64,000 nt of DNA. Origin: Alteromonadaceae bacterium (GTDB taxonomy: Bacteria; Pseudomonadota; Gammaproteobacteria; Enterobacterales; Alteromonadaceae). Below, one piece after another: positions 1-64,000 of this stretch. Position 1 is the stretch's first letter. Each line of letters starts with the position of its first letter. The stretch covers positions 1 through 64,000 of the forward strand of contig JALUXV010000161.1 of the NCBI GenBank assembly GCA_027013165.1, in the 5' to 3' direction. The notes beneath the pieces were generated by a model. The model did no database searches, was not told the DNA's origin, and saw only the letters and a list, made by a program, of their open reading frames with translations. The translations under genes and the position numbers were made by a program.

Positions 1-225
1 CGATTGCTTAGCAATATTCGACGGCTCAATAGATTTAACCCTGTCTATGACGTGGGTCAATTTGAAACGAAGATCATCCAATTGGTTCTGCTGAGAAGAT
101 AAAGCATTATTTAATGCTTCGATAGTGTGCTCTTGGAACGCTACTTTGGTTTGCAACTCTTCTATAAATTCGTTGGCTTGTGCCAAGCTTTCGGTGAGAT
201 CTTTAATCTGCTGTGCATCGCTCAT
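1..225 (-). CDS. slyX: SlyX family protein (C-terminus truncated by window edge)
   Basis: Reverse-strand ATG at 225 translates MSDAQQIKDLTESLAQANEFIEELQTKVAFQEHTIEALNNALSSQQNQLDDLRFKL..., open to base 1; short SlyX-like coiled coil next to an FKBP gene. Confidence 0.8.
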   Translation of the reverse strand, partial: MSDAQQIKDLTESLAQANEFIEELQTKVAFQEHTIEALNNALSSQQNQLDDLRFKLTHVIDRVKSIEPSNIAKQS

Positions 226-233
226 GGAATGTC

Positions 234-1232
234 TTACTCGTCTTTTTGCCAGACCTCAGCGAGGCCACTACTGCTTTCAGTCACAATATTACCATCGGAG
301 TTAAACCCAACGCCATAGACCACTGCCGTTGGTGGTGTAGAAGATTCTCGAGCAGCCACTTGCCACGATTGTTGTTGTATGCCCGTTTGGATATCCCATA
401 AGTAAACTTTTCGCGCTGGCGAACCAGTAAGTAAATACTTACCATCTTCAGAAAATACGGCATCGGTGAACATTTTTTGACGAGAAATGTATTTCAACGA
501 ACTGACCGGCTCTCCGGTTTGCACATCCCAAATTTGAGATTTCCGTTGGCTATCAGCGGTAAACGCAAAGCGACCTAGATCGTCTAATACCACCTTGGTA
601 ACACGAGTTGGGTGGGTAAAGGTGTGAATAATTTGTCCAGTGTCGGTGCTCCATAAGTACGCGATATAGTCATTACCGCCAGTAAGCGCAAACTTACCGT
701 TAGGAGACAAATCGATACTGTTCACTTTTTCCTGATGCCCCAAAAACTCTAGGCGTCGCTCGGTTCTCGGCTCAAAATACATCACATGACCGTTTGATCG
801 GGCTACCAGCACACCATTACCATTGTTCGACACTGCCACGTCGCGAATACTGGCTTCGTCAATGCGCCAAAAGCCCTCGGGTTCACCTGTCTCCAGGCTC
901 CATAGTGCAAAGGCTTCTCTATCTGCGGTGATCACATATTGGTTATCGGCAGAAATATGTATAGAGCCCACTGTGTTGTCCGAGCCACCCTGATGGCTCC
1001 AATTGAAAAGAGGCTCGGCTTCACCAATACGCCACACTTTGATGCCATTACTCACACCGGAAACAACTGCCAGAGTACCGTCAGTGGATATATCAGCCGC
1101 GTATGCACCATCGTCAACATGCCGCCATTGGGCAATTGGCGTGGTTTCTGGGTAGGTACACCCTGCCAACGAAATAATAAATACGACGAAAAGTATAAAT
1201 CGAGGGAACAAATTGAGCCTAAACATAATCAA
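234..1232 (-). CDS. WD40-repeat lipoprotein
   Basis: 332 aa ORF, N-terminal lipobox (ISLAGC) and repeated WD-type motifs (IKVWRIG, YLWSTDTG, IWDVQTGEP, YLWDIQTG). Confidence 0.8.
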   Translation of the reverse strand: MIMFRLNLFPRFILFVVFIISLAGCTYPETTPIAQWRHVDDGAYAADISTDGTLAVVSGVSNGIKVWRIGEAEPLFNWSHQGGSDNTVGSIHISADNQYVITADREAFALWSLETGEPEGFWRIDEASIRDVAVSNNGNGVLVARSNGHVMYFEPRTERRLEFLGHQEKVNSIDLSPNGKFALTGGNDYIAYLWSTDTGQIIHTFTHPTRVTKVVLDDLGRFAFTADSQRKSQIWDVQTGEPVSSLKYISRQKMFTDAVFSEDGKYLLTGSPARKVYLWDIQTGIQQQSWQVAARESSTPPTAVVYGVGFNSDGNIVTESSSGLAEVWQKDE

Positions 1233-1414
1233 ACGGGTTTCGCTTTGTGAACGCTAGGTTTACCATAGCACGTATTAGGGCGTGGTGATCTTTGCGGAGC
1301 ATCTTTTGTTCGGCAAAGATCAACGCGCGCTATACATTTTATAACTATCGTGCATATTGTCTTGGATACGGCAATTTAAAGTAATGGCACACAAAATAAT
1401 TAATGGAGAATTTT

Positions 1415-2194
1415 ATGCAGAAGTCGCTCATAGCCCTGTCTACCTTTGCAGCACTGGGCTTGATGGCTTGTAAGCCAAGCACTAATGAAGAAGCATCTAC
1501 GGAAGCCGCAGCAACCCCAGCGGCTGTTGAAACGGTAGAAATGACCGAATCTCAAAAGCACGCCTACGCTATGGGTGCTAGCATGGGTTTGTTCGCCAAT
1601 GATCGCGCCGAACAACAAGCGCAACTAGACATGCCTCTTGACCTAGAAGCACTTAAGCAAGGCTTTAACGATGGTCTGGCAGATCAGCTTAAATTCACTC
1701 CAGCTCAAATTCAGCAAATTGCACAAGAAGCTCAGCAGGTAATGATGGTTAAGCAGCAAGAAATGGCTGCAATGGCTGCTGAGAAAAACATTGAAGCTGG
1801 TATTGCTTACTTAGAAGAGAACGGCAAGCGCGAAGGGGTTGTTACTACCGAGTCGGGACTTCAATATGAAATTCTAGAAGCGGGTGAAGGCGCAAGCCCA
1901 CTGGCAACTGACACAGTAAAAGTACACTACCGTGGTACCTTGCTAGACGGTACTGAGTTTGATTCATCATACTCTCGTGGCGAGCCTATTGAATTCCCAC
2001 TAAACCGAGTTATTTCTGGTTGGACTGAAGGTGTACAGTTGATGAAAGAAGGTGGCAAATTCCGCTTCCATATTCCTTCAGAGCTTGCTTATGGTGAACG
2101 TGCTACCGGTTCTATCACACCTAATTCAACACTGATTTTCGACGTTGAGCTACTAGAAGTTATCAAACCAGCTACTGAAGAAAGCGCAGAGTAA
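1415..2194 (+). CDS. fkpA: FKBP-type peptidyl-prolyl cis-trans isomerase, lipoprotein (FkpA-like)
   Basis: Lipobox LGLMAC, FKBP N-terminal helical domain, C-terminal VKVHYRGTLLDGTEFDSSYSRGEPIEFPLNRVISGWTEGVQLM; start chosen at internal ATG MQKSLIAL. Confidence 0.88.
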   Translation: MQKSLIALSTFAALGLMACKPSTNEEASTEAAATPAAVETVEMTESQKHAYAMGASMGLFANDRAEQQAQLDMPLDLEALKQGFNDGLADQLKFTPAQIQQIAQEAQQVMMVKQQEMAAMAAEKNIEAGIAYLEENGKREGVVTTESGLQYEILEAGEGASPLATDTVKVHYRGTLLDGTEFDSSYSRGEPIEFPLNRVISGWTEGVQLMKEGGKFRFHIPSELAYGERATGSITPNSTLIFDVELLEVIKPATEESAE

Positions 2195-2214
2195 TTTAGC
2201 ATCACTAAAACAGA

Positions 2215-2243
2215 AAAAAGCCGACGTTACCGTCGGCTTTTTG
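2215..2243 (+). terminator. Rho-independent terminator downstream of fkpA
   Basis: AAAAAGCCGAC-GTTACC-GTCGGCTTTTT stem-loop with T tract. Confidence 0.85.
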
Positions 2244-2584
2244 TTAAAGATCACGTCCGTGACTACCTTATTCCTCAGGTGCTAATTGCGTCATTTCGCG
2301 GCGCACCAACCCGGCTAGTAAGTAGGGTTTTTCGCTAATAAAGGTATTCCGAATCCTCACTATAACTATAGCTAAAACTTTCGTTTTCGCTTGCTTAAAA
2401 AACGCTTTTCTTAAACGGATTTTATCTAATAGCAACCCAGTTATAACAAGAAGTTTTAACGCTGTGGTGCTCTTCTCCGCTCTGGGTGCACTTTAAAAAC
2501 AGCATAGTGATTCAATAGTGCATGGCCGATCTTGTAACAGGTAACGCCTACAACCAAGTAACCTGCTGTTTTTAAACTATCTAT

Positions 2585-2713
2585 TCATACGACGATATCT
2601 AACAAACCGTACAACACTAAAATTGCCCCGCTAATAAACAACAAAAAACCAATAATAGTGCCGCCTGCCGTTAACGAATTTTCGTTCCTATCCGGTGTTT
2701 CGTTATCGTGCAT
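2585..2713 (-). CDS. Small single-TM protein, 42 aa
   Basis: ATG at 2713: MHDNETPDRNENSLTAGGTIIGFLLFISGAILVLYGLLDIVV*; hydrophilic N-terminus plus one TM helix. Below the supplied ORF cutoff. Confidence 0.5.
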   Translation of the reverse strand: MHDNETPDRNENSLTAGGTIIGFLLFISGAILVLYGLLDIVV

Positions 2714-2916
2714 TCAGCTCTCCGAAGAAGCGAGACACAAATCACCGTCTCGCGATACTAAAGGTAAGATTGATACTGCGATATGAGCCAAATAGCTCAT
2801 TATCAATGTAGCGCGCAATTACCCCACTGTCATGCACAATTTATAAGCTGTTTATTGGTTTTTAGAATATCCAACCCCATTAACTAAATCATAGGTAATC
2901 AACCATTATCAATATT

Positions 2917-3402
2917 TTGAAAACCCCATTAATTACACGCAAAGGCTATTTGAAGTTAAAACAAGAACTTGACTACCTTTGGCGGGAAGAGCGTCCCGAA
3001 ATTACCAAAAAAGTTACTTGGGCAGCCAGTTTAGGCGACCGCAGTGAAAACGCCGATTATCAATACAATAAGAAAAAACTCAGAGAAATAGACAGGCGGG
3101 TTAGGTATTTAAGCAAATGTCTAGAGCGACTCAAAATAGTGGATTACAACCCTCAACAAGAAGGAAAAGTATTCTTTGGCGCTTGGGTTGAAATTGAAAA
3201 CCACGAAGGCAAGGTACTGACATTACGCCTAGTGGGATACGACGAAATTTTTGACCAGAAGAATGTTATTTCTATAGATTCTCCTATGGCTCGAGCCCTT
3301 GTAGGAAAGCAAGAAGACGACGAATTTGAAGTAAAAACAGAAATGGGCACTAAAGAGTGGTGGATCAATCGAATTTGGTATGACACCACAGACAAACTCT
3401 AG
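2917..3402 (+). CDS. greB: Transcription elongation factor GreB (probable TTG start)
   Basis: 161 aa; MKTPLITRKGYLKLKQELDYLWREERPEITKKVTWAASLGDRSENADYQYNKKKLREIDRRVRYL is GreB-like; first codon is TTG at 2917. Confidence 0.93.
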   Translation: MKTPLITRKGYLKLKQELDYLWREERPEITKKVTWAASLGDRSENADYQYNKKKLREIDRRVRYLSKCLERLKIVDYNPQQEGKVFFGAWVEIENHEGKVLTLRLVGYDEIFDQKNVISIDSPMARALVGKQEDDEFEVKTEMGTKEWWINRIWYDTTDKL

Positions 3403-3413
3403 CACTCACGGCT
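3382..3413. repeat. 32-bp direct repeat, left copy (greB 3' end)
   Basis: GACACCACAGACAAACTCTAGCACTCACGGCT, identical to 12801..12832. Confidence 0.95.
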
Positions 3414-3506
3414 TTTGGTTTTTTTTCCAGTATCTTTATTGCAACGCCAATGACATTAACATCGCTTAATCCCATTGGCGCGATGGTTAGTTAACTCAAC
3501 AGTCCA

Positions 3507-4448
3507 TCAAAAATACTGCTCAGCTAAAGTATTGTGTATATCCGCAAAGTCTATTTGCAGCTCATCAATAAAGTTGGCCAACGACACTGTTACTATCTCT
3601 TTCACGTCGGATTCATCAATTTCACTGATGCTGTGCTCCACTCTTAACATCAAGTTTTCTGAGCGAGGTAGTTTAACAAGGTTGCGTTTGATCTCATTGA
3701 GGCACCAATATATTGAGCGAGGGAAGCGTTCGTCATAAATAACGAAATCTAATACATCGTTAGGTCTAACCCTTACCCCCATGCGTTGGCGGTACATTTG
3801 ATAGGCAGACAGTGAGTGTAAGACGCTAGTCCATTGGATATTTTTAAACGGCAACAAGTAGTCATCATCTTTCTCAATAGCACTTCGCACATCAATTATT
3901 CTAGATGTCATATCTGCGCGCTCTATTAATGAACCAATACGCCAAAAGTAAAAGCCATCGTCATGGCTCATCGTAGCCTCCATCGCCCCTAAAGTAAGTA
4001 GACAATGCTTTACCACTTTTTCCAAACTTTTAGACTGGCCACGCTTGGTTAGAAAATCGTTAGATGTTGCATCTATTTCTAAATCTAACTTGTTTACTAT
4101 CTCCCAAACTTCTTTTGGAACCACATCTCGCACAGTTCGCATATTACTACGCGCAGCCGAAATACAGTTGCGGATAGATGAAGGGTTACGCTTTTCAACG
4201 GTTAAGAATTTAATAACATTTTTTTCTGATGCGACTTGGTAGATTTCAAAAAACGCATCTCTTGCACCAATAATATCGAGTAAAGGTTCCCAACCTGGCG
4301 AGGCCTCTTTGGGTACATCCATGAGAAACAGGCTGTTGACATTAACCAATCGAGCAATGTTTTCTGCCCTTTCAACATACCGTGCAGTCCAATATAGTGT
4401 TTCAGCAACTCGTGACAACATACTCTTTTCTCCTACTCGACGATCCAA
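3507..4448 (-). CDS. Alpha-E domain protein (DUF403)
   Basis: MLSRVAETLYWTARYVERAENIARLVNVNSLFLMD is a typical alpha-E N-terminus; likely start at the MLSRVAE methionine; last gene of ATP-grasp/transglutaminase operon. Confidence 0.88.
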   Translation of the reverse strand: MDRRVGEKSMLSRVAETLYWTARYVERAENIARLVNVNSLFLMDVPKEASPGWEPLLDIIGARDAFFEIYQVASEKNVIKFLTVEKRNPSSIRNCISAARSNMRTVRDVVPKEVWEIVNKLDLEIDATSNDFLTKRGQSKSLEKVVKHCLLTLGAMEATMSHDDGFYFWRIGSLIERADMTSRIIDVRSAIEKDDDYLLPFKNIQWTSVLHSLSAYQMYRQRMGVRVRPNDVLDFVIYDERFPRSIYWCLNEIKRNLVKLPRSENLMLRVEHSISEIDESDVKEIVTVSLANFIDELQIDFADIHNTLAEQYF

Positions 4449-5902
4449 GTGTCTTTGCTTCCGCCCCCTTGGGAAGAATTCACAACGAGTGACCCCTTTA
4501 CCATTGCAACGCGAGTTAGTCCACCCGTAGTCACATAGGTTGAATCTCCAGATGAAAGCACAAAAGGTCTAAGATCAACATGACGAGGCGCAATACCCTC
4601 TTCTGTGAGCGTAGGTACAGTGGATAGTGATAGTGTAGGTTGTGCTATCCAATTTCTTGGATCCGCTTTCACTTGAGCTAGGGTTTCTTGTTGTTGCGCT
4701 TTCGTCGATTTGGGACCTATTAATAACCCATATCCACCGGATTCATTTGCCGGTTTGATCACTAAATCTGCGACATTTTTACAGACATAATCTAATTCAC
4801 TTTTGTTATCGCAGCGAAAGGTAGGCACATTGGGTAGTTTGGTTTCCTCCCCAAGATAATATTTAATCATATCAGGTACATAAGTATAAACCACCTTGTC
4901 ATCGGCTACCCCTGCACCTGGGGCATTAACTAAAGCCACCTTGCCTTTTTTCCACGCGCGTATCAACCCAGGCACGCCTAACATGGAGTCGGGATTAAAC
5001 GCTTCAGGATCAATAAACAAATCGTCAATCCTACGGTAGATTACGTCAACTCGTTTTGGCCCGTAAATGGTTTTCATGTAGACACAATCGTCAGATTCGA
5101 CGCTTAAATCACTCCCTTCTACCAATTCACAACCCATTTCTTGTGCAAGATAAGCATGCTCAAAATACGCGGAGTTATAAATACCAGGCGTTAAAACCAC
5201 AACTTCAGGTTTATCCATTGGGCGAGGAGTCATCGCTGTTAACATATCAAATAACTGAGACGGATAATCACTAACAGGAAGCACATTTATTTGGCCAAAC
5301 AACTCTGGAAAAACTCGCTTAATAATTGAACGGTTTTCCAGCATGTAAGACACACCCGATGGTACTCTTAGATTATCTTCCAATACATACATCACACCAT
5401 CGCCACCGCGCACTAAATCAGAACCACAAATATGTGCCCATATGTTTTTGGGTGGTGTAATTCCTATACACTGCTTTCGAAAGTTAACGGATTTACTTAG
5501 CAGCTCTGCTGGGAAGACTTTGTCTTTGACAATTTTTTGATCGTGGTAAATATCGTGAATAAAACAATTAAGCGCTTCAACTCTTTGTATCAAGCCTTGC
5601 TCTACTTGCTCCCACTCTTTCTTGTGAATAACTCTCGGGATAATATCTTGCGGCCATGCTCTATCAATGGTGCTTCCCTCACCGTAAACGGTAAAAGTAA
5701 TTCCCATCTCTTTAATCAATAGTTCCGCTGCATGTTGTGATGCATCAAGCTCAGCCTTCGATAAACTCGACAAATAATTCATCAAGTTTTTGGTTATCGG
5801 CCTCCCAGTTCTATCTGCATTAATATACTCATCATACAAGTTGTCATGTTGATAGTTTTCCCAATGAAGATCATGCGTTTGGGCCTGTGACTGATTTTTC
5901 AT
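4433..5902 (-). CDS. Circularly permuted type 2 ATP-grasp protein
   Basis: 489 aa; GITFTVYGEGSTIDRAWPQDIIPRVI, YVLEDNLRVPSGVSYMLENR, VIKPANESGGYGLLIGP motifs; overlaps the downstream alpha-E ORF. Confidence 0.9.
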   Translation of the reverse strand: MKNQSQAQTHDLHWENYQHDNLYDEYINADRTGRPITKNLMNYLSSLSKAELDASQHAAELLIKEMGITFTVYGEGSTIDRAWPQDIIPRVIHKKEWEQVEQGLIQRVEALNCFIHDIYHDQKIVKDKVFPAELLSKSVNFRKQCIGITPPKNIWAHICGSDLVRGGDGVMYVLEDNLRVPSGVSYMLENRSIIKRVFPELFGQINVLPVSDYPSQLFDMLTAMTPRPMDKPEVVVLTPGIYNSAYFEHAYLAQEMGCELVEGSDLSVESDDCVYMKTIYGPKRVDVIYRRIDDLFIDPEAFNPDSMLGVPGLIRAWKKGKVALVNAPGAGVADDKVVYTYVPDMIKYYLGEETKLPNVPTFRCDNKSELDYVCKNVADLVIKPANESGGYGLLIGPKSTKAQQQETLAQVKADPRNWIAQPTLSLSTVPTLTEEGIAPRHVDLRPFVLSSGDSTYVTTGGLTRVAMVKGSLVVNSSQGGGSKDTWIVE

Positions 5903-5915
5903 TTTAATATCCTTT

Positions 5916-6791
5916 TTATATTCTGGTCATATCAACAGAGACGGCCAATGTTTGAGCTCCCCCACCAAACAACAACCCTTTGAGTGGCGTTACGTCATAA
6001 AAGTCTCTTCCTACCGCTAACACAACGTGTTGTTCTTCCGGCTTGAGGTCGTTAGTAGGGTCGAAGTCCACCCAACCGAGAGTAGGCACAAATACAGAAA
6101 TCCAAGCATGGCTCGCATCTGCTCCTACAAGTTTTTGTTGACCGGGCGGAGGCAAAGTCTCGATATATCCGCTAACATAACGGGCGGATAACCCAATGCT
6201 TCTCAAGCACGCTAAAGCTACATGTGCAAAGTCTTGGCAAACGCCTTTTCTATGCTCAAAAACACGCTCAAGAGGCGTATCAATAGTGCTAAACTGCGGG
6301 TCAAACGTAAAATCTGTAAAGATTCGATGTATCAATTCTTCGCAAGCATCTAAGATCGAGCGATTTTTGGTAAACGACACCAGCGCATATTGCCGCATGT
6401 CGTTATTAAATGGAGTCAAACCAGTTGCTATAGCATATGGCATTGCATCTAAGTGCTCTTGGTCAGGAGGAAAACGCAATCCTTCTCTAATCGACTCCCA
6501 AGTAATCTGCTGTACTAAAAAATCCATTGTTGCAGGTTTCAGCACTTCCACTTCGCTTATGGCTTTCACTTCCATTACGGTGTGCTGTGTTGGCACTTCG
6601 AAAATTGTCACTAGATTATTAAAGCGATCTCTAATTTGCGTAGAGTAATCAGGCGCAGGCGAAATCACTAACCTTGATGAATGACAAATTTGCCTTGCGA
6701 AATTCACCGGCAAAAGCCGTGCGTGATTTTGTGTAAGCGATACCTCTTCACTGTACTCATAACGAGTTACATGCTCAATTTTATACTTCAA
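5916..6791 (-). CDS. Transglutaminase-like protein
   Basis: 291 aa; Bact_transglu_N-like start YKIEHVTRYEYSEEVSLTQNHARLLP, catalytic GVCQDFAHV Cys, SHAWISVFVPTLGWVDFDPTND His/Asp. Confidence 0.9.
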   Translation of the reverse strand: MKYKIEHVTRYEYSEEVSLTQNHARLLPVNFARQICHSSRLVISPAPDYSTQIRDRFNNLVTIFEVPTQHTVMEVKAISEVEVLKPATMDFLVQQITWESIREGLRFPPDQEHLDAMPYAIATGLTPFNNDMRQYALVSFTKNRSILDACEELIHRIFTDFTFDPQFSTIDTPLERVFEHRKGVCQDFAHVALACLRSIGLSARYVSGYIETLPPPGQQKLVGADASHAWISVFVPTLGWVDFDPTNDLKPEEQHVVLAVGRDFYDVTPLKGLLFGGGAQTLAVSVDMTRI

Positions 6792-9349
6792 GTCACGTCA
6801 CCTTCTTTGTGATTACTAGCAACAAATGACCTGTTCTGCTTAATCGCAGACTTGGTATGGGTAAAAAATTTAATATTCAATAAATCAGTATACGACTTGA
6901 GGCTTTGCCTCAGTCTGCTTACTAACTCAAGCAATTGGGTTCGTTGTTTCCCATTCGATGTACCACTATCACTCACTTCATTTAATTCTGTCAAATCAAT
7001 AATATGACAATCAGACTTTAGCTTTAGCAATGCTCTTTCTAGTGCATCCATACCATAGCCATTAAAGGCGCGAGGCAGGCAATAGGTTAACTGTTCAAGT
7101 TGGTCTATTTGATAAGCCAGCGATCTCGGGTAATCTTGAGTAGACACAAGAAGCTCTAATGCAGTACTTACACTTTGGTGCATTCTGTAACGACGTTTGT
7201 GCGTTACAGAGCTAACTTGACTTAACAGCAACATGTCTAAGTTTTCTCGTTGTGCTACTGAAGAAAGTTTGGGGCCGATAAGTAAACTAATGCCACCGAG
7301 TAAACTTTGTATGCGTTCAGTTCTAATACCCATCTCGAACATAAAGTCACCAGTATCCCGCGACAAAGAATCAGTCAGTGACCCCCTAAATGCCATTGCC
7401 AATGAAATAATGTTATCGATTAGCGACTGTAATATGTGAACACTACTGGCGTGATGAATATGAAAAATCTTGTCGTATTCACTCTCTAAATTTTCAAGAA
7501 TTCGCTGGCTATCGTAAGACAGTAGCTCTCTGATATTTTTAGCGCTTGTACAGGTTGCCTTCACTGTACTTGCCAGACTACCGAGTAACTGACTATCTGT
7601 AATGGTTCTATATGCCAAGGCTTTAAAAGATTGATAATCGGTAATAGTATTACTGTCGAGCGGTAAGCTACTTTCCCATTGAATGGATTCAAAGGGTGCT
7701 ATAAGTACTTGTTGCTCTAACCCCCAATTCATCAAATTCAAGGTCTGACTTACCTGCCCCTCAGGGTACATAGACCACTCGCTAAGCTTCTCCATGTATA
7801 CCCGCAGCAATCGACACAAGTTTTCAGTTCGTTCTACACTGGTACCCAAACTGAATAGGTTTTCAGCGGTTCGGCTGGAAATGTATCCCTCCAACAGCGC
7901 CATATCTAAAGTTTTAAGTACGCTTTTAGGTGGCTTAAATTTTTTCTCGGGTGTACTCGCCGTCTTATCACTAGCGACCCACGCATCTTTTATATGGGTC
8001 ACCTCTGTTTGTTTGGACAATTTATCTTGATTGACGGTAATACAAAGAGCCGATGGCAAAACGGTAACTTGATCTTCATGAACTAAGGCGAAAACCCTAA
8101 ACACAACCGGCTTTAACACTAGCTTGTCATCTCGCCAAAAGGGTATTTCTTTAAGATTCACTTTTTCTCTAAAAAATACGTTAGCTTTTGGCTGTTCCTC
8201 TAGTATTTTCTCTATTTCTTCAGCGTGTTTAGCGCCATCCAATCGCAATGAAGGATCGATATAGCTGCGAAGCTCAAATCGCGCCAAGTCGTTCATATCA
8301 ACATTTTCAGGAGCAAAACTTAATGGCTGCTTGATAATCAGTGCTTGTTGATTTAACTGCTGCGATATATGACCTAGTCGATTCTGAATGGCAGGTATTT
8401 GTAGGATACCAGCGCCATAGTTATTCAACATTTGAACATTGCCACTGCGAATGGCTTGAAGTAGCCCAGGCACACCCTGTTCTGAATATTCGGATTGCTC
8501 CAGTGAATCAAGATGCCTATCTTCAATCCATCGCAAAATAATATCGACTTTTTTCAGGCCATTGAGAGCCTTAATCCATACAAATCCCTGTCTGACGGTA
8601 AGGTCTGCACTTCGCACCAAGGTATATCCAAGGTATGTGGCCAAATAGACTTGTTCAGAATAATAAGGGTCTGAAGGGCCCTCGCTAAAAATAACCACCC
8701 GAGCGTCTGCATGTGGTGCGTGTTGCTCAACGGCATTACTCATATCTTGGAAAAAGCCAGCAATACGTTCTACATCACATTTAAAGAACTCATCGCTCAT
8801 GACTCTTCTAGACATGATTCGGTTTTCTAGTAGTAACCCCAAACCTCTCGGGAACTGACAATGGTCTTGAAGTGCGTAGATTTCACCGTCCTTAGATAGG
8901 CCAATATCTAATGCGACTACAAAAAGTGATGCATCAAACTGTGAGTAATCACTTTCGCCGAGGAAAAAAGGATGACCAAACAAACTTAAGCCATCTATGG
9001 AGTGATTCAAAATCAATGACTTAGTAGTGGTAATGTCTTGCAATACTTGATTGAGAAGATGAACTCGTTGTTCCAACCCCCTCGAAATATTAGACCATGT
9101 AGATTTATCAATAAGATGGGGAATAGGGTCTATCATCCACTTATCCCTCAAACTACCATCGATAAAGCCGTTGCTGCGCATCAATCGTTGAATTTCACTA
9201 CACCGAGCCAGTAAATCATCTTCGCTCAAACGACTCAGGTGACTGTACAACCTATGCTGCATTGGATTTTCGTCACTCATGTTTTGACGATTTAAATCAC
9301 AAAATGTCTCAAACCAGCCTGGGTTAGGCTGGGTGTGCTTTTCATTCAT
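6788..9349 (-). CDS. Fused circularly permuted ATP-grasp + alpha-E protein
   Basis: 853 aa; ATP-grasp-like N-terminus (YALQDHCQFPRGLGLLLENRIMSRRV...), C-terminal alpha-E (SSRTAENLFSLGTSVERTENLCRLLRVYMEKL); 4-nt overlaps with both neighbours. Confidence 0.87.
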   Translation of the reverse strand: MNEKHTQPNPGWFETFCDLNRQNMSDENPMQHRLYSHLSRLSEDDLLARCSEIQRLMRSNGFIDGSLRDKWMIDPIPHLIDKSTWSNISRGLEQRVHLLNQVLQDITTTKSLILNHSIDGLSLFGHPFFLGESDYSQFDASLFVVALDIGLSKDGEIYALQDHCQFPRGLGLLLENRIMSRRVMSDEFFKCDVERIAGFFQDMSNAVEQHAPHADARVVIFSEGPSDPYYSEQVYLATYLGYTLVRSADLTVRQGFVWIKALNGLKKVDIILRWIEDRHLDSLEQSEYSEQGVPGLLQAIRSGNVQMLNNYGAGILQIPAIQNRLGHISQQLNQQALIIKQPLSFAPENVDMNDLARFELRSYIDPSLRLDGAKHAEEIEKILEEQPKANVFFREKVNLKEIPFWRDDKLVLKPVVFRVFALVHEDQVTVLPSALCITVNQDKLSKQTEVTHIKDAWVASDKTASTPEKKFKPPKSVLKTLDMALLEGYISSRTAENLFSLGTSVERTENLCRLLRVYMEKLSEWSMYPEGQVSQTLNLMNWGLEQQVLIAPFESIQWESSLPLDSNTITDYQSFKALAYRTITDSQLLGSLASTVKATCTSAKNIRELLSYDSQRILENLESEYDKIFHIHHASSVHILQSLIDNIISLAMAFRGSLTDSLSRDTGDFMFEMGIRTERIQSLLGGISLLIGPKLSSVAQRENLDMLLLSQVSSVTHKRRYRMHQSVSTALELLVSTQDYPRSLAYQIDQLEQLTYCLPRAFNGYGMDALERALLKLKSDCHIIDLTELNEVSDSGTSNGKQRTQLLELVSRLRQSLKSYTDLLNIKFFTHTKSAIKQNRSFVASNHKEGDVT

Positions 9350-12300
9350 AGTCGAGGCGGTCTTCTCATATCAAGCGTACATGGATATTCTTCATTAGGC
9401 TGCTCTTCGGCTGGGACTGTAAAATCTATTCCCTGCTTACGTCGCCATTCCTGCATTTGCTCCGGCGACATAGCGTCTGTCGGTAGTTTGAGTTCGGGAG
9501 GCGTGTGGCCGTGCTCCCAAAATCTTGCCACGCGTCTACCCTCTGCCTCAAATGCATTCACCGGATAAGTGGTAAAATTGCGCCCACCTGGATGAGATAC
9601 GTGGTAGGTAAACCCGCCAATTGAACGTCCGCCCCATTTATCATAAACATCAAACACCAAAGGCGCGTGAACACCTATGGTTGGGTGCAGCGCAGAAGGG
9701 GGCTGCCATGCTCTAAAGCGAATACCAGAGACACCGTTGTCTCCAGTCGCATCATACTGAAGTGGCACTGCACGGCCGTTACAACTAATAACATATCGCT
9801 CTTTATTGGTATTCTTTACCGTCAATTGAACCCGTTCTAACGAGGAGTCGACAAATCGAGCCGTACCAGATGAAGACATTTCTTCACCAAGTACATGCCA
9901 AGGCTCAATAGCCGTATGCAGTTCAAGTGCGATGTCTCCCACTCGATGCATACCCGCCAAAGGAAAGCGAAACTCAAAGAAAGGAGCAAACCAATCAAAT
10001 TGAATCGCAAACCCAGCCCCTTGAAGTTGGCTTACCACATCTTTGATATCTTGTTTTACGTAATAGGGAAGCAAGAACTTGTCGTGTAATGCGGTTCCCC
10101 AACGCTTTAATTTGCCTTGGTAGGGGGTCTTCCAAAACCATACGAGTAGCGTTCTTAGCAGCAGCATTTGCATTAAGCTCATTTGTGCATGAGGAGGCAT
10201 TTCAAAACCTCTAAACTCTACTAAGCCTAATCTTCCAGTCGCCGAATCTGGGCTATAAAGTTTATCAATACAAAACTCCGCTCTATGTGTGTTACCAGTA
10301 AGATCAGTGAGTAAGTGCCGAAGCAAGCGATCTGCAATCCAGGGCTGATTTACCTCACCACTGGGAATTTGCGAAAACGCGATCTCTAGTTCATATAACC
10401 TTTCATCTCTGGCTTCATCGACACGGGGTGCCTGACTTGTTGGACCGATAAACATACTTGAAAACAGATAAGACAAACCTGGGTGATGCTGCCAAAACGT
10501 CACAAAACTTCTGAGCAAATCAGGTCGTCTGATAAAGGGGCTTTCGAGTACATGTGCTCCGCCCATGGTCACATGGTTCCCGCCACCTGTGCCGGTATGC
10601 TTACCATCATGCAAGAATTTTTCGGTGCTAAGACGTGATTCTCTCGCCAAGTCATAAAGGACGGAAATATTATTCACCAAGCTTCGCCAAGAGCTCATTG
10701 GATGAATATTCACTTCGATAACTCCGGGATCAGGAGTAACAGCAAACTTATTCACCCGGGAATCTGTAGGCGGGGTATAGCCTTCCAAAATCACTGAAAG
10801 ACCTGTGGCTTCCGCAACTTGTTCAATAGCGTTAAGCAAAAAGCCATAGTATTCAAAATTCTGTAGCGGTGGCATAAATACATAAAGATTACCCTGCCGC
10901 ACCTCGACGCACATTGCTGTCAATAATAGTGCGTCCCCAACATAGCCTTTTTGCGTTGAGGGAGTCTCTGGATAATCTTTGGGTATGTCAGTTGGGTCTC
11001 TATCTGGCTTAAACTCTCCATTACCGATACTTTTCAATGGTAGTCGATATCCCATTGGAGAATCACCAGGCACTAAGAAGCAGTGCTTTCGTCGAAACGA
11101 CCATCGACAACTCTGCCAACCACCATAAACTTCGTCAAAAGTGATGGGCAAAACAAATCCAACCGGCTTATCTAACCCTCGCTCAAGCTTAGCCAAGAAC
11201 TCCTGCCTAGACATGGCTTCCAACAGCTCTTCACTGTCGGGAGACGGATCGAGTTGCTCAGGTAAGTTACCTTCTTGCCATAAATGATAAAGAGCATCTT
11301 CATACGCCGTCACAACTGCCGACGAATCTATTCCGAGGCATTGCGAAAGCTTGCGAGAAAAAACCTCAGCATCAGAAGTGTTCACCTGACCAACTTGTGT
11401 AGGATCCGCTAACAGTGCTGCATTTGTCCATAGCGGCTGGTTATCCTTTCGCCAGTAGTGTGCATATTGCCAACGAGGTAGCGGCTCGCCAGGATACCAT
11501 TTGCCTTGCCCAAAATGACTAAATCCACCATGAGTATAAGTTTTGGTCATGCGCAGAAACAATGAATGTGCAAGCTTGCGCTTTTCTTCCCCATCGGCAG
11601 CAGTGTTCCATTGCTCGCTCTCCATGTCATCGATAGAGATAAATGTTGGCTCGCCGCCCATGGTGAGCTTGATTCCCTGAGCAGCCAGCTCAAGATCCAC
11701 AGCATCTCCAAGCTGCTGAATACTAGACCACTGGGCATCTGAATACGGTTTTGTAACTCTTGGTGGCTCGTGAAGTCGCCTAACCTCATTGCTATAAACT
11801 AGCTCGGATTCACAGGGATCTATGCCGCCACTGACAGGAGCTGCGCTAGAGGGTTCTGGAGTACAAGCAAGAGGAATGTGCCCCTCTCCAGCAAATAGTC
11901 CTGATGTTGGATCTAATCCTATCCACCCTGCGCCAGGCACATAAACTTCGCACCACGCATGCAGATCAGTAAAGTCTTTCTCTGGGCCACTGGGGCCATC
12001 AAGGTCTTTAACATCAGGTGCAAGTTGAACTAAATACCCCGAAACAAAACGTGCCGCCAAGCCAAGGTATCGAAAAAGTTGTACCAATAACCAAGATGAG
12101 TCTCGACAGGACCCGGACTTTAATTTGAGTGTTTCATCTGGTGTCTGAACACCAGGGTCTAATCGTATGTTGTAATTAATTAAGTCGTATACTTTTTGAT
12201 TGACTGACACTAAAAAGTCTACGGTAGAGGTGGGCTTTTCTGGTTTACATGCTTCTACTAATGAGAGTACATCCTGACCCACCTCATTGGTTTCCAAATA

Positions 12301-12648
12301 TGGAATCAAATCGTGTGAGGTTCTATCGTCGTAGTTGAACGGGAACTTTTCTGCGCTTTCATCCAAAAAGAAGTCAAAAGGATTAATCACTGTTAAATCA
12401 GCAACGACATCAACAGTAAAACTAAACTCTCTTGTGGGTTCAGGAAAAACCACTCGCGCCAAGAAATTCCCAAAAGGATCTTGCTGCCAATTAATAAAGT
12501 GATTTTCTGGTTTAATTTTCAGCGAGTGGCTGACAATAGGAGTTCTGGAGTGCGCCGCCGGACGCAACCTAAAAATATGGGGTCCCATATTGATTAGGCG
12601 ATCATATTTGTATTCGGTTTTGTGAGTAATCCCTACCCTAATTGTCAT
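9346..12648 (-). CDS. Transglutaminase-like + DUF2126 (putative amidoligase) protein
   Basis: 1100 aa; N-terminal transglutaminase with GSCRDSSWLL Cys and DLHAWCEVYVPGAGWIGLDPTSG His/Asp; DUF2126-like C-terminus incl. HTGTGGGNHVTMGGAHVLESPFIRRPDLLRS. Confidence 0.9.
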   Translation of the reverse strand: MTIRVGITHKTEYKYDRLINMGPHIFRLRPAAHSRTPIVSHSLKIKPENHFINWQQDPFGNFLARVVFPEPTREFSFTVDVVADLTVINPFDFFLDESAEKFPFNYDDRTSHDLIPYLETNEVGQDVLSLVEACKPEKPTSTVDFLVSVNQKVYDLINYNIRLDPGVQTPDETLKLKSGSCRDSSWLLVQLFRYLGLAARFVSGYLVQLAPDVKDLDGPSGPEKDFTDLHAWCEVYVPGAGWIGLDPTSGLFAGEGHIPLACTPEPSSAAPVSGGIDPCESELVYSNEVRRLHEPPRVTKPYSDAQWSSIQQLGDAVDLELAAQGIKLTMGGEPTFISIDDMESEQWNTAADGEEKRKLAHSLFLRMTKTYTHGGFSHFGQGKWYPGEPLPRWQYAHYWRKDNQPLWTNAALLADPTQVGQVNTSDAEVFSRKLSQCLGIDSSAVVTAYEDALYHLWQEGNLPEQLDPSPDSEELLEAMSRQEFLAKLERGLDKPVGFVLPITFDEVYGGWQSCRWSFRRKHCFLVPGDSPMGYRLPLKSIGNGEFKPDRDPTDIPKDYPETPSTQKGYVGDALLLTAMCVEVRQGNLYVFMPPLQNFEYYGFLLNAIEQVAEATGLSVILEGYTPPTDSRVNKFAVTPDPGVIEVNIHPMSSWRSLVNNISVLYDLARESRLSTEKFLHDGKHTGTGGGNHVTMGGAHVLESPFIRRPDLLRSFVTFWQHHPGLSYLFSSMFIGPTSQAPRVDEARDERLYELEIAFSQIPSGEVNQPWIADRLLRHLLTDLTGNTHRAEFCIDKLYSPDSATGRLGLVEFRGFEMPPHAQMSLMQMLLLRTLLVWFWKTPYQGKLKRWGTALHDKFLLPYYVKQDIKDVVSQLQGAGFAIQFDWFAPFFEFRFPLAGMHRVGDIALELHTAIEPWHVLGEEMSSSGTARFVDSSLERVQLTVKNTNKERYVISCNGRAVPLQYDATGDNGVSGIRFRAWQPPSALHPTIGVHAPLVFDVYDKWGGRSIGGFTYHVSHPGGRNFTTYPVNAFEAEGRRVARFWEHGHTPPELKLPTDAMSPEQMQEWRRKQGIDFTVPAEEQPNEEYPCTLDMRRPPRL

Positions 12649-12800
12649 GACGTTACACTCGAAGAATATATTTTCTATGGAGATTCAGAATAATGTTCAT
12701 TTGTCATCGGCGCAATCAGTATTGATCATCAAAAAAAACTTGAGTTATAGATTCCATTGCCAACCTATTCATATTGAATTTCTACTCTAAAATTTATCGC

Positions 12801-12832
12801 GACACCACAGACAAACTCTAGCACTCACGGCT
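12801..12832. repeat. 32-bp direct repeat, right copy (upstream of tex)
   Basis: Identical to 3382..3413; retains the terminal greB codons DTTDKL-stop out of context. Confidence 0.95.
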
Positions 12833-12936
12833 CGCGGTGCTATACTGCGCCCACAAATGAGATCGCCATGCCATACTCAGCAGAATTCGCACAACGACGT
12901 GGCATATTTACTTTTTTCACTGGCCCAGAGCGGACT

Positions 12937-15270
12937 ATGATCAACAACAAAATTGCAGAAGAACTCGCCGTCAGCGCATCACAAGTTGACGCGGCTATTT
13001 CACTACTAGACGGCGGCGCTACAGTTCCATTTATTGCGCGATACAGAAAGGAAGTTACTCAAGGACTAGACGACACTCAGTTGCGTCACCTAGAACAGCG
13101 TCTTACTTATCTGCGAGAGCTTGAAGACCGCCGTGGCGTTATCCTTAAGTCAATTGACGAGCAAGGCAAACTGTCTGATGCATTAAAGCAAAGCATTTTG
13201 AATGCAGACAATAAAACGTCTTTAGAAGACCTTTATCTTCCGTATAAACCACGTAGAAGAACGAAAGGACAAATCGCTATTGAAGCTGGCTTAGCGCCTT
13301 TGGCTGATGCGCTATTTGCCGACCCTGATTTAGATCCACAACTCGAAGCTGAAAAATTCATTGATACAGAGAAAGGTGTAAACGACACCAAAGCAGCACT
13401 AGATGGCGCACGCTATATTTTGATGGAACGCTTTGCCGAAGATGCAGGGCTACTGGGCAAGATTCGTAACTATTTAACCAATAATGCCGATTTAGTCGCT
13501 ACCGTGGTGCAAGGTAAAGAGCAGGAAGCCGTTAAGTTTAAAGATTATTTTGCTCACACCGAGCCATACAAAAAAGTGCCTTCTCACCGTGCACTTGCCA
13601 TGTTTAGAGGCCGTAACGAAGGTGTGCTGCATATCCAGTTAGACGCTGATCCGAACAACGAAGACAACACAGCGCCATCCCATTGTGAGCATTTAATTGC
13701 GGAGCATTATGATATTAAGCATCGCAATCGCGCCGCTGATAATTTTCTGAAGCAAGTGGTGCAGTGGACATGGAAAATCAAAATTGCGCTGCATATGGAA
13801 ACTGAGTTGTTCAGTGCCCTTCGCGAACGCGCAGAACAAGAAGCCATTGACGTATTTGCCAAAAACTTGAGTGATTTGTTGATGGCAGCCCCCGCCGGTG
13901 CAAAGACAACCATGGGTTTAGACCCGGGTTTACGTACTGGTGTGAAGGTTGCCGTAGTTGATAAAACCGGTAAAACCGTGGCGACGAATACGATTTTCCC
14001 TCATGCACCGCAAAATCAGTGGGAAAAGTCGAAGCGAACGCTTGCCACACTTTGCAAACAATACAAAGTGGAGCTTATCAGTATTGGCAATGGCACTGGC
14101 TCTCGTGAAACCGACAAGCTGGTTGCCGAGCTATTAAAGGCGGAAGATGGCGTTAACGCTCAAAAAATCATGGTTAGCGAAGCTGGCGCCTCGGTATATT
14201 CTGCTTCAGAGCTAGCTTCTAAAGAGCTTCCAGACCTTGATGTATCGCTACGTGGCGCTGTATCAATTGCCCGTAGACTACAAGATCCCCTTGCCGAGCT
14301 TGTTAAAATTGAGCCAAAGGCCATTGGCGTTGGCCAATATCAACACGATGTGAGCCAAAGTTTACTTGGCAAATCACTCGATAGTGTCATCGAAGACTGT
14401 GTAAACGCGGTGGGTGTAGATTTAAATACCGCATCGCCCGCATTGTTAAGCTATGTATCAGGCCTAAACAAAACCCTAGCCCAAAACATTGTTCACCACC
14501 GCGACACAAATGGTGCATTTAGCGATCGTAAAAAGTTACTTAAAGTAGAGCGCTTGGGGCCAAAAGCCTTTGAACAAGCGGCGGGCTTCCTTCGCATTGT
14601 GGGTGGCACCAACCCGCTAGATGCCTCTGCTGTTCACCCAGAAGCTTACCCAGTGGTAGACAAAATCGTGGATACCACTGCAGTTGCAGTAAACGACTTA
14701 GTAGGTAACTCGGCGTTATTGAAATCCTTATCGCCAGACACCTTCGCCAACGACGAGTTTGGTGTGCCTACGGTAAAAGATATCTTAAGCGAGCTGGACA
14801 AACCGGGACGCGACCCACGCCCAGAGTTCAAAACTGCGGCGTTTAAAGATGGCGTAGAAACCATCAGCGATATTAAGCCAGGAATGATCCTAGAGGGCGT
14901 GGTGAGTAACGTTGCCAATTTTGGTGCGTTTGTGGATGTAGGCGTACATCAGGACGGACTGGTTCACATTTCTGCCCTTACCAACAAGTTTATTTCAGAC
15001 CCTCGTGAAGTGGTTAAAGCCGGTGACATTGTAAAAGTGAAGGTGCTTGAAGTTGACGTTCAGCGCAAGCGTATTTCATTTACCATGCGTTTAGATGATA
15101 CACCGCAAGCCAGCAAGCAACATAATGGTGGTAAAAAACCGGCTAATAGCGGCAAGCAGAGTGCGAAGAGCCATCAGGGTAAACGTGGTGGAAACCGTGC
15201 TTCAGAGCCACAAAACAGCGCTATGGGTAATGCATTTGCCGATGCTTTTGCCAAAGCAAAAACTAAATAA
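12937..15270 (+). CDS. tex: Tex / YhgF family RNA-binding transcription accessory protein
   Basis: [50 protein letters not shown]..., C-terminal S1 domain; internal ATG preferred to the upstream ORF start at 12868. Confidence 0.93.
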
Positions 15271-15297
15271 CCTATTGCGTTAGGTAAACTATAGGTG

Positions 15298-16236
15298 TTA
15301 CGCCTGAGCTGAAAAGCCTTCCGCTAGGGGGGTATAAGCTTGGGTGTAAGCCGATTGAATACGACCTTTACGCGCTTGCATTAACGCGTTTACTGCGGGG
15401 TCAAGCTCAGCCTCAACATCAAGGGAGCGGGTACCCACATCACCGCCATCACTGCCGCCAATATCGGCCTCGGCAATAATGTCTTCAAAGGATTGGGCAA
15501 AAGACGATGCAACTGAGCCACTTTGCTCTTGGCTAGACTCAGACTCCCCGTTTTCCACATTATTTTCGGCAGGGCTCTCTAGAGAATCGCGCTTTTCCTC
15601 GCTAAGCTCAACACGCGCTTCAAAGGCTTTTTGGGCCGCTTCCGCAGCCACCTTCAAATCTTGAGCAGAAGGTTGTGCAGGTGCTAAGGCAGCAGCTCGT
15701 ACTTGTTGCATCTTACGCACAGTTTGTTCGGGTGTTTGTTCTTCTGATATGTCGATAGACACCTCACCACCCGTCACATAACGCTTATTATCTGGACCAG
15801 TGGTGCACTCGTACTTTGGCGAACCCGCATATTGACCACCAGTAGCCGCATGGGCTTGCTCGTGGGCACGAACCTCTTGGTCACGAGCCTTTAACGATTC
15901 AATCTGCTTTTGTTCGGCTTGCTGGCGCTGTTGCTCCTGTGCATCTTCTTTACCAGCACTTTGATCACTGCCGTTGTCACGATCTTGAGTAGCGTTTTCT
16001 GCACCCTGTGGCGCTGATTGAATCTGAGGCCTTTCGTAAGTCACCGGAGCTGGTGCTTGACCGGGCGTTTTCGCTCTGTCGCTTTCAGAACCTAAGCCTT
16101 TCTGCGAAGCGCCTTTTTCAGCATCGCTAGTTTGTGGAATGGTTTCACGAAGAATATTGTCACGTCTTGCAGCCTCGGTGCTAATGTTAGCCGTGGGTAT
16201 AGTTGCTGCGGTGGGGATGGGAGTGACGATATTCAT
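15298..16236 (-). CDS. Putative metalloprotease, CJM1_0395/SprA-related family
   Basis: VRAHEQAHAATGGQYAGSPKYECTTGPDNKRYVTGGEVSIDISEEQTPEQTVRKMQQVRAAALAPAQPSAQDLKVAAEA; HEQAH metal-binding-like motif. Confidence 0.8.
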   Translation of the reverse strand: MNIVTPIPTAATIPTANISTEAARRDNILRETIPQTSDAEKGASQKGLGSESDRAKTPGQAPAPVTYERPQIQSAPQGAENATQDRDNGSDQSAGKEDAQEQQRQQAEQKQIESLKARDQEVRAHEQAHAATGGQYAGSPKYECTTGPDNKRYVTGGEVSIDISEEQTPEQTVRKMQQVRAAALAPAQPSAQDLKVAAEAAQKAFEARVELSEEKRDSLESPAENNVENGESESSQEQSGSVASSFAQSFEDIIAEADIGGSDGGDVGTRSLDVEAELDPAVNALMQARKGRIQSAYTQAYTPLAEGFSAQA

Positions 16237-16249
16237 TAGCTGTTATCCG

Positions 16250-16573
16250 TTACGCTAACGTATCTATGATAGTGCCTACGGCATCGTAAGCTGTGTCTAA
16301 TACCTTAGCCGATGCTTGGGCATTCACACTATTAATCTGCAATGAGAGTAGGTCAGACATAAATGAGTCTGAACTACTGGGTAACGTTTGTTTTAGGGTA
16401 GACAAACCATTTACAGACGCATTTGCCAATACAGCACCAACGCCGTCAGATTCTAACGTTAACTGCGCGCTTTTTTGTGCAATATTCACCGATGCGTTTG
16501 TAATACCATTACTAGCCCGCTGTAAACCAAGCTGGCCAGACACAATGGCAGAATTGATATTGTTGTCAATCAT
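16250..16573 (-). CDS. Small protein with flagellar rod/hook-like N- and C-terminal helices
   Basis: MIDNNINSAIVSGQLGLQRASNGITNASVNIAQKS... and ...LLSLQINSVNAQASAKVLDTAYDAVGTIIDTLA resemble rod/hook terminal helices. Confidence 0.6.
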   Translation of the reverse strand: MIDNNINSAIVSGQLGLQRASNGITNASVNIAQKSAQLTLESDGVGAVLANASVNGLSTLKQTLPSSSDSFMSDLLSLQINSVNAQASAKVLDTAYDAVGTIIDTLA

Positions 16574-16666
16574 ACCTAAAAACACTACCTCTACTCTCTC
16601 ATGGTTAATTATTAACCAAAAAAGACAAAATAGAAAGTATGAATTGCTTTTAGCTACGTTCGCCTG

Positions 16667-17485
16667 TTAGGCAATGTTGACGCTTTTCACCTTATTTAGG
16701 CTGGCGGCAAAACGCATCAATATATCAGCGCATTGCTGTGGATGAGAAATGAACGGCGCATGGGCAGCGTGAGGTAGTACAACAGTATCAGCTTGAGGCT
16801 GTAACTCACAAATGCGATCAATGCCTGATGTGGGCACTAAACTATCTAGCCTACCGTACAAACGCAGAGTAGGCGCTTCTATTCGCGAGATTTTATCGCG
16901 GATGTCTTCGCTGGAAAGAAGCTTCAACCCTTCTTGTAGTGCAACCTGTGATGGTTCGGGGAATGCGGTAATTTGTGCTTTGATCTGTTTGATATCTTGC
17001 CGCGCCGTTTTGCTTCCCATCGCTTGAATCGCTAAAAAACGCTCTAAGGTTTTTCGGTAGTCATGTTCTAACTGATCTTCAAACATGGTCAGTAAATCAG
17101 GCGCAATACCTGGCCAGCAATTACCTGCAACAAATCTGGGTGTAGACGCTATGGTCACTAAACCATCCAACTCACGCTGCTGAGATAGCGCTAAATATTG
17201 AGCTACAAGCCCTCCCAATGACCATCCAACTACAATGCTATTTTTAGGAAGGTGAGGCGACAAGCAATCCGCCAATGCAGATGCAGTATAAGGCGTGGGT
17301 ACCACACCTTTGTTTTCGCCAAAGCCAGGTAAGTCGATAGTGGTAACGCGGAAATATTCACTAAGATAAGGTACAAACGACGAAAAAGCACCGCTGTTCA
17401 TCCCCCAACCATGCAGTAAAACCAGATCTTTTCCTGCACCCTGAGTACAGCTAACAATCGTTGAAGAGGTGTGTGACGCTTCCAC
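16667..17485 (-). CDS. bioH: Pimeloyl-ACP methyl ester esterase BioH
   Basis: Alpha/beta hydrolase: LVLLHGWGMNSGAF, VVGWSLGGLVAQYLAL, HAAHAPFISHP; divergent from comF/gntX. Confidence 0.88.
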   Translation of the reverse strand: MEASHTSSTIVSCTQGAGKDLVLLHGWGMNSGAFSSFVPYLSEYFRVTTIDLPGFGENKGVVPTPYTASALADCLSPHLPKNSIVVGWSLGGLVAQYLALSQQRELDGLVTIASTPRFVAGNCWPGIAPDLLTMFEDQLEHDYRKTLERFLAIQAMGSKTARQDIKQIKAQITAFPEPSQVALQEGLKLLSSEDIRDKISRIEAPTLRLYGRLDSLVPTSGIDRICELQPQADTVVLPHAAHAPFISHPQQCADILMRFAASLNKVKSVNIA

Positions 17486-17513
17486 AGTAAATACCCTTTA
17501 AAATAAAGCAACA

Positions 17514-18266
17514 ATGAACATGCAACACCATAATACATGGCGCAAGCGGTTACAGCACTTATTACAACGCGCTTTCAACTTTTCCTGTTTACTATGCTAT
17601 CAGCCAAGTGCCACCACAGTATGTCATTGGTGTGAAAACGATCTATTTTTTTTCGACAACACCACTTACGGCGAAAATCTACTGTCTTGTGGGTTAGTTT
17701 CTCGACATGTTAAACATTGCCACTATGACGCTCTATCGGTACTGGGTATATACACTGGGAGCCTTGCACACCTAGTACAAAAACTTAAATTTAGTCACTC
17801 TCTTGCCGCAGGGCGTATACTCGCCAACTGGTTTTATACCAAGCGAATTCAGTCGACAAAACAACTACCTCAGATATTACTACCCGTGCCCATTCATCCA
17901 ACGCGATTATTCTCTCGGCATTACAACCAAGCCACGGTGCTGGCTGATGATATTGGAACACTCGCAAACATTTCCGTAGAGCAATATTGGGCAATAAGAA
18001 TAGGAAGAAAAACTCAACACCATCTTAACCGGTCAGATCGGGCAACAAATGCCAAATCGGCGTTTTCACTGTCGACCCGCGGCTTAGATAAGCGGATAGC
18101 TAGCTCGAACATCACCTGCGTAGCCATCGTCGATGACATTATTACCACCGGCGTTACGGTAAATCACCTCGCTCAAAAACTTAAAAAACGTTACCCCCAA
18201 TTAACTATATACGTATGGGCAATGGCCTTTACCCCACCGCCCAAAAGTGCGTTGCTGAATGAGTAG
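17514..18266 (+). CDS. ComF/GntX family phosphoribosyltransferase-like protein
   Basis: C-W-C Zn-like N-terminus, LPVPIHPTRLFSRHYNQATVLA, CVAIVDDIITTGVTVNHLAQ PRPP-binding motif. Confidence 0.88.
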   Translation: MNMQHHNTWRKRLQHLLQRAFNFSCLLCYQPSATTVCHWCENDLFFFDNTTYGENLLSCGLVSRHVKHCHYDALSVLGIYTGSLAHLVQKLKFSHSLAAGRILANWFYTKRIQSTKQLPQILLPVPIHPTRLFSRHYNQATVLADDIGTLANISVEQYWAIRIGRKTQHHLNRSDRATNAKSAFSLSTRGLDKRIASSNITCVAIVDDIITTGVTVNHLAQKLKKRYPQLTIYVWAMAFTPPPKSALLNE

Positions 18267-18352
18267 TGTTTTTGTTTGGTTAATATAGTATTGCCAACCA
18301 CAAACCGCTAAGCGTATGCTTTAACGATAAAAATGAAATAAAGGATACATGC

Positions 18353-19270
18353 GTGGCCACCGCTAATTTACTTGCTCTTCTTGATGATATCGCCACTTTG
18401 ATGGATGACATTGCTACCCTAAGTAAAGTTGCTGCACAAAAAACCGCAGGTGTCTTAGGTGACGACCTTGCCGTGAATGCGGATCAGGTTCGGGGGGTAA
18501 AGGCGGACAGAGAACTCCCCGTTGTCTGGGCTGTCGCTAAGGGCTCTTTGCTCAACAAAGCTATTTTAGTACCCGCAGCTTTAGCCATCAGCGCCTTTGC
18601 TCCTTCGCTAATAACTGTGTTGTTGGTGTTAGGTGGATTGTATTTATGCTTTGAGGGCGCTGAAAAGTTATTGCATAAATATTTGCCCCACGAGGACGAA
18701 GTTGAATCAAGGGAAGCACGAATAGAAGCGTTAGCACAAGATGATGTGGATATGGTTACCTTTGAAAAAGATAAGATCAAAGGAGCTATTCGCACCGACT
18801 TTATTCTCTCTGCTGAAATTATCGTCATTGCATTAGGTACGGTTAGCGACGCTACTTTAACCACACAAATTGGTGTGTTAGTCGCCTTGAGTTTAGCCGT
18901 TACCTTGGGCGTTTACGGTCTTGTTGCGGCATTGGTAAAAATGGACGATGTGGGTTTGTACATGTTACGAAAATCATTAACTGGCACCATGAATGGTTTT
19001 CAAAGAGTGGTTGGCCGAAGCTTACTCGTAGCAGCACCCGCATTAATGAAAACGCTGGCGGTTGTTGGCACGGTTGCCATGTTTTTGGTCGGCGGTGGTA
19101 TTTTAACTCATAGCATTGGCATGCTACACCATGTATCAGACTGGTTTGTTGCTATTGCACCAAGCTATTCACTCGTTATGTCAGTTGTGGCAGATGGTGT
19201 TGTTGGCATAGTTGCCGGAGCTATAATCGCAGTCATAGTGAGCGTCGGGTCAAAACTGAGAATGCGATAA
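18353..19270 (+). CDS. DUF808 family inner-membrane protein (GTG start)
   Basis: LLALLDDIATLMDDIATLSKVAAQKTAGVLGDDLAVNADQVRGVKADRELPVVWAVAKGSLLNK is DUF808-like; multiple TM segments. Confidence 0.87.
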   Translation: MATANLLALLDDIATLMDDIATLSKVAAQKTAGVLGDDLAVNADQVRGVKADRELPVVWAVAKGSLLNKAILVPAALAISAFAPSLITVLLVLGGLYLCFEGAEKLLHKYLPHEDEVESREARIEALAQDDVDMVTFEKDKIKGAIRTDFILSAEIIVIALGTVSDATLTTQIGVLVALSLAVTLGVYGLVAALVKMDDVGLYMLRKSLTGTMNGFQRVVGRSLLVAAPALMKTLAVVGTVAMFLVGGGILTHSIGMLHHVSDWFVAIAPSYSLVMSVVADGVVGIVAGAIIAVIVSVGSKLRMR

Positions 19271-19376
19271 AATTCTTTCTTGACGATAAAAATTTGTCAT
19301 TTTCTTTTCTTGTGTAATGTGCGTAAAACAGCGCTTAGTTTTTACATCAACACTCGAAAATTAGGCGAATTTGGCA

Positions 19377-20822
19377 ATGGCCAAAACACTTATAGTGGTA
19401 GATCAAGCGCACAGCTTACCTTCCATTGAAAATACAATTGAATTCTCTAGATATCTGGCAGAATTTCCGAAACTTCATGAGCCAAAAACTCGCATAATCA
19501 ATCTATGCGATACCGACAAGTATCTCAGTCATGGATACTATTGCTCGTTGCTGGCCGAAGCCAGACAACACCCTGTGATGCCAAGTGTCAGTACCATCAA
19601 TGATCTAGCTGAAGCCTCTAACCTAGAGGGGCAGGTGATTATTACACTTCCCATTGCTTTAACTAAATCGCTGAAAAGCACTTCGCATCGAATTAGCGTG
19701 TATTTCGGTTGGACCGCTATACCGGCCTACCAGAAGTTGGCGAAATATTTGTTTGCCCAATACCCAACTCCAATTCTTCAAGCGAATGTTTTTCAGCGTG
19801 AAAGTAACTGGTACGTCTCGTTGGAAACCCCATGCTATCAAGACTTGCAAAGCGAAGAGCTGACAATTTTTATAGAGCAGCTTAAGGTGTTCACGCAAAA
19901 AATTTGGCGAAGTCACAACCGTAAAGCCTTTCGCTGGGATATGGCAATTCTTGTGAACTCACAGGAAAAAACGCCACCAAGTGACCGCCTTGCACTCAAT
20001 AAATTTGTCAAAGCGGCAGCTCAGGTAGGCATTAATGCCGAATTAGTCAGTGCTGAGCACATAGGCCAGCTTGACCGCTATGACGCATTGTTCCTGCGCG
20101 AAACAACAGCTATTAAAAGCCATACGTATAAGTTGGCCCGACAAGCTGAGCAAGAAGGCTTGGTGGTTATTGATGACCCCCAATCTATTTTGCGCTGCTG
20201 CAATAAGGTGTTCCTGCACGATGCTTTCAGTTATCACGGTGTACCGTCACCCAAAACAGAGTTTGTTTCTGCCGCTAATGACACTGTAATCAACACTATT
20301 GAAAAGCAGTTTGGCTACCCTGTAGTACTTAAACTGCCGGAAAGTTCTTTCTCACTCGGCGTGTACAAAGCCCAAGATAGAACAGAGCTTGTCAATAGGT
20401 TGACCCAATTGCTGGACGAGTCAGCTTTGGTGTTGGTACAGGAGTACCTGTATACAGAGTTTGACTGGAGAATTGGCGTGCTAAATGGTCGAGCCCTTTA
20501 TGCGTGTCGCTATCACATGGCGCGTAATCACTGGCAAATATACAACCACGGTGCTAAACGAAACGTGTCGGGTGACTTTGACACCCTGCCAACATTTGAA
20601 GTACCAAGGGCGGTACTTAATGCAGCGACTAAGGCTTGTGAATTTATCGGCAACGGTTTGTACGGCGTAGATATCAAGCAACGAGGTGACGATGTGTTCG
20701 TTATCGAGGTGAATGATAATCCCAGTATTGAACATAAGGTTGAGGACAAGTATCTGGGTGACGAATTATACATGCAGATCATGCAAGTCTTTGTCGAACG
20801 ATTGGAAGGTAGAGGGAAGTGA
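19377..20822 (+). CDS. RimK-like ATP-grasp family protein
   Basis: Central RimK-like ATP-grasp: YPVVLKLPESSFSLGVYKA, VLVQEYLYTEFDWRIGVLNGRALYACRY, VFVIEVNDNPSIEHKVEDKYLGDELY. Confidence 0.88.
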   Translation: MAKTLIVVDQAHSLPSIENTIEFSRYLAEFPKLHEPKTRIINLCDTDKYLSHGYYCSLLAEARQHPVMPSVSTINDLAEASNLEGQVIITLPIALTKSLKSTSHRISVYFGWTAIPAYQKLAKYLFAQYPTPILQANVFQRESNWYVSLETPCYQDLQSEELTIFIEQLKVFTQKIWRSHNRKAFRWDMAILVNSQEKTPPSDRLALNKFVKAAAQVGINAELVSAEHIGQLDRYDALFLRETTAIKSHTYKLARQAEQEGLVVIDDPQSILRCCNKVFLHDAFSYHGVPSPKTEFVSAANDTVINTIEKQFGYPVVLKLPESSFSLGVYKAQDRTELVNRLTQLLDESALVLVQEYLYTEFDWRIGVLNGRALYACRYHMARNHWQIYNHGAKRNVSGDFDTLPTFEVPRAVLNAATKACEFIGNGLYGVDIKQRGDDVFVIEVNDNPSIEHKVEDKYLGDELYMQIMQVFVERLEGRGK

Positions 20823-21952
20823 ACCAAGCAAGCCCAAATGTTCCCATGGAGCCTTTGATGGAGTGTCGTGATGCGGATATTACTGACTTAGCAGCCTTGG
20901 TTTCGTTGGAAAATCGTGCTTTTAGCTCAGACAAACTCAGCAAGCGTCAGTTTCAATATTGGCTTAAAGCATCCAACAAAGTTTTTCTGGTAGCAGTTTC
21001 TCCGGACAAGCGCATTGTAGGCTATGGCTTGGTTATCATGCGTAAAGGCACGCGTCTGGCGAGACTTTACTCGATTGCCATAGATCCACAATGTCATGGG
21101 ATAGGCTTAGGTTGTCGTCTGTTACAAGAGCTTGAGCAGCGTACTTTGGCCTTCGAGAAGCTATTTATGCGCCTAGAGGTATCAAAAACTAACGATGCCG
21201 CTATACGGCTATACAAACGTATGGGCTATCGGGTATTTGGCCATTACCCACACTATTATGAGGACGAGTCTGACGCTTTGCGAATGCAGAAAGCCATTCA
21301 CAATAACGGTGGTGGTAGGGTTTTTCAACCGTATCCTTGGTATCAACAAACCACAGAGTTTACTTGCGGCCCCTCTGCGTTGATGATGGCCATGGCGAAA
21401 CTGCAACCGGAAATGACATTTTCCCAGGAACTTGAATTAGATGTATGGCGAGAGGCTACCACAATATTTATGACCTCTGGCCATGGTGGTTGTCATCCTA
21501 TCGGATTGGCATTAGCTGCTCAAAAGCGAGGATACAAAACAGCGGTGTACATGAATCAGTCGCCGCCACTATTTACCAACAGTGTGCGCAGCGAGCGTAA
21601 GAAGCAAATTTTAACCTTGGTAGAGCAGCAGTTTGTGCATCAAGCAGAACTCAAAGAAGTGAAACTACATTTCGACGAGATCAATCTGGAAATAATAGAA
21701 AAGGCAATATCTCAAGGTGCGACCATAATTAGTTTAATAAGTACCTATCAGTTTGATGGCAATAAAGTGCCCCACTGGGTCACGATAACAGCGGTAGATA
21801 AGCACTATTTATATCTACATGACCCAGATTTAGATACCGAAAAAGACCTTCCGGTTGATTGCCAGCATATACCTATTGCCAGAGAGGATTTTACCAGGCT
21901 GTCTAGCTATGGCAAAGCGCGTTTGCGAACCGCTGTATTTTTGTATAACTAA
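20819..21952 (+). CDS. GNAT acetyltransferase + C39-like cysteine peptidase fusion
   Basis: N-terminal GNAT (ARLYSIAIDPQCHGIGLGCRLLQELE, AIRLYKRMGYRVFGHY); C-terminal peptidase-like TTEFTCGPSALMMAMAKL, HWVTITAVDKHYLYLHDPD; GTG start overlapping stop of preceding gene. Confidence 0.87.
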   Translation: MNQASPNVPMEPLMECRDADITDLAALVSLENRAFSSDKLSKRQFQYWLKASNKVFLVAVSPDKRIVGYGLVIMRKGTRLARLYSIAIDPQCHGIGLGCRLLQELEQRTLAFEKLFMRLEVSKTNDAAIRLYKRMGYRVFGHYPHYYEDESDALRMQKAIHNNGGGRVFQPYPWYQQTTEFTCGPSALMMAMAKLQPEMTFSQELELDVWREATTIFMTSGHGGCHPIGLALAAQKRGYKTAVYMNQSPPLFTNSVRSERKKQILTLVEQQFVHQAELKEVKLHFDEINLEIIEKAISQGATIISLISTYQFDGNKVPHWVTITAVDKHYLYLHDPDLDTEKDLPVDCQHIPIAREDFTRLSSYGKARLRTAVFLYN

Positions 21953-21964
21953 GCGAGTGATTTT

Positions 21965-22747
21965 ATGAACAATACCCATCAAAACACAGTTGAAGTTACT
22001 GTATTGGCAGACAAAGTTCAACTTAAGCTTATTGAGAAAGCTTTGGACAAGCGCGTGTTTTCACAGCGCTACAAAGATGTTTTATTCATTGGCTACCCAA
22101 AATCATTTACGTACATATTTGACTATGGTGCCGTAGTATTTTGGTCTGTTACTGAAGAACGCAAAGCGTATCTGTTGGATATTCTGAAAACCAATTCGCA
22201 GCTGCACGACGAACTGCACACAGAAGTATTCCCATACCGAGTAGAAGCTAGTGCAACCGTAACCATGTTAGACGACGAAATTCTGATCAATGCAAAAGAA
22301 CAGCGCGACCTTTTAGCCATTAGCCATGCATTAGCTCAGTCGGCAAAACTAGAGCAATTTGAAAGCCGAGCAGAGCGTACCATTAAAGATAATGCTTACT
22401 TATCTGCGAGCTTGGCTAAAACGGGTAAAATCCCACTTTCGCGTAAAGAACTGGCGAAACTCAGAGGAAATTTATTCAAAACAAAAAGCGATATCTTGCT
22501 TCACTACAGTTTACTCGATACGCCCGACTTTTTCTGGCAGAACCCTGACTTGGAATCAATTTATCAAGCCTTGGCCAAATACCTAGAATTGGTTCCACGG
22601 GTCGAATTGCTGACGTTGAAGCTCGAAACAATTCATGAACTATTGGAGATGCTAGCAGCTGAGCAAAACCATAAGCACTCGGCCTTTCTAGAGTGGATTA
22701 TTATTATCTTGATAGCCGTAGACATCGCTGTTTACTTTGGCCATTAA
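21965..22747 (+). CDS. RMD1/DUF155 family protein with C-terminal TM helix
   Basis: FIGYPKSFTYIFDYGAVVFWSVTEERKAYLLDIL; LEMLAAEQNHKHSAFLEWIIIILIAVDIAVYF. Confidence 0.8.
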   Translation: MNNTHQNTVEVTVLADKVQLKLIEKALDKRVFSQRYKDVLFIGYPKSFTYIFDYGAVVFWSVTEERKAYLLDILKTNSQLHDELHTEVFPYRVEASATVTMLDDEILINAKEQRDLLAISHALAQSAKLEQFESRAERTIKDNAYLSASLAKTGKIPLSRKELAKLRGNLFKTKSDILLHYSLLDTPDFFWQNPDLESIYQALAKYLELVPRVELLTLKLETIHELLEMLAAEQNHKHSAFLEWIIIILIAVDIAVYFGH

Positions 22748-22784
22748 ACATGGGTGGAACCTGCCTTCAGTGCGGAGGCGGGTT

Positions 22785-23534
22785 CTACTGAGGCCGCGTT
22801 TTCCATTGGTGAATGGCATTGTTGAGTTGCTCAATGAAAAGCCTATTGGTGCTATTGTCATGGCACACAAATGCTTCGCGCGAGGTATGGATAGGTCTGT
22901 CTTTTCGGAACTGCGGAATAGGGAGTCGTAAACTCTGGGCAGCGCCATGAATATCAACAAGGTAACTAATTACAGCATCCACACGTCCAAGGGTTAAGAA
23001 TTGTAAAACAGTAGCGTCATCGTCTAATTCTATGTAATTCGCCGGAAAGGATTGGCGAATGCCACCATAGCTAAATCCGCGACGGATACCTATTCTTGAC
23101 GCTTCATTAAGCTCAGCTAAAGGTTGTTCCTCTACTGTGAAGATATAAGCATTGGTGACTGCGAGTGGATGACTTTCTAGCAAGGTATCTTTTTCCAGTA
23201 TGGTTTCTGTACTGGCAGGGAAAATGCAGTTCAGATAGTCTTTGTAAAACTCAACTTCGACCCGACTTGGGGGCATAAACACCACATCTATGTTGTCTAA
23301 CGTTGACAAAAAACGATTGTACAAACCTTCCGGTGCAGGAGGTTGTGTTAGGGTATTGGCTATTTCTGAAACCGCGATGGTGTAACGCTCGTCACTTTTC
23401 GCAGCCGAAGTCGTTGTAAGGGCAAATAGTAATATCCCAAGCACTGCTGATTGTATACTTTTCACTACTTGCCATTCTCCATAGAATCTAGCGCACTGAC
23501 ACTTAACGTATAAATGGCCACATATAAATAGCAT
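22785..23534 (-). CDS. Periplasmic substrate-binding-like protein
   Basis: Signal-peptide-like region, SBP family-3-like fold residues (LNEASRIGIRRGFSYGGIR, VLQFLTLGRVDAVISYLVDIHG); true start may be GTG near 23468. Confidence 0.65.
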   Translation of the reverse strand: MLFICGHLYVKCQCARFYGEWQVVKSIQSAVLGILLFALTTTSAAKSDERYTIAVSEIANTLTQPPAPEGLYNRFLSTLDNIDVVFMPPSRVEVEFYKDYLNCIFPASTETILEKDTLLESHPLAVTNAYIFTVEEQPLAELNEASRIGIRRGFSYGGIRQSFPANYIELDDDATVLQFLTLGRVDAVISYLVDIHGAAQSLRLPIPQFRKDRPIHTSREAFVCHDNSTNRLFIEQLNNAIHQWKTRPQ

Positions 23535-26106
23535 TGGCCATCATTTTATTAGTGCCATGCCAGTAGCCTCTAAATTGGGTGTTATCAACAAATCCTATGA
23601 CTAGCCCGTTACCTACTCGTGTTGTTACCACCGCCGGAGTGTCTGCAATGAGGTTGACCATGGCTTTATCACTGAAACCCGCAAGTAGTGGTGCACCAGA
23701 GTAAACGGCGGGGGTAGTGAACGGAGAGTAGTCATTACTGACAATCATATTGCTTGTTTTGAACAAGGGTAATGTTTCGGCGTTAAAACCGTAAAACAGC
23801 GGGTGCGAAACATCGATATTGGCTTGATAGACGGTGCCTGCAACGAGTTTACGGGCATACAAAGCATCCTTTTCGGCGAAAGAAAGATCACTAGTTTCAA
23901 ATGCGGCATCTATCACACCATTATCGACCACCTCTGCGGCAAGCCATCCCTGCGCTGATAAAAATCGCAATGCAGACTTTTGACCAATCACCACACCACC
24001 TTGCTTAATCCAGTGTTCTAGTTTTTGGATGGCTTGTTCCGACAGTTGATAACGGCCATCGGCAAATACAATATGCGTATATGGCATCAAAGAAGTCGTG
24101 GTGAGTTTTGCTTGCTCTACAATGCTCGCAGCTAAGCCAATGCGAGTATCAAACAAGTGCCAAATTTCCCCCACATCGTACTCTCGCGTGCCTTCACCAC
24201 CCACAATAAGCACATTTGGCGGCGTGGCGGGTACAATTGAACGGCTACCCAAATCGACACCTGATAGGGTTAATCCCGACTTCAAAGCATACACGGGTAC
24301 TTCAAACTGCTTGGCTAGATAAACCAAATACTCAGCTAGCGGCTGCCCTTCATTACCACTTGAGGGTATTACCACACTACCCGGCGCAAATTGATGACGA
24401 CTCCCGTCTACTAACGTCGCTGTGAATGACTTACTGGTAATACGCGCAGATACGTCATGCTCCAACAGGGCTTGCAGCAAGGCTGGAGCATAATACTCAT
24501 CCCAGCCGAATCCATAAGCATAAGCGTCTTGAGGTAATGCATCTGGCAATGGCGGTTTGGCTAGCTCAACATTCGCGGCCGTTTTAACATTTCTGGCATC
24601 TCGTTTTGAAACGGGCTGATAAGCCAGGTTAAAAGCATAGGCAATATGCCAGCTCGACACATCGTAAAAGGTATTGTTTTCGAAACTTGTTTGCGTTGAA
24701 AACAGCGACTTAATCAAACGATATTGAGGCTGATCTAACGGGATATAAATCGCATTCCTTGCCTCAAAGGTTTTATCGCGCAAAGTAATGTCTCGATTCA
24801 CTATGTCATAGCGAATATTGTGCTGAGTAAGTATAGAAAGGAATCGAGTAAACCTACCCGTATCCTTAGGCTGTTCAATCAGATACCCTGCATCAGTATC
24901 ATTTTCGACCAATGTTTCAGTGCTTTTTACAAAGGTCACTTGATAGTCGAGTAACGCCGCTTTATTAGCTACAGCACCTTCAAAGGTACTGAGCGAGGTA
25001 GTCACTTGATTAGCAATGGTATCGGCAAAGGCTACGGGGCCATTGATTGATGATTGCAAATGCCCCCGTGAACTGGCTTGTTCGAACAAAATACCCACGC
25101 TGCCGTGAATATCTGGATAGGTTGATCCTTTACCGACATAAAAATCGTCAAAGGCCTCTTCGGTAAAATAAAGCTCTCCCGCAGCATCTAGCGCTTTAGC
25201 ATGGTACTTAGCCAAAGCCTCAGTAAGCGTTACATTGCCATCTGGTGTTAATGGATTTTTACGAGAGCGTACGCCAGGTTGGAAAAAGTAAGTGCTATTG
25301 GTACCCATTTCGTGAAAGTCGGTGAGTACGTGTGGGCGCCACTGGTGAAATTTCCCAATACGGGCACGTGACTCGGGGTGAGTAAGTAGTAACCAGTCTC
25401 GATTTAAGTCGAACCAATAGTGATTCGTTCTGCCGGAAGGCCAGCCTTCGTCGTGCTCTCTGTGTTGCGGATCTGCAACCAACTGCTGGCCTTTATGCAT
25501 GTTGGCCCACTGGGCAAACCGTGACAAACCATCGGGGTTGAATGACGGATCGAGCAATATCACATTCTCGCTTAGCATTTTCTCTACGCCTGCCGATTGC
25601 GCTGCTGCTAAGTAATACGCTACAACAAGAGATGCATTCGCGCCGGAGGGCTCGTTGCCATGTACGCTGTAGCCCATGTAAATCACAAGTGGAGCGTCGT
25701 CTTCTGGGCGGTTACCATTTACCACAGTGTCCACATGAGTTGACTGAATGGTGTCTATGTTTGAATGATTTTCCGGTGAAGTAATTGTGAGTAATAGTAA
25801 GGGACGATTCTCGTGGGTGCGTCCTGTTTCTTCAATAGTTACCCGAGGAGAAGCACTGGCGAGTTGATACATATAACTTACCAATTGATCGTGTCTTACA
25901 TGCCACTCTCCAACATTTGCACCTAATACTGACTCAGGTGTGGGAATACTGGGGTCTAGCGCAGTGCCTTCCGGTAAAAAAGCTGCCGCAACTCGACCGC
26001 CTTTATCTACCGAAACCGCAGCATAAACACTGCCAACTACACCAGTAACTAGCACTAAAACATACAAGCTGGCGGTAAAGACTCGCCGAATCAACGTGGT
26101 AACCAT
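23503..26106 (-). CDS. M14 family zinc carboxypeptidase
   Basis: 867 aa with signal sequence; IYMGYSVHGNEPSGANASLVVAYYLA, NPDGLSRFAQW, DLNRDWLLLTHPESRA, DFHEMGTNSTYFFQPG. Confidence 0.9.
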   Translation of the reverse strand: MVTTLIRRVFTASLYVLVLVTGVVGSVYAAVSVDKGGRVAAAFLPEGTALDPSIPTPESVLGANVGEWHVRHDQLVSYMYQLASASPRVTIEETGRTHENRPLLLLTITSPENHSNIDTIQSTHVDTVVNGNRPEDDAPLVIYMGYSVHGNEPSGANASLVVAYYLAAAQSAGVEKMLSENVILLDPSFNPDGLSRFAQWANMHKGQQLVADPQHREHDEGWPSGRTNHYWFDLNRDWLLLTHPESRARIGKFHQWRPHVLTDFHEMGTNSTYFFQPGVRSRKNPLTPDGNVTLTEALAKYHAKALDAAGELYFTEEAFDDFYVGKGSTYPDIHGSVGILFEQASSRGHLQSSINGPVAFADTIANQVTTSLSTFEGAVANKAALLDYQVTFVKSTETLVENDTDAGYLIEQPKDTGRFTRFLSILTQHNIRYDIVNRDITLRDKTFEARNAIYIPLDQPQYRLIKSLFSTQTSFENNTFYDVSSWHIAYAFNLAYQPVSKRDARNVKTAANVELAKPPLPDALPQDAYAYGFGWDEYYAPALLQALLEHDVSARITSKSFTATLVDGSRHQFAPGSVVIPSSGNEGQPLAEYLVYLAKQFEVPVYALKSGLTLSGVDLGSRSIVPATPPNVLIVGGEGTREYDVGEIWHLFDTRIGLAASIVEQAKLTTTSLMPYTHIVFADGRYQLSEQAIQKLEHWIKQGGVVIGQKSALRFLSAQGWLAAEVVDNGVIDAAFETSDLSFAEKDALYARKLVAGTVYQANIDVSHPLFYGFNAETLPLFKTSNMIVSNDYSPFTTPAVYSGAPLLAGFSDKAMVNLIADTPAVVTTRVGNGLVIGFVDNTQFRGYWHGTNKMMANAIYMWPFIR

Positions 26107-26149
26107 GATATTCCTGTCTTTTATTTTTACTCTTTCACGGAATTTAACA

Positions 26150-26174
26150 ATACTTGACTGTTTTAGTCAGGTAA
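26150..26174 (+). promoter_or_regulatory. IscR type-1-like binding site upstream of nfuA
   Basis: ATACTTGACTGTTTTAGTCAGGTAA against remembered consensus ATASYYGACTRWWWYAGTCRRSTAT: one mismatch (final position). Confidence 0.8.
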
Positions 26175-26213
26175 ATTTGTTATTATACGCCGTATTCATC
26201 ATTATTGTAGGAC

Positions 26214-26798
26214 TTGCTAATGATCACTATATCAGAAGACGCGCAAGCTCACTTTGTAAAATTGCTGGGCAATCAAGAGCCTGGCACAAACATTCGAGTT
26301 TTCGTTGTTAATCCGGGTACTTCTTCCGCAGAGTGCGGTGTTTCCTACTGTCCGCCAGACGCAGTAGAAGAGAGCGATACTCGCTTGCCGTTTAACGGTT
26401 TTGATGCTGTGGTGGACGAAGAAAGTGTACCTTATCTTGACGAAGCTGAAATCGATTATGTGACTGATCAGATGGGCTCTCAGTTAACGCTTAAAGCGCC
26501 AAACGCTAAAGCGAAAAAGGTTGCTGACGATGCACCTCTAGTTGAGCGCATCAACTACATGATTGAATCAGAAATAAACCCTCAGCTTGCCAACCACGGC
26601 GGACAGGTCATGCTTGTTGAAATTACCGACGATGGCATTGCTATTCTTCAATTTGGTGGTGGTTGTAACGGCTGTTCGATGGTAGATGTCACACTGAAAG
26701 ATGGCATTGAAAAACAAATGCTAGAAAACTTTGCTGGTGAACTTAATGGCGTGCGTGATGCCACAGAGCACCAAGCAGGTGAGCACTCTTACTACTAA
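26214..26798 (+). CDS. nfuA: Fe-S biogenesis protein NfuA
   Basis: A-type-like N-terminus, Nfu domain with [25 protein letters not shown] CxxC. Confidence 0.95.
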
Positions 26799-26809
26799 TC
26801 CCTCCTATT

Positions 26810-27031
26810 ATGGACATATTGAAAAGCTGGCAGCGCTTTAAGATTGGTTTAGGCCTTTTCGGTATTGGCGCTGCGCTTTTTATTTTTATCTCTTCGTTGC
26901 ATATCGCTGCACACTATGCCTCCTTGGCACTGCTACTTTCTGGATTTGCGTACGCCATGTTTGGCTATGCGGGGATCTTTCTCAACCGCTTCCATTCGCT
27001 CAAGAGCAAAAAACCACCACCACCGTTTTAA
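26810..27031 (+). CDS. Small membrane protein, unknown function
   Basis: 73 aa with two hydrophobic stretches, immediately downstream of nfuA. Confidence 0.55.
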   Translation: MDILKSWQRFKIGLGLFGIGAALFIFISSLHIAAHYASLALLLSGFAYAMFGYAGIFLNRFHSLKSKKPPPPF

Positions 27032-27076
27032 TAACCCATCTGCCATTGTATGATGCAATTCACTTTCGACATTCCA

Positions 27077-27781
27077 ATGGAACATCCAGTGAAAACAATA
27101 GGTTTAATTGGTGGAATGAGCTGGGAATCCACGGTGAGTTACTATCAAGCCATTAATCGTGGCGTAAACCAGAAACTCGGCGGGTTACACTCAGCAAAAC
27201 TTTGCCTTTACAGCGTAGACTTTGAAGAAATTCAGTTACTTCAACACCAAGACAAATGGGCAGACACTGCTGAAATTCTATCTAATGCCGCACAAAGCAC
27301 TGTTGCTGGCGGGGCGGATGCTATCCTCATTTGTACCAATACCATGCATAAGGTTGCGGATGAAGTCGCAAGTTCTGTAGATGTGCCCTTGCTTCACATT
27401 GCTGATGCCACCGGAGCAGCCATTGCAAAAGCTGGATACAGCACCATTGGTTTGTTAGGTACACGCTTTACAATGGAGCAAGACTTTTACAAACAACGTT
27501 TGCAAGACAAGTATGGTCTTGAAGTATTAACGCCTTCACACGACGACCGTACCAAGGTACATGACATTATTTACAACAAGCTTTGCCAAGGCATAGTTGA
27601 TCCAAGTGACAGACAAACCTATCTTGCCATTATGGATAAGATGAGCAAACAAGGTGCTCAAGGCATTATCTTAGGTTGTACCGAAATAGCGCTGCTCGTG
27701 AAACCAGAACATACCGCTCTTCCTTTGTTTGACACCGCAGCTATTCATGCTCAAGCTGCCGTCGATTTCGCGTTGAGTTAA
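27077..27781 (+). CDS. Aspartate/glutamate racemase family protein
   Basis: KTIGLIGGMSWESTVSYYQAINRGVNQKLGG, LICTNTMHKVAD, GIILGCTEIALLV; start inferred at internal ATG. Confidence 0.9.
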   Translation: MEHPVKTIGLIGGMSWESTVSYYQAINRGVNQKLGGLHSAKLCLYSVDFEEIQLLQHQDKWADTAEILSNAAQSTVAGGADAILICTNTMHKVADEVASSVDVPLLHIADATGAAIAKAGYSTIGLLGTRFTMEQDFYKQRLQDKYGLEVLTPSHDDRTKVHDIIYNKLCQGIVDPSDRQTYLAIMDKMSKQGAQGIILGCTEIALLVKPEHTALPLFDTAAIHAQAAVDFALS

Positions 27782-27785
27782 CCCT

Positions 27786-28415
27786 ATGCATCCACTCAAA
27801 ACTGGCGAAGCCTACGATACCATTACCGATCGCTGGACCTCATCAAGGTTCAATAGGAACAATGGGATCGAGCAACATAAGCGCGCACTGACTTTTTACG
27901 GCGAAGCCACAGAACATGCAGTGGCACTTGACGTTGGCTGCGGCTGTACTGGTCGATTTTTTGAGTTGCTAGGTGAAAAGGGTTTCACGTTAGAGGGAAT
28001 AGACGCATCTAAGAAAATGCTTAAGCTACTTGAAGCACGTAACCAAGAGTGCACTCTGTATCACGGCGATATCTGTACATTTACTCTACCTCACAAGTAC
28101 GATTTTATTACCGCTTGGGATAGTATCTGGCATGTTCCTTTATCCCAACAAGGTGCTTTAATTACCAAGCTATGTCATGCATTAAAACCCGGCGGTGTGC
28201 TGATATTCACATTCGGCGGCACTGAAAAGGCTGGAGAACATACCAACCGAACTATGGGGCCAGAGGTTTACTATGCGTCTATTGGGATTAATGGTTTTAT
28301 ACAAACCATTCTTGACGCAGACTGCTACTGTCGCCATGTTGAATACGATCAGCATCCGGAGTTACATACCTACATTATTGCTCAGCGACCGACACCAACT
28401 GATTGCGACGATTAA
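27786..28415 (+). CDS. Class I SAM-dependent methyltransferase
   Basis: VALDVGCGCTGRFFELLGEKG, ITAWDSIWHVPL, HALKPGGVLIFTFGG. Confidence 0.87.
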   Translation: MHPLKTGEAYDTITDRWTSSRFNRNNGIEQHKRALTFYGEATEHAVALDVGCGCTGRFFELLGEKGFTLEGIDASKKMLKLLEARNQECTLYHGDICTFTLPHKYDFITAWDSIWHVPLSQQGALITKLCHALKPGGVLIFTFGGTEKAGEHTNRTMGPEVYYASIGINGFIQTILDADCYCRHVEYDQHPELHTYIIAQRPTPTDCDD

Positions 28416-29712
28416 GCATAGCAAAGGCTATCGCTAGGGTAGCCCCTCTGGCCACAAGGAACGCCAATAGTGCATACCACAGTGCCACGTTCCCAAATGA
28501 CTGAGTAACAAACCACACCGGAAAAAACACAATAAGTGCGCTGAATACCATAGAATTGCGCATTGATGACGCTCGTGTAAGTCCAACAAACACGCCGTCG
28601 TAAAGGAAACACCAGTGCGCCAATAAGGGTAAGATCACCATCAGAGGCAAGTAGGTGAGTGCTTCAGTTATTATTTCATTGTGCTGAGTTAGTAACTGAA
28701 TGATATCGGTACCAAACATCCAAAATACCAAGGTATATGCAAGGGCAAAAAAGGAAGACCACACGAGCCCTTGATGAGTACGCTGCACAATAGCTCGCTG
28801 ATTTTGCGCGCCAGACGCTTCACCAACTAAGGCTTCAACAGCGTGAGCAATGCCGTCCAGCCCCAAAGCAATAAGCACAAAAAACTGCATGAGTATGGCA
28901 TTTACCGCAGCGTGTGTTTCACCAAGCCTAGCCCCTTGAAGCGTTAAAAATGCCAAACAGCCCTGTAGCGCTAGGTTTCTTATGAGCATGTCTGAATTAA
29001 GCTTCAACAATACTCGCCTTGCTGCGTCGTTAAACCAGGCAGTACTGGGCAATCGCCAGCCAATTTGGCAAAGCCCGCCGATAAGCGCCATCGTCGCCAT
29101 AGTGTATTCGGCAAATACACTTGCTAATGCCACGCCTTCAACGCCCCAGCCCAAGCCATACACCAATCCAACATCCAATGCGCCATTGAGGAGGTTACCC
29201 GTTATTTGAATGATCATAACCAGGCGAGTTCGCTGTTGACCCACTAGCCAGCCAATCATGGCAATGTTAACCAGCGCCGCTGGTGCACCCCACACGCGCA
29301 CTTGATAGTACTGTCCGAGCCATTGTTCCACCTGCGTTGAAGGGTCTGCTAAACCGATACCAATGCGTAAAATAGGTACTTGTAATATCAACAGCAACAC
29401 ACTGATGACAATGGCAATACCCACGGTTTGCCACAATACTCGCGCTGCTGCATCACGATCTTCTACTCGGCCACGGGCCTGTGCACTTAACCCAGTGGTA
29501 GACATACGCAAAAATCCACACACCCAGTAAATTTGGGTAAGTATCAATGCGCCAATAGACGCACCCGCTAGCATTGAAGGTGATTGCATGTGCCCCAACA
29601 CAGCAGTATCCACCAACCCAAGCAAGGGTGTGGTAATGTTGGCTAAAATCATAGGTACTGCTAGCACAATCAGACGACTGTGGTCATGCCAAAGTGTATA
29701 TTGGTTCGTCAT
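28375..29712 (-). CDS. MATE family efflux transporter (DinF-like)
   Basis: 445 aa, about 12 TM; ILANITTPLLGLVDTAVLGHMQSPSMLAGASIGALILTQIYW. Confidence 0.88.
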   Translation of the reverse strand: MTNQYTLWHDHSRLIVLAVPMILANITTPLLGLVDTAVLGHMQSPSMLAGASIGALILTQIYWVCGFLRMSTTGLSAQARGRVEDRDAAARVLWQTVGIAIVISVLLLILQVPILRIGIGLADPSTQVEQWLGQYYQVRVWGAPAALVNIAMIGWLVGQQRTRLVMIIQITGNLLNGALDVGLVYGLGWGVEGVALASVFAEYTMATMALIGGLCQIGWRLPSTAWFNDAARRVLLKLNSDMLIRNLALQGCLAFLTLQGARLGETHAAVNAILMQFFVLIALGLDGIAHAVEALVGEASGAQNQRAIVQRTHQGLVWSSFFALAYTLVFWMFGTDIIQLLTQHNEIITEALTYLPLMVILPLLAHWCFLYDGVFVGLTRASSMRNSMVFSALIVFFPVWFVTQSFGNVALWYALLAFLVARGATLAIAFAMLNRRNQLVSVAEQ

Positions 29713-29823
29713 GAGCGTATTAGGGGCTGTTGCTCTTAAGTTATTGTATAATCAGCGCAGAGCATATCACGCTACTGAGTTGTGTTGTCCCGTTTGTCCT
29801 TTTTCTTTTTTTAGGTCGATTGA

Positions 29824-30912
29824 ATGATGAAGACGTTTTTTCACGTATTGTTTGCCAGCCTTTTCTTAGTGCTCAGCTTTCAAGGGCACGCAAATATTCA
29901 TAGCGCTGACGCTTCAACACCGGCAACATCAAGTGCAACTGTGCTGCTTTATCATCATGTGGCTGACAATACACCGCCGAGTACAAGCATTTCTCCCGCT
30001 CAATTCAAACAACACATGGAGTACTTGTCACAACACCACACAGTAGTGCCTTTACAACAGGTTATAGAAGCCAGTAAAAACAACCTGCCGCTTCCAGAAA
30101 ATGCGGTGGCAATTACCTTCGACGACGGTTATCAAAATATTTACGACAACGGCCACCCTATTTTAAAAAGCTACGGTTTTCCTTATACCGTATTTATTAA
30201 CCCCCTAGAGATTGGCACGTCTCGAATTCAATTAACGTGGGAAACTATCAAAGCAATGCAAACCGAGGGCGCGAGCTTCGCCAACCATACGTTAGACCAT
30301 ATCCACATGCTGAACAAAGAGCCCGATGAGACGCCGAAAATGTGGTTAGAAAGAGTGTGGGAAAATGTGGTCCATGCTGAAACTTTGATCACACAAAATA
30401 CAGGCGGATCCTTGCGTTACTTGGCTTACCCATTTGGCGAGTTTAATCGTTTACTGGCAGAAAAAGTGATATCTGAGGGATACATAGGCTTCGGGCAACA
30501 CTCAGGTGCTATTGGAGCAGTAAGTGACTTTGGCCAGCTACCAAGATTTGCTGCTGCGGGTATTTACGCTAATTTGAATACATTAAAAGTCAAATTGAAC
30601 AGCATAGCCATGCCGGTAGTCGCCAACTCACTGGAAGATCCTGAGCTTACCAACAGGCAATTCGCAAACGCTATTACCCTAACCATTGACGCGTCTGATG
30701 TTCGTATTTCTCAGGCGACGTGTTACTTCAACGGCACTTCTATTCCCACCCAAGTCAGTGACACTGAAATATCCTTCACTATTGAACAAATCCTGCCCAT
30801 AGGAAGGTCACGGGTTAACTGTACCGCACCGTCAAAAACACAATCGGGCAGATACTATTGGTACTCACAACCATTCTTCGTTGCTGATGAACTAGGCCGT
30901 TACCCCGACTAG
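29824..30912 (+). CDS. Polysaccharide deacetylase family protein, secreted
   Basis: Signal peptide, VLLYHHVADN, VAITFDDGYQNIYDNGHPIL, FANHTLDHIHM, LAYPFGEFN. Confidence 0.88.
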   Translation: MMKTFFHVLFASLFLVLSFQGHANIHSADASTPATSSATVLLYHHVADNTPPSTSISPAQFKQHMEYLSQHHTVVPLQQVIEASKNNLPLPENAVAITFDDGYQNIYDNGHPILKSYGFPYTVFINPLEIGTSRIQLTWETIKAMQTEGASFANHTLDHIHMLNKEPDETPKMWLERVWENVVHAETLITQNTGGSLRYLAYPFGEFNRLLAEKVISEGYIGFGQHSGAIGAVSDFGQLPRFAAAGIYANLNTLKVKLNSIAMPVVANSLEDPELTNRQFANAITLTIDASDVRISQATCYFNGTSIPTQVSDTEISFTIEQILPIGRSRVNCTAPSKTQSGRYYWYSQPFFVADELGRYPD

Positions 30913-30929
30913 TTTGCTTTAATGCTGAA

Positions 30930-31529
30930 TTACATGGCACTTGTTACGGCTTTTGAAAAGCGTATGAACTGTCCATTCACTTGCTGCTCTTTAAATCCAA
31001 GACGTTGATAGAAGCGTATTGCGGGAACATTTTGTACATGTACATCAAGTACAACCAACGACTTATCAAATTGCTTAGCCATTTGGTACATGGTTGATAC
31101 CAACATTCTTCCAATACCTTTATCTCGATGGGCCGGCGCAACAGCAATGTGCCCAAGCATCCACTCATGTTCTTGAGGCGGTATGAGTTCAGCGCTTATC
31201 AGTTGATTCTTTACCAATACATCTAATGACTCATCTATGTCGAAAAATGCTGTAATACTGTCGAGAGTGGCGCGATCGAATGCGTGCCCTAAGTTGGTAT
31301 GCCACGCGGTAATAACACCAACCACTTCACTTTGGTATTGCGCCACCCAATGGAACTCGTACCCGTATTGGCCGCGACCGTGATGCCATGCATGAACTAA
31401 AAACTTATTTGCTTTGGTTTTACATCCATCGCCAAACAAATCGGTGATAACTTCCTCAGCGGCGGAGTGAATGAGTTTAGCGGCGGCTTTTGCATCTTCT
31501 GGGCGCCCTCGGCGGATTTCGACCAACAT
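30930..31529 (-). CDS. GNAT family N-acetyltransferase
   Basis: LGHIAVAPAHRDKGIGRMLVSTMYQMA, VPAIRFYQRLGFKEQQ. Confidence 0.85.
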   Translation of the reverse strand: MLVEIRRGRPEDAKAAAKLIHSAAEEVITDLFGDGCKTKANKFLVHAWHHGRGQYGYEFHWVAQYQSEVVGVITAWHTNLGHAFDRATLDSITAFFDIDESLDVLVKNQLISAELIPPQEHEWMLGHIAVAPAHRDKGIGRMLVSTMYQMAKQFDKSLVVLDVHVQNVPAIRFYQRLGFKEQQVNGQFIRFSKAVTSAM

Positions 31530-31533
31530 AGTA

Positions 31534-32172
31534 TCAATCCGACATCAGAATGGGCATGTCGTGCAGTATTTGCTGCGCGTCACTAATCGCTAACTGTCCT
31601 GGTTGGCGGTGAGGTTTAAAGCGTCCAACTACTTGTGCTTGTGGATTTACCACCACTACCGATGCACTGTGATCGACGAGGTAATTTGGGTTGTCAGTGC
31701 TATCTGACATGGAATACATCATTCCAAGGTTTCTTGCGAGGGGAAAAAGCTGTGCGTGCTCTCCAGTGACGGCAACAAAGCTGTCGTTAAAAAAGCCAAT
31801 GTACTGCGCTAATCGCTCGGTGGTGTCTCGTTTGGGATCTACCGAAACAAATACCACTTGAGGTGAATGCTCGGTGTATATTTCCTGCAAGGAAGGAAAA
31901 ATGCCATTAAGTTCAGCCATAGTCGTGGGGCAAATATCGGGGCAATAGGTGTACCCTAAAAATACAAGACTCCAGTGCCCCTTTAAGTTTTCTTGGGTAA
32001 ACGCGCTGTCGGTGTGGCTAGTAAGAGAAAATGAATTAATGTCACGAGGCGTAGGATACGCTTGAAAGTAAGCTGGCTTTGACGTGCTAGGTGGGGCGAT
32101 ATACAAGGCCCCAACAATGCCCGCACACAAGGCAACTAACGCGATGACTCCGACAGTAATTCGTTGATTCAT
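31534..32172 (-). CDS. SCO family protein (copper chaperone / CuA assembly)
   Basis: [24 protein letters not shown] Cxxx[32 protein letters not shown]. Confidence 0.92.
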
Positions 32173-33086
32173 AGACTTAATGGTAAATAATGATCCAATA
32201 AAAGTACCACAAACAATAACATAAGATGCACAATTGAGTAGCGAAATGTTCTAATTGCGGTGTCTTCTTTTGCTAAAAACTTCAATTTGTAAGCATAGTA
32301 CAAGAAACCAATATTTAGCAGGGTAGACCCGATTAAATAGATAAAGTCACTCATGCCAACTAAGTAAGGCAGCAAACAAACTAAGCTCAAAAGCACGGTA
32401 TAAAGCAATACCGACGTTTTAGTATAGTTAACGCCATGAGTCACCGGAAGCATTGGGATCTTAGCTTTTGCGTAATCTTTTTCGCGATGTATAGCCAATG
32501 CCCAGAAATGAGGCGGCGTCCACGTAAAAATAATTAATACCAGTAATAATGCATGGGCGTGGACTTCTCCCGTTACCGCAGTCCAGCCTAATAAAGGAGG
32601 CGCTGCCCCCGCTAATCCACCAATAACAATATTTTGCGGCGTTGCTCGCTTTAAAAATAATGTATAAACGCCTGCGTAACCTACTAAACTCGCCAATGTT
32701 AACCATGCAGTAAGCATATTCACTAGTACAGCGAGCAAAGCAAAGCCAGCAACTCCCAGCACCAAAGCGAAGATAAGCGCATTATTAATCGACACCTTCC
32801 CTTTGGCGACAGGGCGATTGAAAGTACGTGCCATTTTGCTATCAATTTGATGATCGACAGCGTGATTAATCACCGCCGCAGAGGCTGATAAAAAACCAAT
32901 GCCTATCATTCCCGCCGTCAGTGTTACAGCATCGACCCAGGTGGGTGTAGCCAAACACATTCCCACCAAGGCGGTAAGTAACAGCAGCATAACCACATTG
33001 GGCTTAGTGAGTTCATAGTAGTCACGCCACGATACTTGGGTGGGGCGGCGAGAAGTATTTGAAACATAAGCAGCAGATTTAGCCAT
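32169..33086 (-). CDS. cyoE: Protoheme IX farnesyltransferase
   Basis: [58 protein letters not shown]; start at internal ATG (MAKSAAY). Confidence 0.92.
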
Positions 33087-34149
33087 GAGAAACTCCAGAT
33101 TCCAAAGTAGTCGAAGACACACGAGTAGAGAAAATTGTCCAGCTTAGCCAAACAAGAGACAGTAGAAGTAAGGCGGCAACTGCATTGTGTGCCACTGCAA
33201 CAGCCAATGGTAAACTAAAGAGGATATTGCTCACACCTAAACCCACTTGAGCGAATAATGCGATAAGCATCAACCCACTAATGCGCTTAATTCCAGACGA
33301 TGCTGTCTTGCTGAATAACCCCATTGCCCCCAAGGCTAGTAAGTACGCAAAAGTAACAACAGCGCCAAATCGATGCACTATGTGCATTGTCATACGTTCG
33401 CCGTAATCATGAGCACCGTACTCGTAATTTTCTACATCAGGTACGCTGTAAGCGCCTGAAAAATCTAAACGCTCTTGCCATCCGGACTCACATACTGGCA
33501 TTTCGGTACAGGCTAGCGCAGCATAGTTCGCGGATGTCCAACCGCCCAGAGCGATTTGACCCACAAGCACAGCCACTCCCACGATACATAGCTTGAACCC
33601 ACGGGAAGTTAGTAAAGTACTTCGAGCATCCTCACTATTACTCCTAGATTCAGCAACCTGGTTTTGCGTTTTAGGCAATCGCAAATACAACAAGAATAAA
33701 CAGGTAAGCACGGTAAAGCCGCCAAGTAAGTGCCCCATAACAACGATCGGTAAAAGGTTGAGTGTGACCGTCCACATGCCAAGCAAGGCTTGAAAGGTAA
33801 CAAGTGCTAATAGAAATAAGGGCAGTTTGACTGGCGTTCCATTATGACGACCACGCACAGAAATAACCGCAATAGCTAAAATACACAGGCCGAGTGCGCC
33901 GGCGAAGTAGCGGTGAACCATCTCGTTCCATGCTTTAAATGCCTCTACCGGACGTTCAGGATAGGCTTCATTTGCTTGGGCAACGGTCTGTTCAGACGAC
34001 GGTACGGTTAAAAATCCGTAGCACCCTGGCCAATCGGGGCACCCCAATCCTGCATCGGTTAGGCGAGTATATGCCCCCAAGATGATAACCACCACAGCCA
34101 AAAATAGGCTAAATACCACCAGCTTTCTCATAAAACTTCTCCTAACCAA
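33079..34149 (-). CDS. ctaA: Heme A synthase (COX15/CtaA)
   Basis: [53 protein letters not shown]. Confidence 0.92.
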
Positions 34150-34696
34150 TACGAGATAACTTGAGCAACTTACGCATGTCGGCGAGCATATTTCTACTCT
34201 CCATTACTGCCACTGCTTTATCGGGTGTAATGGCATAAAACAGCATAGCGTTGTACTGAGTGTCCACCACATAAACCTTGTTGCTGCTTAACCCATCAAT
34301 GGCTTCATCAACAGAAAGGGTACGTACATTTGGGTACTCGCCTAGCTGAGCAATGGCAGACTGGTCGCTCAATGATGTTGTGAGTACGAGAGCCTCGGCG
34401 CGGTCTGCGTTTTTCCCTAAAGCTAGCCACACTTGGTTAATACTAAACAGAGCGTTTTCACAGCTGGCATCACAGTTTTCAGGCATGACATACAAGAGCC
34501 GCCATTTGGGTGATACGCCCGTTAACTGATTACTTAGGTTTAAGGTTGGTGCGATTAATTGCCCTTTATTTGTCGCTCCCCGATTAAACCATTCGTTGTC
34601 TAGCGCGACTTTCGCAAGGATCACAGGCAAAACAAACACGGCTAACATGCCGATTAGGGTTTTCTTTGAAGAAGAGGATGTTTTATCAGGCGTCAT
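34142..34696 (-). CDS. Membrane-anchored protein of cox cluster, possibly thioredoxin/Sco-like
   Basis: 184 aa; N-terminal TM, WRLLYVMPENCDASCENALFSINQVWLALG with CxxxC; located between SURF1 and ctaA. Confidence 0.65.
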   Translation of the reverse strand: MTPDKTSSSSKKTLIGMLAVFVLPVILAKVALDNEWFNRGATNKGQLIAPTLNLSNQLTGVSPKWRLLYVMPENCDASCENALFSINQVWLALGKNADRAEALVLTTSLSDQSAIAQLGEYPNVRTLSVDEAIDGLSSNKVYVVDTQYNAMLFYAITPDKAVAVMESRNMLADMRKLLKLSRIG

Positions 34697-35399
34697 GAGT
34701 ACGTCCTTTTTTAATTATCGCTATTCCACCAATGAGAGCCGCAGCAATTGCTAACCCAAACCATTGAATGGCGTAGCCAAGATGTTTCTCGGGAGACATT
34801 ACAACGGGGTTGTAGTGCCGTACGAAGAAGTGATCGGGCTGAGTAAGCACGACCACATAGGGTAAAAGGTCTCGATTCAGCAGAGGGGCAATCTGCTCGG
34901 GTAAGGCTTGTTGTATTACTTGGGGAAAGACGGCGTTAGCATCTATATAGTTATCCACCAGCGGGTTGTTACTTGGCAGCGACACCACGCCCTCGAATGT
35001 GTTCAGCGTGACATTAGCTATATCTAGAGTTGGTATCTGACGTGTCAGATCGGCGGCTGGTATCCAACCAAAGTTTACTAATAGCCAACCAAGGTTAGTG
35101 CTCACAGGGGCAAAAACATTATACCCAACCTGTTGTAGATACACCTGATTGTCCAGAAACATCAAATGCTCTGTGTCTACTTGCCCGTGAAAGTTGACCG
35201 ATAGGTCTCTTGGGTCATTTTGTGCAAATGCCTCTATTAAGCTTAAACTTCCTTTAGCCTGCTTTTGCGTTATGCTTGAGAGACGTTGTTGCTTTTGTGC
35301 CATCCGTTCAAGTTGCCAAAACCCAAGACTGCACATAATCACTACGCTAAGGGCAGTAATGGTCAAAGCAGCGAGTGAAGACGGACGTAACAGCTTCAT
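34686..35399 (-). CDS. SURF1 family cytochrome oxidase assembly protein
   Basis: LGFWQLERMAQKQQRL, WLLVNFGWIPA, PEKHLGYAIQWFGLAIAAALIGGI. Confidence 0.9.
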   Translation of the reverse strand: MKLLRPSSLAALTITALSVVIMCSLGFWQLERMAQKQQRLSSITQKQAKGSLSLIEAFAQNDPRDLSVNFHGQVDTEHLMFLDNQVYLQQVGYNVFAPVSTNLGWLLVNFGWIPAADLTRQIPTLDIANVTLNTFEGVVSLPSNNPLVDNYIDANAVFPQVIQQALPEQIAPLLNRDLLPYVVVLTQPDHFFVRHYNPVVMSPEKHLGYAIQWFGLAIAAALIGGIAIIKKGRTHDA

Positions 35400-35431
35400 A
35401 TCAAACAGTACACACTCCTGAGGACAGTAGA

Positions 35432-35641
35432 ATGATAATAAAAATCTTGCTCGTAGCCCTGGTGATTTACATGCTGGTTAATTTGTTTCTTGCGATGCGC
35501 GTTATGATAAGAAACAACCCTGAAGACGGACCAATGAGCAAATATATAGGCCGTCGTGTACTTACGTCTGCCGTTATCGTCGTTATCATCTTACTGGCAA
35601 TAAGTACGGGATTAATTACACCCAACCCCCGACCTTACTAG
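35432..35641 (+). CDS. DUF2909-like small twin-TM protein
   Basis: MIIKILLVALVIYMLVNLFLAMRVMIRNNPEDGPMSKYIGRRVLTSAVIVVIILLAISTGLITPNPRPY; opposite strand within cox cluster. Confidence 0.75.
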   Translation: MIIKILLVALVIYMLVNLFLAMRVMIRNNPEDGPMSKYIGRRVLTSAVIVVIILLAISTGLITPNPRPY

Positions 35642-35659
35642 GATTGGGTGTATGTCTAT

Positions 35660-36538
35660 CTAGAGTACGTAAACAAAGATGTAGAGCATGACCCACACTA
35701 CATCGACAAAGTGCCAATACCAGCTACCTGCCTGAAACGCGAAATGATTTTCAGGGGTAAAATGCCCTTTCAACACACGGAAAAATAGAACGATGAGAAT
35801 GATAGTTCCCAGCGTGACATGCATACCGTGGAAGCCCGTGAGCATAAAGAAGGTATTACCATACACGCCAGACTGAAGTGTTAGCCCCAAATCGCGATAG
35901 GCGTGAATGTATTCTTGTACTTGCAACGTAAGGAAAATTAAGCCCAGTAAAATGGTTACTCCCAGCATCCACGTCAGTTGCTTGCGCTTTTGCTGTTCTA
36001 ATCCTGTATGAGCAAAGTGAAGTGTGACAGACGACACCAACAGAATGATGGTATTAATCGTTGGTAACCCTGCTGCACTCATCACCTGCGTAGTGGTGCC
36101 GTCAGGCGTGCTGATCAGCGGCCACATGGCCTCGAACGTTGGCCACAATACGGTATTTGTCATCTCATTATTTGATGCGCCACCGAGCCAAGGCACCGAG
36201 ATAAAGCGTGCATAAAACAACGCGCCAAAAAACGCAGCAAAAAACATCACTTCTGAAAAAATGAACCAGCTCATGCCTTGACGATATGATCGACCTAACT
36301 GGTCGCTATAGAGTCCAGACATACTCTCGTCGATCTGATTCTTAAACCAACCAAAAAGCATAACCAACAACACAAGTATGCCGGCTGTTAACGTATGTGT
36401 GCCATAACCCGGCTCGCCTTTGGTAGTTTCCAGCACCACAGTGCCAGCACCAACGGCAATTAAAAATAGCGCCACCGCCCCAACAATGGGCCAAGGGCTT
36501 TGCGCGGGTACGTAATAGCGTTCATATTCTTGCTGCAT
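35660..36538 (-). CDS. coxC: Cytochrome c oxidase subunit III
   Basis: YYVPAQSPWPIVGAVALF, FIFSEVMFFAAFFGALFYARF, GFHGMHVTLGTIILIVLFFR, WYWHFVDVVWVMLYIFVY. Confidence 0.95.
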   Translation of the reverse strand: MQQEYERYYVPAQSPWPIVGAVALFLIAVGAGTVVLETTKGEPGYGTHTLTAGILVLLVMLFGWFKNQIDESMSGLYSDQLGRSYRQGMSWFIFSEVMFFAAFFGALFYARFISVPWLGGASNNEMTNTVLWPTFEAMWPLISTPDGTTTQVMSAAGLPTINTIILLVSSVTLHFAHTGLEQQKRKQLTWMLGVTILLGLIFLTLQVQEYIHAYRDLGLTLQSGVYGNTFFMLTGFHGMHVTLGTIILIVLFFRVLKGHFTPENHFAFQAGSWYWHFVDVVWVMLYIFVYVL

Positions 36539-36563
36539 TTTTTTCTCCTCTGACTAAGGGTGG

Positions 36564-37151
36564 CTACTCGCCACTCTCAGCGACCGAAACCATAAACGGA
36601 TTGGTAGTTGACGTGTCATCTGTTCTCTCTGTCACGTCATATAGGGTGTACTGCACTGTAAAATAACTAATGTCCTCAGGAAGCTGAGGATCAACGTAAA
36701 ACTGCATGGGCATATAGGCCTCAGCACCTGAATCTAGCGGTTGCTGGTTAAAGCAAAAACACTCGGTCTTGTTCAGATAAAGCGCGGCTTCTCCCGGTGA
36801 TACCGAAGGAATTGCTTGCGCTACCATATTGCTGTTAGCTGGATTTCTGACGTAAAAACCAACGGTGCTCAGTTCTCCCGGATGCACTTCCATTCGGAAG
36901 GTTTCTGCACGGAATTCCCAAGGCATACCAGTCATGGTTTTGGTGATGAACTCCACCGTAATACTTCGGCTTTCATCAACTTCAACCATTTGATAGCTAG
37001 CTGCGGTATTGTCTGTTTTGCCATTAATACCCGTAAGGTCGCAGAACACGTCATAAAGCGGCACCAACGCAAAACCAAAGCCAAACATACCCAGAACAAT
37101 CACTACCAAACGAATGACCATTTTGTTGTTTTGCTGCGTTTTGGTTTGCAT
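36564..37151 (-). CDS. ctaG: Cytochrome c oxidase assembly protein CtaG (Cox11 family)
   Basis: GFALVPLYDVFCDLTGINGKT, YLNKTECFCFNQQPL, MPMQFYVDPQLPEDI. Confidence 0.94.
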   Translation of the reverse strand: MQTKTQQNNKMVIRLVVIVLGMFGFGFALVPLYDVFCDLTGINGKTDNTAASYQMVEVDESRSITVEFITKTMTGMPWEFRAETFRMEVHPGELSTVGFYVRNPANSNMVAQAIPSVSPGEAALYLNKTECFCFNQQPLDSGAEAYMPMQFYVDPQLPEDISYFTVQYTLYDVTERTDDTSTTNPFMVSVAESGE

Positions 37152-37181
37152 AGGTGCTCTCCTAACGTTCACTACCTTGTG

Positions 37182-38789
37182 TTACTTCACTTCTGGGGGT
37201 GTTTCAAACGTGTGGTATGGCGCTGGTGACGGGATTTCCCATTCCAAACCTTCTGCACCTTCCCACACTTGGCTCGACACAGGTTCACCTTCTTTGCGGC
37301 ATGCTTTAATAAGTAGCGCCAAGAAAATAAGCTGAGATAAACCAAACGCGAAACCACCAATACTTATCCACTTGTTAAAGTCAGCGAACTGAAGGGCGTA
37401 GTCAGGAATACGTCTGGGCATACCTGCTAAGCCAACAAAGTGCATAGGGAAGAAAAGTACGTTTACTGAAATTAACGAGCACCAGAAATGCCATTTTGCC
37501 AATGCGGTGTCGTACATTTTCCCCGTCCATTTAGGTAACCAGTAATACACCGCCGCCATAATCGAGAATACGGCACCAGTAACTAGCACGTAGTGGAAAT
37601 GAGCGACCACGAAATAGGTATCGTGGTATTGGAAGTCCACTGGGGTTATTGCCAACATTAATCCTGATAAACCGCCAATGGTAAACAGAACGATGAAGGC
37701 TATCGCAAACATCATGGGCATTTCGAAAGTCAAAGATCCGCGCCACATAGTGGCAACCCAGTTAAATACCTTAACCCCAGTTGGCACCGAGATAAGCATA
37801 GTGGCGAACATGAAAAACATCTCCATGTAAACCGGCATCCCCGTGGTGAACATGTGGTGCGCCCACACCACGAAGGATAGCAGCGCTATCGATGCAGTGG
37901 CATAAACCATAGACGCGTAGCCAAACAACTTCTTGCGAGAAAAGGTTGGTACGATCTGAGAGATAATGCCAAAGGCAGGCAATATCATGATGTACACTTC
38001 TGGGTGACCAAAGAACCAGAAAATATGCTGGAACATTACAGGGTCACCACCACCTGCTGCATCAAAGAAGCTGGTACCAAAGAACTTATCAGTGAGTACC
38101 ATGGTAACGGCCCCTGCCAGTACAGGCATTACCGCTATTAATAAGAAGGCTGTAATTAACCACGTCCAAACAAACAGCGGCATCTTCATCCACGTCATGC
38201 CAGGTGCACGCATGTTAAAGATAGTAACGATGACGTTAATGGCACCCATGATGGACGAGATACCCATGATATGTACAGAGAATACGAACAAGGCCGTAGA
38301 ATCATTACTGTAAGTAGTTGATAGCGGCGCGTAGAAGGTCCAACCAAATGCCGGACCGCCACCTTCCATAAACAATGATCCTAGTAGGATTAAGAAGGCA
38401 CCGGGTAAAATCCAAAAACTCCAGTTATTCATGCGCGGCAACGCCATATCTGGCGCGCCGATCATCATAGGAATTAACCAGTTGGCCAATCCAGTGAACG
38501 CAGGCATAACGGCACCGAATACCATTATTAGGCCGTGTACCGTAGTCATCTGGTTGAAGAAGTTGGGTTCGACGATCTGTAGCCCAGGTTGGAATAACTC
38601 TGCGCGAATGACCATAGCCATAGCACCGCCCACCAAGAACATGATGAAGGCGAACCACAAATACAAAGTACCAATATCTTTGTGGTTAGTAGTAAACAAC
38701 CAGCGGGTTATCCCTTTAGGTATATGATCGTGATGGTCGTCATCGTGATGTGCCGTATCCGGCGTAAGAACATCTGTTGCTTTACTCAT
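37182..38789 (-). CDS. ctaD: Cytochrome c oxidase subunit I
   Basis: [70 protein letters not shown]. Confidence 0.97.
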
Positions 38790-38798
38790 AACGGGCTC

Positions 38799-39989
38799 CT
38801 AGTTTCCATTCACGACAGCGTTAACATCTTTTGCCTGTACGGCGTCGCCAGTATTGTTGCCCCACGCATTTCGCTCGTAGGTCACAACAGCGGCTATTTC
38901 TTTCAAGCTAAGCATTTTTCCAAACGCCTGCATGGCCGTACCCGACTTACCATTGAGCACAATCTCGATATGTGCTTGCTGGTCTTCCAATACCATCTGG
39001 CTCCCTTTAAGGGCAGGGAACACACCGGGAAGACCTTCACCATTAGGCATATGACAAGCGGCACATGTGGCGTTGTAAACTCGCTCACCTTCCGTCATGA
39101 GTTCTTCCATAGACATGTTCATTGCCAATAAGCGTTGCTCTTCTTCTCTGGCCCTTTTCGCAATCGCTTCCTGCTCTTCGACCCAAGCGTTATACTCGGC
39201 AGGCTCTTTGGCAATAACTACCACAGGCATAAATCCGTGATCTTTTCCGCAAAGCTCGGCGCATTGACCGCGATAAATGCCGGGTTCATCTACCAGAGTC
39301 CAAGCTTCGTTAATGAACCCCGGGTTAGCGTCTTTCTTAACAGCAAAGTCTGGTACCCACCAAGAATGGATTACATCGTCTGAGGTAATGAGGAAACGGA
39401 CCTTTTGACCGGTAGGAATAACCAAAGGCCGATCAACTTCCAGTAAGTAGTTTTCGCCCTTGTCGAAGCGATTTTCAATTTGCTCACGTTGAGTAGCCAT
39501 TAAAGAATAAAACTCAACGTCACTATCCATGTACTTGTAATGCCACTTCCACTGAGAACCGGTAACCAAAACGGTCATATCAGGCTCACTGGTATCTTCC
39601 ATGGCGATAAGCGTATTCGCTGCTGGCACTGCCATAAAAATCAAGATGAGAAACGGCACAACAGTCCACGCAATCTCAACCTTCACATTTTCATGAAAAT
39701 TGGCAGGTTTAGCGCCTCGTGACTTCCGGTGTAAATACATAGACAAAAACATCACACCAAACACTGCAACCGCAATCGCCACGCAGATGTAAAACATCAG
39801 CATGTGTAGGTCGTAAACCTGGCCACTGATTTCAGTAGCACCCGGCCGAAGATTGATTGAAGAGATTGCTTCAGTATCTGAACTTGCGCCGATAGACAAC
39901 GCAGAAAAACCCAATAAGGGTAAAGAATAAAGCCAAAGGGCCAGCTTGTTAGTTAGCCCCTTTACGGCAGAAACCGTAAGTCGTTTCAC
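38799..39989 (-). CDS. coxB: Cytochrome c oxidase subunit II with C-terminal cytochrome c domain
   Basis: CuA motif YRGQCAELCGKDHGFMPVVV; heme c CAACHMPNGEGLPGVFPALKGS. Confidence 0.95.
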   Translation of the reverse strand: MKRLTVSAVKGLTNKLALWLYSLPLLGFSALSIGASSDTEAISSINLRPGATEISGQVYDLHMLMFYICVAIAVAVFGVMFLSMYLHRKSRGAKPANFHENVKVEIAWTVVPFLILIFMAVPAANTLIAMEDTSEPDMTVLVTGSQWKWHYKYMDSDVEFYSLMATQREQIENRFDKGENYLLEVDRPLVIPTGQKVRFLITSDDVIHSWWVPDFAVKKDANPGFINEAWTLVDEPGIYRGQCAELCGKDHGFMPVVVIAKEPAEYNAWVEEQEAIAKRAREEEQRLLAMNMSMEELMTEGERVYNATCAACHMPNGEGLPGVFPALKGSQMVLEDQQAHIEIVLNGKSGTAMQAFGKMLSLKEIAAVVTYERNAWGNNTGDAVQAKDVNAVVNGN

Positions 39990-40481
39990 TCAGCACCTCC
40001 ATTATGGCGGAACACCACCGCTAAGTATTAGCGCGTTGTTCTCACCAAGTGGTTTCCATGAACTCGACCCAGATCTGCCCACATGTAAATATAGATTTGA
40101 GTCGTTGTTATTATTTTGTTAAATGCTGTATAAGAATTGCCCAATAAATGGCGTACGTCTAGTCTTTTCTTTCAAAAATCTCATATTTGGTATGTTTTTT
40201 AACCAGCAATAAGAATGTAAACATCGACGCTAGATAGTGAGCCACGTGGATATATGAGGAACTAAGCAAATAATTAATGGTGCGCAATAATTGATAAAAA
40301 TTATGTAAAATCAAAACATAAACACAGGCTCGTTTGCGTATATTTTGATGCAGGTTCATCTCGAAATGGTTTAGGTCGATAAATTTATCAGACCATTTGG
40401 TAGATTTATGACGTTTAACCAAACATGCCAAAAAGTTTGGTTAGTTGATCATATGCGGGTCAAAACTGAATAAAAAATCAA

Positions 40482-40510
40482 CAAAAAACGGCCTTTCGGC
40501 CGCTTTTCTT
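40482..40510 (-). terminator. Rho-independent terminator downstream of lexA
   Basis: AAAAAACGGCCTTTCGGCCGCTTTTCTT; GC stem, U tract on minus strand. Confidence 0.75.
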
Positions 40511-40538
40511 AATTAAATAGGTTTGAGCGCTATATTCG

Positions 40539-41165
40539 CTACATCCAATCGGCGTTTCGAATGACGCCAACGGCGATACCTTCAATATTAAATGGCTCGT
40601 TGGCCAGATCTACCTTAATAGGTGCAAACTCTTCGTTTTCGGCGTGCAATAATACTTCGCGACCACGCTTTTCCAAGCGCTTGACAGTAACATCCTCGTC
40701 TACTCGAGCAACTACTACTTGGCCATTATGTACATCGGTAGTGCGATGAACAGCTAGTAAATCACCATCCATAATACCTATGTCTTTCATACTCATACCG
40801 TTAACACGAAGCAAAAAATCAGCACTAGGATGGAACAAGTTAGGATCAACCTTGTAATGCGTCTCAACATGTTCTTGCGCGAGTATTGGCTCACCCGCAG
40901 CAACACGACCAATCAATGGAAGGCCTTCTTCTTCTGATTCTACGTCTTCAACGGGTACATTGAGCTTAATGCCCCTTGACGTTCCAGGAAGGATTTCGAT
41001 AACGCCTTTTCGCGCCAAGGCTTTTAAATGCTCTTCCGCTGCATTCGCAGAACGAAAGCCCAATTGACGTGCTATTTCTGCCCGCGTAGGCGGCATACCC
41101 GTCTCTTGCATTGTGGATTTAATGAGTTCGAGTACTTCGGTTTGTCGTGCAGTAAGTGGGCGCAT
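40539..41165 (-). CDS. lexA: SOS repressor LexA
   Basis: [94 protein letters not shown]. Confidence 0.97.
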
Positions 41166-41172
41166 AAAAGAC

Positions 41173-41188
41173 CTGTTTTTCTATACAG
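41173..41188. promoter_or_regulatory. LexA (SOS) box 1
   Basis: CTGTTTTTCTATACAG = perfect CTGT-N8-ACAG, 8 bp upstream of lexA start. Confidence 0.9.
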
Positions 41189-41191
41189 TTC

Positions 41192-41207
41192 CTGTAAGTA
41201 TATACAC
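41192..41207. promoter_or_regulatory. LexA (SOS) box 2, one mismatch
   Basis: CTGTAAGTATATACAC = CTGT-N8-ACAc. Confidence 0.75.
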
Positions 41208-41355
41208 CCATGATTAAATGGCAAGCAATGATTAATTCAATAAATATACGTTAAGTTGGATTAAATACTTTAACTCGCGAGAGAATCCCTTTTAATGCTT
41301 ACGTTTTGAGTGTATTAATTAACAGAAATTCACGAGAGTATAAACTTTGTAATCT

Positions 41356-41736
41356 ATGCCTCTAAAACATGGTCAATCTGAAGTATTCCTCAACAACAAT
41401 ATCATTGTTTCAAAGATGAGTGGTGCGTTCAATCGAACAGGTATTGAACGATATAAGCGGAAAGTCGTTGATGCGCTCGAGTCCCTCGACGGTAAACCTT
41501 TTGCTATGCTGGTTGACAACACCTTGGTTGAAGGCGGTACCCCAGAAGCGTTCGAAGCCCTTGATCAATTTAATACCTGGATGGCTACACAACCCCTGAT
41601 AGCCAAAGCATTCGTATACAACAGCTCAGTGTTAAAAGGTGTGATGGAACAAAGGCTTTCATCACTACACTCTGTTCCCACAGACTTTTTCTCAGACTAT
41701 CAATCGGCGCTAAGTTGGTTAGAGCGGTTCTCATAA
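41356..41736 (+). CDS. Hypothetical protein, STAS/SpoIIAA-like
   Basis: 126 aa; NNNIIVSKMSGAFNRTGIERYKRKVVDALESLDGKPFAMLVDNTLVEGGTPEAFEAL resembles alternating beta/alpha STAS-like folds; good coding appearance. Confidence 0.6.
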   Translation: MPLKHGQSEVFLNNNIIVSKMSGAFNRTGIERYKRKVVDALESLDGKPFAMLVDNTLVEGGTPEAFEALDQFNTWMATQPLIAKAFVYNSSVLKGVMEQRLSSLHSVPTDFFSDYQSALSWLERFS

Positions 41737-41939
41737 CCGCTGTATTTTGTCCTTACATTCTGCTTTTTGCGAGTAATGATATGGAATTTCCTGCGAGAAA
41801 ATTTGTCAAAACGCTCAATCGACCAATTAGGCGTATCTAATCAGCTACAATCATCGTATCTGACACCCATGTGAAATAATAAAAACGGGTTATCTGTGGT
41901 ACACTTCGCGCGTAACTTTTTCATAGGATCACACAATTC

Positions 41940-44393
41940 ATGACGTGGATGCGAAAAGCATTAGTATCGGTTTTCCAATATCCGGTTAAATGGCTTGTTA
42001 AAGCTCATAGTATTCCAGTAAACGTAGAGTCAGAGCTTGGTATTGATAGAACCAAACCTATCGTTTATTTATTAATGACAAACTCAATCACCGACCAACT
42101 TGCATTGAGAATGTCCACCCAATCTTTAGGACTTCCCAGTCCCACCGAGCCACTGACACTCGCAGGCAGAGAATATCCATCGACCTTGTTTTTGCGTAAT
42201 TCAAAGCCTTTGATGCGTTCTAAAAAGAAAGATACGGGTATAGAAGAAGTATTTACTGAGCTTTTCCATCTTCATCGCGACAATTTAGACTTAGATTTAC
42301 AAGTTGTACCTGTATTTATTAGCTGGGGTCGTGCACCAAGTACTGGCAAACCCGGTTTAAGCGATTTAATAACAGACAATGCTACGCCTAGCTGGTTGCG
42401 TAAATTGTTCATTGTGCTGTTTTTAGGAAGAGACAATTTCATTAACTACAGTAAAGCCGTTTCAGCTCGCGTTATGGCCAATCAACACGGTAGTGACCAG
42501 CGCATTGCTCATAAACTCGTTCGTGTAGCAAGTACTCACTTGCAACGCAAACGCAAAGGTATGACAGGGCCAACCTTGCTTGAACGACAAGAGCTCAACA
42601 ATAGTTTACTCGGGTCTGACTCTGTTCGAAAAGCCATTAACGACGAATCTAAAAATAAGAAAATATCGCATGAAGAAGCCAAGCAACGGGCGCTTGGTTA
42701 CATTACTGAGATTGCTGGCGATTATCGCGAAGGACTGATTCGCGTAGGTGATAGGGTATTAGGCCGCATTTGGAACAAAATTTACAACGGTATTAGTATT
42801 GGTCATGCGGATAGGATTCGGGAATTAGCAGCAAACGGCCACGAAATTGTTTATGTGCCGTGTCATCGTAGCCACATGGATTATTTGCTACTAACCTACG
42901 TTATTTATCACGAAGGTATGGTAACGCCGCACATTGCCGCAGGTATTAACCTTAACTTTTGGCCCTTTGGAAAGATATTCCGCCGAGCGGGAGCATTCTT
43001 CTTGCGCCGTAGCTTTGCTGGCAACAAACTCTATACTGCCGTTTTCAGAGAGTACCTTGAACTGCTATTTAACAAAGGCTATTCAGTAAAGTATTACCCA
43101 GAAGGTGGCCGCAGCCGCACAGGTAGGTTGATTCCACCAAAAACCGGCATGCTTGCCATGACAATTCAAGCTATGGTGAAAGGGGTTAATCGCCCCGTGA
43201 GTATAGTTCCAGTCTATATCGGCTACGAAAACGTCATGGAAGTGAAAAGCTACCTCAATGAATTGAAAGGCTCGAAAAAGCAAAAAGAGTCTAACTGGCA
43301 GATATTTTCAGCAATTAAAAAACTCAAAAATTACGGCCATGGTTACGTGAACTTTGGTGAGCCAATTCAGCTCAACCAGTTCTTAGAAAACAAAGTACCG
43401 GATTGGCGTGATTGTCGAGAAGACGACGCAGACAAAAAGCCCACTTGGTTAACTCCCGCAGTAAACGAGCTGGCCAATAATGTGATGACAAACATCAACA
43501 GAGCAGCCGCGCTAAACGGGATGGCCCTAACGTCACTTTGTTTGTTGTCTTCAAAAACTCAAACCATGAGTGAGCGCGAGTTAGAGCAAGCACTTCAAGA
43601 TTTTATGCACCTATTCAATGAAGTGCCCTATAGTGCAGATGCCACTATTCCTGATGTGAGCGCCCGAACGTTGCTTGATCAAACCCTTCAGCTTAATCGC
43701 TTTGATGTGCAAGAGGACGACTTTGGTAAACTTATTAGCCCTCAACCAAAATCAGCAGTCTATCTAACCTACTACCGCAATAATATATTGCACTTGTTTG
43801 CCCTTCCGGGTTTGGTGATGGCCTCGGTATTTGCCAACAAAGGAACAACCAAAGACGCTTTACTTCGCCTAGTAGCAGCGCTTTATCCTTTGTTACAGCG
43901 CGAGCTTTTCTTACACATGACTCAAGACGAAGCTTTGGCTTATACCGACAAGCTAATTACTGCGATGCTTGATAAAGGTCTATTGCAAACTATGGATGGC
44001 AACGTATATCCACCACAAACTCAGAGCAAGCAGTTCCACTCAGCATGGTTGTTAAGCCGCTGTATGCAAGAAACTTTCCAGCGCTATGCCGTGGTGCTAA
44101 CCATGCTAGACAGAGAAAAAGTAATCAGCCGCAGTAAGCTTGAAAAGGCTAGCCGCAAAGTGGCTGAGCGTTTATCGGCCTTGTATGGTTTAAGCTCACC
44201 AGAGTTTTATGACAAAAACGTATTGTCTAGCTTTATTACCGCCCTCAAAGAGAATCACTGGATCGACACCGCAGAAGACGGCAGTATGAAATACTCAGAG
44301 GAATGTGAAGCCCTTAGAGAAGACGTTATGGCACTGGTGTGGCCTGAAATGACACAGCACTTAGAAAATGTAGTGCTTAGCCACGAACACTAA
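41940..44393 (+). CDS. plsB: Glycerol-3-phosphate 1-O-acyltransferase
   Basis: 817 aa; IVYVPCHRSHMDYLLLTYVIYHEGM, GAFFLRRSFAGNKLY, YYPEGGRSRTGRLIPPKTGML, VSIVPVYIGYENVME; divergent from lexA. Confidence 0.96.
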   Translation: MTWMRKALVSVFQYPVKWLVKAHSIPVNVESELGIDRTKPIVYLLMTNSITDQLALRMSTQSLGLPSPTEPLTLAGREYPSTLFLRNSKPLMRSKKKDTGIEEVFTELFHLHRDNLDLDLQVVPVFISWGRAPSTGKPGLSDLITDNATPSWLRKLFIVLFLGRDNFINYSKAVSARVMANQHGSDQRIAHKLVRVASTHLQRKRKGMTGPTLLERQELNNSLLGSDSVRKAINDESKNKKISHEEAKQRALGYITEIAGDYREGLIRVGDRVLGRIWNKIYNGISIGHADRIRELAANGHEIVYVPCHRSHMDYLLLTYVIYHEGMVTPHIAAGINLNFWPFGKIFRRAGAFFLRRSFAGNKLYTAVFREYLELLFNKGYSVKYYPEGGRSRTGRLIPPKTGMLAMTIQAMVKGVNRPVSIVPVYIGYENVMEVKSYLNELKGSKKQKESNWQIFSAIKKLKNYGHGYVNFGEPIQLNQFLENKVPDWRDCREDDADKKPTWLTPAVNELANNVMTNINRAAALNGMALTSLCLLSSKTQTMSERELEQALQDFMHLFNEVPYSADATIPDVSARTLLDQTLQLNRFDVQEDDFGKLISPQPKSAVYLTYYRNNILHLFALPGLVMASVFANKGTTKDALLRLVAALYPLLQRELFLHMTQDEALAYTDKLITAMLDKGLLQTMDGNVYPPQTQSKQFHSAWLLSRCMQETFQRYAVVLTMLDREKVISRSKLEKASRKVAERLSALYGLSSPEFYDKNVLSSFITALKENHWIDTAEDGSMKYSEECEALREDVMALVWPEMTQHLENVVLSHEH

Positions 44394-44418
44394 TGCTAAG
44401 GCTATAAACCTAGAAAAC

Positions 44419-44450
44419 AAAAATGCCCGACAAGTGTTCGGGCATTTTTA
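44419..44450 (+). terminator. Rho-independent terminator downstream of plsB
   Basis: AAATGCCCGA-CAAGTGT-TCGGGCATTTTTA. Confidence 0.85.
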
Positions 44451-44521
44451 TTAGGGCGCTTCAGATCGCCCCACAGTAAACATTGTTCAATGTGAGGCGA
44501 TGCGAAGCTAAAACTAATGGA

Positions 44522-46060
44522 CTACTGGGTATGCGACAAAAAGAACTGATAAGCGGGATTATCTGTCACTTCCTCTGCGTCGTAACCTAACTCAGTAACA
44601 TAGGCGTTAAAGGCATCACGCTGAGAAGGGTCAATATCGAAGCCAGCTAACACCAAACCGTCGGCAGCACCATGATTGCGATAATGGAATAAAGTGATGT
44701 TAAACCGCTCGCCTAGGGTATTGAGGAAATTAAGCAACGCCCCCGGACGCTCTGGAAAGGTGAAACTAAAGACATGCTCATTGAGTATGGAAGGTGGTCT
44801 TCCCCCCACCATATGACGAACGTGAAGTTTAGCAAGTTCGTTGTCTGACAGGTCAAAACAACCATAGTCTTTTTCAATCAAACTTTGCTGAAGCTCGGCT
44901 AATTCCTGTTTACCACCTTTGAGCTTAACGCCCACAAAAATGTGTGCTTCTTGGTCATTGGCGTAGCGATAGTTAAATTCTGTGATGGCCTTTGCACCAA
45001 CACACTCGCAAAACTGCTTAAATGCACCTTTGCGCTCAGGAATTTTAACCGCAAAAACCGCTTCTTTTTGCTCGCCTAGCTCACAACGCTCAGACACATA
45101 GCGCAGGGTGTGGAAGTTAATATTCGCTCCACATAAAATTCCCCCAAGCTTTTTACCTTCTATGTTGTGCTGCTTCACATATTTGCGAATAGCAGCCACT
45201 GATAGGGCACCGGCAGGCTCGGCAATAACCCGAGTGTCGTCAAAGATATCTTTGATGGCTGCGCAAATTTCATCGTTGGTGACCGTCATCGTCTCGTCAA
45301 CAAAGCGATTGCAAAGTCTAAAGGTTTCTTCGCCCATGATTTTCACGGCAACACCGTCGGCAAATATACCTACGGTATCCAAAGGCACCGGCTTTCCTGC
45401 CGCTACGGCGGCTTCAAAACAGGCCGACTCGCTGGACTCTACTCCAACAATTTTAATGCTTGGCTTTAGCTGTTTTAGATAAACGGCAATACCCGCTGCT
45501 AAGCCACCACCACCAATGGCGACAAACAAGATATCAAGGTTAGGGTTTTGCTCTAGCAGCTCTTTGGCAATGGTGCCCTGACCAGCAATTACATCTGGAT
45601 CGTCAAAAGGCGGTACAAAGGTTAAGCCATGCTCTGCACCTAAGGCTTTGGCGTGATCGCTGGCTTGATCAAAACTAGTACCGTGCAGCACAACATTCAC
45701 GTTTTCACCACCAAAACGACGTACGGCATCCACCTTAATATCAGGTGTAGTTTCAGGCATGACAATGGTCGCCTGAATACCTTGCTTACGTGCACCATAT
45801 GCTAAGCCTTGCGCATGATTACCCGCCGAAGCACCAATCACACCCGCCGCTTTTTGCTCATCACTGAGTGCACTCATTCGGGTGTAAGCACCACGTAACT
45901 TAAACGACTTAACGGGTTGTTGGTCTTCTCGCTTTAAGAAAACCTCGTTGCCTATCTCGGCTGAAAAACGAGACAAGTAGGCTAAATCGCTGTTAACTGC
46001 TACGTCGTATACGGGTGCCAGTAAGACTTTTTTTAGGTAGTCGTGGTCGCTGACACTCAT
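44522..46060 (-). CDS. ilvA: Threonine ammonia-lyase, biosynthetic
   Basis: [51 protein letters not shown]; two C-terminal ACT-like regions; start overlaps ilvD stop. Confidence 0.96.
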
Positions 46061-47907
46061 AAATTTTCCAGTTTGGTTACGTCGCGCACTGCACCTTTAT
46101 CAGCACTTGTCGCTAATGCCGCAAAGGTTTTCAGTGATGTTGAAACTTCGCGCACACGATCTTTCGGGCGCCACGGCTTGTCACTCTTATTCATGGCGTC
46201 ACGACGTGCGGCCAGTTCTTCGTCACTAATAACTATGTTGATACTGCGATTAGGAATGTCGATCTCAATCTTATCGCCATCTTCAACCAAACCAATGCCG
46301 CCGCCGCTTGCTGCCTCTGGCGAGCAGTGACCGATAGACAAACCACTAGTACCACCAGAGAAACGGCCGTCAGTAACCAGTGCACACGACTTACCTAAGC
46401 CTTTTGATTTCAAGTATGACGTTGGGTAAAGCATCTCTTGCATACCCGGTCCACCACGAGGGCCTTCATAGCGAATAAATACCACATCGCCGGCTTTTAC
46501 TTCATCACCCAGAATACCTGCAACGGCGTCATCTTGGCTTTCATAAATACGGGCAGTACCGTTAAATTTTAAAATTGACTCGTCAACACCGGCGGTTTTA
46601 ACAATACAACCATCTTCTGCAAGGTTGCCGAATAGTACGGCTAAGCCGCCTTCTTGACTGTACGCGTGTTCGACGGTTCTGATACAACCGTTTTCACGAT
46701 CGCTATCGGCATCGTCCCAACGACAGCTTTGACTGAACGCTTGGGTAGTGCGAATGCCCGCTGGACCTGCGCGATAAAAAGTGATCGCATCGGTATTATC
46801 TGGGTTAGTGATATCCCAGTCTGCGATGACCTCAGCCATGGATTTGCCCAATACATGATTTGAATCACCGTGAAGCAAGCCCGCTTTATTGAGCTCGTTT
46901 AGGATACCCAGTACACCACCTGCACGGTGTACGTCTTCCATGTGATACTTTTGCGTAGATGGTGCCACTTTACACAAGTGAGGTACTTTACGAGAAAGGC
47001 GATCTATATCGGCCATAGTGAAAGGTACTTCGCCTTCCATTGCTGCGGCAAGCAAGTGAAGGATAGTGTTAGTTGAACCGCCCATGGCAATATCTAAGCT
47101 CATAGCATTTTCAAACGCATTAAAGTTAGCAATGTTGCGAGGTAGCACGCTTTCGTCGTTGTCACCGTAATAACGTTTACACAACTCTACAATTTGTGAA
47201 CCTGCTTTCTTGAACAAACCTTCGCGGTCAGCGTGAGTTGCTAACATAGAACCATTCCCAGGCAAGGAAAGTCCAAGCGCTTCGGTAAGACAGTTCATCG
47301 AGTTAGCGGTGAACATACCTGAACATGAACCACAAGTCGGACAAGCCGAGCGTTCAATCTCTTCAGAATCTGAGTCTGATACTTTGTCGTCAGCAGCGGC
47401 AACCATAGCGTCAACCAAATCCAGCTTAATAAGCTGATCAGATAACTTAGTTTTACCCGCTTCCATGGGGCCACCAGACACAAAGATAACCGGCACGTTT
47501 AAGCGCATAGACGCCATTAACATTCCCGGTGTAATTTTGTCGCAGTTAGAAATACATACAATAGCATCGGCGCAATGTGCGTTAACCATGTACTCAACTG
47601 CATCTGCAATAATTTCTCGGGAAGGTAAGCTATACAGCATTCCGCTGTGGCCCATAGCAATACCATCGTCTACTGCAATGGTATTGAACTCTTTTGCCAC
47701 ACCGCCAGCGGCTTCTACGCTACGTGCCACTAATTGACCTAGGTCTTTTAAGTGAACGTGCCCAGGTACAAACTGCGTGAATGAGTTGGCAATGGCAATA
47801 ATTGGCTTACCAAAATCCGAATCCTTCATTCCTGTGGCACGCCACAATGCGCGTGCACCAGCCATATTGCGACCTTGAGTCGTCGTTGCAGAACGTAACT
47901 TGGGCAT
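46057..47907 (-). CDS. ilvD: Dihydroxy-acid dehydratase
   Basis: [80 protein letters not shown]. Confidence 0.97.
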
Positions 47908-47961
47908 AAATCCTTCCCGTTTTTTAAATAAAATTGCTAGATACCATACAGTTGCACTACT

Positions 47962-48065
47962 GGGGTGAAGGAAAATCAGCATGAGAAACGCCGTACATAC
48001 GTCCTTGTAGTATCGGCGCTGGCATCCGTGCCAGCCACGTTCTCATGCTGATTTTTTCCTTCCCC
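47962..48065. repeat. 104-bp palindromic element, intergenic between ilvE and ilvD
   Basis: Outer imperfect ~26-bp inverted repeat GGGGTGAAGGAAAATCAGCATGAGAA / TTCTCATGCTGATTTTTTCCTTCCCC enclosing two internal hairpins. Confidence 0.85.
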
Positions 48066-48099
48066 TAAAATTGTTGTAATGCAGTCAACAATGGAATTT

Positions 48100-49032
48100 T
48101 TACTTATAAACCGGTGTTAACCAGTTCCATTTGTCTTCAGTGGTACCGTTGAAAAGACCGAAGAACATATCTTGTACTTCTTTAGTAATTGGGCCACGGC
48201 CACCCGCGCCAACTTCAATGCCATCTACGCTGCGCACTGGTGTTACTTCAGCAGCCGTGCCGCACATAAAGATTTCGTCGGCTAAGTACATAGCTTCACG
48301 AGGAATGTTTTCTTCGCGAATTTCATAACCCAACTCTTTAAGCAGAGTGATACAAGTGTCACGAGTAATACCCGGAAGAATTGCCGCCGTTTTTGGCGTT
48401 GTACTTACCACGCCGTCGCGAATAACAAAGATGTTTTCGCCAGCACCTTCACTGATAAAGCCATTCGTGTCTAAAGCAATACCTTCACCGTAACCATGGC
48501 GACGGGCTTCCATAGAGATAAGCTGAGAAGACAGGTAATTACCACCTGCTTTCGCGCCTGTTGGCATAGTGTTGGCAGCTAAGCGGTTCCAAGAAGAAAT
48601 ACCCGCATCAACACCGTTTTTAAGAGCTTCTTCACCTAGGTAAGCGCCCCATTCAAACGCGGCAATAGTCACTTCGGCTTCTGTGCCAAACGGTACGGCT
48701 AAGCCCATACCAATATCGCCGTAGTAAGCGATAGGGCGAATGTAAGCTGATTTCAGATCATTTTTAGCGATGATATCTAGGGTCGCTTGATTGATTTCTT
48801 CCAGCGTGTAGGGGATCGTCATGCGATAGATCTTCGCTGAATCAAATAAACGGCGGTTGTGATCATTTAAACGAAATACGCAGGTGCCTTTGTCCGGTGT
48901 GTTGTATGCACGAACGCCTTCAAATACAGATGAGCCATAGTGAATCGCATGTGTCATTACGTGAACAGTTGCTTCTTTCCACGGTTTAATTTCGCCGTTA
49001 AACCAAATGTAATCAGCAGGTTGCTTAGCCAT
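48100..49032 (-). CDS. ilvE: Branched-chain amino acid aminotransferase
   Basis: ADYIWFNGEIKPWKEATVHVMTHAIHYGSSVFEGVRAY, GAKAGGNYLSSQLISMEA, SEGAGENIFVIRDGV. Confidence 0.96.
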   Translation of the reverse strand: MAKQPADYIWFNGEIKPWKEATVHVMTHAIHYGSSVFEGVRAYNTPDKGTCVFRLNDHNRRLFDSAKIYRMTIPYTLEEINQATLDIIAKNDLKSAYIRPIAYYGDIGMGLAVPFGTEAEVTIAAFEWGAYLGEEALKNGVDAGISSWNRLAANTMPTGAKAGGNYLSSQLISMEARRHGYGEGIALDTNGFISEGAGENIFVIRDGVVSTTPKTAAILPGITRDTCITLLKELGYEIREENIPREAMYLADEIFMCGTAAEVTPVRSVDGIEVGAGGRGPITKEVQDMFFGLFNGTTEDKWNWLTPVYK

Positions 49033-49554
49033 GTAAAATCCTTCCAATTGTGGGTGAAAACCCCAAGCCGCCGTAGCGGAATATTAATACCGTGACAAAT
49101 GATACATGACAGCCAGCAAGCGCCCAACTATCGAGCGTGACAGATAGTCAAAGCGGACATAAAAATTTACAGCTAAATTTTTTCTGACCAAGTATCAAAA
49201 ACGCATTTTGTGACAACAATTTTGCTACTGAAATTAATCAGCACACTGCTATCACCATCGGCATAGAAAGAATAGGCAACTGCTTCGATGCAGTTCTAAA
49301 AATGACAAGCAGCACGTAATCCATTGATTTACTGCTATAAAATGTAATGATGTTCGATAAAGAGCGTTGCAACTAGGGCGTTGCTTAACCAACAGTTGGC
49401 CTGCTGTCGGTACTCTTGCGCAAAGAATTACACAAAACCATCTTCTGGATCAAGTGATTTACCTCCCAATTACGCCATCTAAAAAACTATTAATTGGTTC
49501 AGTAGTGGTCAATTCATCCCTATCGTAAAGTCCTTTTTATTTGGGGAACCTGCA

Positions 49555-51069
49555 ATGGGAACTGCCGTTGTCAAAACCTTCGCGGGGCAGGGGGTAACAG
49601 CCTCTGAAATATTGGTAGAAGTACATTTGGCCAATGGACTTCCCGGGTTTCAACTTGTAGGAATGGCCGAAACCAGTGTCAAAGAAGCACGAGAACGGGT
49701 GCGAAGTGCGTTAGTTAACAGCGGATTTGAATTCCCAGCTAAGCGGATTACTGTCAACCTCGCCCCTGCTGACATTCCAAAGTACGGTGGACGATTTGAT
49801 TTGCCAATTGCGGTGGGCATTATGGCGGCTGCCGGATACATTAATGACAGTTGCTTGCATAACCACAGCTTCATTGGTGAGCTGAGTTTAAACGGAGAAG
49901 TAAGACCTATCACAGGTATTGTGCCAGTACTCATGGCCGCCGCTCATCAAAATTCTACGTTGGTATTTCCGGGTCAAAATGATGTAGAGGCCAGTATTGT
50001 CTCAAACGCTAAGCGTTTACCTAGCTTTGACCTCATCAGCATTTATCATCATTTATCCGGCGAACAACCACTCAAAATTGGGCGCCCCATGCCGCAACAT
50101 ACTCATACTGAACCCCATCATCAATGGGACGACATTATAGGCCAGCATCAAGCTAAACGAGCCATGATTATTGCGGCGGCAGGTGCACACAACTTACTTA
50201 TGGTTGGTCCACCGGGTACGGGTAAAAGCTTACTTGCTGGCCGCATGCTGTCGTTACTACCCAACATCTCGGAAAAAGAGGCCCTCGAAGTGGCGTCTTT
50301 GCATTCAATAAAAGGCCTACCAGTCCAGCATGATCTTTTTTTCAGGCCCCCATTTCGCTCCCCACATCACACTTCGTCTGCCGTTTCGCTAACAGGAGGC
50401 GGCTCTCACCCAACGCCGGGTGAAATATCCTTGGCTCATAATGGCGTTTTGTTTTTGGATGAACTTCCTGAGTTCGGGCGCAAAGCCCTTGATGTACTTC
50501 GCGAACCCTTAGAAACCGGTGACGTCAATATCGCTCGCGCAGCATCTCACGTATGCTACCCCGCGAAATTTCAGCTAATTGCAGCAATGAATCCCAGCCC
50601 TACCGGTGATATTAACGACAATAGAATGTCACCCCAACAACAACTCAATTATTTGAATAGATTATCAGGGCCATTTTTAGACAGAATTGATATTCAGGTA
50701 GAAGTACCGACACTCAAAGAATTTGAATTAAAACATGAAAACCCATCGTCAAAAGATTCCTTTGAATCGGCTCGGCAACAAGTGAACATTGCACGGCAAA
50801 TTCAATTAAACCGTCAACACAAGGTGAATGCTAACCTTACCCCCAATGAACTCGCCCGTTATTGTAATCCTACTCCCAAAGATTTAGCGTTTTTACAATC
50901 CGCTGCAAAACACCTCAACTTGTCGATGCGAGTATTTCACCGCACACTCAAAGTCGCCAGAACCATAGCAGACATAGCGCAAGAGCCAAGAGTAACTCAA
51001 ACCCATATTGCTGAAGCACTAGGCTACAGAGCCTTAGACAATTTAATCCGTCAACTCACAGCAAGCTGA
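49555..51069 (+). CDS. comM: YifB/ComM family Mg chelatase-like AAA ATPase
   Basis: VHLANGLPGFQLVGMAETSVKEARERVRSAL, HNLLMVGPPGTGKSLLAGRM, FRSPHHTSSAVSLTGGG, NGVLFLDELPEF. Confidence 0.95.
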   Translation: MGTAVVKTFAGQGVTASEILVEVHLANGLPGFQLVGMAETSVKEARERVRSALVNSGFEFPAKRITVNLAPADIPKYGGRFDLPIAVGIMAAAGYINDSCLHNHSFIGELSLNGEVRPITGIVPVLMAAAHQNSTLVFPGQNDVEASIVSNAKRLPSFDLISIYHHLSGEQPLKIGRPMPQHTHTEPHHQWDDIIGQHQAKRAMIIAAAGAHNLLMVGPPGTGKSLLAGRMLSLLPNISEKEALEVASLHSIKGLPVQHDLFFRPPFRSPHHTSSAVSLTGGGSHPTPGEISLAHNGVLFLDELPEFGRKALDVLREPLETGDVNIARAASHVCYPAKFQLIAAMNPSPTGDINDNRMSPQQQLNYLNRLSGPFLDRIDIQVEVPTLKEFELKHENPSSKDSFESARQQVNIARQIQLNRQHKVNANLTPNELARYCNPTPKDLAFLQSAAKHLNLSMRVFHRTLKVARTIADIAQEPRVTQTHIAEALGYRALDNLIRQLTAS

Positions 51070-51914
51070 AGAAAGGCGTCGATCAATGGTTCTTTTTGCT
51101 TGTTTTGCAAACAGCAAACACCCAACGCATAGGGCTCAATATCCTCAACTTGCACTTGAGTCACTAGCCCAGCCATACTGGAATGGTCGAGTACAACTTT
51201 GGGTACAAAGCCCACACCACACTCTAATCCCACCATACTAACAATCGCCTCGTTACCACCCACCGACGCATACACATTGGGGCGTATACCGTGTTCGGCA
51301 AACCAGTGATACACAGTTCGACGAGTGGGACCGTGCTCGGGCATTATCACTTGGTGTTTAGTCCAATCTACCTGGTCTATTTGGGTCAAACGCCATTCTT
51401 TGGGGGCAATCAACAGCAGCGGAACGTTTGCAAGGGGTACAAAGTGCAAGTCGGTTGGAAAGTCAGGGGTGTGAATGGCCAATGACAAATCGCATTCATC
51501 TGACTTCACTTTATTGATAGCAAGTGCAGGGTCACCTGTGATCAAGCGAATATCAACACCGGGGTGAGTTTGCCTAAATCGGCGCAGTAAATCAGGTAGA
51601 TGACTTTGGCTAGCGGTTACAGAGCAGAACAAACTGAGCTCCCCCTGTAAGGCCTCGCTATCTTCTTTTAAATCAACTTTAAGTTGTTGCCAGTCTTTTA
51701 GCGCATGTTTAGAAAAGGCCAATAGCTTATGACCGCTGTGAGTTAACGCTACTTTGCGATTATCCCGTTTAAACAAGGTACACCCGAGCTCATCTTCAAG
51801 CCTTTGAATAACGCGACTCAAGGTAGACGGAGACACATACATGGCCTGTGCAGTGTCGCCAAAATGTAGGCTTGTGGCTAGGTGAGTAAAGAGCTGTAGG
51901 CTTCTAAAATCCAT
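51051..51914 (-). CDS. ilvY: LysR-family activator IlvY
   Basis: MDFRSLQLFTHLATSLHFGDTAQAMYVSPSTLSRVIQRLEDELGCTLFKRDNRKVALT; divergent from ilvC. Confidence 0.93.
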   Translation of the reverse strand: MDFRSLQLFTHLATSLHFGDTAQAMYVSPSTLSRVIQRLEDELGCTLFKRDNRKVALTHSGHKLLAFSKHALKDWQQLKVDLKEDSEALQGELSLFCSVTASQSHLPDLLRRFRQTHPGVDIRLITGDPALAINKVKSDECDLSLAIHTPDFPTDLHFVPLANVPLLLIAPKEWRLTQIDQVDWTKHQVIMPEHGPTRRTVYHWFAEHGIRPNVYASVGGNEAIVSMVGLECGVGFVPKVVLDHSSMAGLVTQVQVEDIEPYALGVCCLQNKQKEPLIDAFLQLAVS

Positions 51915-51927
51915 AGTATTTCACATT

Positions 51928-51946
51928 TCGCAATATTATCTTGCAA
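51928..51946. promoter_or_regulatory. Candidate IlvY operator dyad
   Basis: TCGCAA-TATTATC-TTGCAA, near-palindromic, in ilvY/ilvC divergent region. Confidence 0.4.
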
Positions 51947-52069
51947 ATATATCATTTTTCAAAACAAAAGAAATGCTCTAGTCTTCACATCAAGTCGTCA
52001 TAGACGAGGTCATCAACGCCACGGTTGGACGTTGATAATGACGAAAATGAATGTTGTTCGGAAATTTTT

Positions 52070-53548
52070 ATGGCTAACTATTTCAACACCCTTTCTCTTC
52101 GCCAGCAGTTAGATCAGCTTGGCCGCTGTCGCTTTATGGCAAGAGACGAGTTTTCTGAGGGTTGCGACTTTTTAAAAGGCAAGAAGATCGTAATCGTAGG
52201 TTGTGGCGCACAAGGCCTTAACCAAGGTTTAAACATGCGTGATTCTGGTCTTGATGTTTCTTATGCGTTGCGTCAAGCAGCAATCGACGAGAAACGAGAC
52301 TCTTTTGTTCGTGCTAGCGAAAACGGTTTTACCGTAGGCACTTACCAAGAGCTTATTGGCGACGCGGATTTGGTTTATAACCTAACGCCTGACAAGCAGC
52401 ACGCAAGCGTTGTTGAAGCAGTTATGCCGCTAATGAAGCAGGGCGCTACACTTGGCTATTCTCACGGTTTTAACATCGTAGAAGAAGGTCAGCAGATTCG
52501 CAGCGACATTACTGTAGTAATGTGTGCGCCTAAGTGTCCTGGTACAGAGGTTCGCGAAGAATATAAGCGTGGCTTTGGTGTACCAACACTAATTGCAGTA
52601 CACCCAGAAAACGACCCTGAAGGTAAGGGTTGGGACATTGCTAAAGCACTAGCAAGTGCTACTGGTGGTGACCGTGCGGGTGTTCTAGAGTCGTCTTTTG
52701 TGGCTGAAGTTAAGTCTGACTTAATGGGTGAACAAACGATTCTGTGTGGTATGCAACAAGTTGCAGCCGTTCTAGCTTACGAAAAAATGCTAGAAGACGG
52801 TATTGACGCAGGGTATGCAGGTGCACTTATTCAGTATGGCCTAGAAGCAATTACTGAAGCACTTAAGATTGGTGGTGTAACCAACATGATGGACCGCCTA
52901 TCTAACCCAGCAAAAGTAAAAGCGTTTGAACTGTCTGAGCAGTTGACTGATTTACTACGTCCTCTGTTTGAGAAGCACCAAGATGACATCATCAGCGGTG
53001 AGTTCTCTAAAACCATGATGGAAGACTGGGCAAACGGCGATGCTAACTTGCTTAAGTGGCGCGAAGAAACTGGTGAAACTGGTTTTGAAAACGCACCTGC
53101 TTACGAAGGCGAGATCAGCGAACAAGAATTTTTCGACAACGGCATTTTGCTTGTTGCCATGATCAAATGCGGTGTTGAAGTAGCATTTGACGTAATGGTA
53201 GAGGCAGGCATTTTACCAGAGTCAGCGTATTACGAGTCACTGCACGAGACTCCACTTATTTCTAACACTATTGCGCGTAAGCGTTTGTACGAAATGAACG
53301 TGGTTATCTCTGATACAGCGGAATACGGTAACTATTTATTCGCAAATGCGGCAATTCCGCTAATGCGTGAAAGCTTTATGCCTACCATCGATACTAGCGT
53401 TATCGGTAAAGGCTTAAACGCTGCTTCAAACCAAGTTGAGAATAAGCGCTTGGTTGAAGTGAACGAAGCAATTCGCTCACACGGCGTTGAGTCAGTAGGT
53501 AAAACCTTGCGTGGCTACATGACTGACATGAAGGCCATCATAGGTTAA
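52070..53548 (+). CDS. ilvC: Ketol-acid reductoisomerase (long form)
   Basis: [68 protein letters not shown]. Confidence 0.97.
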
Positions 53549-53586
53549 GACAGTTTCTGTCGTTAGGTGCTTAACTAAGCCCTCTT

Positions 53587-53612
53587 GCCCGACCATTTTG
53601 GTCGGGCTTTTT
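53587..53612 (+). terminator. Rho-independent terminator downstream of ilvC
   Basis: GCCCGACCATTTTGGTCGGGCTTTTTT. Confidence 0.9.
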
Positions 53613-53624
53613 TATGCCTGTCAA

Positions 53625-54860
53625 TTAGTGCTCGCTAGCTAAACTATCTTTTTCTGCGAAGTGCATCAAAACACCTGCAATAGCAAAAAATACAACAAAG
53701 CCAATGCCTATTGGATACAAATCATCCTTTAAGAAGCTGTCGATAAACAATGCAATAGGCACGGAAAACAAACTAGACAATGAACCAATAATTGCAGCAC
53801 CTACACCGGCCATTTCGCCGAGAGGTTGCATAGCTAAGGCATTCAAGTTACCGAATAAAATACCAATGAAAAAGAAGCCAACAAAAAGGGTGCAAACGGT
53901 AACCCATAGGTTGGGAAGTCCATCGTTGGCGAACAATAAGACTAAAAAGAAAATAGCAAAGGCCATTACCCCTTTAATGGCGACGCTACACAGCTTGTGC
54001 ATACCAAATTTCATTACCATTTTGCCGTTAAAATAAGACGCCAAGCCAATAGAAAACGCCAGCGTGGCAAAAATAATCGGGAACAAATCACCTACGCCAT
54101 AAAACCCTTGGAATATAGTTTGAGACGCACTCAAGTAAGCCAAAAAAGCGCCAAAAATAGCCGCCATAGAGAACGAATATCCCATCACAGAAATATGGGT
54201 CAAAATAAACTTACATGACGCCATTAGTACAGGAAACGAAAACGGCTTTCGCTTTTCTTTGGGCAAAGTCTCTTCTTGACGGCTAAAAAACCAAATGGCC
54301 GACATCAAGGCAACAATAAGAAATAAGGTAAAAATGTGGAACCATGAAAACATGAGCATTACGGCTTGCCCTACAATGGGGGCAATCATGGGGACAAGAA
54401 TGAACACCATCATGATAAATGACATGACTTTCGCCATAGCATCTCCCACATACAAATCTCGAATAATAGCCATTGCTGCAATGCGGGGGCCCGACACACC
54501 AAACGCCTGCACCACACGGCCCACCAGCATAGTTTCTATGTTAGTGGCTAACATACAAATCACAGTACCAACAACGAATATGCAAAGCCCTAAAAGCAAG
54601 GCTGCACGGCGCCCTTTGCTATCAGCATAAGGACCAAAGAAGGGCTGGCCGATAGCCATACCGAGAAAAAATAACGTCACAATCAGGTGAGGTTGATGAG
54701 GATCAGAAACATTTAACGATGCACCAATTTGCTCAAGTGCAGGCAACATAGCATCAATACTCAGCGCAACCAATGAGGTCATCGTTGCCATAAGTGCAAC
54801 AAATTCAACCAATCCCAAACGGGGTTTAGTACGCACGTTGGCGCTTTCAGTATTCGACAT
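53625..54860 (-). CDS. Bcr/CflA-type MFS multidrug transporter
   Basis: 411 aa, 12 TM-like; MTSLVALSIDAMLPALEQIGASL, GMAIGQPFFGPYADSKGRRAALLLGL. Confidence 0.87.
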   Translation of the reverse strand: MSNTESANVRTKPRLGLVEFVALMATMTSLVALSIDAMLPALEQIGASLNVSDPHQPHLIVTLFFLGMAIGQPFFGPYADSKGRRAALLLGLCIFVVGTVICMLATNIETMLVGRVVQAFGVSGPRIAAMAIIRDLYVGDAMAKVMSFIMMVFILVPMIAPIVGQAVMLMFSWFHIFTLFLIVALMSAIWFFSRQEETLPKEKRKPFSFPVLMASCKFILTHISVMGYSFSMAAIFGAFLAYLSASQTIFQGFYGVGDLFPIIFATLAFSIGLASYFNGKMVMKFGMHKLCSVAIKGVMAFAIFFLVLLFANDGLPNLWVTVCTLFVGFFFIGILFGNLNALAMQPLGEMAGVGAAIIGSLSSLFSVPIALFIDSFLKDDLYPIGIGFVVFFAIAGVLMHFAEKDSLASEH

Positions 54861-55028
54861 GACGTTTAGCCTGAGTGACTTTATGAGGAAACACTGACCA
54901 ATGAGTCAGCAAAGAGGCGAGATGTTACCCTAGTTGTGATGAAAAATCCGCCAATTTATAAAAATTGACGTTTCCAATGTGGAACAGAAAACGCGCACGA
55001 TCATTTGAAGGTGCGCTAACAACGCCTT

Positions 55029-56972
55029 TTAATGAGATAGATACTTCTCTAAGAAGGCATCCATCTCAGCAAACATTCGATGTCGGTTGCGCTGAATGGA
55101 AAGATAGTGGTCGCCAGATTCAAGCTCAACATAGGTGAAAACCTTGTCTTCATCGTCAAGCTCATCCTCCATAATGCGGCTTTGTCTAACGCGAACCACT
55201 CGGTCTTCTTCACCGTGAATAAGGAGTATGGGTGTTTTGATACCCTCAACATTGTAATAGGGCGAACGGGCCTTTAAGTCACGACTTTCATCACCAATTT
55301 GATGTTGCACAAACTCAGTATTCAAAAATCTTCTGCTGTGTTGTACTAAATGTTTCAAGCTGCTAACACCAGCAAAACTTACGGCACAATTAAACAAATC
55401 AGGCGTTTTAACCGTTGCCATCAGTGCGGCATACCCACCGTAACTAGCACCAACAATACACATGTTGTTTTCTTCGCTATAGCCTTGTTCTACCATCCAA
55501 TGTGCCGCATCGGTGATATCATCTTGCATTTGTAAGCCCCAAGACTGTATTCGGCTTTGTGCAAACGAGTAACCATAACCAGAAGATCCCCTAAAGTTTG
55601 GACGCAATACCGCGTATCCCTTACTCGTAAAATACGAAGTCCAATAGTCAAAGCCATCATAATCTCTTGCACCGGGACCACCATGAGGGTGAATTATAGT
55701 GGGAAACGGTCCTTTACCGTTTGGCAGTGACAAATAACCCTGTATTTCCATGCCATCTCGGGCTTTATAGGTAATGAGTCGATGGGGAACCAGGGTGTCT
55801 GGTTGTATACCGGGATATTGGTCAAACATGAAATACAAAGACCCATCCTTTCTATTGCCTATGTAGTAGCCACCAGGCATAACGTCTGACTCTGAATACA
55901 CTATGTAGGACTGCTCATCACGGCTAAAGCTAACAATGCTGTTGTAGGTATCTGGCAATGCTTGCTCTAAGCCTTTTTGGAACGCTTCGAACCCTTTATC
56001 CCAATAATGACGCCCATGATGCCGAATACCTATTACATCTCTCGTCAATGAAGAGTAAATCAGTGAGCCATTCACATCGTACCCTTCGTCATAAAACACT
56101 TCAGTGCGCTCATCAGTGGTTAAATCAAGGGTGTATAATGCTAGGTAGTCGCCTTTGTACGCTTTGTAATAGAGTAAATTTGGATCAAGCCCAAAGCCCA
56201 CTGGATAAAACCCCTGCTCGGTCATTGCATTGTATTCGGCAAGAACGCGCCAATCATCGTTATCTTTCAGTAATACTTGCCGCTCACCAGTATCGTAATT
56301 AAGCGACACTCCTACTCTCACATTACTCTGTTGATCGGTTATCCAATGCCGAATTTGCTTTTTACCTTTTTCAATACGAGTCGCTCTGGCCGTATTTACA
56401 TTCACCTTAAACACCGAAGGAAGTGCGGCAACTTCTACGTCAATGGCCATTAAAATATGGTCTGGGTCATCGGGAAGCCAATCAATAACCTCGTCTTGGA
56501 TCTGAGGTACGTGGTTCATGTTGGAAGCTAAGCGACTTAATCGTCGCCAATTAATCAAATTAAGGGCCTTACCTTCTTGATGGTCATAATCCATGGCGAA
56601 CAAACGTGTGTCATACACTTTGGTAGTGCCTCTACGTGATTCATATCTGGCACTAACAACAAGGCGCTTGTCATTGACCCACCTAAACCAATTAATTTTG
56701 ACCTTCTCATTGTCAGAGGACAGTAAATAGAAGGATTCACCCGACACCAAATCATATGTCATGAGCAATGACATTTCCTCGGGCTCTATTACGTTTCTCA
56801 CGTAAACAATTTTAGTTCCGTCTGGGGATAATCTTGGTTTTACAAAGGCGGGCAGTGCACTAAATGCACGATAATCTAAAGCCGACTCTGGTACTTGGTT
56901 AGCTGAATAGCTGGGTACTGAAAACATCGCAGCGAGCAGTGCGATGAATAAAACTGTCCCTGTTTTATACAT
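55029..56972 (-). CDS. S9 family prolyl oligopeptidase-like serine peptidase, secreted
   Basis: Signal peptide, beta-propeller region, HPHGGPGARD, GSSGYGYSFAQ, CIVGASYGGYAALMA, LIHGEEDRVVRVRQS, ESGDHYLS. Confidence 0.9.
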   Translation of the reverse strand: MYKTGTVLFIALLAAMFSVPSYSANQVPESALDYRAFSALPAFVKPRLSPDGTKIVYVRNVIEPEEMSLLMTYDLVSGESFYLLSSDNEKVKINWFRWVNDKRLVVSARYESRRGTTKVYDTRLFAMDYDHQEGKALNLINWRRLSRLASNMNHVPQIQDEVIDWLPDDPDHILMAIDVEVAALPSVFKVNVNTARATRIEKGKKQIRHWITDQQSNVRVGVSLNYDTGERQVLLKDNDDWRVLAEYNAMTEQGFYPVGFGLDPNLLYYKAYKGDYLALYTLDLTTDERTEVFYDEGYDVNGSLIYSSLTRDVIGIRHHGRHYWDKGFEAFQKGLEQALPDTYNSIVSFSRDEQSYIVYSESDVMPGGYYIGNRKDGSLYFMFDQYPGIQPDTLVPHRLITYKARDGMEIQGYLSLPNGKGPFPTIIHPHGGPGARDYDGFDYWTSYFTSKGYAVLRPNFRGSSGYGYSFAQSRIQSWGLQMQDDITDAAHWMVEQGYSEENNMCIVGASYGGYAALMATVKTPDLFNCAVSFAGVSSLKHLVQHSRRFLNTEFVQHQIGDESRDLKARSPYYNVEGIKTPILLIHGEEDRVVRVRQSRIMEDELDDEDKVFTYVELESGDHYLSIQRNRHRMFAEMDAFLEKYLSH

Positions 56973-57183
56973 TTATCGTCCCTTACAAACTTAGTATTTT
57001 AAGCTCGCATGATGACGCTATGTTGAGCGAGTGTCAAACTCAGGGTGAACTATATCATTCGTTGTTTATCAAAAGCTTTGTATCCAAATATGACTTAGCT
57101 ATCGACGTTAACGCTCAATACTATACTATTACCGATACCCCCATTGACGGGCTGAATGATTAACCTTAGGAACTCACTGCGAA

Positions 57184-58950
57184 ATGCGACGAGCTGCACT
57201 ACGTCTTTTTACTCTCATAGCTCTGCATCTCTTATTTTTTCCGGCCATTGCTGAGGAAAAGTTGAGTTATGTTGTTCAAGGTGTAGACAACAAAGAAATA
57301 CGAAACAATATTGAATTGCATTTGGCCAGCTTGGATATCACTGAAGACCAATTAGGCGATCCATTTTGGCAAGATGAGCTGTCGAAAACCGTTGAAAAAG
57401 CCGTTGAACCCTATGGATATTACAACAGTGAGACCGGTTTCGAACTTAATTCGCCTACAAAGCTGGTACTAACCATTTCTCTCAATAGCCCCTTGCGTGT
57501 TGCTAACATAACCCGTGAAATCATTGGCGAAGGAAGGCAAGATCCCAATTTTAAGGCCACATACGACGCCTTTCCTTTACGAAAAGGCGATGTATTACTT
57601 CAACCACGCTATTCGGCCTATAAAACCGCTATGTTCAACTATGCATTGGAGCATGGTTACTTTGACTTTTTTTGGCAAGCCACCCGACTCGACCTTGTTC
57701 GCCAGGAGCGAGAAGCTAACATTTTACTTATTGCCCAAAGTGGCGCTCGCTATCAATTTGGCGAGCTGATTATCATAGGCGACGACAAAGCCTCAGACAT
57801 TATCAATCGGTTGAGAAATTTTACAGCAGGCCAGCCATACAGTGGTAATACTCTGAGGGAGTTTAACCGTATTCTCAATAAATCGGGCTATTTTGACAGA
57901 GTCATAGCAAGGCCTGTTGTCAGCAATGCTGACGGGCTTTTAGTGCCTATTGAAGTGTCGGTTTCACACAAACCAAAAGACAAATTTGACGTTAGCTTAG
58001 GTGCTGCCACGGATACTGGAGCCAGAGTCCGTCTAGGGTGGGAAAGGCCGTGGGTAAACCAGAAAGGCCATTCAATTACTTCGGATGTTTTTATTTCACA
58101 GCCAGAGCAAGCGGTATCTATGGGCTACCGGATCCCAATGAAAAACACCACAGATGACAGTGTTAAAATTGAGGGGGGTTACCAGTTTATAGATTACACG
58201 AACACGGGGTTTGAAAGTGAAACTCTGTCTGTTGCGTTTCACCGATATTGGCGACCTGATGATTCCGATTGGCAACACGACGGCAGTATAACGCTGCTGC
58301 GAGAAACCTACGACCAAATACAGCTAACCAATAACACAACCTTATTGGCCATGCCGGGCTATGCCATTACTCATAGGCGAAAAGACAACGACCTGAAGAT
58401 TAATCAAGGGCATTACTTCAATATGTTTGTGCAGGGAGGGAGCGATGCCCTAGGTTCAGATATCGACTTTTTCAGAGCGCAGGCATCCGCTCTTTATATC
58501 AACACGTTTGATGAGCTTCACCGCGTGAGTGTACGAGGCACTCTGGGCGCCATGTACACCAATGATTTTGATAAGGTGCCTGCCTCGCTTCGATTCTATG
58601 CCGGTGGCGACCAAAGCATTCGCGGCTTCGACTTTAGGGAAATATCTCCCATTGAAAACGTCCTCGACCCAAATACAGGAGAATCTATCTCTGCATCAGT
58701 GGGCGGTAAATACCTTATGAATGCAAGCGTTGAATATACCTATGCCATTGCAGAACAATGGCGAATCGCACTGTTTACCGACGCCGGTACCGCCAGTAAT
58801 TCCATAGATACTGACTTAACCTTCAGCCTAGGTACAGGCGCACACTGGATTTCTCCCATAGGCCCTGTAAGACTTTACATAGCACGGGGTTTTACCCCCA
58901 ACGACGGCAATACATGGCGATTCCACCTAATGCTGGGGCCTGAAATATGA
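57184..58950 (+). CDS. tamA: Translocation and assembly module outer-membrane protein TamA
   Basis: Signal peptide, POTRA-like N-terminus, Omp85 C-terminus (LRFYAGGDQSIRGFDFREISP, GPVRLYIARGF). Confidence 0.93.
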   Translation: MRRAALRLFTLIALHLLFFPAIAEEKLSYVVQGVDNKEIRNNIELHLASLDITEDQLGDPFWQDELSKTVEKAVEPYGYYNSETGFELNSPTKLVLTISLNSPLRVANITREIIGEGRQDPNFKATYDAFPLRKGDVLLQPRYSAYKTAMFNYALEHGYFDFFWQATRLDLVRQEREANILLIAQSGARYQFGELIIIGDDKASDIINRLRNFTAGQPYSGNTLREFNRILNKSGYFDRVIARPVVSNADGLLVPIEVSVSHKPKDKFDVSLGAATDTGARVRLGWERPWVNQKGHSITSDVFISQPEQAVSMGYRIPMKNTTDDSVKIEGGYQFIDYTNTGFESETLSVAFHRYWRPDDSDWQHDGSITLLRETYDQIQLTNNTTLLAMPGYAITHRRKDNDLKINQGHYFNMFVQGGSDALGSDIDFFRAQASALYINTFDELHRVSVRGTLGAMYTNDFDKVPASLRFYAGGDQSIRGFDFREISPIENVLDPNTGESISASVGGKYLMNASVEYTYAIAEQWRIALFTDAGTASNSIDTDLTFSLGTGAHWISPIGPVRLYIARGFTPNDGNTWRFHLMLGPEI

Positions 58951-61900
58951 AGCGCCGTATTATCTCCATTGTATTAGTGCTGCCTATTGTAGTTGCTGCC
59001 ATTTTATTTACCTTACTCATCAGTCCCGTAGGGTCGAAATTTGCGGCTTACCTTGCCTCTAGTTTTACACCAAACCTTACCATTGAAGGTGCCAAAGGCG
59101 GGCTAGTAGACACCATTAGCTTCGACAGTATTCAGTGGAACAACGAAAATTTATCGGTAAGTATTGAAGACGTTTCTTTGGATATCACTTGGCCCAATCT
59201 GCGAGAGCCTCACCTATTTATCAAGGGTTTGACAGTTGAGAGCCTTACTATCACTCAAACAGGTGAGAGTAGTGATAGCTCTCAACCAGAGGAAGTAACA
59301 GAGCCGCTCTCGCTTCCAATCACACTGTCTTTGGTATCACCGACAATTAACCTCATTGCGATAAACCTGCCTCAGCTTAGGGTTCAACTTGATGAATTGA
59401 CTCTCGGCAACGCAAATATTAAGGACGACCTGAACATCAGTCAGGTGAACTTGAGCAAATTGACTATTACCGAAAAATCATTGGCTCATGCTGCACAACT
59501 CCCCGATATCCCTACCTCTTATGCACTTAGCTATACTCCCCCAACACTGCCAGAGGTCACCTCTCCATTACCTATTGTGGTAAATGATATCAACCTGAAC
59601 GAAATCATTTACGTTGCAAAACTAGAGGGACAGCACAGGGCTAGCGTTTCATTAACTGCATTTGAGTTTTCACAAAACAATATCACCCTTACAACGTTAG
59701 ACATTGAGCATGAGCAAGGTCAGCTTGTTGGTAACATAGAAGCCGAGTTAACCGATGAATTCAATTCAACAGTATCTCTTGATGCTAGCTGGCATTGGTT
59801 TGAACAAGCCCAATCTGCCAGTGTGTTTTGGCAAGGCCCACTTTCCAACTTAACAATAAACGCAACGTTAATAGGAGCCTTTGACGGACAACTCACCGCA
59901 CAAGCCAATGTACTAGACGAACAGCTACCCATTTCACTTGATGCACATTGGCAACAACAGGGCATTGCCCAACACTCTAAAACACCTGTGGCCCTAGCCC
60001 CTGGAGAGTTATCTCTTGATGGTGAAATGGGTGATTACACCTTAATCAGCACTGGTGATATCACGCTTCCCACAGTAGGGAATGTCTCATTAGACATAGA
60101 TGTCTCGTTAAAAACTAAATACGTTTACGTTAACCGAGTCAATGCAGGCCTATTGGGTGGCGAGGTTAGCAACACTGGTAGTTTATATCTTGACGAGAGT
60201 TTGTTTTGGGATGGGCTCACTCAATTGAAGAACATAAACGCGAGTAGCTTCTCTGAATATGCCCCGCAAACCATAAGCGGCAGTTTTTCTAGTTTGTTTC
60301 AACTGTCTGACCAAGGTATAGATGCCAAGCTGTCTGAGATTAACTTCAATGGGAGACTAAACAATTACCCCATGATCGCCACCGGAAACCTTGTATATTC
60401 TAGTGTCAGTGATCTTGCGGTAGGCTCGTTAAACCTGGTGCAAGAGGAGAATATCGTTTCCTTGACAGCACAGTTGTTTAACAAGCGCCATTTGAATGCG
60501 ACGTCATCACTCAACTTACCGTTTTTATCCCGTCTCTATCCAGACGTTGAAGGCCGCCTTCGCGGCGGTATTCAGGCCAGCGGCCCTTGGGAAAACCCCA
60601 CCATAAAAGCAGAGATAAATGTTAAAGATATAGACTTGTCGGAAGAATTGGTTTCAGCAAGTACCGATTTGGGACCTATTGATGGTAGTGTCATTTTTGA
60701 AGGTACATACGAGGATCACAAGCTAACCACTGACATTGAGCTGAAAGATTACTCGGTAAAAGCCATTGCGCAAGGCGCATGGTTAAATGGGGATTGGGAA
60801 GGGCAATTATTTGACAGTGAAATTGACGTAATGGGTTCCCACTGGGCCTTGGTTGCCCCTTTCAACATTAACTTAAACACTGCGGATCTCGCATTTGACG
60901 CAGCCCCACACTGCTGGAATAACCTTAACAGTGGAGAGTTATGTGCCGACCAATTGAGTTACTCAAACAGTACTCTCTTATGGGACGTACGCGGTAGCCA
61001 GCTGCCTGCTGGTCAGTGGCTTTATCGCGCTGGCCCAACCTATTTGGGCGCGCCTTCGTCGGCCTTACTTTCGTTTTCTTCCAATGGTGAATTTTCTAGC
61101 CTCGATACAATGGAAGTTTCCTTGTCTTCTTGGCTCTCTCCAGCCACATGGCAGTTAGGTGAGCAAGGTAAAATCGAACTTACCGTTGAAAAATTCGAAA
61201 CACAAAGCCGCTATAGCAGTGGTTTACTCTCTAGTCATGTCGCTTTGTACACGCAAAATGCTGGGCTCGCTAATGTTTCTATTACTGCCGATCCCTTTGA
61301 CACCACTCATCCCATAGAAGGGAAAATTCACATTGAAGACATCAACGTCGCTCCACTTAAACCTTTATTTCCCTCATTTCGGGTGTTTACCGGCCTTCTG
61401 AATGGCGATATGTCACTCTCTGGCCATGTGTCAGCGCCGTCGGTTACCGGCCAGCTAAGCATTTCTGACGGCGGTATTTCGATTCAAGACGCTCCATTAA
61501 CCTTGGAAAACTGGCAACAGCAAATACGCCTATCAAACCAAAAGGCTGAATTAGAGGGTCAGTTTGTTCTGGGCGGAGGGCAAGGCGAGATGAAAGGCAT
61601 TGTAGATTGGTCTGACAACCCTTTCACACAACTCTCAATAACGGGCAAAGAGTTTGAGGTGCTTCAGCCCAATATTACGTTGCGTTTGTCTCCCAACATC
61701 AAAATAGTATCAGATATCAAGCGTACTGATATTACAGGGCGTCTCGACATCCCCTTTGCCCGCATAGAAATTGACTCGTTACCAGAAAGTGCTGTGTCAC
61801 CGTCAAACGATGTTTATTTACGTGGAGAGCCCAAAGCAGCAAGCCCTCTAGATTCCATTTTTGCCAATGTATTAGTGGGAGTAGACCCTGCAAAAAGTAG

Positions 61901-62642
61901 TAGTGTATCGATAAATGCGTTTGGATTAACTGGGCACCTTCACGGCTTAATCGATATAAAAACACAACCGGCATTGGTAGGTTATGGCGATTTACAAGTA
62001 TTGAATGGGGAATATAAAGCCTACGGTCAACAGCTACTGATTAACAAAGGGGAAGTGCAGTTTAATGGCCCGTTAGATAGCCCCTCACTACTTATTGAAG
62101 CCATTAGAGATCCTGCCAAAACTGACAATAATGTCATTGCAGGGGTCAGAATTGACGGTAATGCCACTGCTCCATACATTGAATTGTTTTCCACGCCGAC
62201 GATGGATCAACAAAACGTATTGTCGTATCTACTCACAGGGCAAGGGCCTAATGGTACCAGTAGCGACCCTAATTACGCCGCCTTACTGTTAGGGTTTGGA
62301 CTATCAAATACCAAAGGGGTAACCAGTCAAATAGGTGATACGCTCGGTATTGATGGCCTACAATTAGGCACCAATGAGTCTATGCTGTCAGTCACTGGAC
62401 AAATTAACGAGCGCCTATCAGTGCAATATAACCTTGATGTGGGACTAGGCAACAACGATTCCAATAATGCTATACGACGTCGTCAAGTACCCCCCGACCT
62501 CGCGCTGAAATACAGCCTGTACCCACAGCTATTTCTAGAGGCTGTGCAAAATACCATAGAAGAGCAAACTGAGTTTGCTGTGGACATTTACTATGAATTC
62601 TTCCGCCATGAAGACCCAGCTAGCGATTCAGAAGAAAACTAA
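58947..62642 (+). CDS. tamB: Translocation and assembly module protein TamB
   Basis: 1231 aa AsmA-like, N-terminal TM, C-terminal TamB (NVLSYLLTGQGPNGTSSDPNYAALLLGFGLS, QYNLDVGLG, LKYSLYPQLFLEAV); overlaps tamA stop. Confidence 0.93.
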   Translation: MKRRIISIVLVLPIVVAAILFTLLISPVGSKFAAYLASSFTPNLTIEGAKGGLVDTISFDSIQWNNENLSVSIEDVSLDITWPNLREPHLFIKGLTVESLTITQTGESSDSSQPEEVTEPLSLPITLSLVSPTINLIAINLPQLRVQLDELTLGNANIKDDLNISQVNLSKLTITEKSLAHAAQLPDIPTSYALSYTPPTLPEVTSPLPIVVNDINLNEIIYVAKLEGQHRASVSLTAFEFSQNNITLTTLDIEHEQGQLVGNIEAELTDEFNSTVSLDASWHWFEQAQSASVFWQGPLSNLTINATLIGAFDGQLTAQANVLDEQLPISLDAHWQQQGIAQHSKTPVALAPGELSLDGEMGDYTLISTGDITLPTVGNVSLDIDVSLKTKYVYVNRVNAGLLGGEVSNTGSLYLDESLFWDGLTQLKNINASSFSEYAPQTISGSFSSLFQLSDQGIDAKLSEINFNGRLNNYPMIATGNLVYSSVSDLAVGSLNLVQEENIVSLTAQLFNKRHLNATSSLNLPFLSRLYPDVEGRLRGGIQASGPWENPTIKAEINVKDIDLSEELVSASTDLGPIDGSVIFEGTYEDHKLTTDIELKDYSVKAIAQGAWLNGDWEGQLFDSEIDVMGSHWALVAPFNINLNTADLAFDAAPHCWNNLNSGELCADQLSYSNSTLLWDVRGSQLPAGQWLYRAGPTYLGAPSSALLSFSSNGEFSSLDTMEVSLSSWLSPATWQLGEQGKIELTVEKFETQSRYSSGLLSSHVALYTQNAGLANVSITADPFDTTHPIEGKIHIEDINVAPLKPLFPSFRVFTGLLNGDMSLSGHVSAPSVTGQLSISDGGISIQDAPLTLENWQQQIRLSNQKAELEGQFVLGGGQGEMKGIVDWSDNPFTQLSITGKEFEVLQPNITLRLSPNIKIVSDIKRTDITGRLDIPFARIEIDSLPESAVSPSNDVYLRGEPKAASPLDSIFANVLVGVDPAKSSSVSINAFGLTGHLHGLIDIKTQPALVGYGDLQVLNGEYKAYGQQLLINKGEVQFNGPLDSPSLLIEAIRDPAKTDNNVIAGVRIDGNATAPYIELFSTPTMDQQNVLSYLLTGQGPNGTSSDPNYAALLLGFGLSNTKGVTSQIGDTLGIDGLQLGTNESMLSVTGQINERLSVQYNLDVGLGNNDSNNAIRRRQVPPDLALKYSLYPQLFLEAVQNTIEEQTEFAVDIYYEFFRHEDPASDSEEN

Positions 62643-62662
62643 CCTACCTTTTCGGTATTTAG

Positions 62663-63232
62663 CTATTGCTGCATAGCTTCAAAGCGCTCTAACCGAGATA
62701 GAGCGAGTTGTTGGCGACGACTAGCCCAACGATAAACAAATACTAAAACCACGGCAGAAATACCCAAGAACACTGTGGATTTCACCATTTGTTCGCTCGA
62801 TGTCAATTCGCCTTGCAGATAAAGTACAACGTTAAAAATCAACAAAAACCCTATGGCAACCCAACAGGAATGTTTGGTCATCCATGCAATGCGAGCATTG
62901 TTTTTCATTTGTTTGATGAGGCTCTCTAAGTAACCTCTCGTTTGTAAATCACCGCCAAAAGCCGTCACTCTGCGCAACCATAATTGATAAAAAAGTATTG
63001 GCAGACAAAGTAGCAACATGGCCAAAATCATCCCACCCGCCACTAAACTAAACGTCGACCACTTCCACCAAATAAGCACCATCGGCGGGACTACGCCAAG
63101 AAAATCTAGCACCATAAATAGCCTTTGTTTTTTGCGTTCAGCAAAAAAAGTGCGCTTTACTTCCTCAACATCAATGGTTTTAACCGGCTGCGCTTGCCAC
63201 AGTGCCGACAAGTCGTTGTGGTTATTATTCAT
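62663..63232 (-). CDS. Membrane protein, probable partner of adjacent sigma factor
   Basis: 189 aa; LSALWQAQPVKTIDVEEVKRTFFAERKKQRL soluble N-terminus plus about 4 TM; overlaps sigma factor ORF. Confidence 0.6.
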   Translation of the reverse strand: MNNNHNDLSALWQAQPVKTIDVEEVKRTFFAERKKQRLFMVLDFLGVVPPMVLIWWKWSTFSLVAGGMILAMLLLCLPILFYQLWLRRVTAFGGDLQTRGYLESLIKQMKNNARIAWMTKHSCWVAIGFLLIFNVVLYLQGELTSSEQMVKSTVFLGISAVVLVFVYRWASRRQQLALSRLERFEAMQQ

Positions 63233-63743
63233 TGGTTTGCCCTTTTGTAATTGAAGCTTTCGCTCGCTTTAAAATTACCCCCACATGCGACTTGGTTAAT
63301 CCACAAACGTCTGCAATTTCGTCGTAGGACAATCCCTCTAGTGACAATGTAAGTACCTGCCTTGATTGCAATGGAAGTTCGCGAACCGCGCCTAACAAAG
63401 TATTTAAGGATTGCTGCTGACTTGCTGATAATTCAGGGGTTGCATGATGCCCTATAAAAGCATCGGCACCTTCTGGGTATGTTTCTGTATCAATGCGCTT
63501 AACTTGGCTAGCCACATGAGTTACTGCGCGATTATGCGCAATTTTCAACAGGTAAGTTTTTATACTGCTGTCGCCATTGAATCGCCCTATTGCCTGCCAA
63601 ACGGCTACCGCAATCTCTTGCAGAAGTTCCTGCTGCAACGCTTCATTTGCCTCGTAACTACTCGCAACACGACTCAGTAAACCGCCATACTCTGAGAATA
63701 TTGCTTCAAACTGCTGCGACAAATGAAATCTCCAAATCAACAA
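63225..63743 (-). CDS. RNA polymerase sigma-70 family (ECF-like) factor; probable TTG start
   Basis: ELLQEIAVAVWQAIGRFNGDSSIKTYLLKIAHNRAVTHV, LPLQSRQVLTLSLEGLSYDEIADVCGLTKSHVGVILKRAK; no ATG near N-terminus, GGAG 7 nt before TTG at 63722. Confidence 0.88.
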   Translation of the reverse strand: MLIWRFHLSQQFEAIFSEYGGLLSRVASSYEANEALQQELLQEIAVAVWQAIGRFNGDSSIKTYLLKIAHNRAVTHVASQVKRIDTETYPEGADAFIGHHATPELSASQQQSLNTLLGAVRELPLQSRQVLTLSLEGLSYDEIADVCGLTKSHVGVILKRAKASITKGQTNE

Positions 63744-63907
63744 TCAAGGTGTTTGTTATTGATAGTCGTGGGCTTTTGAAAAAAATTACATTTTCTGTGT
63801 AATTTTTTTTTAGGGGCGATGACTACTAGGGTAAATATCGTGAAATTCCCTGCGTGTTCTTTCCAATGATATTTACGTGTTTGTGACCAAATTACAGGAG
63901 ACTTATT

Positions 63908-64000
63908 ATGTCTACAATCGGTATTGTTTTATTAATGCTTGGCCTAGTTTCGCTAATGTTGCTAACAAACTACATTGACGCGAAATACCAATATAGATTC
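63908..64000 (+). CDS. Small membrane protein, truncated by window edge
   Basis: AGGAG upstream of ATG; MSTIGIVLLMLGLVSLMLLTNYIDAKYQYRF... open to end. Confidence 0.5.
   Translation, partial: MSTIGIVLLMLGLVSLMLLTNYIDAKYQYRF

Follow-up and report, generated by a model that had tools for sequence, protein, structure and literature searches.

A conserved pair of an RLAN-type ATP-grasp ligase and a RimI-like acetyltransferase with an optional C39-like peptidase domain

Genes coding for an RLAN-type ATP-grasp ligase and a RimI-like GNAT acetyltransferase are neighbours across many genomes, and the C39-like peptidase domain fused to the acetyltransferase in the DNA studied here is an optional addition to this pair. 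We tentatively propose, with a probability of about 0.45, that the set ligates and acetyl-caps a peptide and includes dedicated hydrolases; its product would be a free small acetylated peptide.

The window, meaning the whole stretch of 64,000 nucleotides that was analysed, comes from a marine Alteromonas-type bacterium and contains four successive plus-strand genes, from DUF808 to DUF155 (Table 1). All four open reading frames reported in a preliminary description were present where it had placed them, with matching Pfam families. The overlap that it gave for the ligase and GNAT-peptidase genes is indeed one of 4 nt (GTGA, 20819-20822), which suggests translational coupling, and the 12 nt between the GNAT-peptidase gene and DUF155 were confirmed, while 100 nt lie between DUF808 and the ligase. 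From the alignment, ATG 19377 appears a more likely start of the ligase than TTG 19371. DUF808 had been counted as a member of the cassette, but none of 150 other related loci (0/150) carries it nearby, and it was rejected as a chance neighbour. The remaining flanking genes of the window were likewise not found beside the pair in 150 other loci.

Table 1. Genes of the ligase-acetyltransferase locus (positions in the window)
Gene product	Position	Strand	Pfam match	Remark
DUF808 protein	18353..19270	+	2e-104	neighbour, judged outside the cassette
RLAN + RimK-like ATP-grasp ligase, 483 aa	19371..20822	+	RLAN 4e-37, RimK 2e-10	
RimI/ARD1-like GNAT fused to DUF3335, 377 aa	20819..21952	+	GNAT 3e-14, DUF3335 9e-88	
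DUF155 protein (RMND1/Sif2-Sif3/Mrx10 family), hydrophobic C-terminal segment	21965..22747	+	5e-48	accessory, recurrent partner

The ligase carries its RLAN domain (127.5 bits, Pfam cut-off 25) N-terminal to the ATP-grasp domain (RimK, 41.1 bits vs 21) and, with a GNAT gene adjacent to it, belongs to the RLAN-type ATP-grasp ligases (PF14401 plus a RimK-like ATP-grasp). Residues K279, K321, D365, R367, D434, E446 and N450 were invariant in 38 aligned sequences, and the ATP-grasp residues are kept in relatives, apart from some changes in a divergent group represented by locus L047. The structural model (pLDDT 87.0) was closest to the folds of ArgX/LysX, Ddl and RimK, with TM values of about 0.7-0.8 by target length. 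However, the protein stayed below the cut-offs of both curated RimK families (82.7 bits vs 143.4 for TIGR00768 and 36.7 vs 331 for PRK10446), and in the alignment the DFRSNLHRGG region of RimK is replaced by HWQIYNH...SGG. Judged by this score and by the different substrate loop, the ligase is not RimK, and since it falls so far under the curated cut-off, glutamylation of S6 is not the default expectation. The same two features speak against the main alternative, possible but doubtful, of a reversible protein modification in the style of RimK/RimB, in which the ligase would tag a protein, perhaps a ribosomal or translation-linked one, and C39-like and M14-type peptidases would remove the tag; in its favour, the closest ATP-grasp enzymes, RimK and LysX/ArgX, act on protein C-termini. 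This alternative also has the RimI-like GNAT acetylating a protein N-terminus and DUF155 tying the system to ribosomes or the membrane.

In the GNAT-C39 protein (model pLDDT 90.7), the GNAT domain covers approximately residues 14-160 and the DUF3335 papain-like/C39-like peptidase domain residues 172-375, the latter with 293.6 bits versus a Pfam cut-off of 25. The motifs CGPSAL, HWVTITAV and HDPD were found in it as first described. Peptidase residues Gln177, Cys183 and His319 were invariant across all aligned relatives in both alignments, so that neither the catalytic Cys nor the His is missing on proper alignment, and Asp335 was kept in 27/30 and 56/56 sequences, the three exceptions having Glu. 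The profile match and the intact Gln-Cys-His-Asp set place the domain, as far as sequence can tell, in the DUF3335/Peptidase_C39-like family. The nearest solved structures of the GNAT domain are RimI and Ard1 (Naa10), and its Glu120 and Tyr132, conserved in the alignments, presumably correspond to the catalytic pair of RimI. On the RimI profile TIGR01575 the protein scored 82.0 (84.7 in the genome search), just under the cut-off of 86.4, and a separate RimI encoded elsewhere in the same genome scored 121.1. Given the conserved catalytic-region residues, ligase, GNAT and peptidase are all likely to be active.

A sequence search for a solved structure of DUF3335 gave no significant match, nor did the RLAN domain have a structurally solved homologue by sequence, and the list obtained in a fold search with the GNAT-C39 protein was filled by GNAT matches, none informative on the peptidase half. 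The only matches to solved C39 and BtrH_N chains were insignificant, and they can be set beside the idea, which we consider quite improbable, that the C39-like domain is an acyl- or aminoacyl-transferase (compare BtrH and phytochelatin synthase, of papain-like fold) that hands on what the ligase has made to an acceptor. Papain-like families do include transferases, and PMC10318531 places DUF3335 near Guanylate_cyc_2, to which there is also a weak profile match; but the full Gln/Cys/His/Asp set suits a hydrolase equally well and no carrier protein is linked to the genes.

The gene-neighbourhood survey proposed for the RimK/GNAT-C39 pair showed it to be conserved across genomes. In a phylum sample of 399 genomes, DUF3335 was present in 58, RLAN in 72 (nearly a fifth) and both in 57, so that 57/58 genomes with DUF3335 also have RLAN (Fisher p ~1e-53, a statistic that ignores phylogeny). 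The two genes lay no more than 4 kb apart in 55/57 genomes with both: 28 co-directional with GNAT-C39 first, 18 divergent, six co-directional with the ligase first and three convergent. With four arrangements of the pair, inheritance of a single fixed operon order is no explanation, and the changes argue for selection on the proximity of ligase and GNAT-C39. An alignment scan of named genomes located 591 or more matching places, with the best ones in Pseudoalteromonas, Alteromonas, Alcanivorax, Marinomonas, Microbulbifer, Methylobacter, Kiritimatiellota and others, whereas a single-sequence scan of genome contigs detected no relative. The coupling of ligase, acetyltransferase and cysteine peptidase first pointed out from the window is therefore conserved and functionally linked, with intact catalytic residues.

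Not all members of this set are equally constant. GNAT adjoins the RLAN ligase in nearly every fetched locus, even where C39 is missing genome-wide: 15 RLAN genomes lack any DUF3335, and in the fetched loci of such genomes the ligase has as its neighbour a GNAT of this type without a fusion partner. The sole clear exception among fetched loci was L123, in whose genome GNAT-C39 is encoded on a different contig. A tree of 116 ligases, built by a quick method and with some long branches, shows about 10 changes of the C39 label, at least nine of them forced by well-supported branches, and in L096 a single protein of 656 aa combines GNAT, at the front, with RLAN-ATP-grasp. These results indicate that the true unit is ligase plus GNAT and that the peptidase domain is an add-on. 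Thus, the ligase and acetyltransferase part of the originally proposed unit holds as its core, while the C39-like domain is not a required part of it. Since C39 was repeatedly lost with GNAT and ligase retained together, its cleavage is not needed for GNAT action, which counts against a cut-and-cap mechanism where the C39-like domain would cleave a protein or peptide, the fused GNAT would acetylate the new N-terminus and the ligase would act separately on the same target. It is favoured by the presence, in one protein, of a papain-like peptidase and a domain resembling N-terminal acetyltransferases; the animal actin maturation protease and NAA80 follow the same logic (PMC11465159), and in microviridins ATP-grasp ligation goes together with leader removal and N-acetylation (PMC13039773); but no precursor is linked to the genes either, and we regard this mechanism as unlikely.

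The lack of a small precursor-peptide ORF observed in the window extends to the flanks of about 150 loci, where no conserved one was found. A graspetide/RiPP cluster was therefore discarded, the small ORFs that recur near some loci reading as known small genes or antisense frames. An anti-phage defence system was discarded as well, as PADLOC models gave no match at E 0.01. The closeness of two ATP-grasp systems remarked upon earlier is real, with circularly permuted ATP-grasps at 4433-5902 and 6788-9349 and a gap of about 10 kb to the ligase, but no meaning could be attached to it: the circularly permuted cassette was absent beside the pair elsewhere, in fetched stretches most of which reach about 7-9 kb from it. 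This other cassette is unrelated to the ligase-GNAT set.

Only DUF2817 and DUF155 stood out as further conserved neighbours in 123 loci. DUF520, short-chain dehydrogenases, response regulators and others were seen in 2-3 of these loci each and look incidental. DUF2817 is a partner in other genomes and has a second match, to the M14 carboxypeptidase profile. It overlaps or adjoins GNAT-C39 in 14/80 named loci (Methylococcaceae, Alcanivorax, Porticoccus and others), by 4 nt in several of them, and by table distances it lies about 3 kb or less from the pair in 15 of the 25 phylum-sample genomes with both.

The DUF155 protein of the window (164.1 bits, Pfam cut-off 27) belongs to the RMND1/DUF155 family and ends in a hydrophobic segment, FLEWIIIILIAVDIAVYFGH; it is probably a membrane-attached accessory partner. 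Its association with the pair, which the survey was also meant to cover, proved recurrent: DUF155 was located close to the pair, or to one member of it, in L035, L087, L093, L098, L125, L129, L148, L160, L166, L177 and L198, and within about 3.5 kb of the pair in 15/22 genomes with both, many of them from one family. Ligase, GNAT-C39 and DUF155 follow one another in this order also in L129, L148, L177 and L035, and L198 has all four genes, DUF2817 included. Tagging of a protein gains from this link, as RMND1 is among the mitochondrial translation disease genes (PMC5203842), and also from the resemblance of the GNAT to RimI and Ard1 and from the RimK/RimB and Rlo systems, which couple an ATP-grasp with a protease (PMC12239564); on the other hand, DUF155 occurs in only 22/72 RLAN genomes and the neighbour survey found no conserved ribosomal gene beside the pair. 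A bolder and improbable proposal is a four-part system of RLAN ligase, RimI-like GNAT (C39 being optional), the M14-type carboxypeptidase DUF2817 and DUF155/RMND1, in which bacterial RMND1-family proteins would work at the ribosome or membrane together with an acetylated peptide or a protein tag. If true, it would give a bacterial handle on the role of RMND1 in mitochondria.

Gene linkage, domain content, conserved catalytic residues and the dispensability of C39 are the observations on which our preferred reading, a pathway to an acetyl-capped free peptide, is built. The RLAN/ATP-grasp enzyme would activate a carboxylate with ATP and form a peptide (amide) bond, and the RimI-like GNAT would acetylate the ligase's partner, an amino acid or short peptide, on its alpha-amine. 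The product would then be cut or recycled by the fused C39-like cysteine peptidase, where present, and by the DUF2817 M14-type carboxypeptidase in other genomes, with DUF155 as a putative accessory partner. We infer the activities, the shared substrate, the order of steps and the choice of a free peptide over a protein tag; on chemical grounds, an acetyl cap should fit a free peptide better than a protein C-terminal chain, because the new amines of such a chain are consumed in bonds. Against a free peptide, RimI and Ard1/Naa10 acetylate protein N-termini, which fits a protein or a longer peptide, and the link to DUF155 suggests a role in translation or at membranes more than it does a metabolite. 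Synthesis, capping and removal, as initially suggested, is still the best reading of the genes, with dedicated hydrolases and a putative common substrate.

The tex gene of the window is 79-83% identical to those of same-genus genomes, and the window therefore belongs to that genus. No fetched relative shares more than 60% identity with the ligase, which on the ligase tree is placed apart from the group of its genus-mates, and the pair sits among other genes in G031, G106 and G487. By these comparisons, the ligase-GNAT pair is likely to be a horizontal gain or an old paralogue.

The amidoligase survey of Iyer et al. 2009 reportedly described the RLAN (PF14401) ATP-grasp with GNAT-DUF3335, the same domains as here. 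The dispensability of C39 and the links to DUF2817 and DUF155 were not found in the open literature searched, in which the 2009 survey was represented by papers citing it; within that literature these points seem new, while the domains and the GNAT-DUF3335 fusion are already described. Frequent fusion of DUF3335 (PF11814) to GNAT is stated in PMC10318531. Despite the presence of RLAN in 72/399 genomes, the literature searched reports no experimental function for the RLAN-GNAT unit. The set is a good experimental target and not a new kind of system: with GNAT and ligase constant while the peptidases vary, work on it could uncover an acetylated peptide metabolite or a protein modification that is new, and the recurrent DUF155 link could help in understanding a conserved family with ties to mitochondrial disease.

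Among known systems, the NAGGN pathway (AsnO/Ngg with a peptidase, PA3459-PA3461) follows the same logic of N-acetylation, ligation and a peptidase in one operon; Ngg, a GNAT/ligase enzyme, adds an acetyl group to one glutamine and couples another to it, which gives N-acetylglutaminylglutamine (PMC8070244). However, NAGGN has an amidotransferase, and none is linked to the pair, which counts against a NAGGN-like reading; the RLAN domain sets the ligase here apart, and the score against the NAGGN synthetase profile TIGR03103 was 22.9 (cut-off 569), with nothing above the cut-off in a whole-genome search. NAAG synthetase, a RimK-like enzyme joining an N-acetylated amino acid to glutamate (PMC7866086), resembles the proposed pathway in outline. 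RimK (the S6 glutamate ligase, with RimB) and LysX/ArgX share the ATP-grasp fold and ATP/Mg residues, whereas the ligase here has an extra RLAN domain, another substrate loop and a different type of linked protease. RimI and Ard1 (Naa10) share the fold and the catalytic-region motif LEV...N..AI.LY...G with the GNAT, which differs in its fusion to DUF3335 and its score just below the rimI cut-off. Finally, the Rlo system of Pseudomonas (RloA protease, RloB, RloC ATP-grasp) also links an ATP-grasp to a protease, but its protease is aspartic and secreted and it lacks a GNAT, unlike the GNAT-C39 set described here.

DUF3335 was also found outside the pair formed by the RLAN (RimK-like) ligase and GNAT-DUF3335 genes. 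At locus L122, whose genome is without RLAN, it constitutes a stand-alone gene (7120-7821) followed by one for a pyridine nucleotide-disulphide oxidoreductase, and at locus L124 two additional copies, 4633-5694 (near an extracellular solute-binding protein gene) and 13689-14897, both lack the RimI-like GNAT. The control genome, Methanosarcina acetivorans, also gave a DUF3335 match.

In the window's own genome, a housekeeping RimI is present away from the pair, while a search with the curated RimK family profile (TIGR00768) retrieved nothing above the cut-off of 143.4, an absence that is uncertain because the assembly is fragmented. The ATP-grasp amidoligase cassette of the window is separate from the ligase and GNAT-DUF3335 finding. 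Past DUF155, the region 22785-26106 showed no linkage to the pair in the 150 other loci compared, and its 249-aa product had no match in a Pfam search.

Other features of the window
Feature	Coordinates	Strand	Remark
Circularly permuted ATP-grasp / Alpha-E / transglutaminase / DUF2126 amidoligase cassette	3507-12648	minus	
249-aa protein	22785-23534		adjoins M14 zinc carboxypeptidase
M14 zinc carboxypeptidase, 867 aa	23503-26106	minus	shortly beyond DUF155

The ligases of loci L047 and L054-L057 form a strongly divergent RLAN group (branch of 4.41 in the ligase tree) with an altered ATP-grasp end motif, and their GNAT is likewise divergent. This group may have a different activity.
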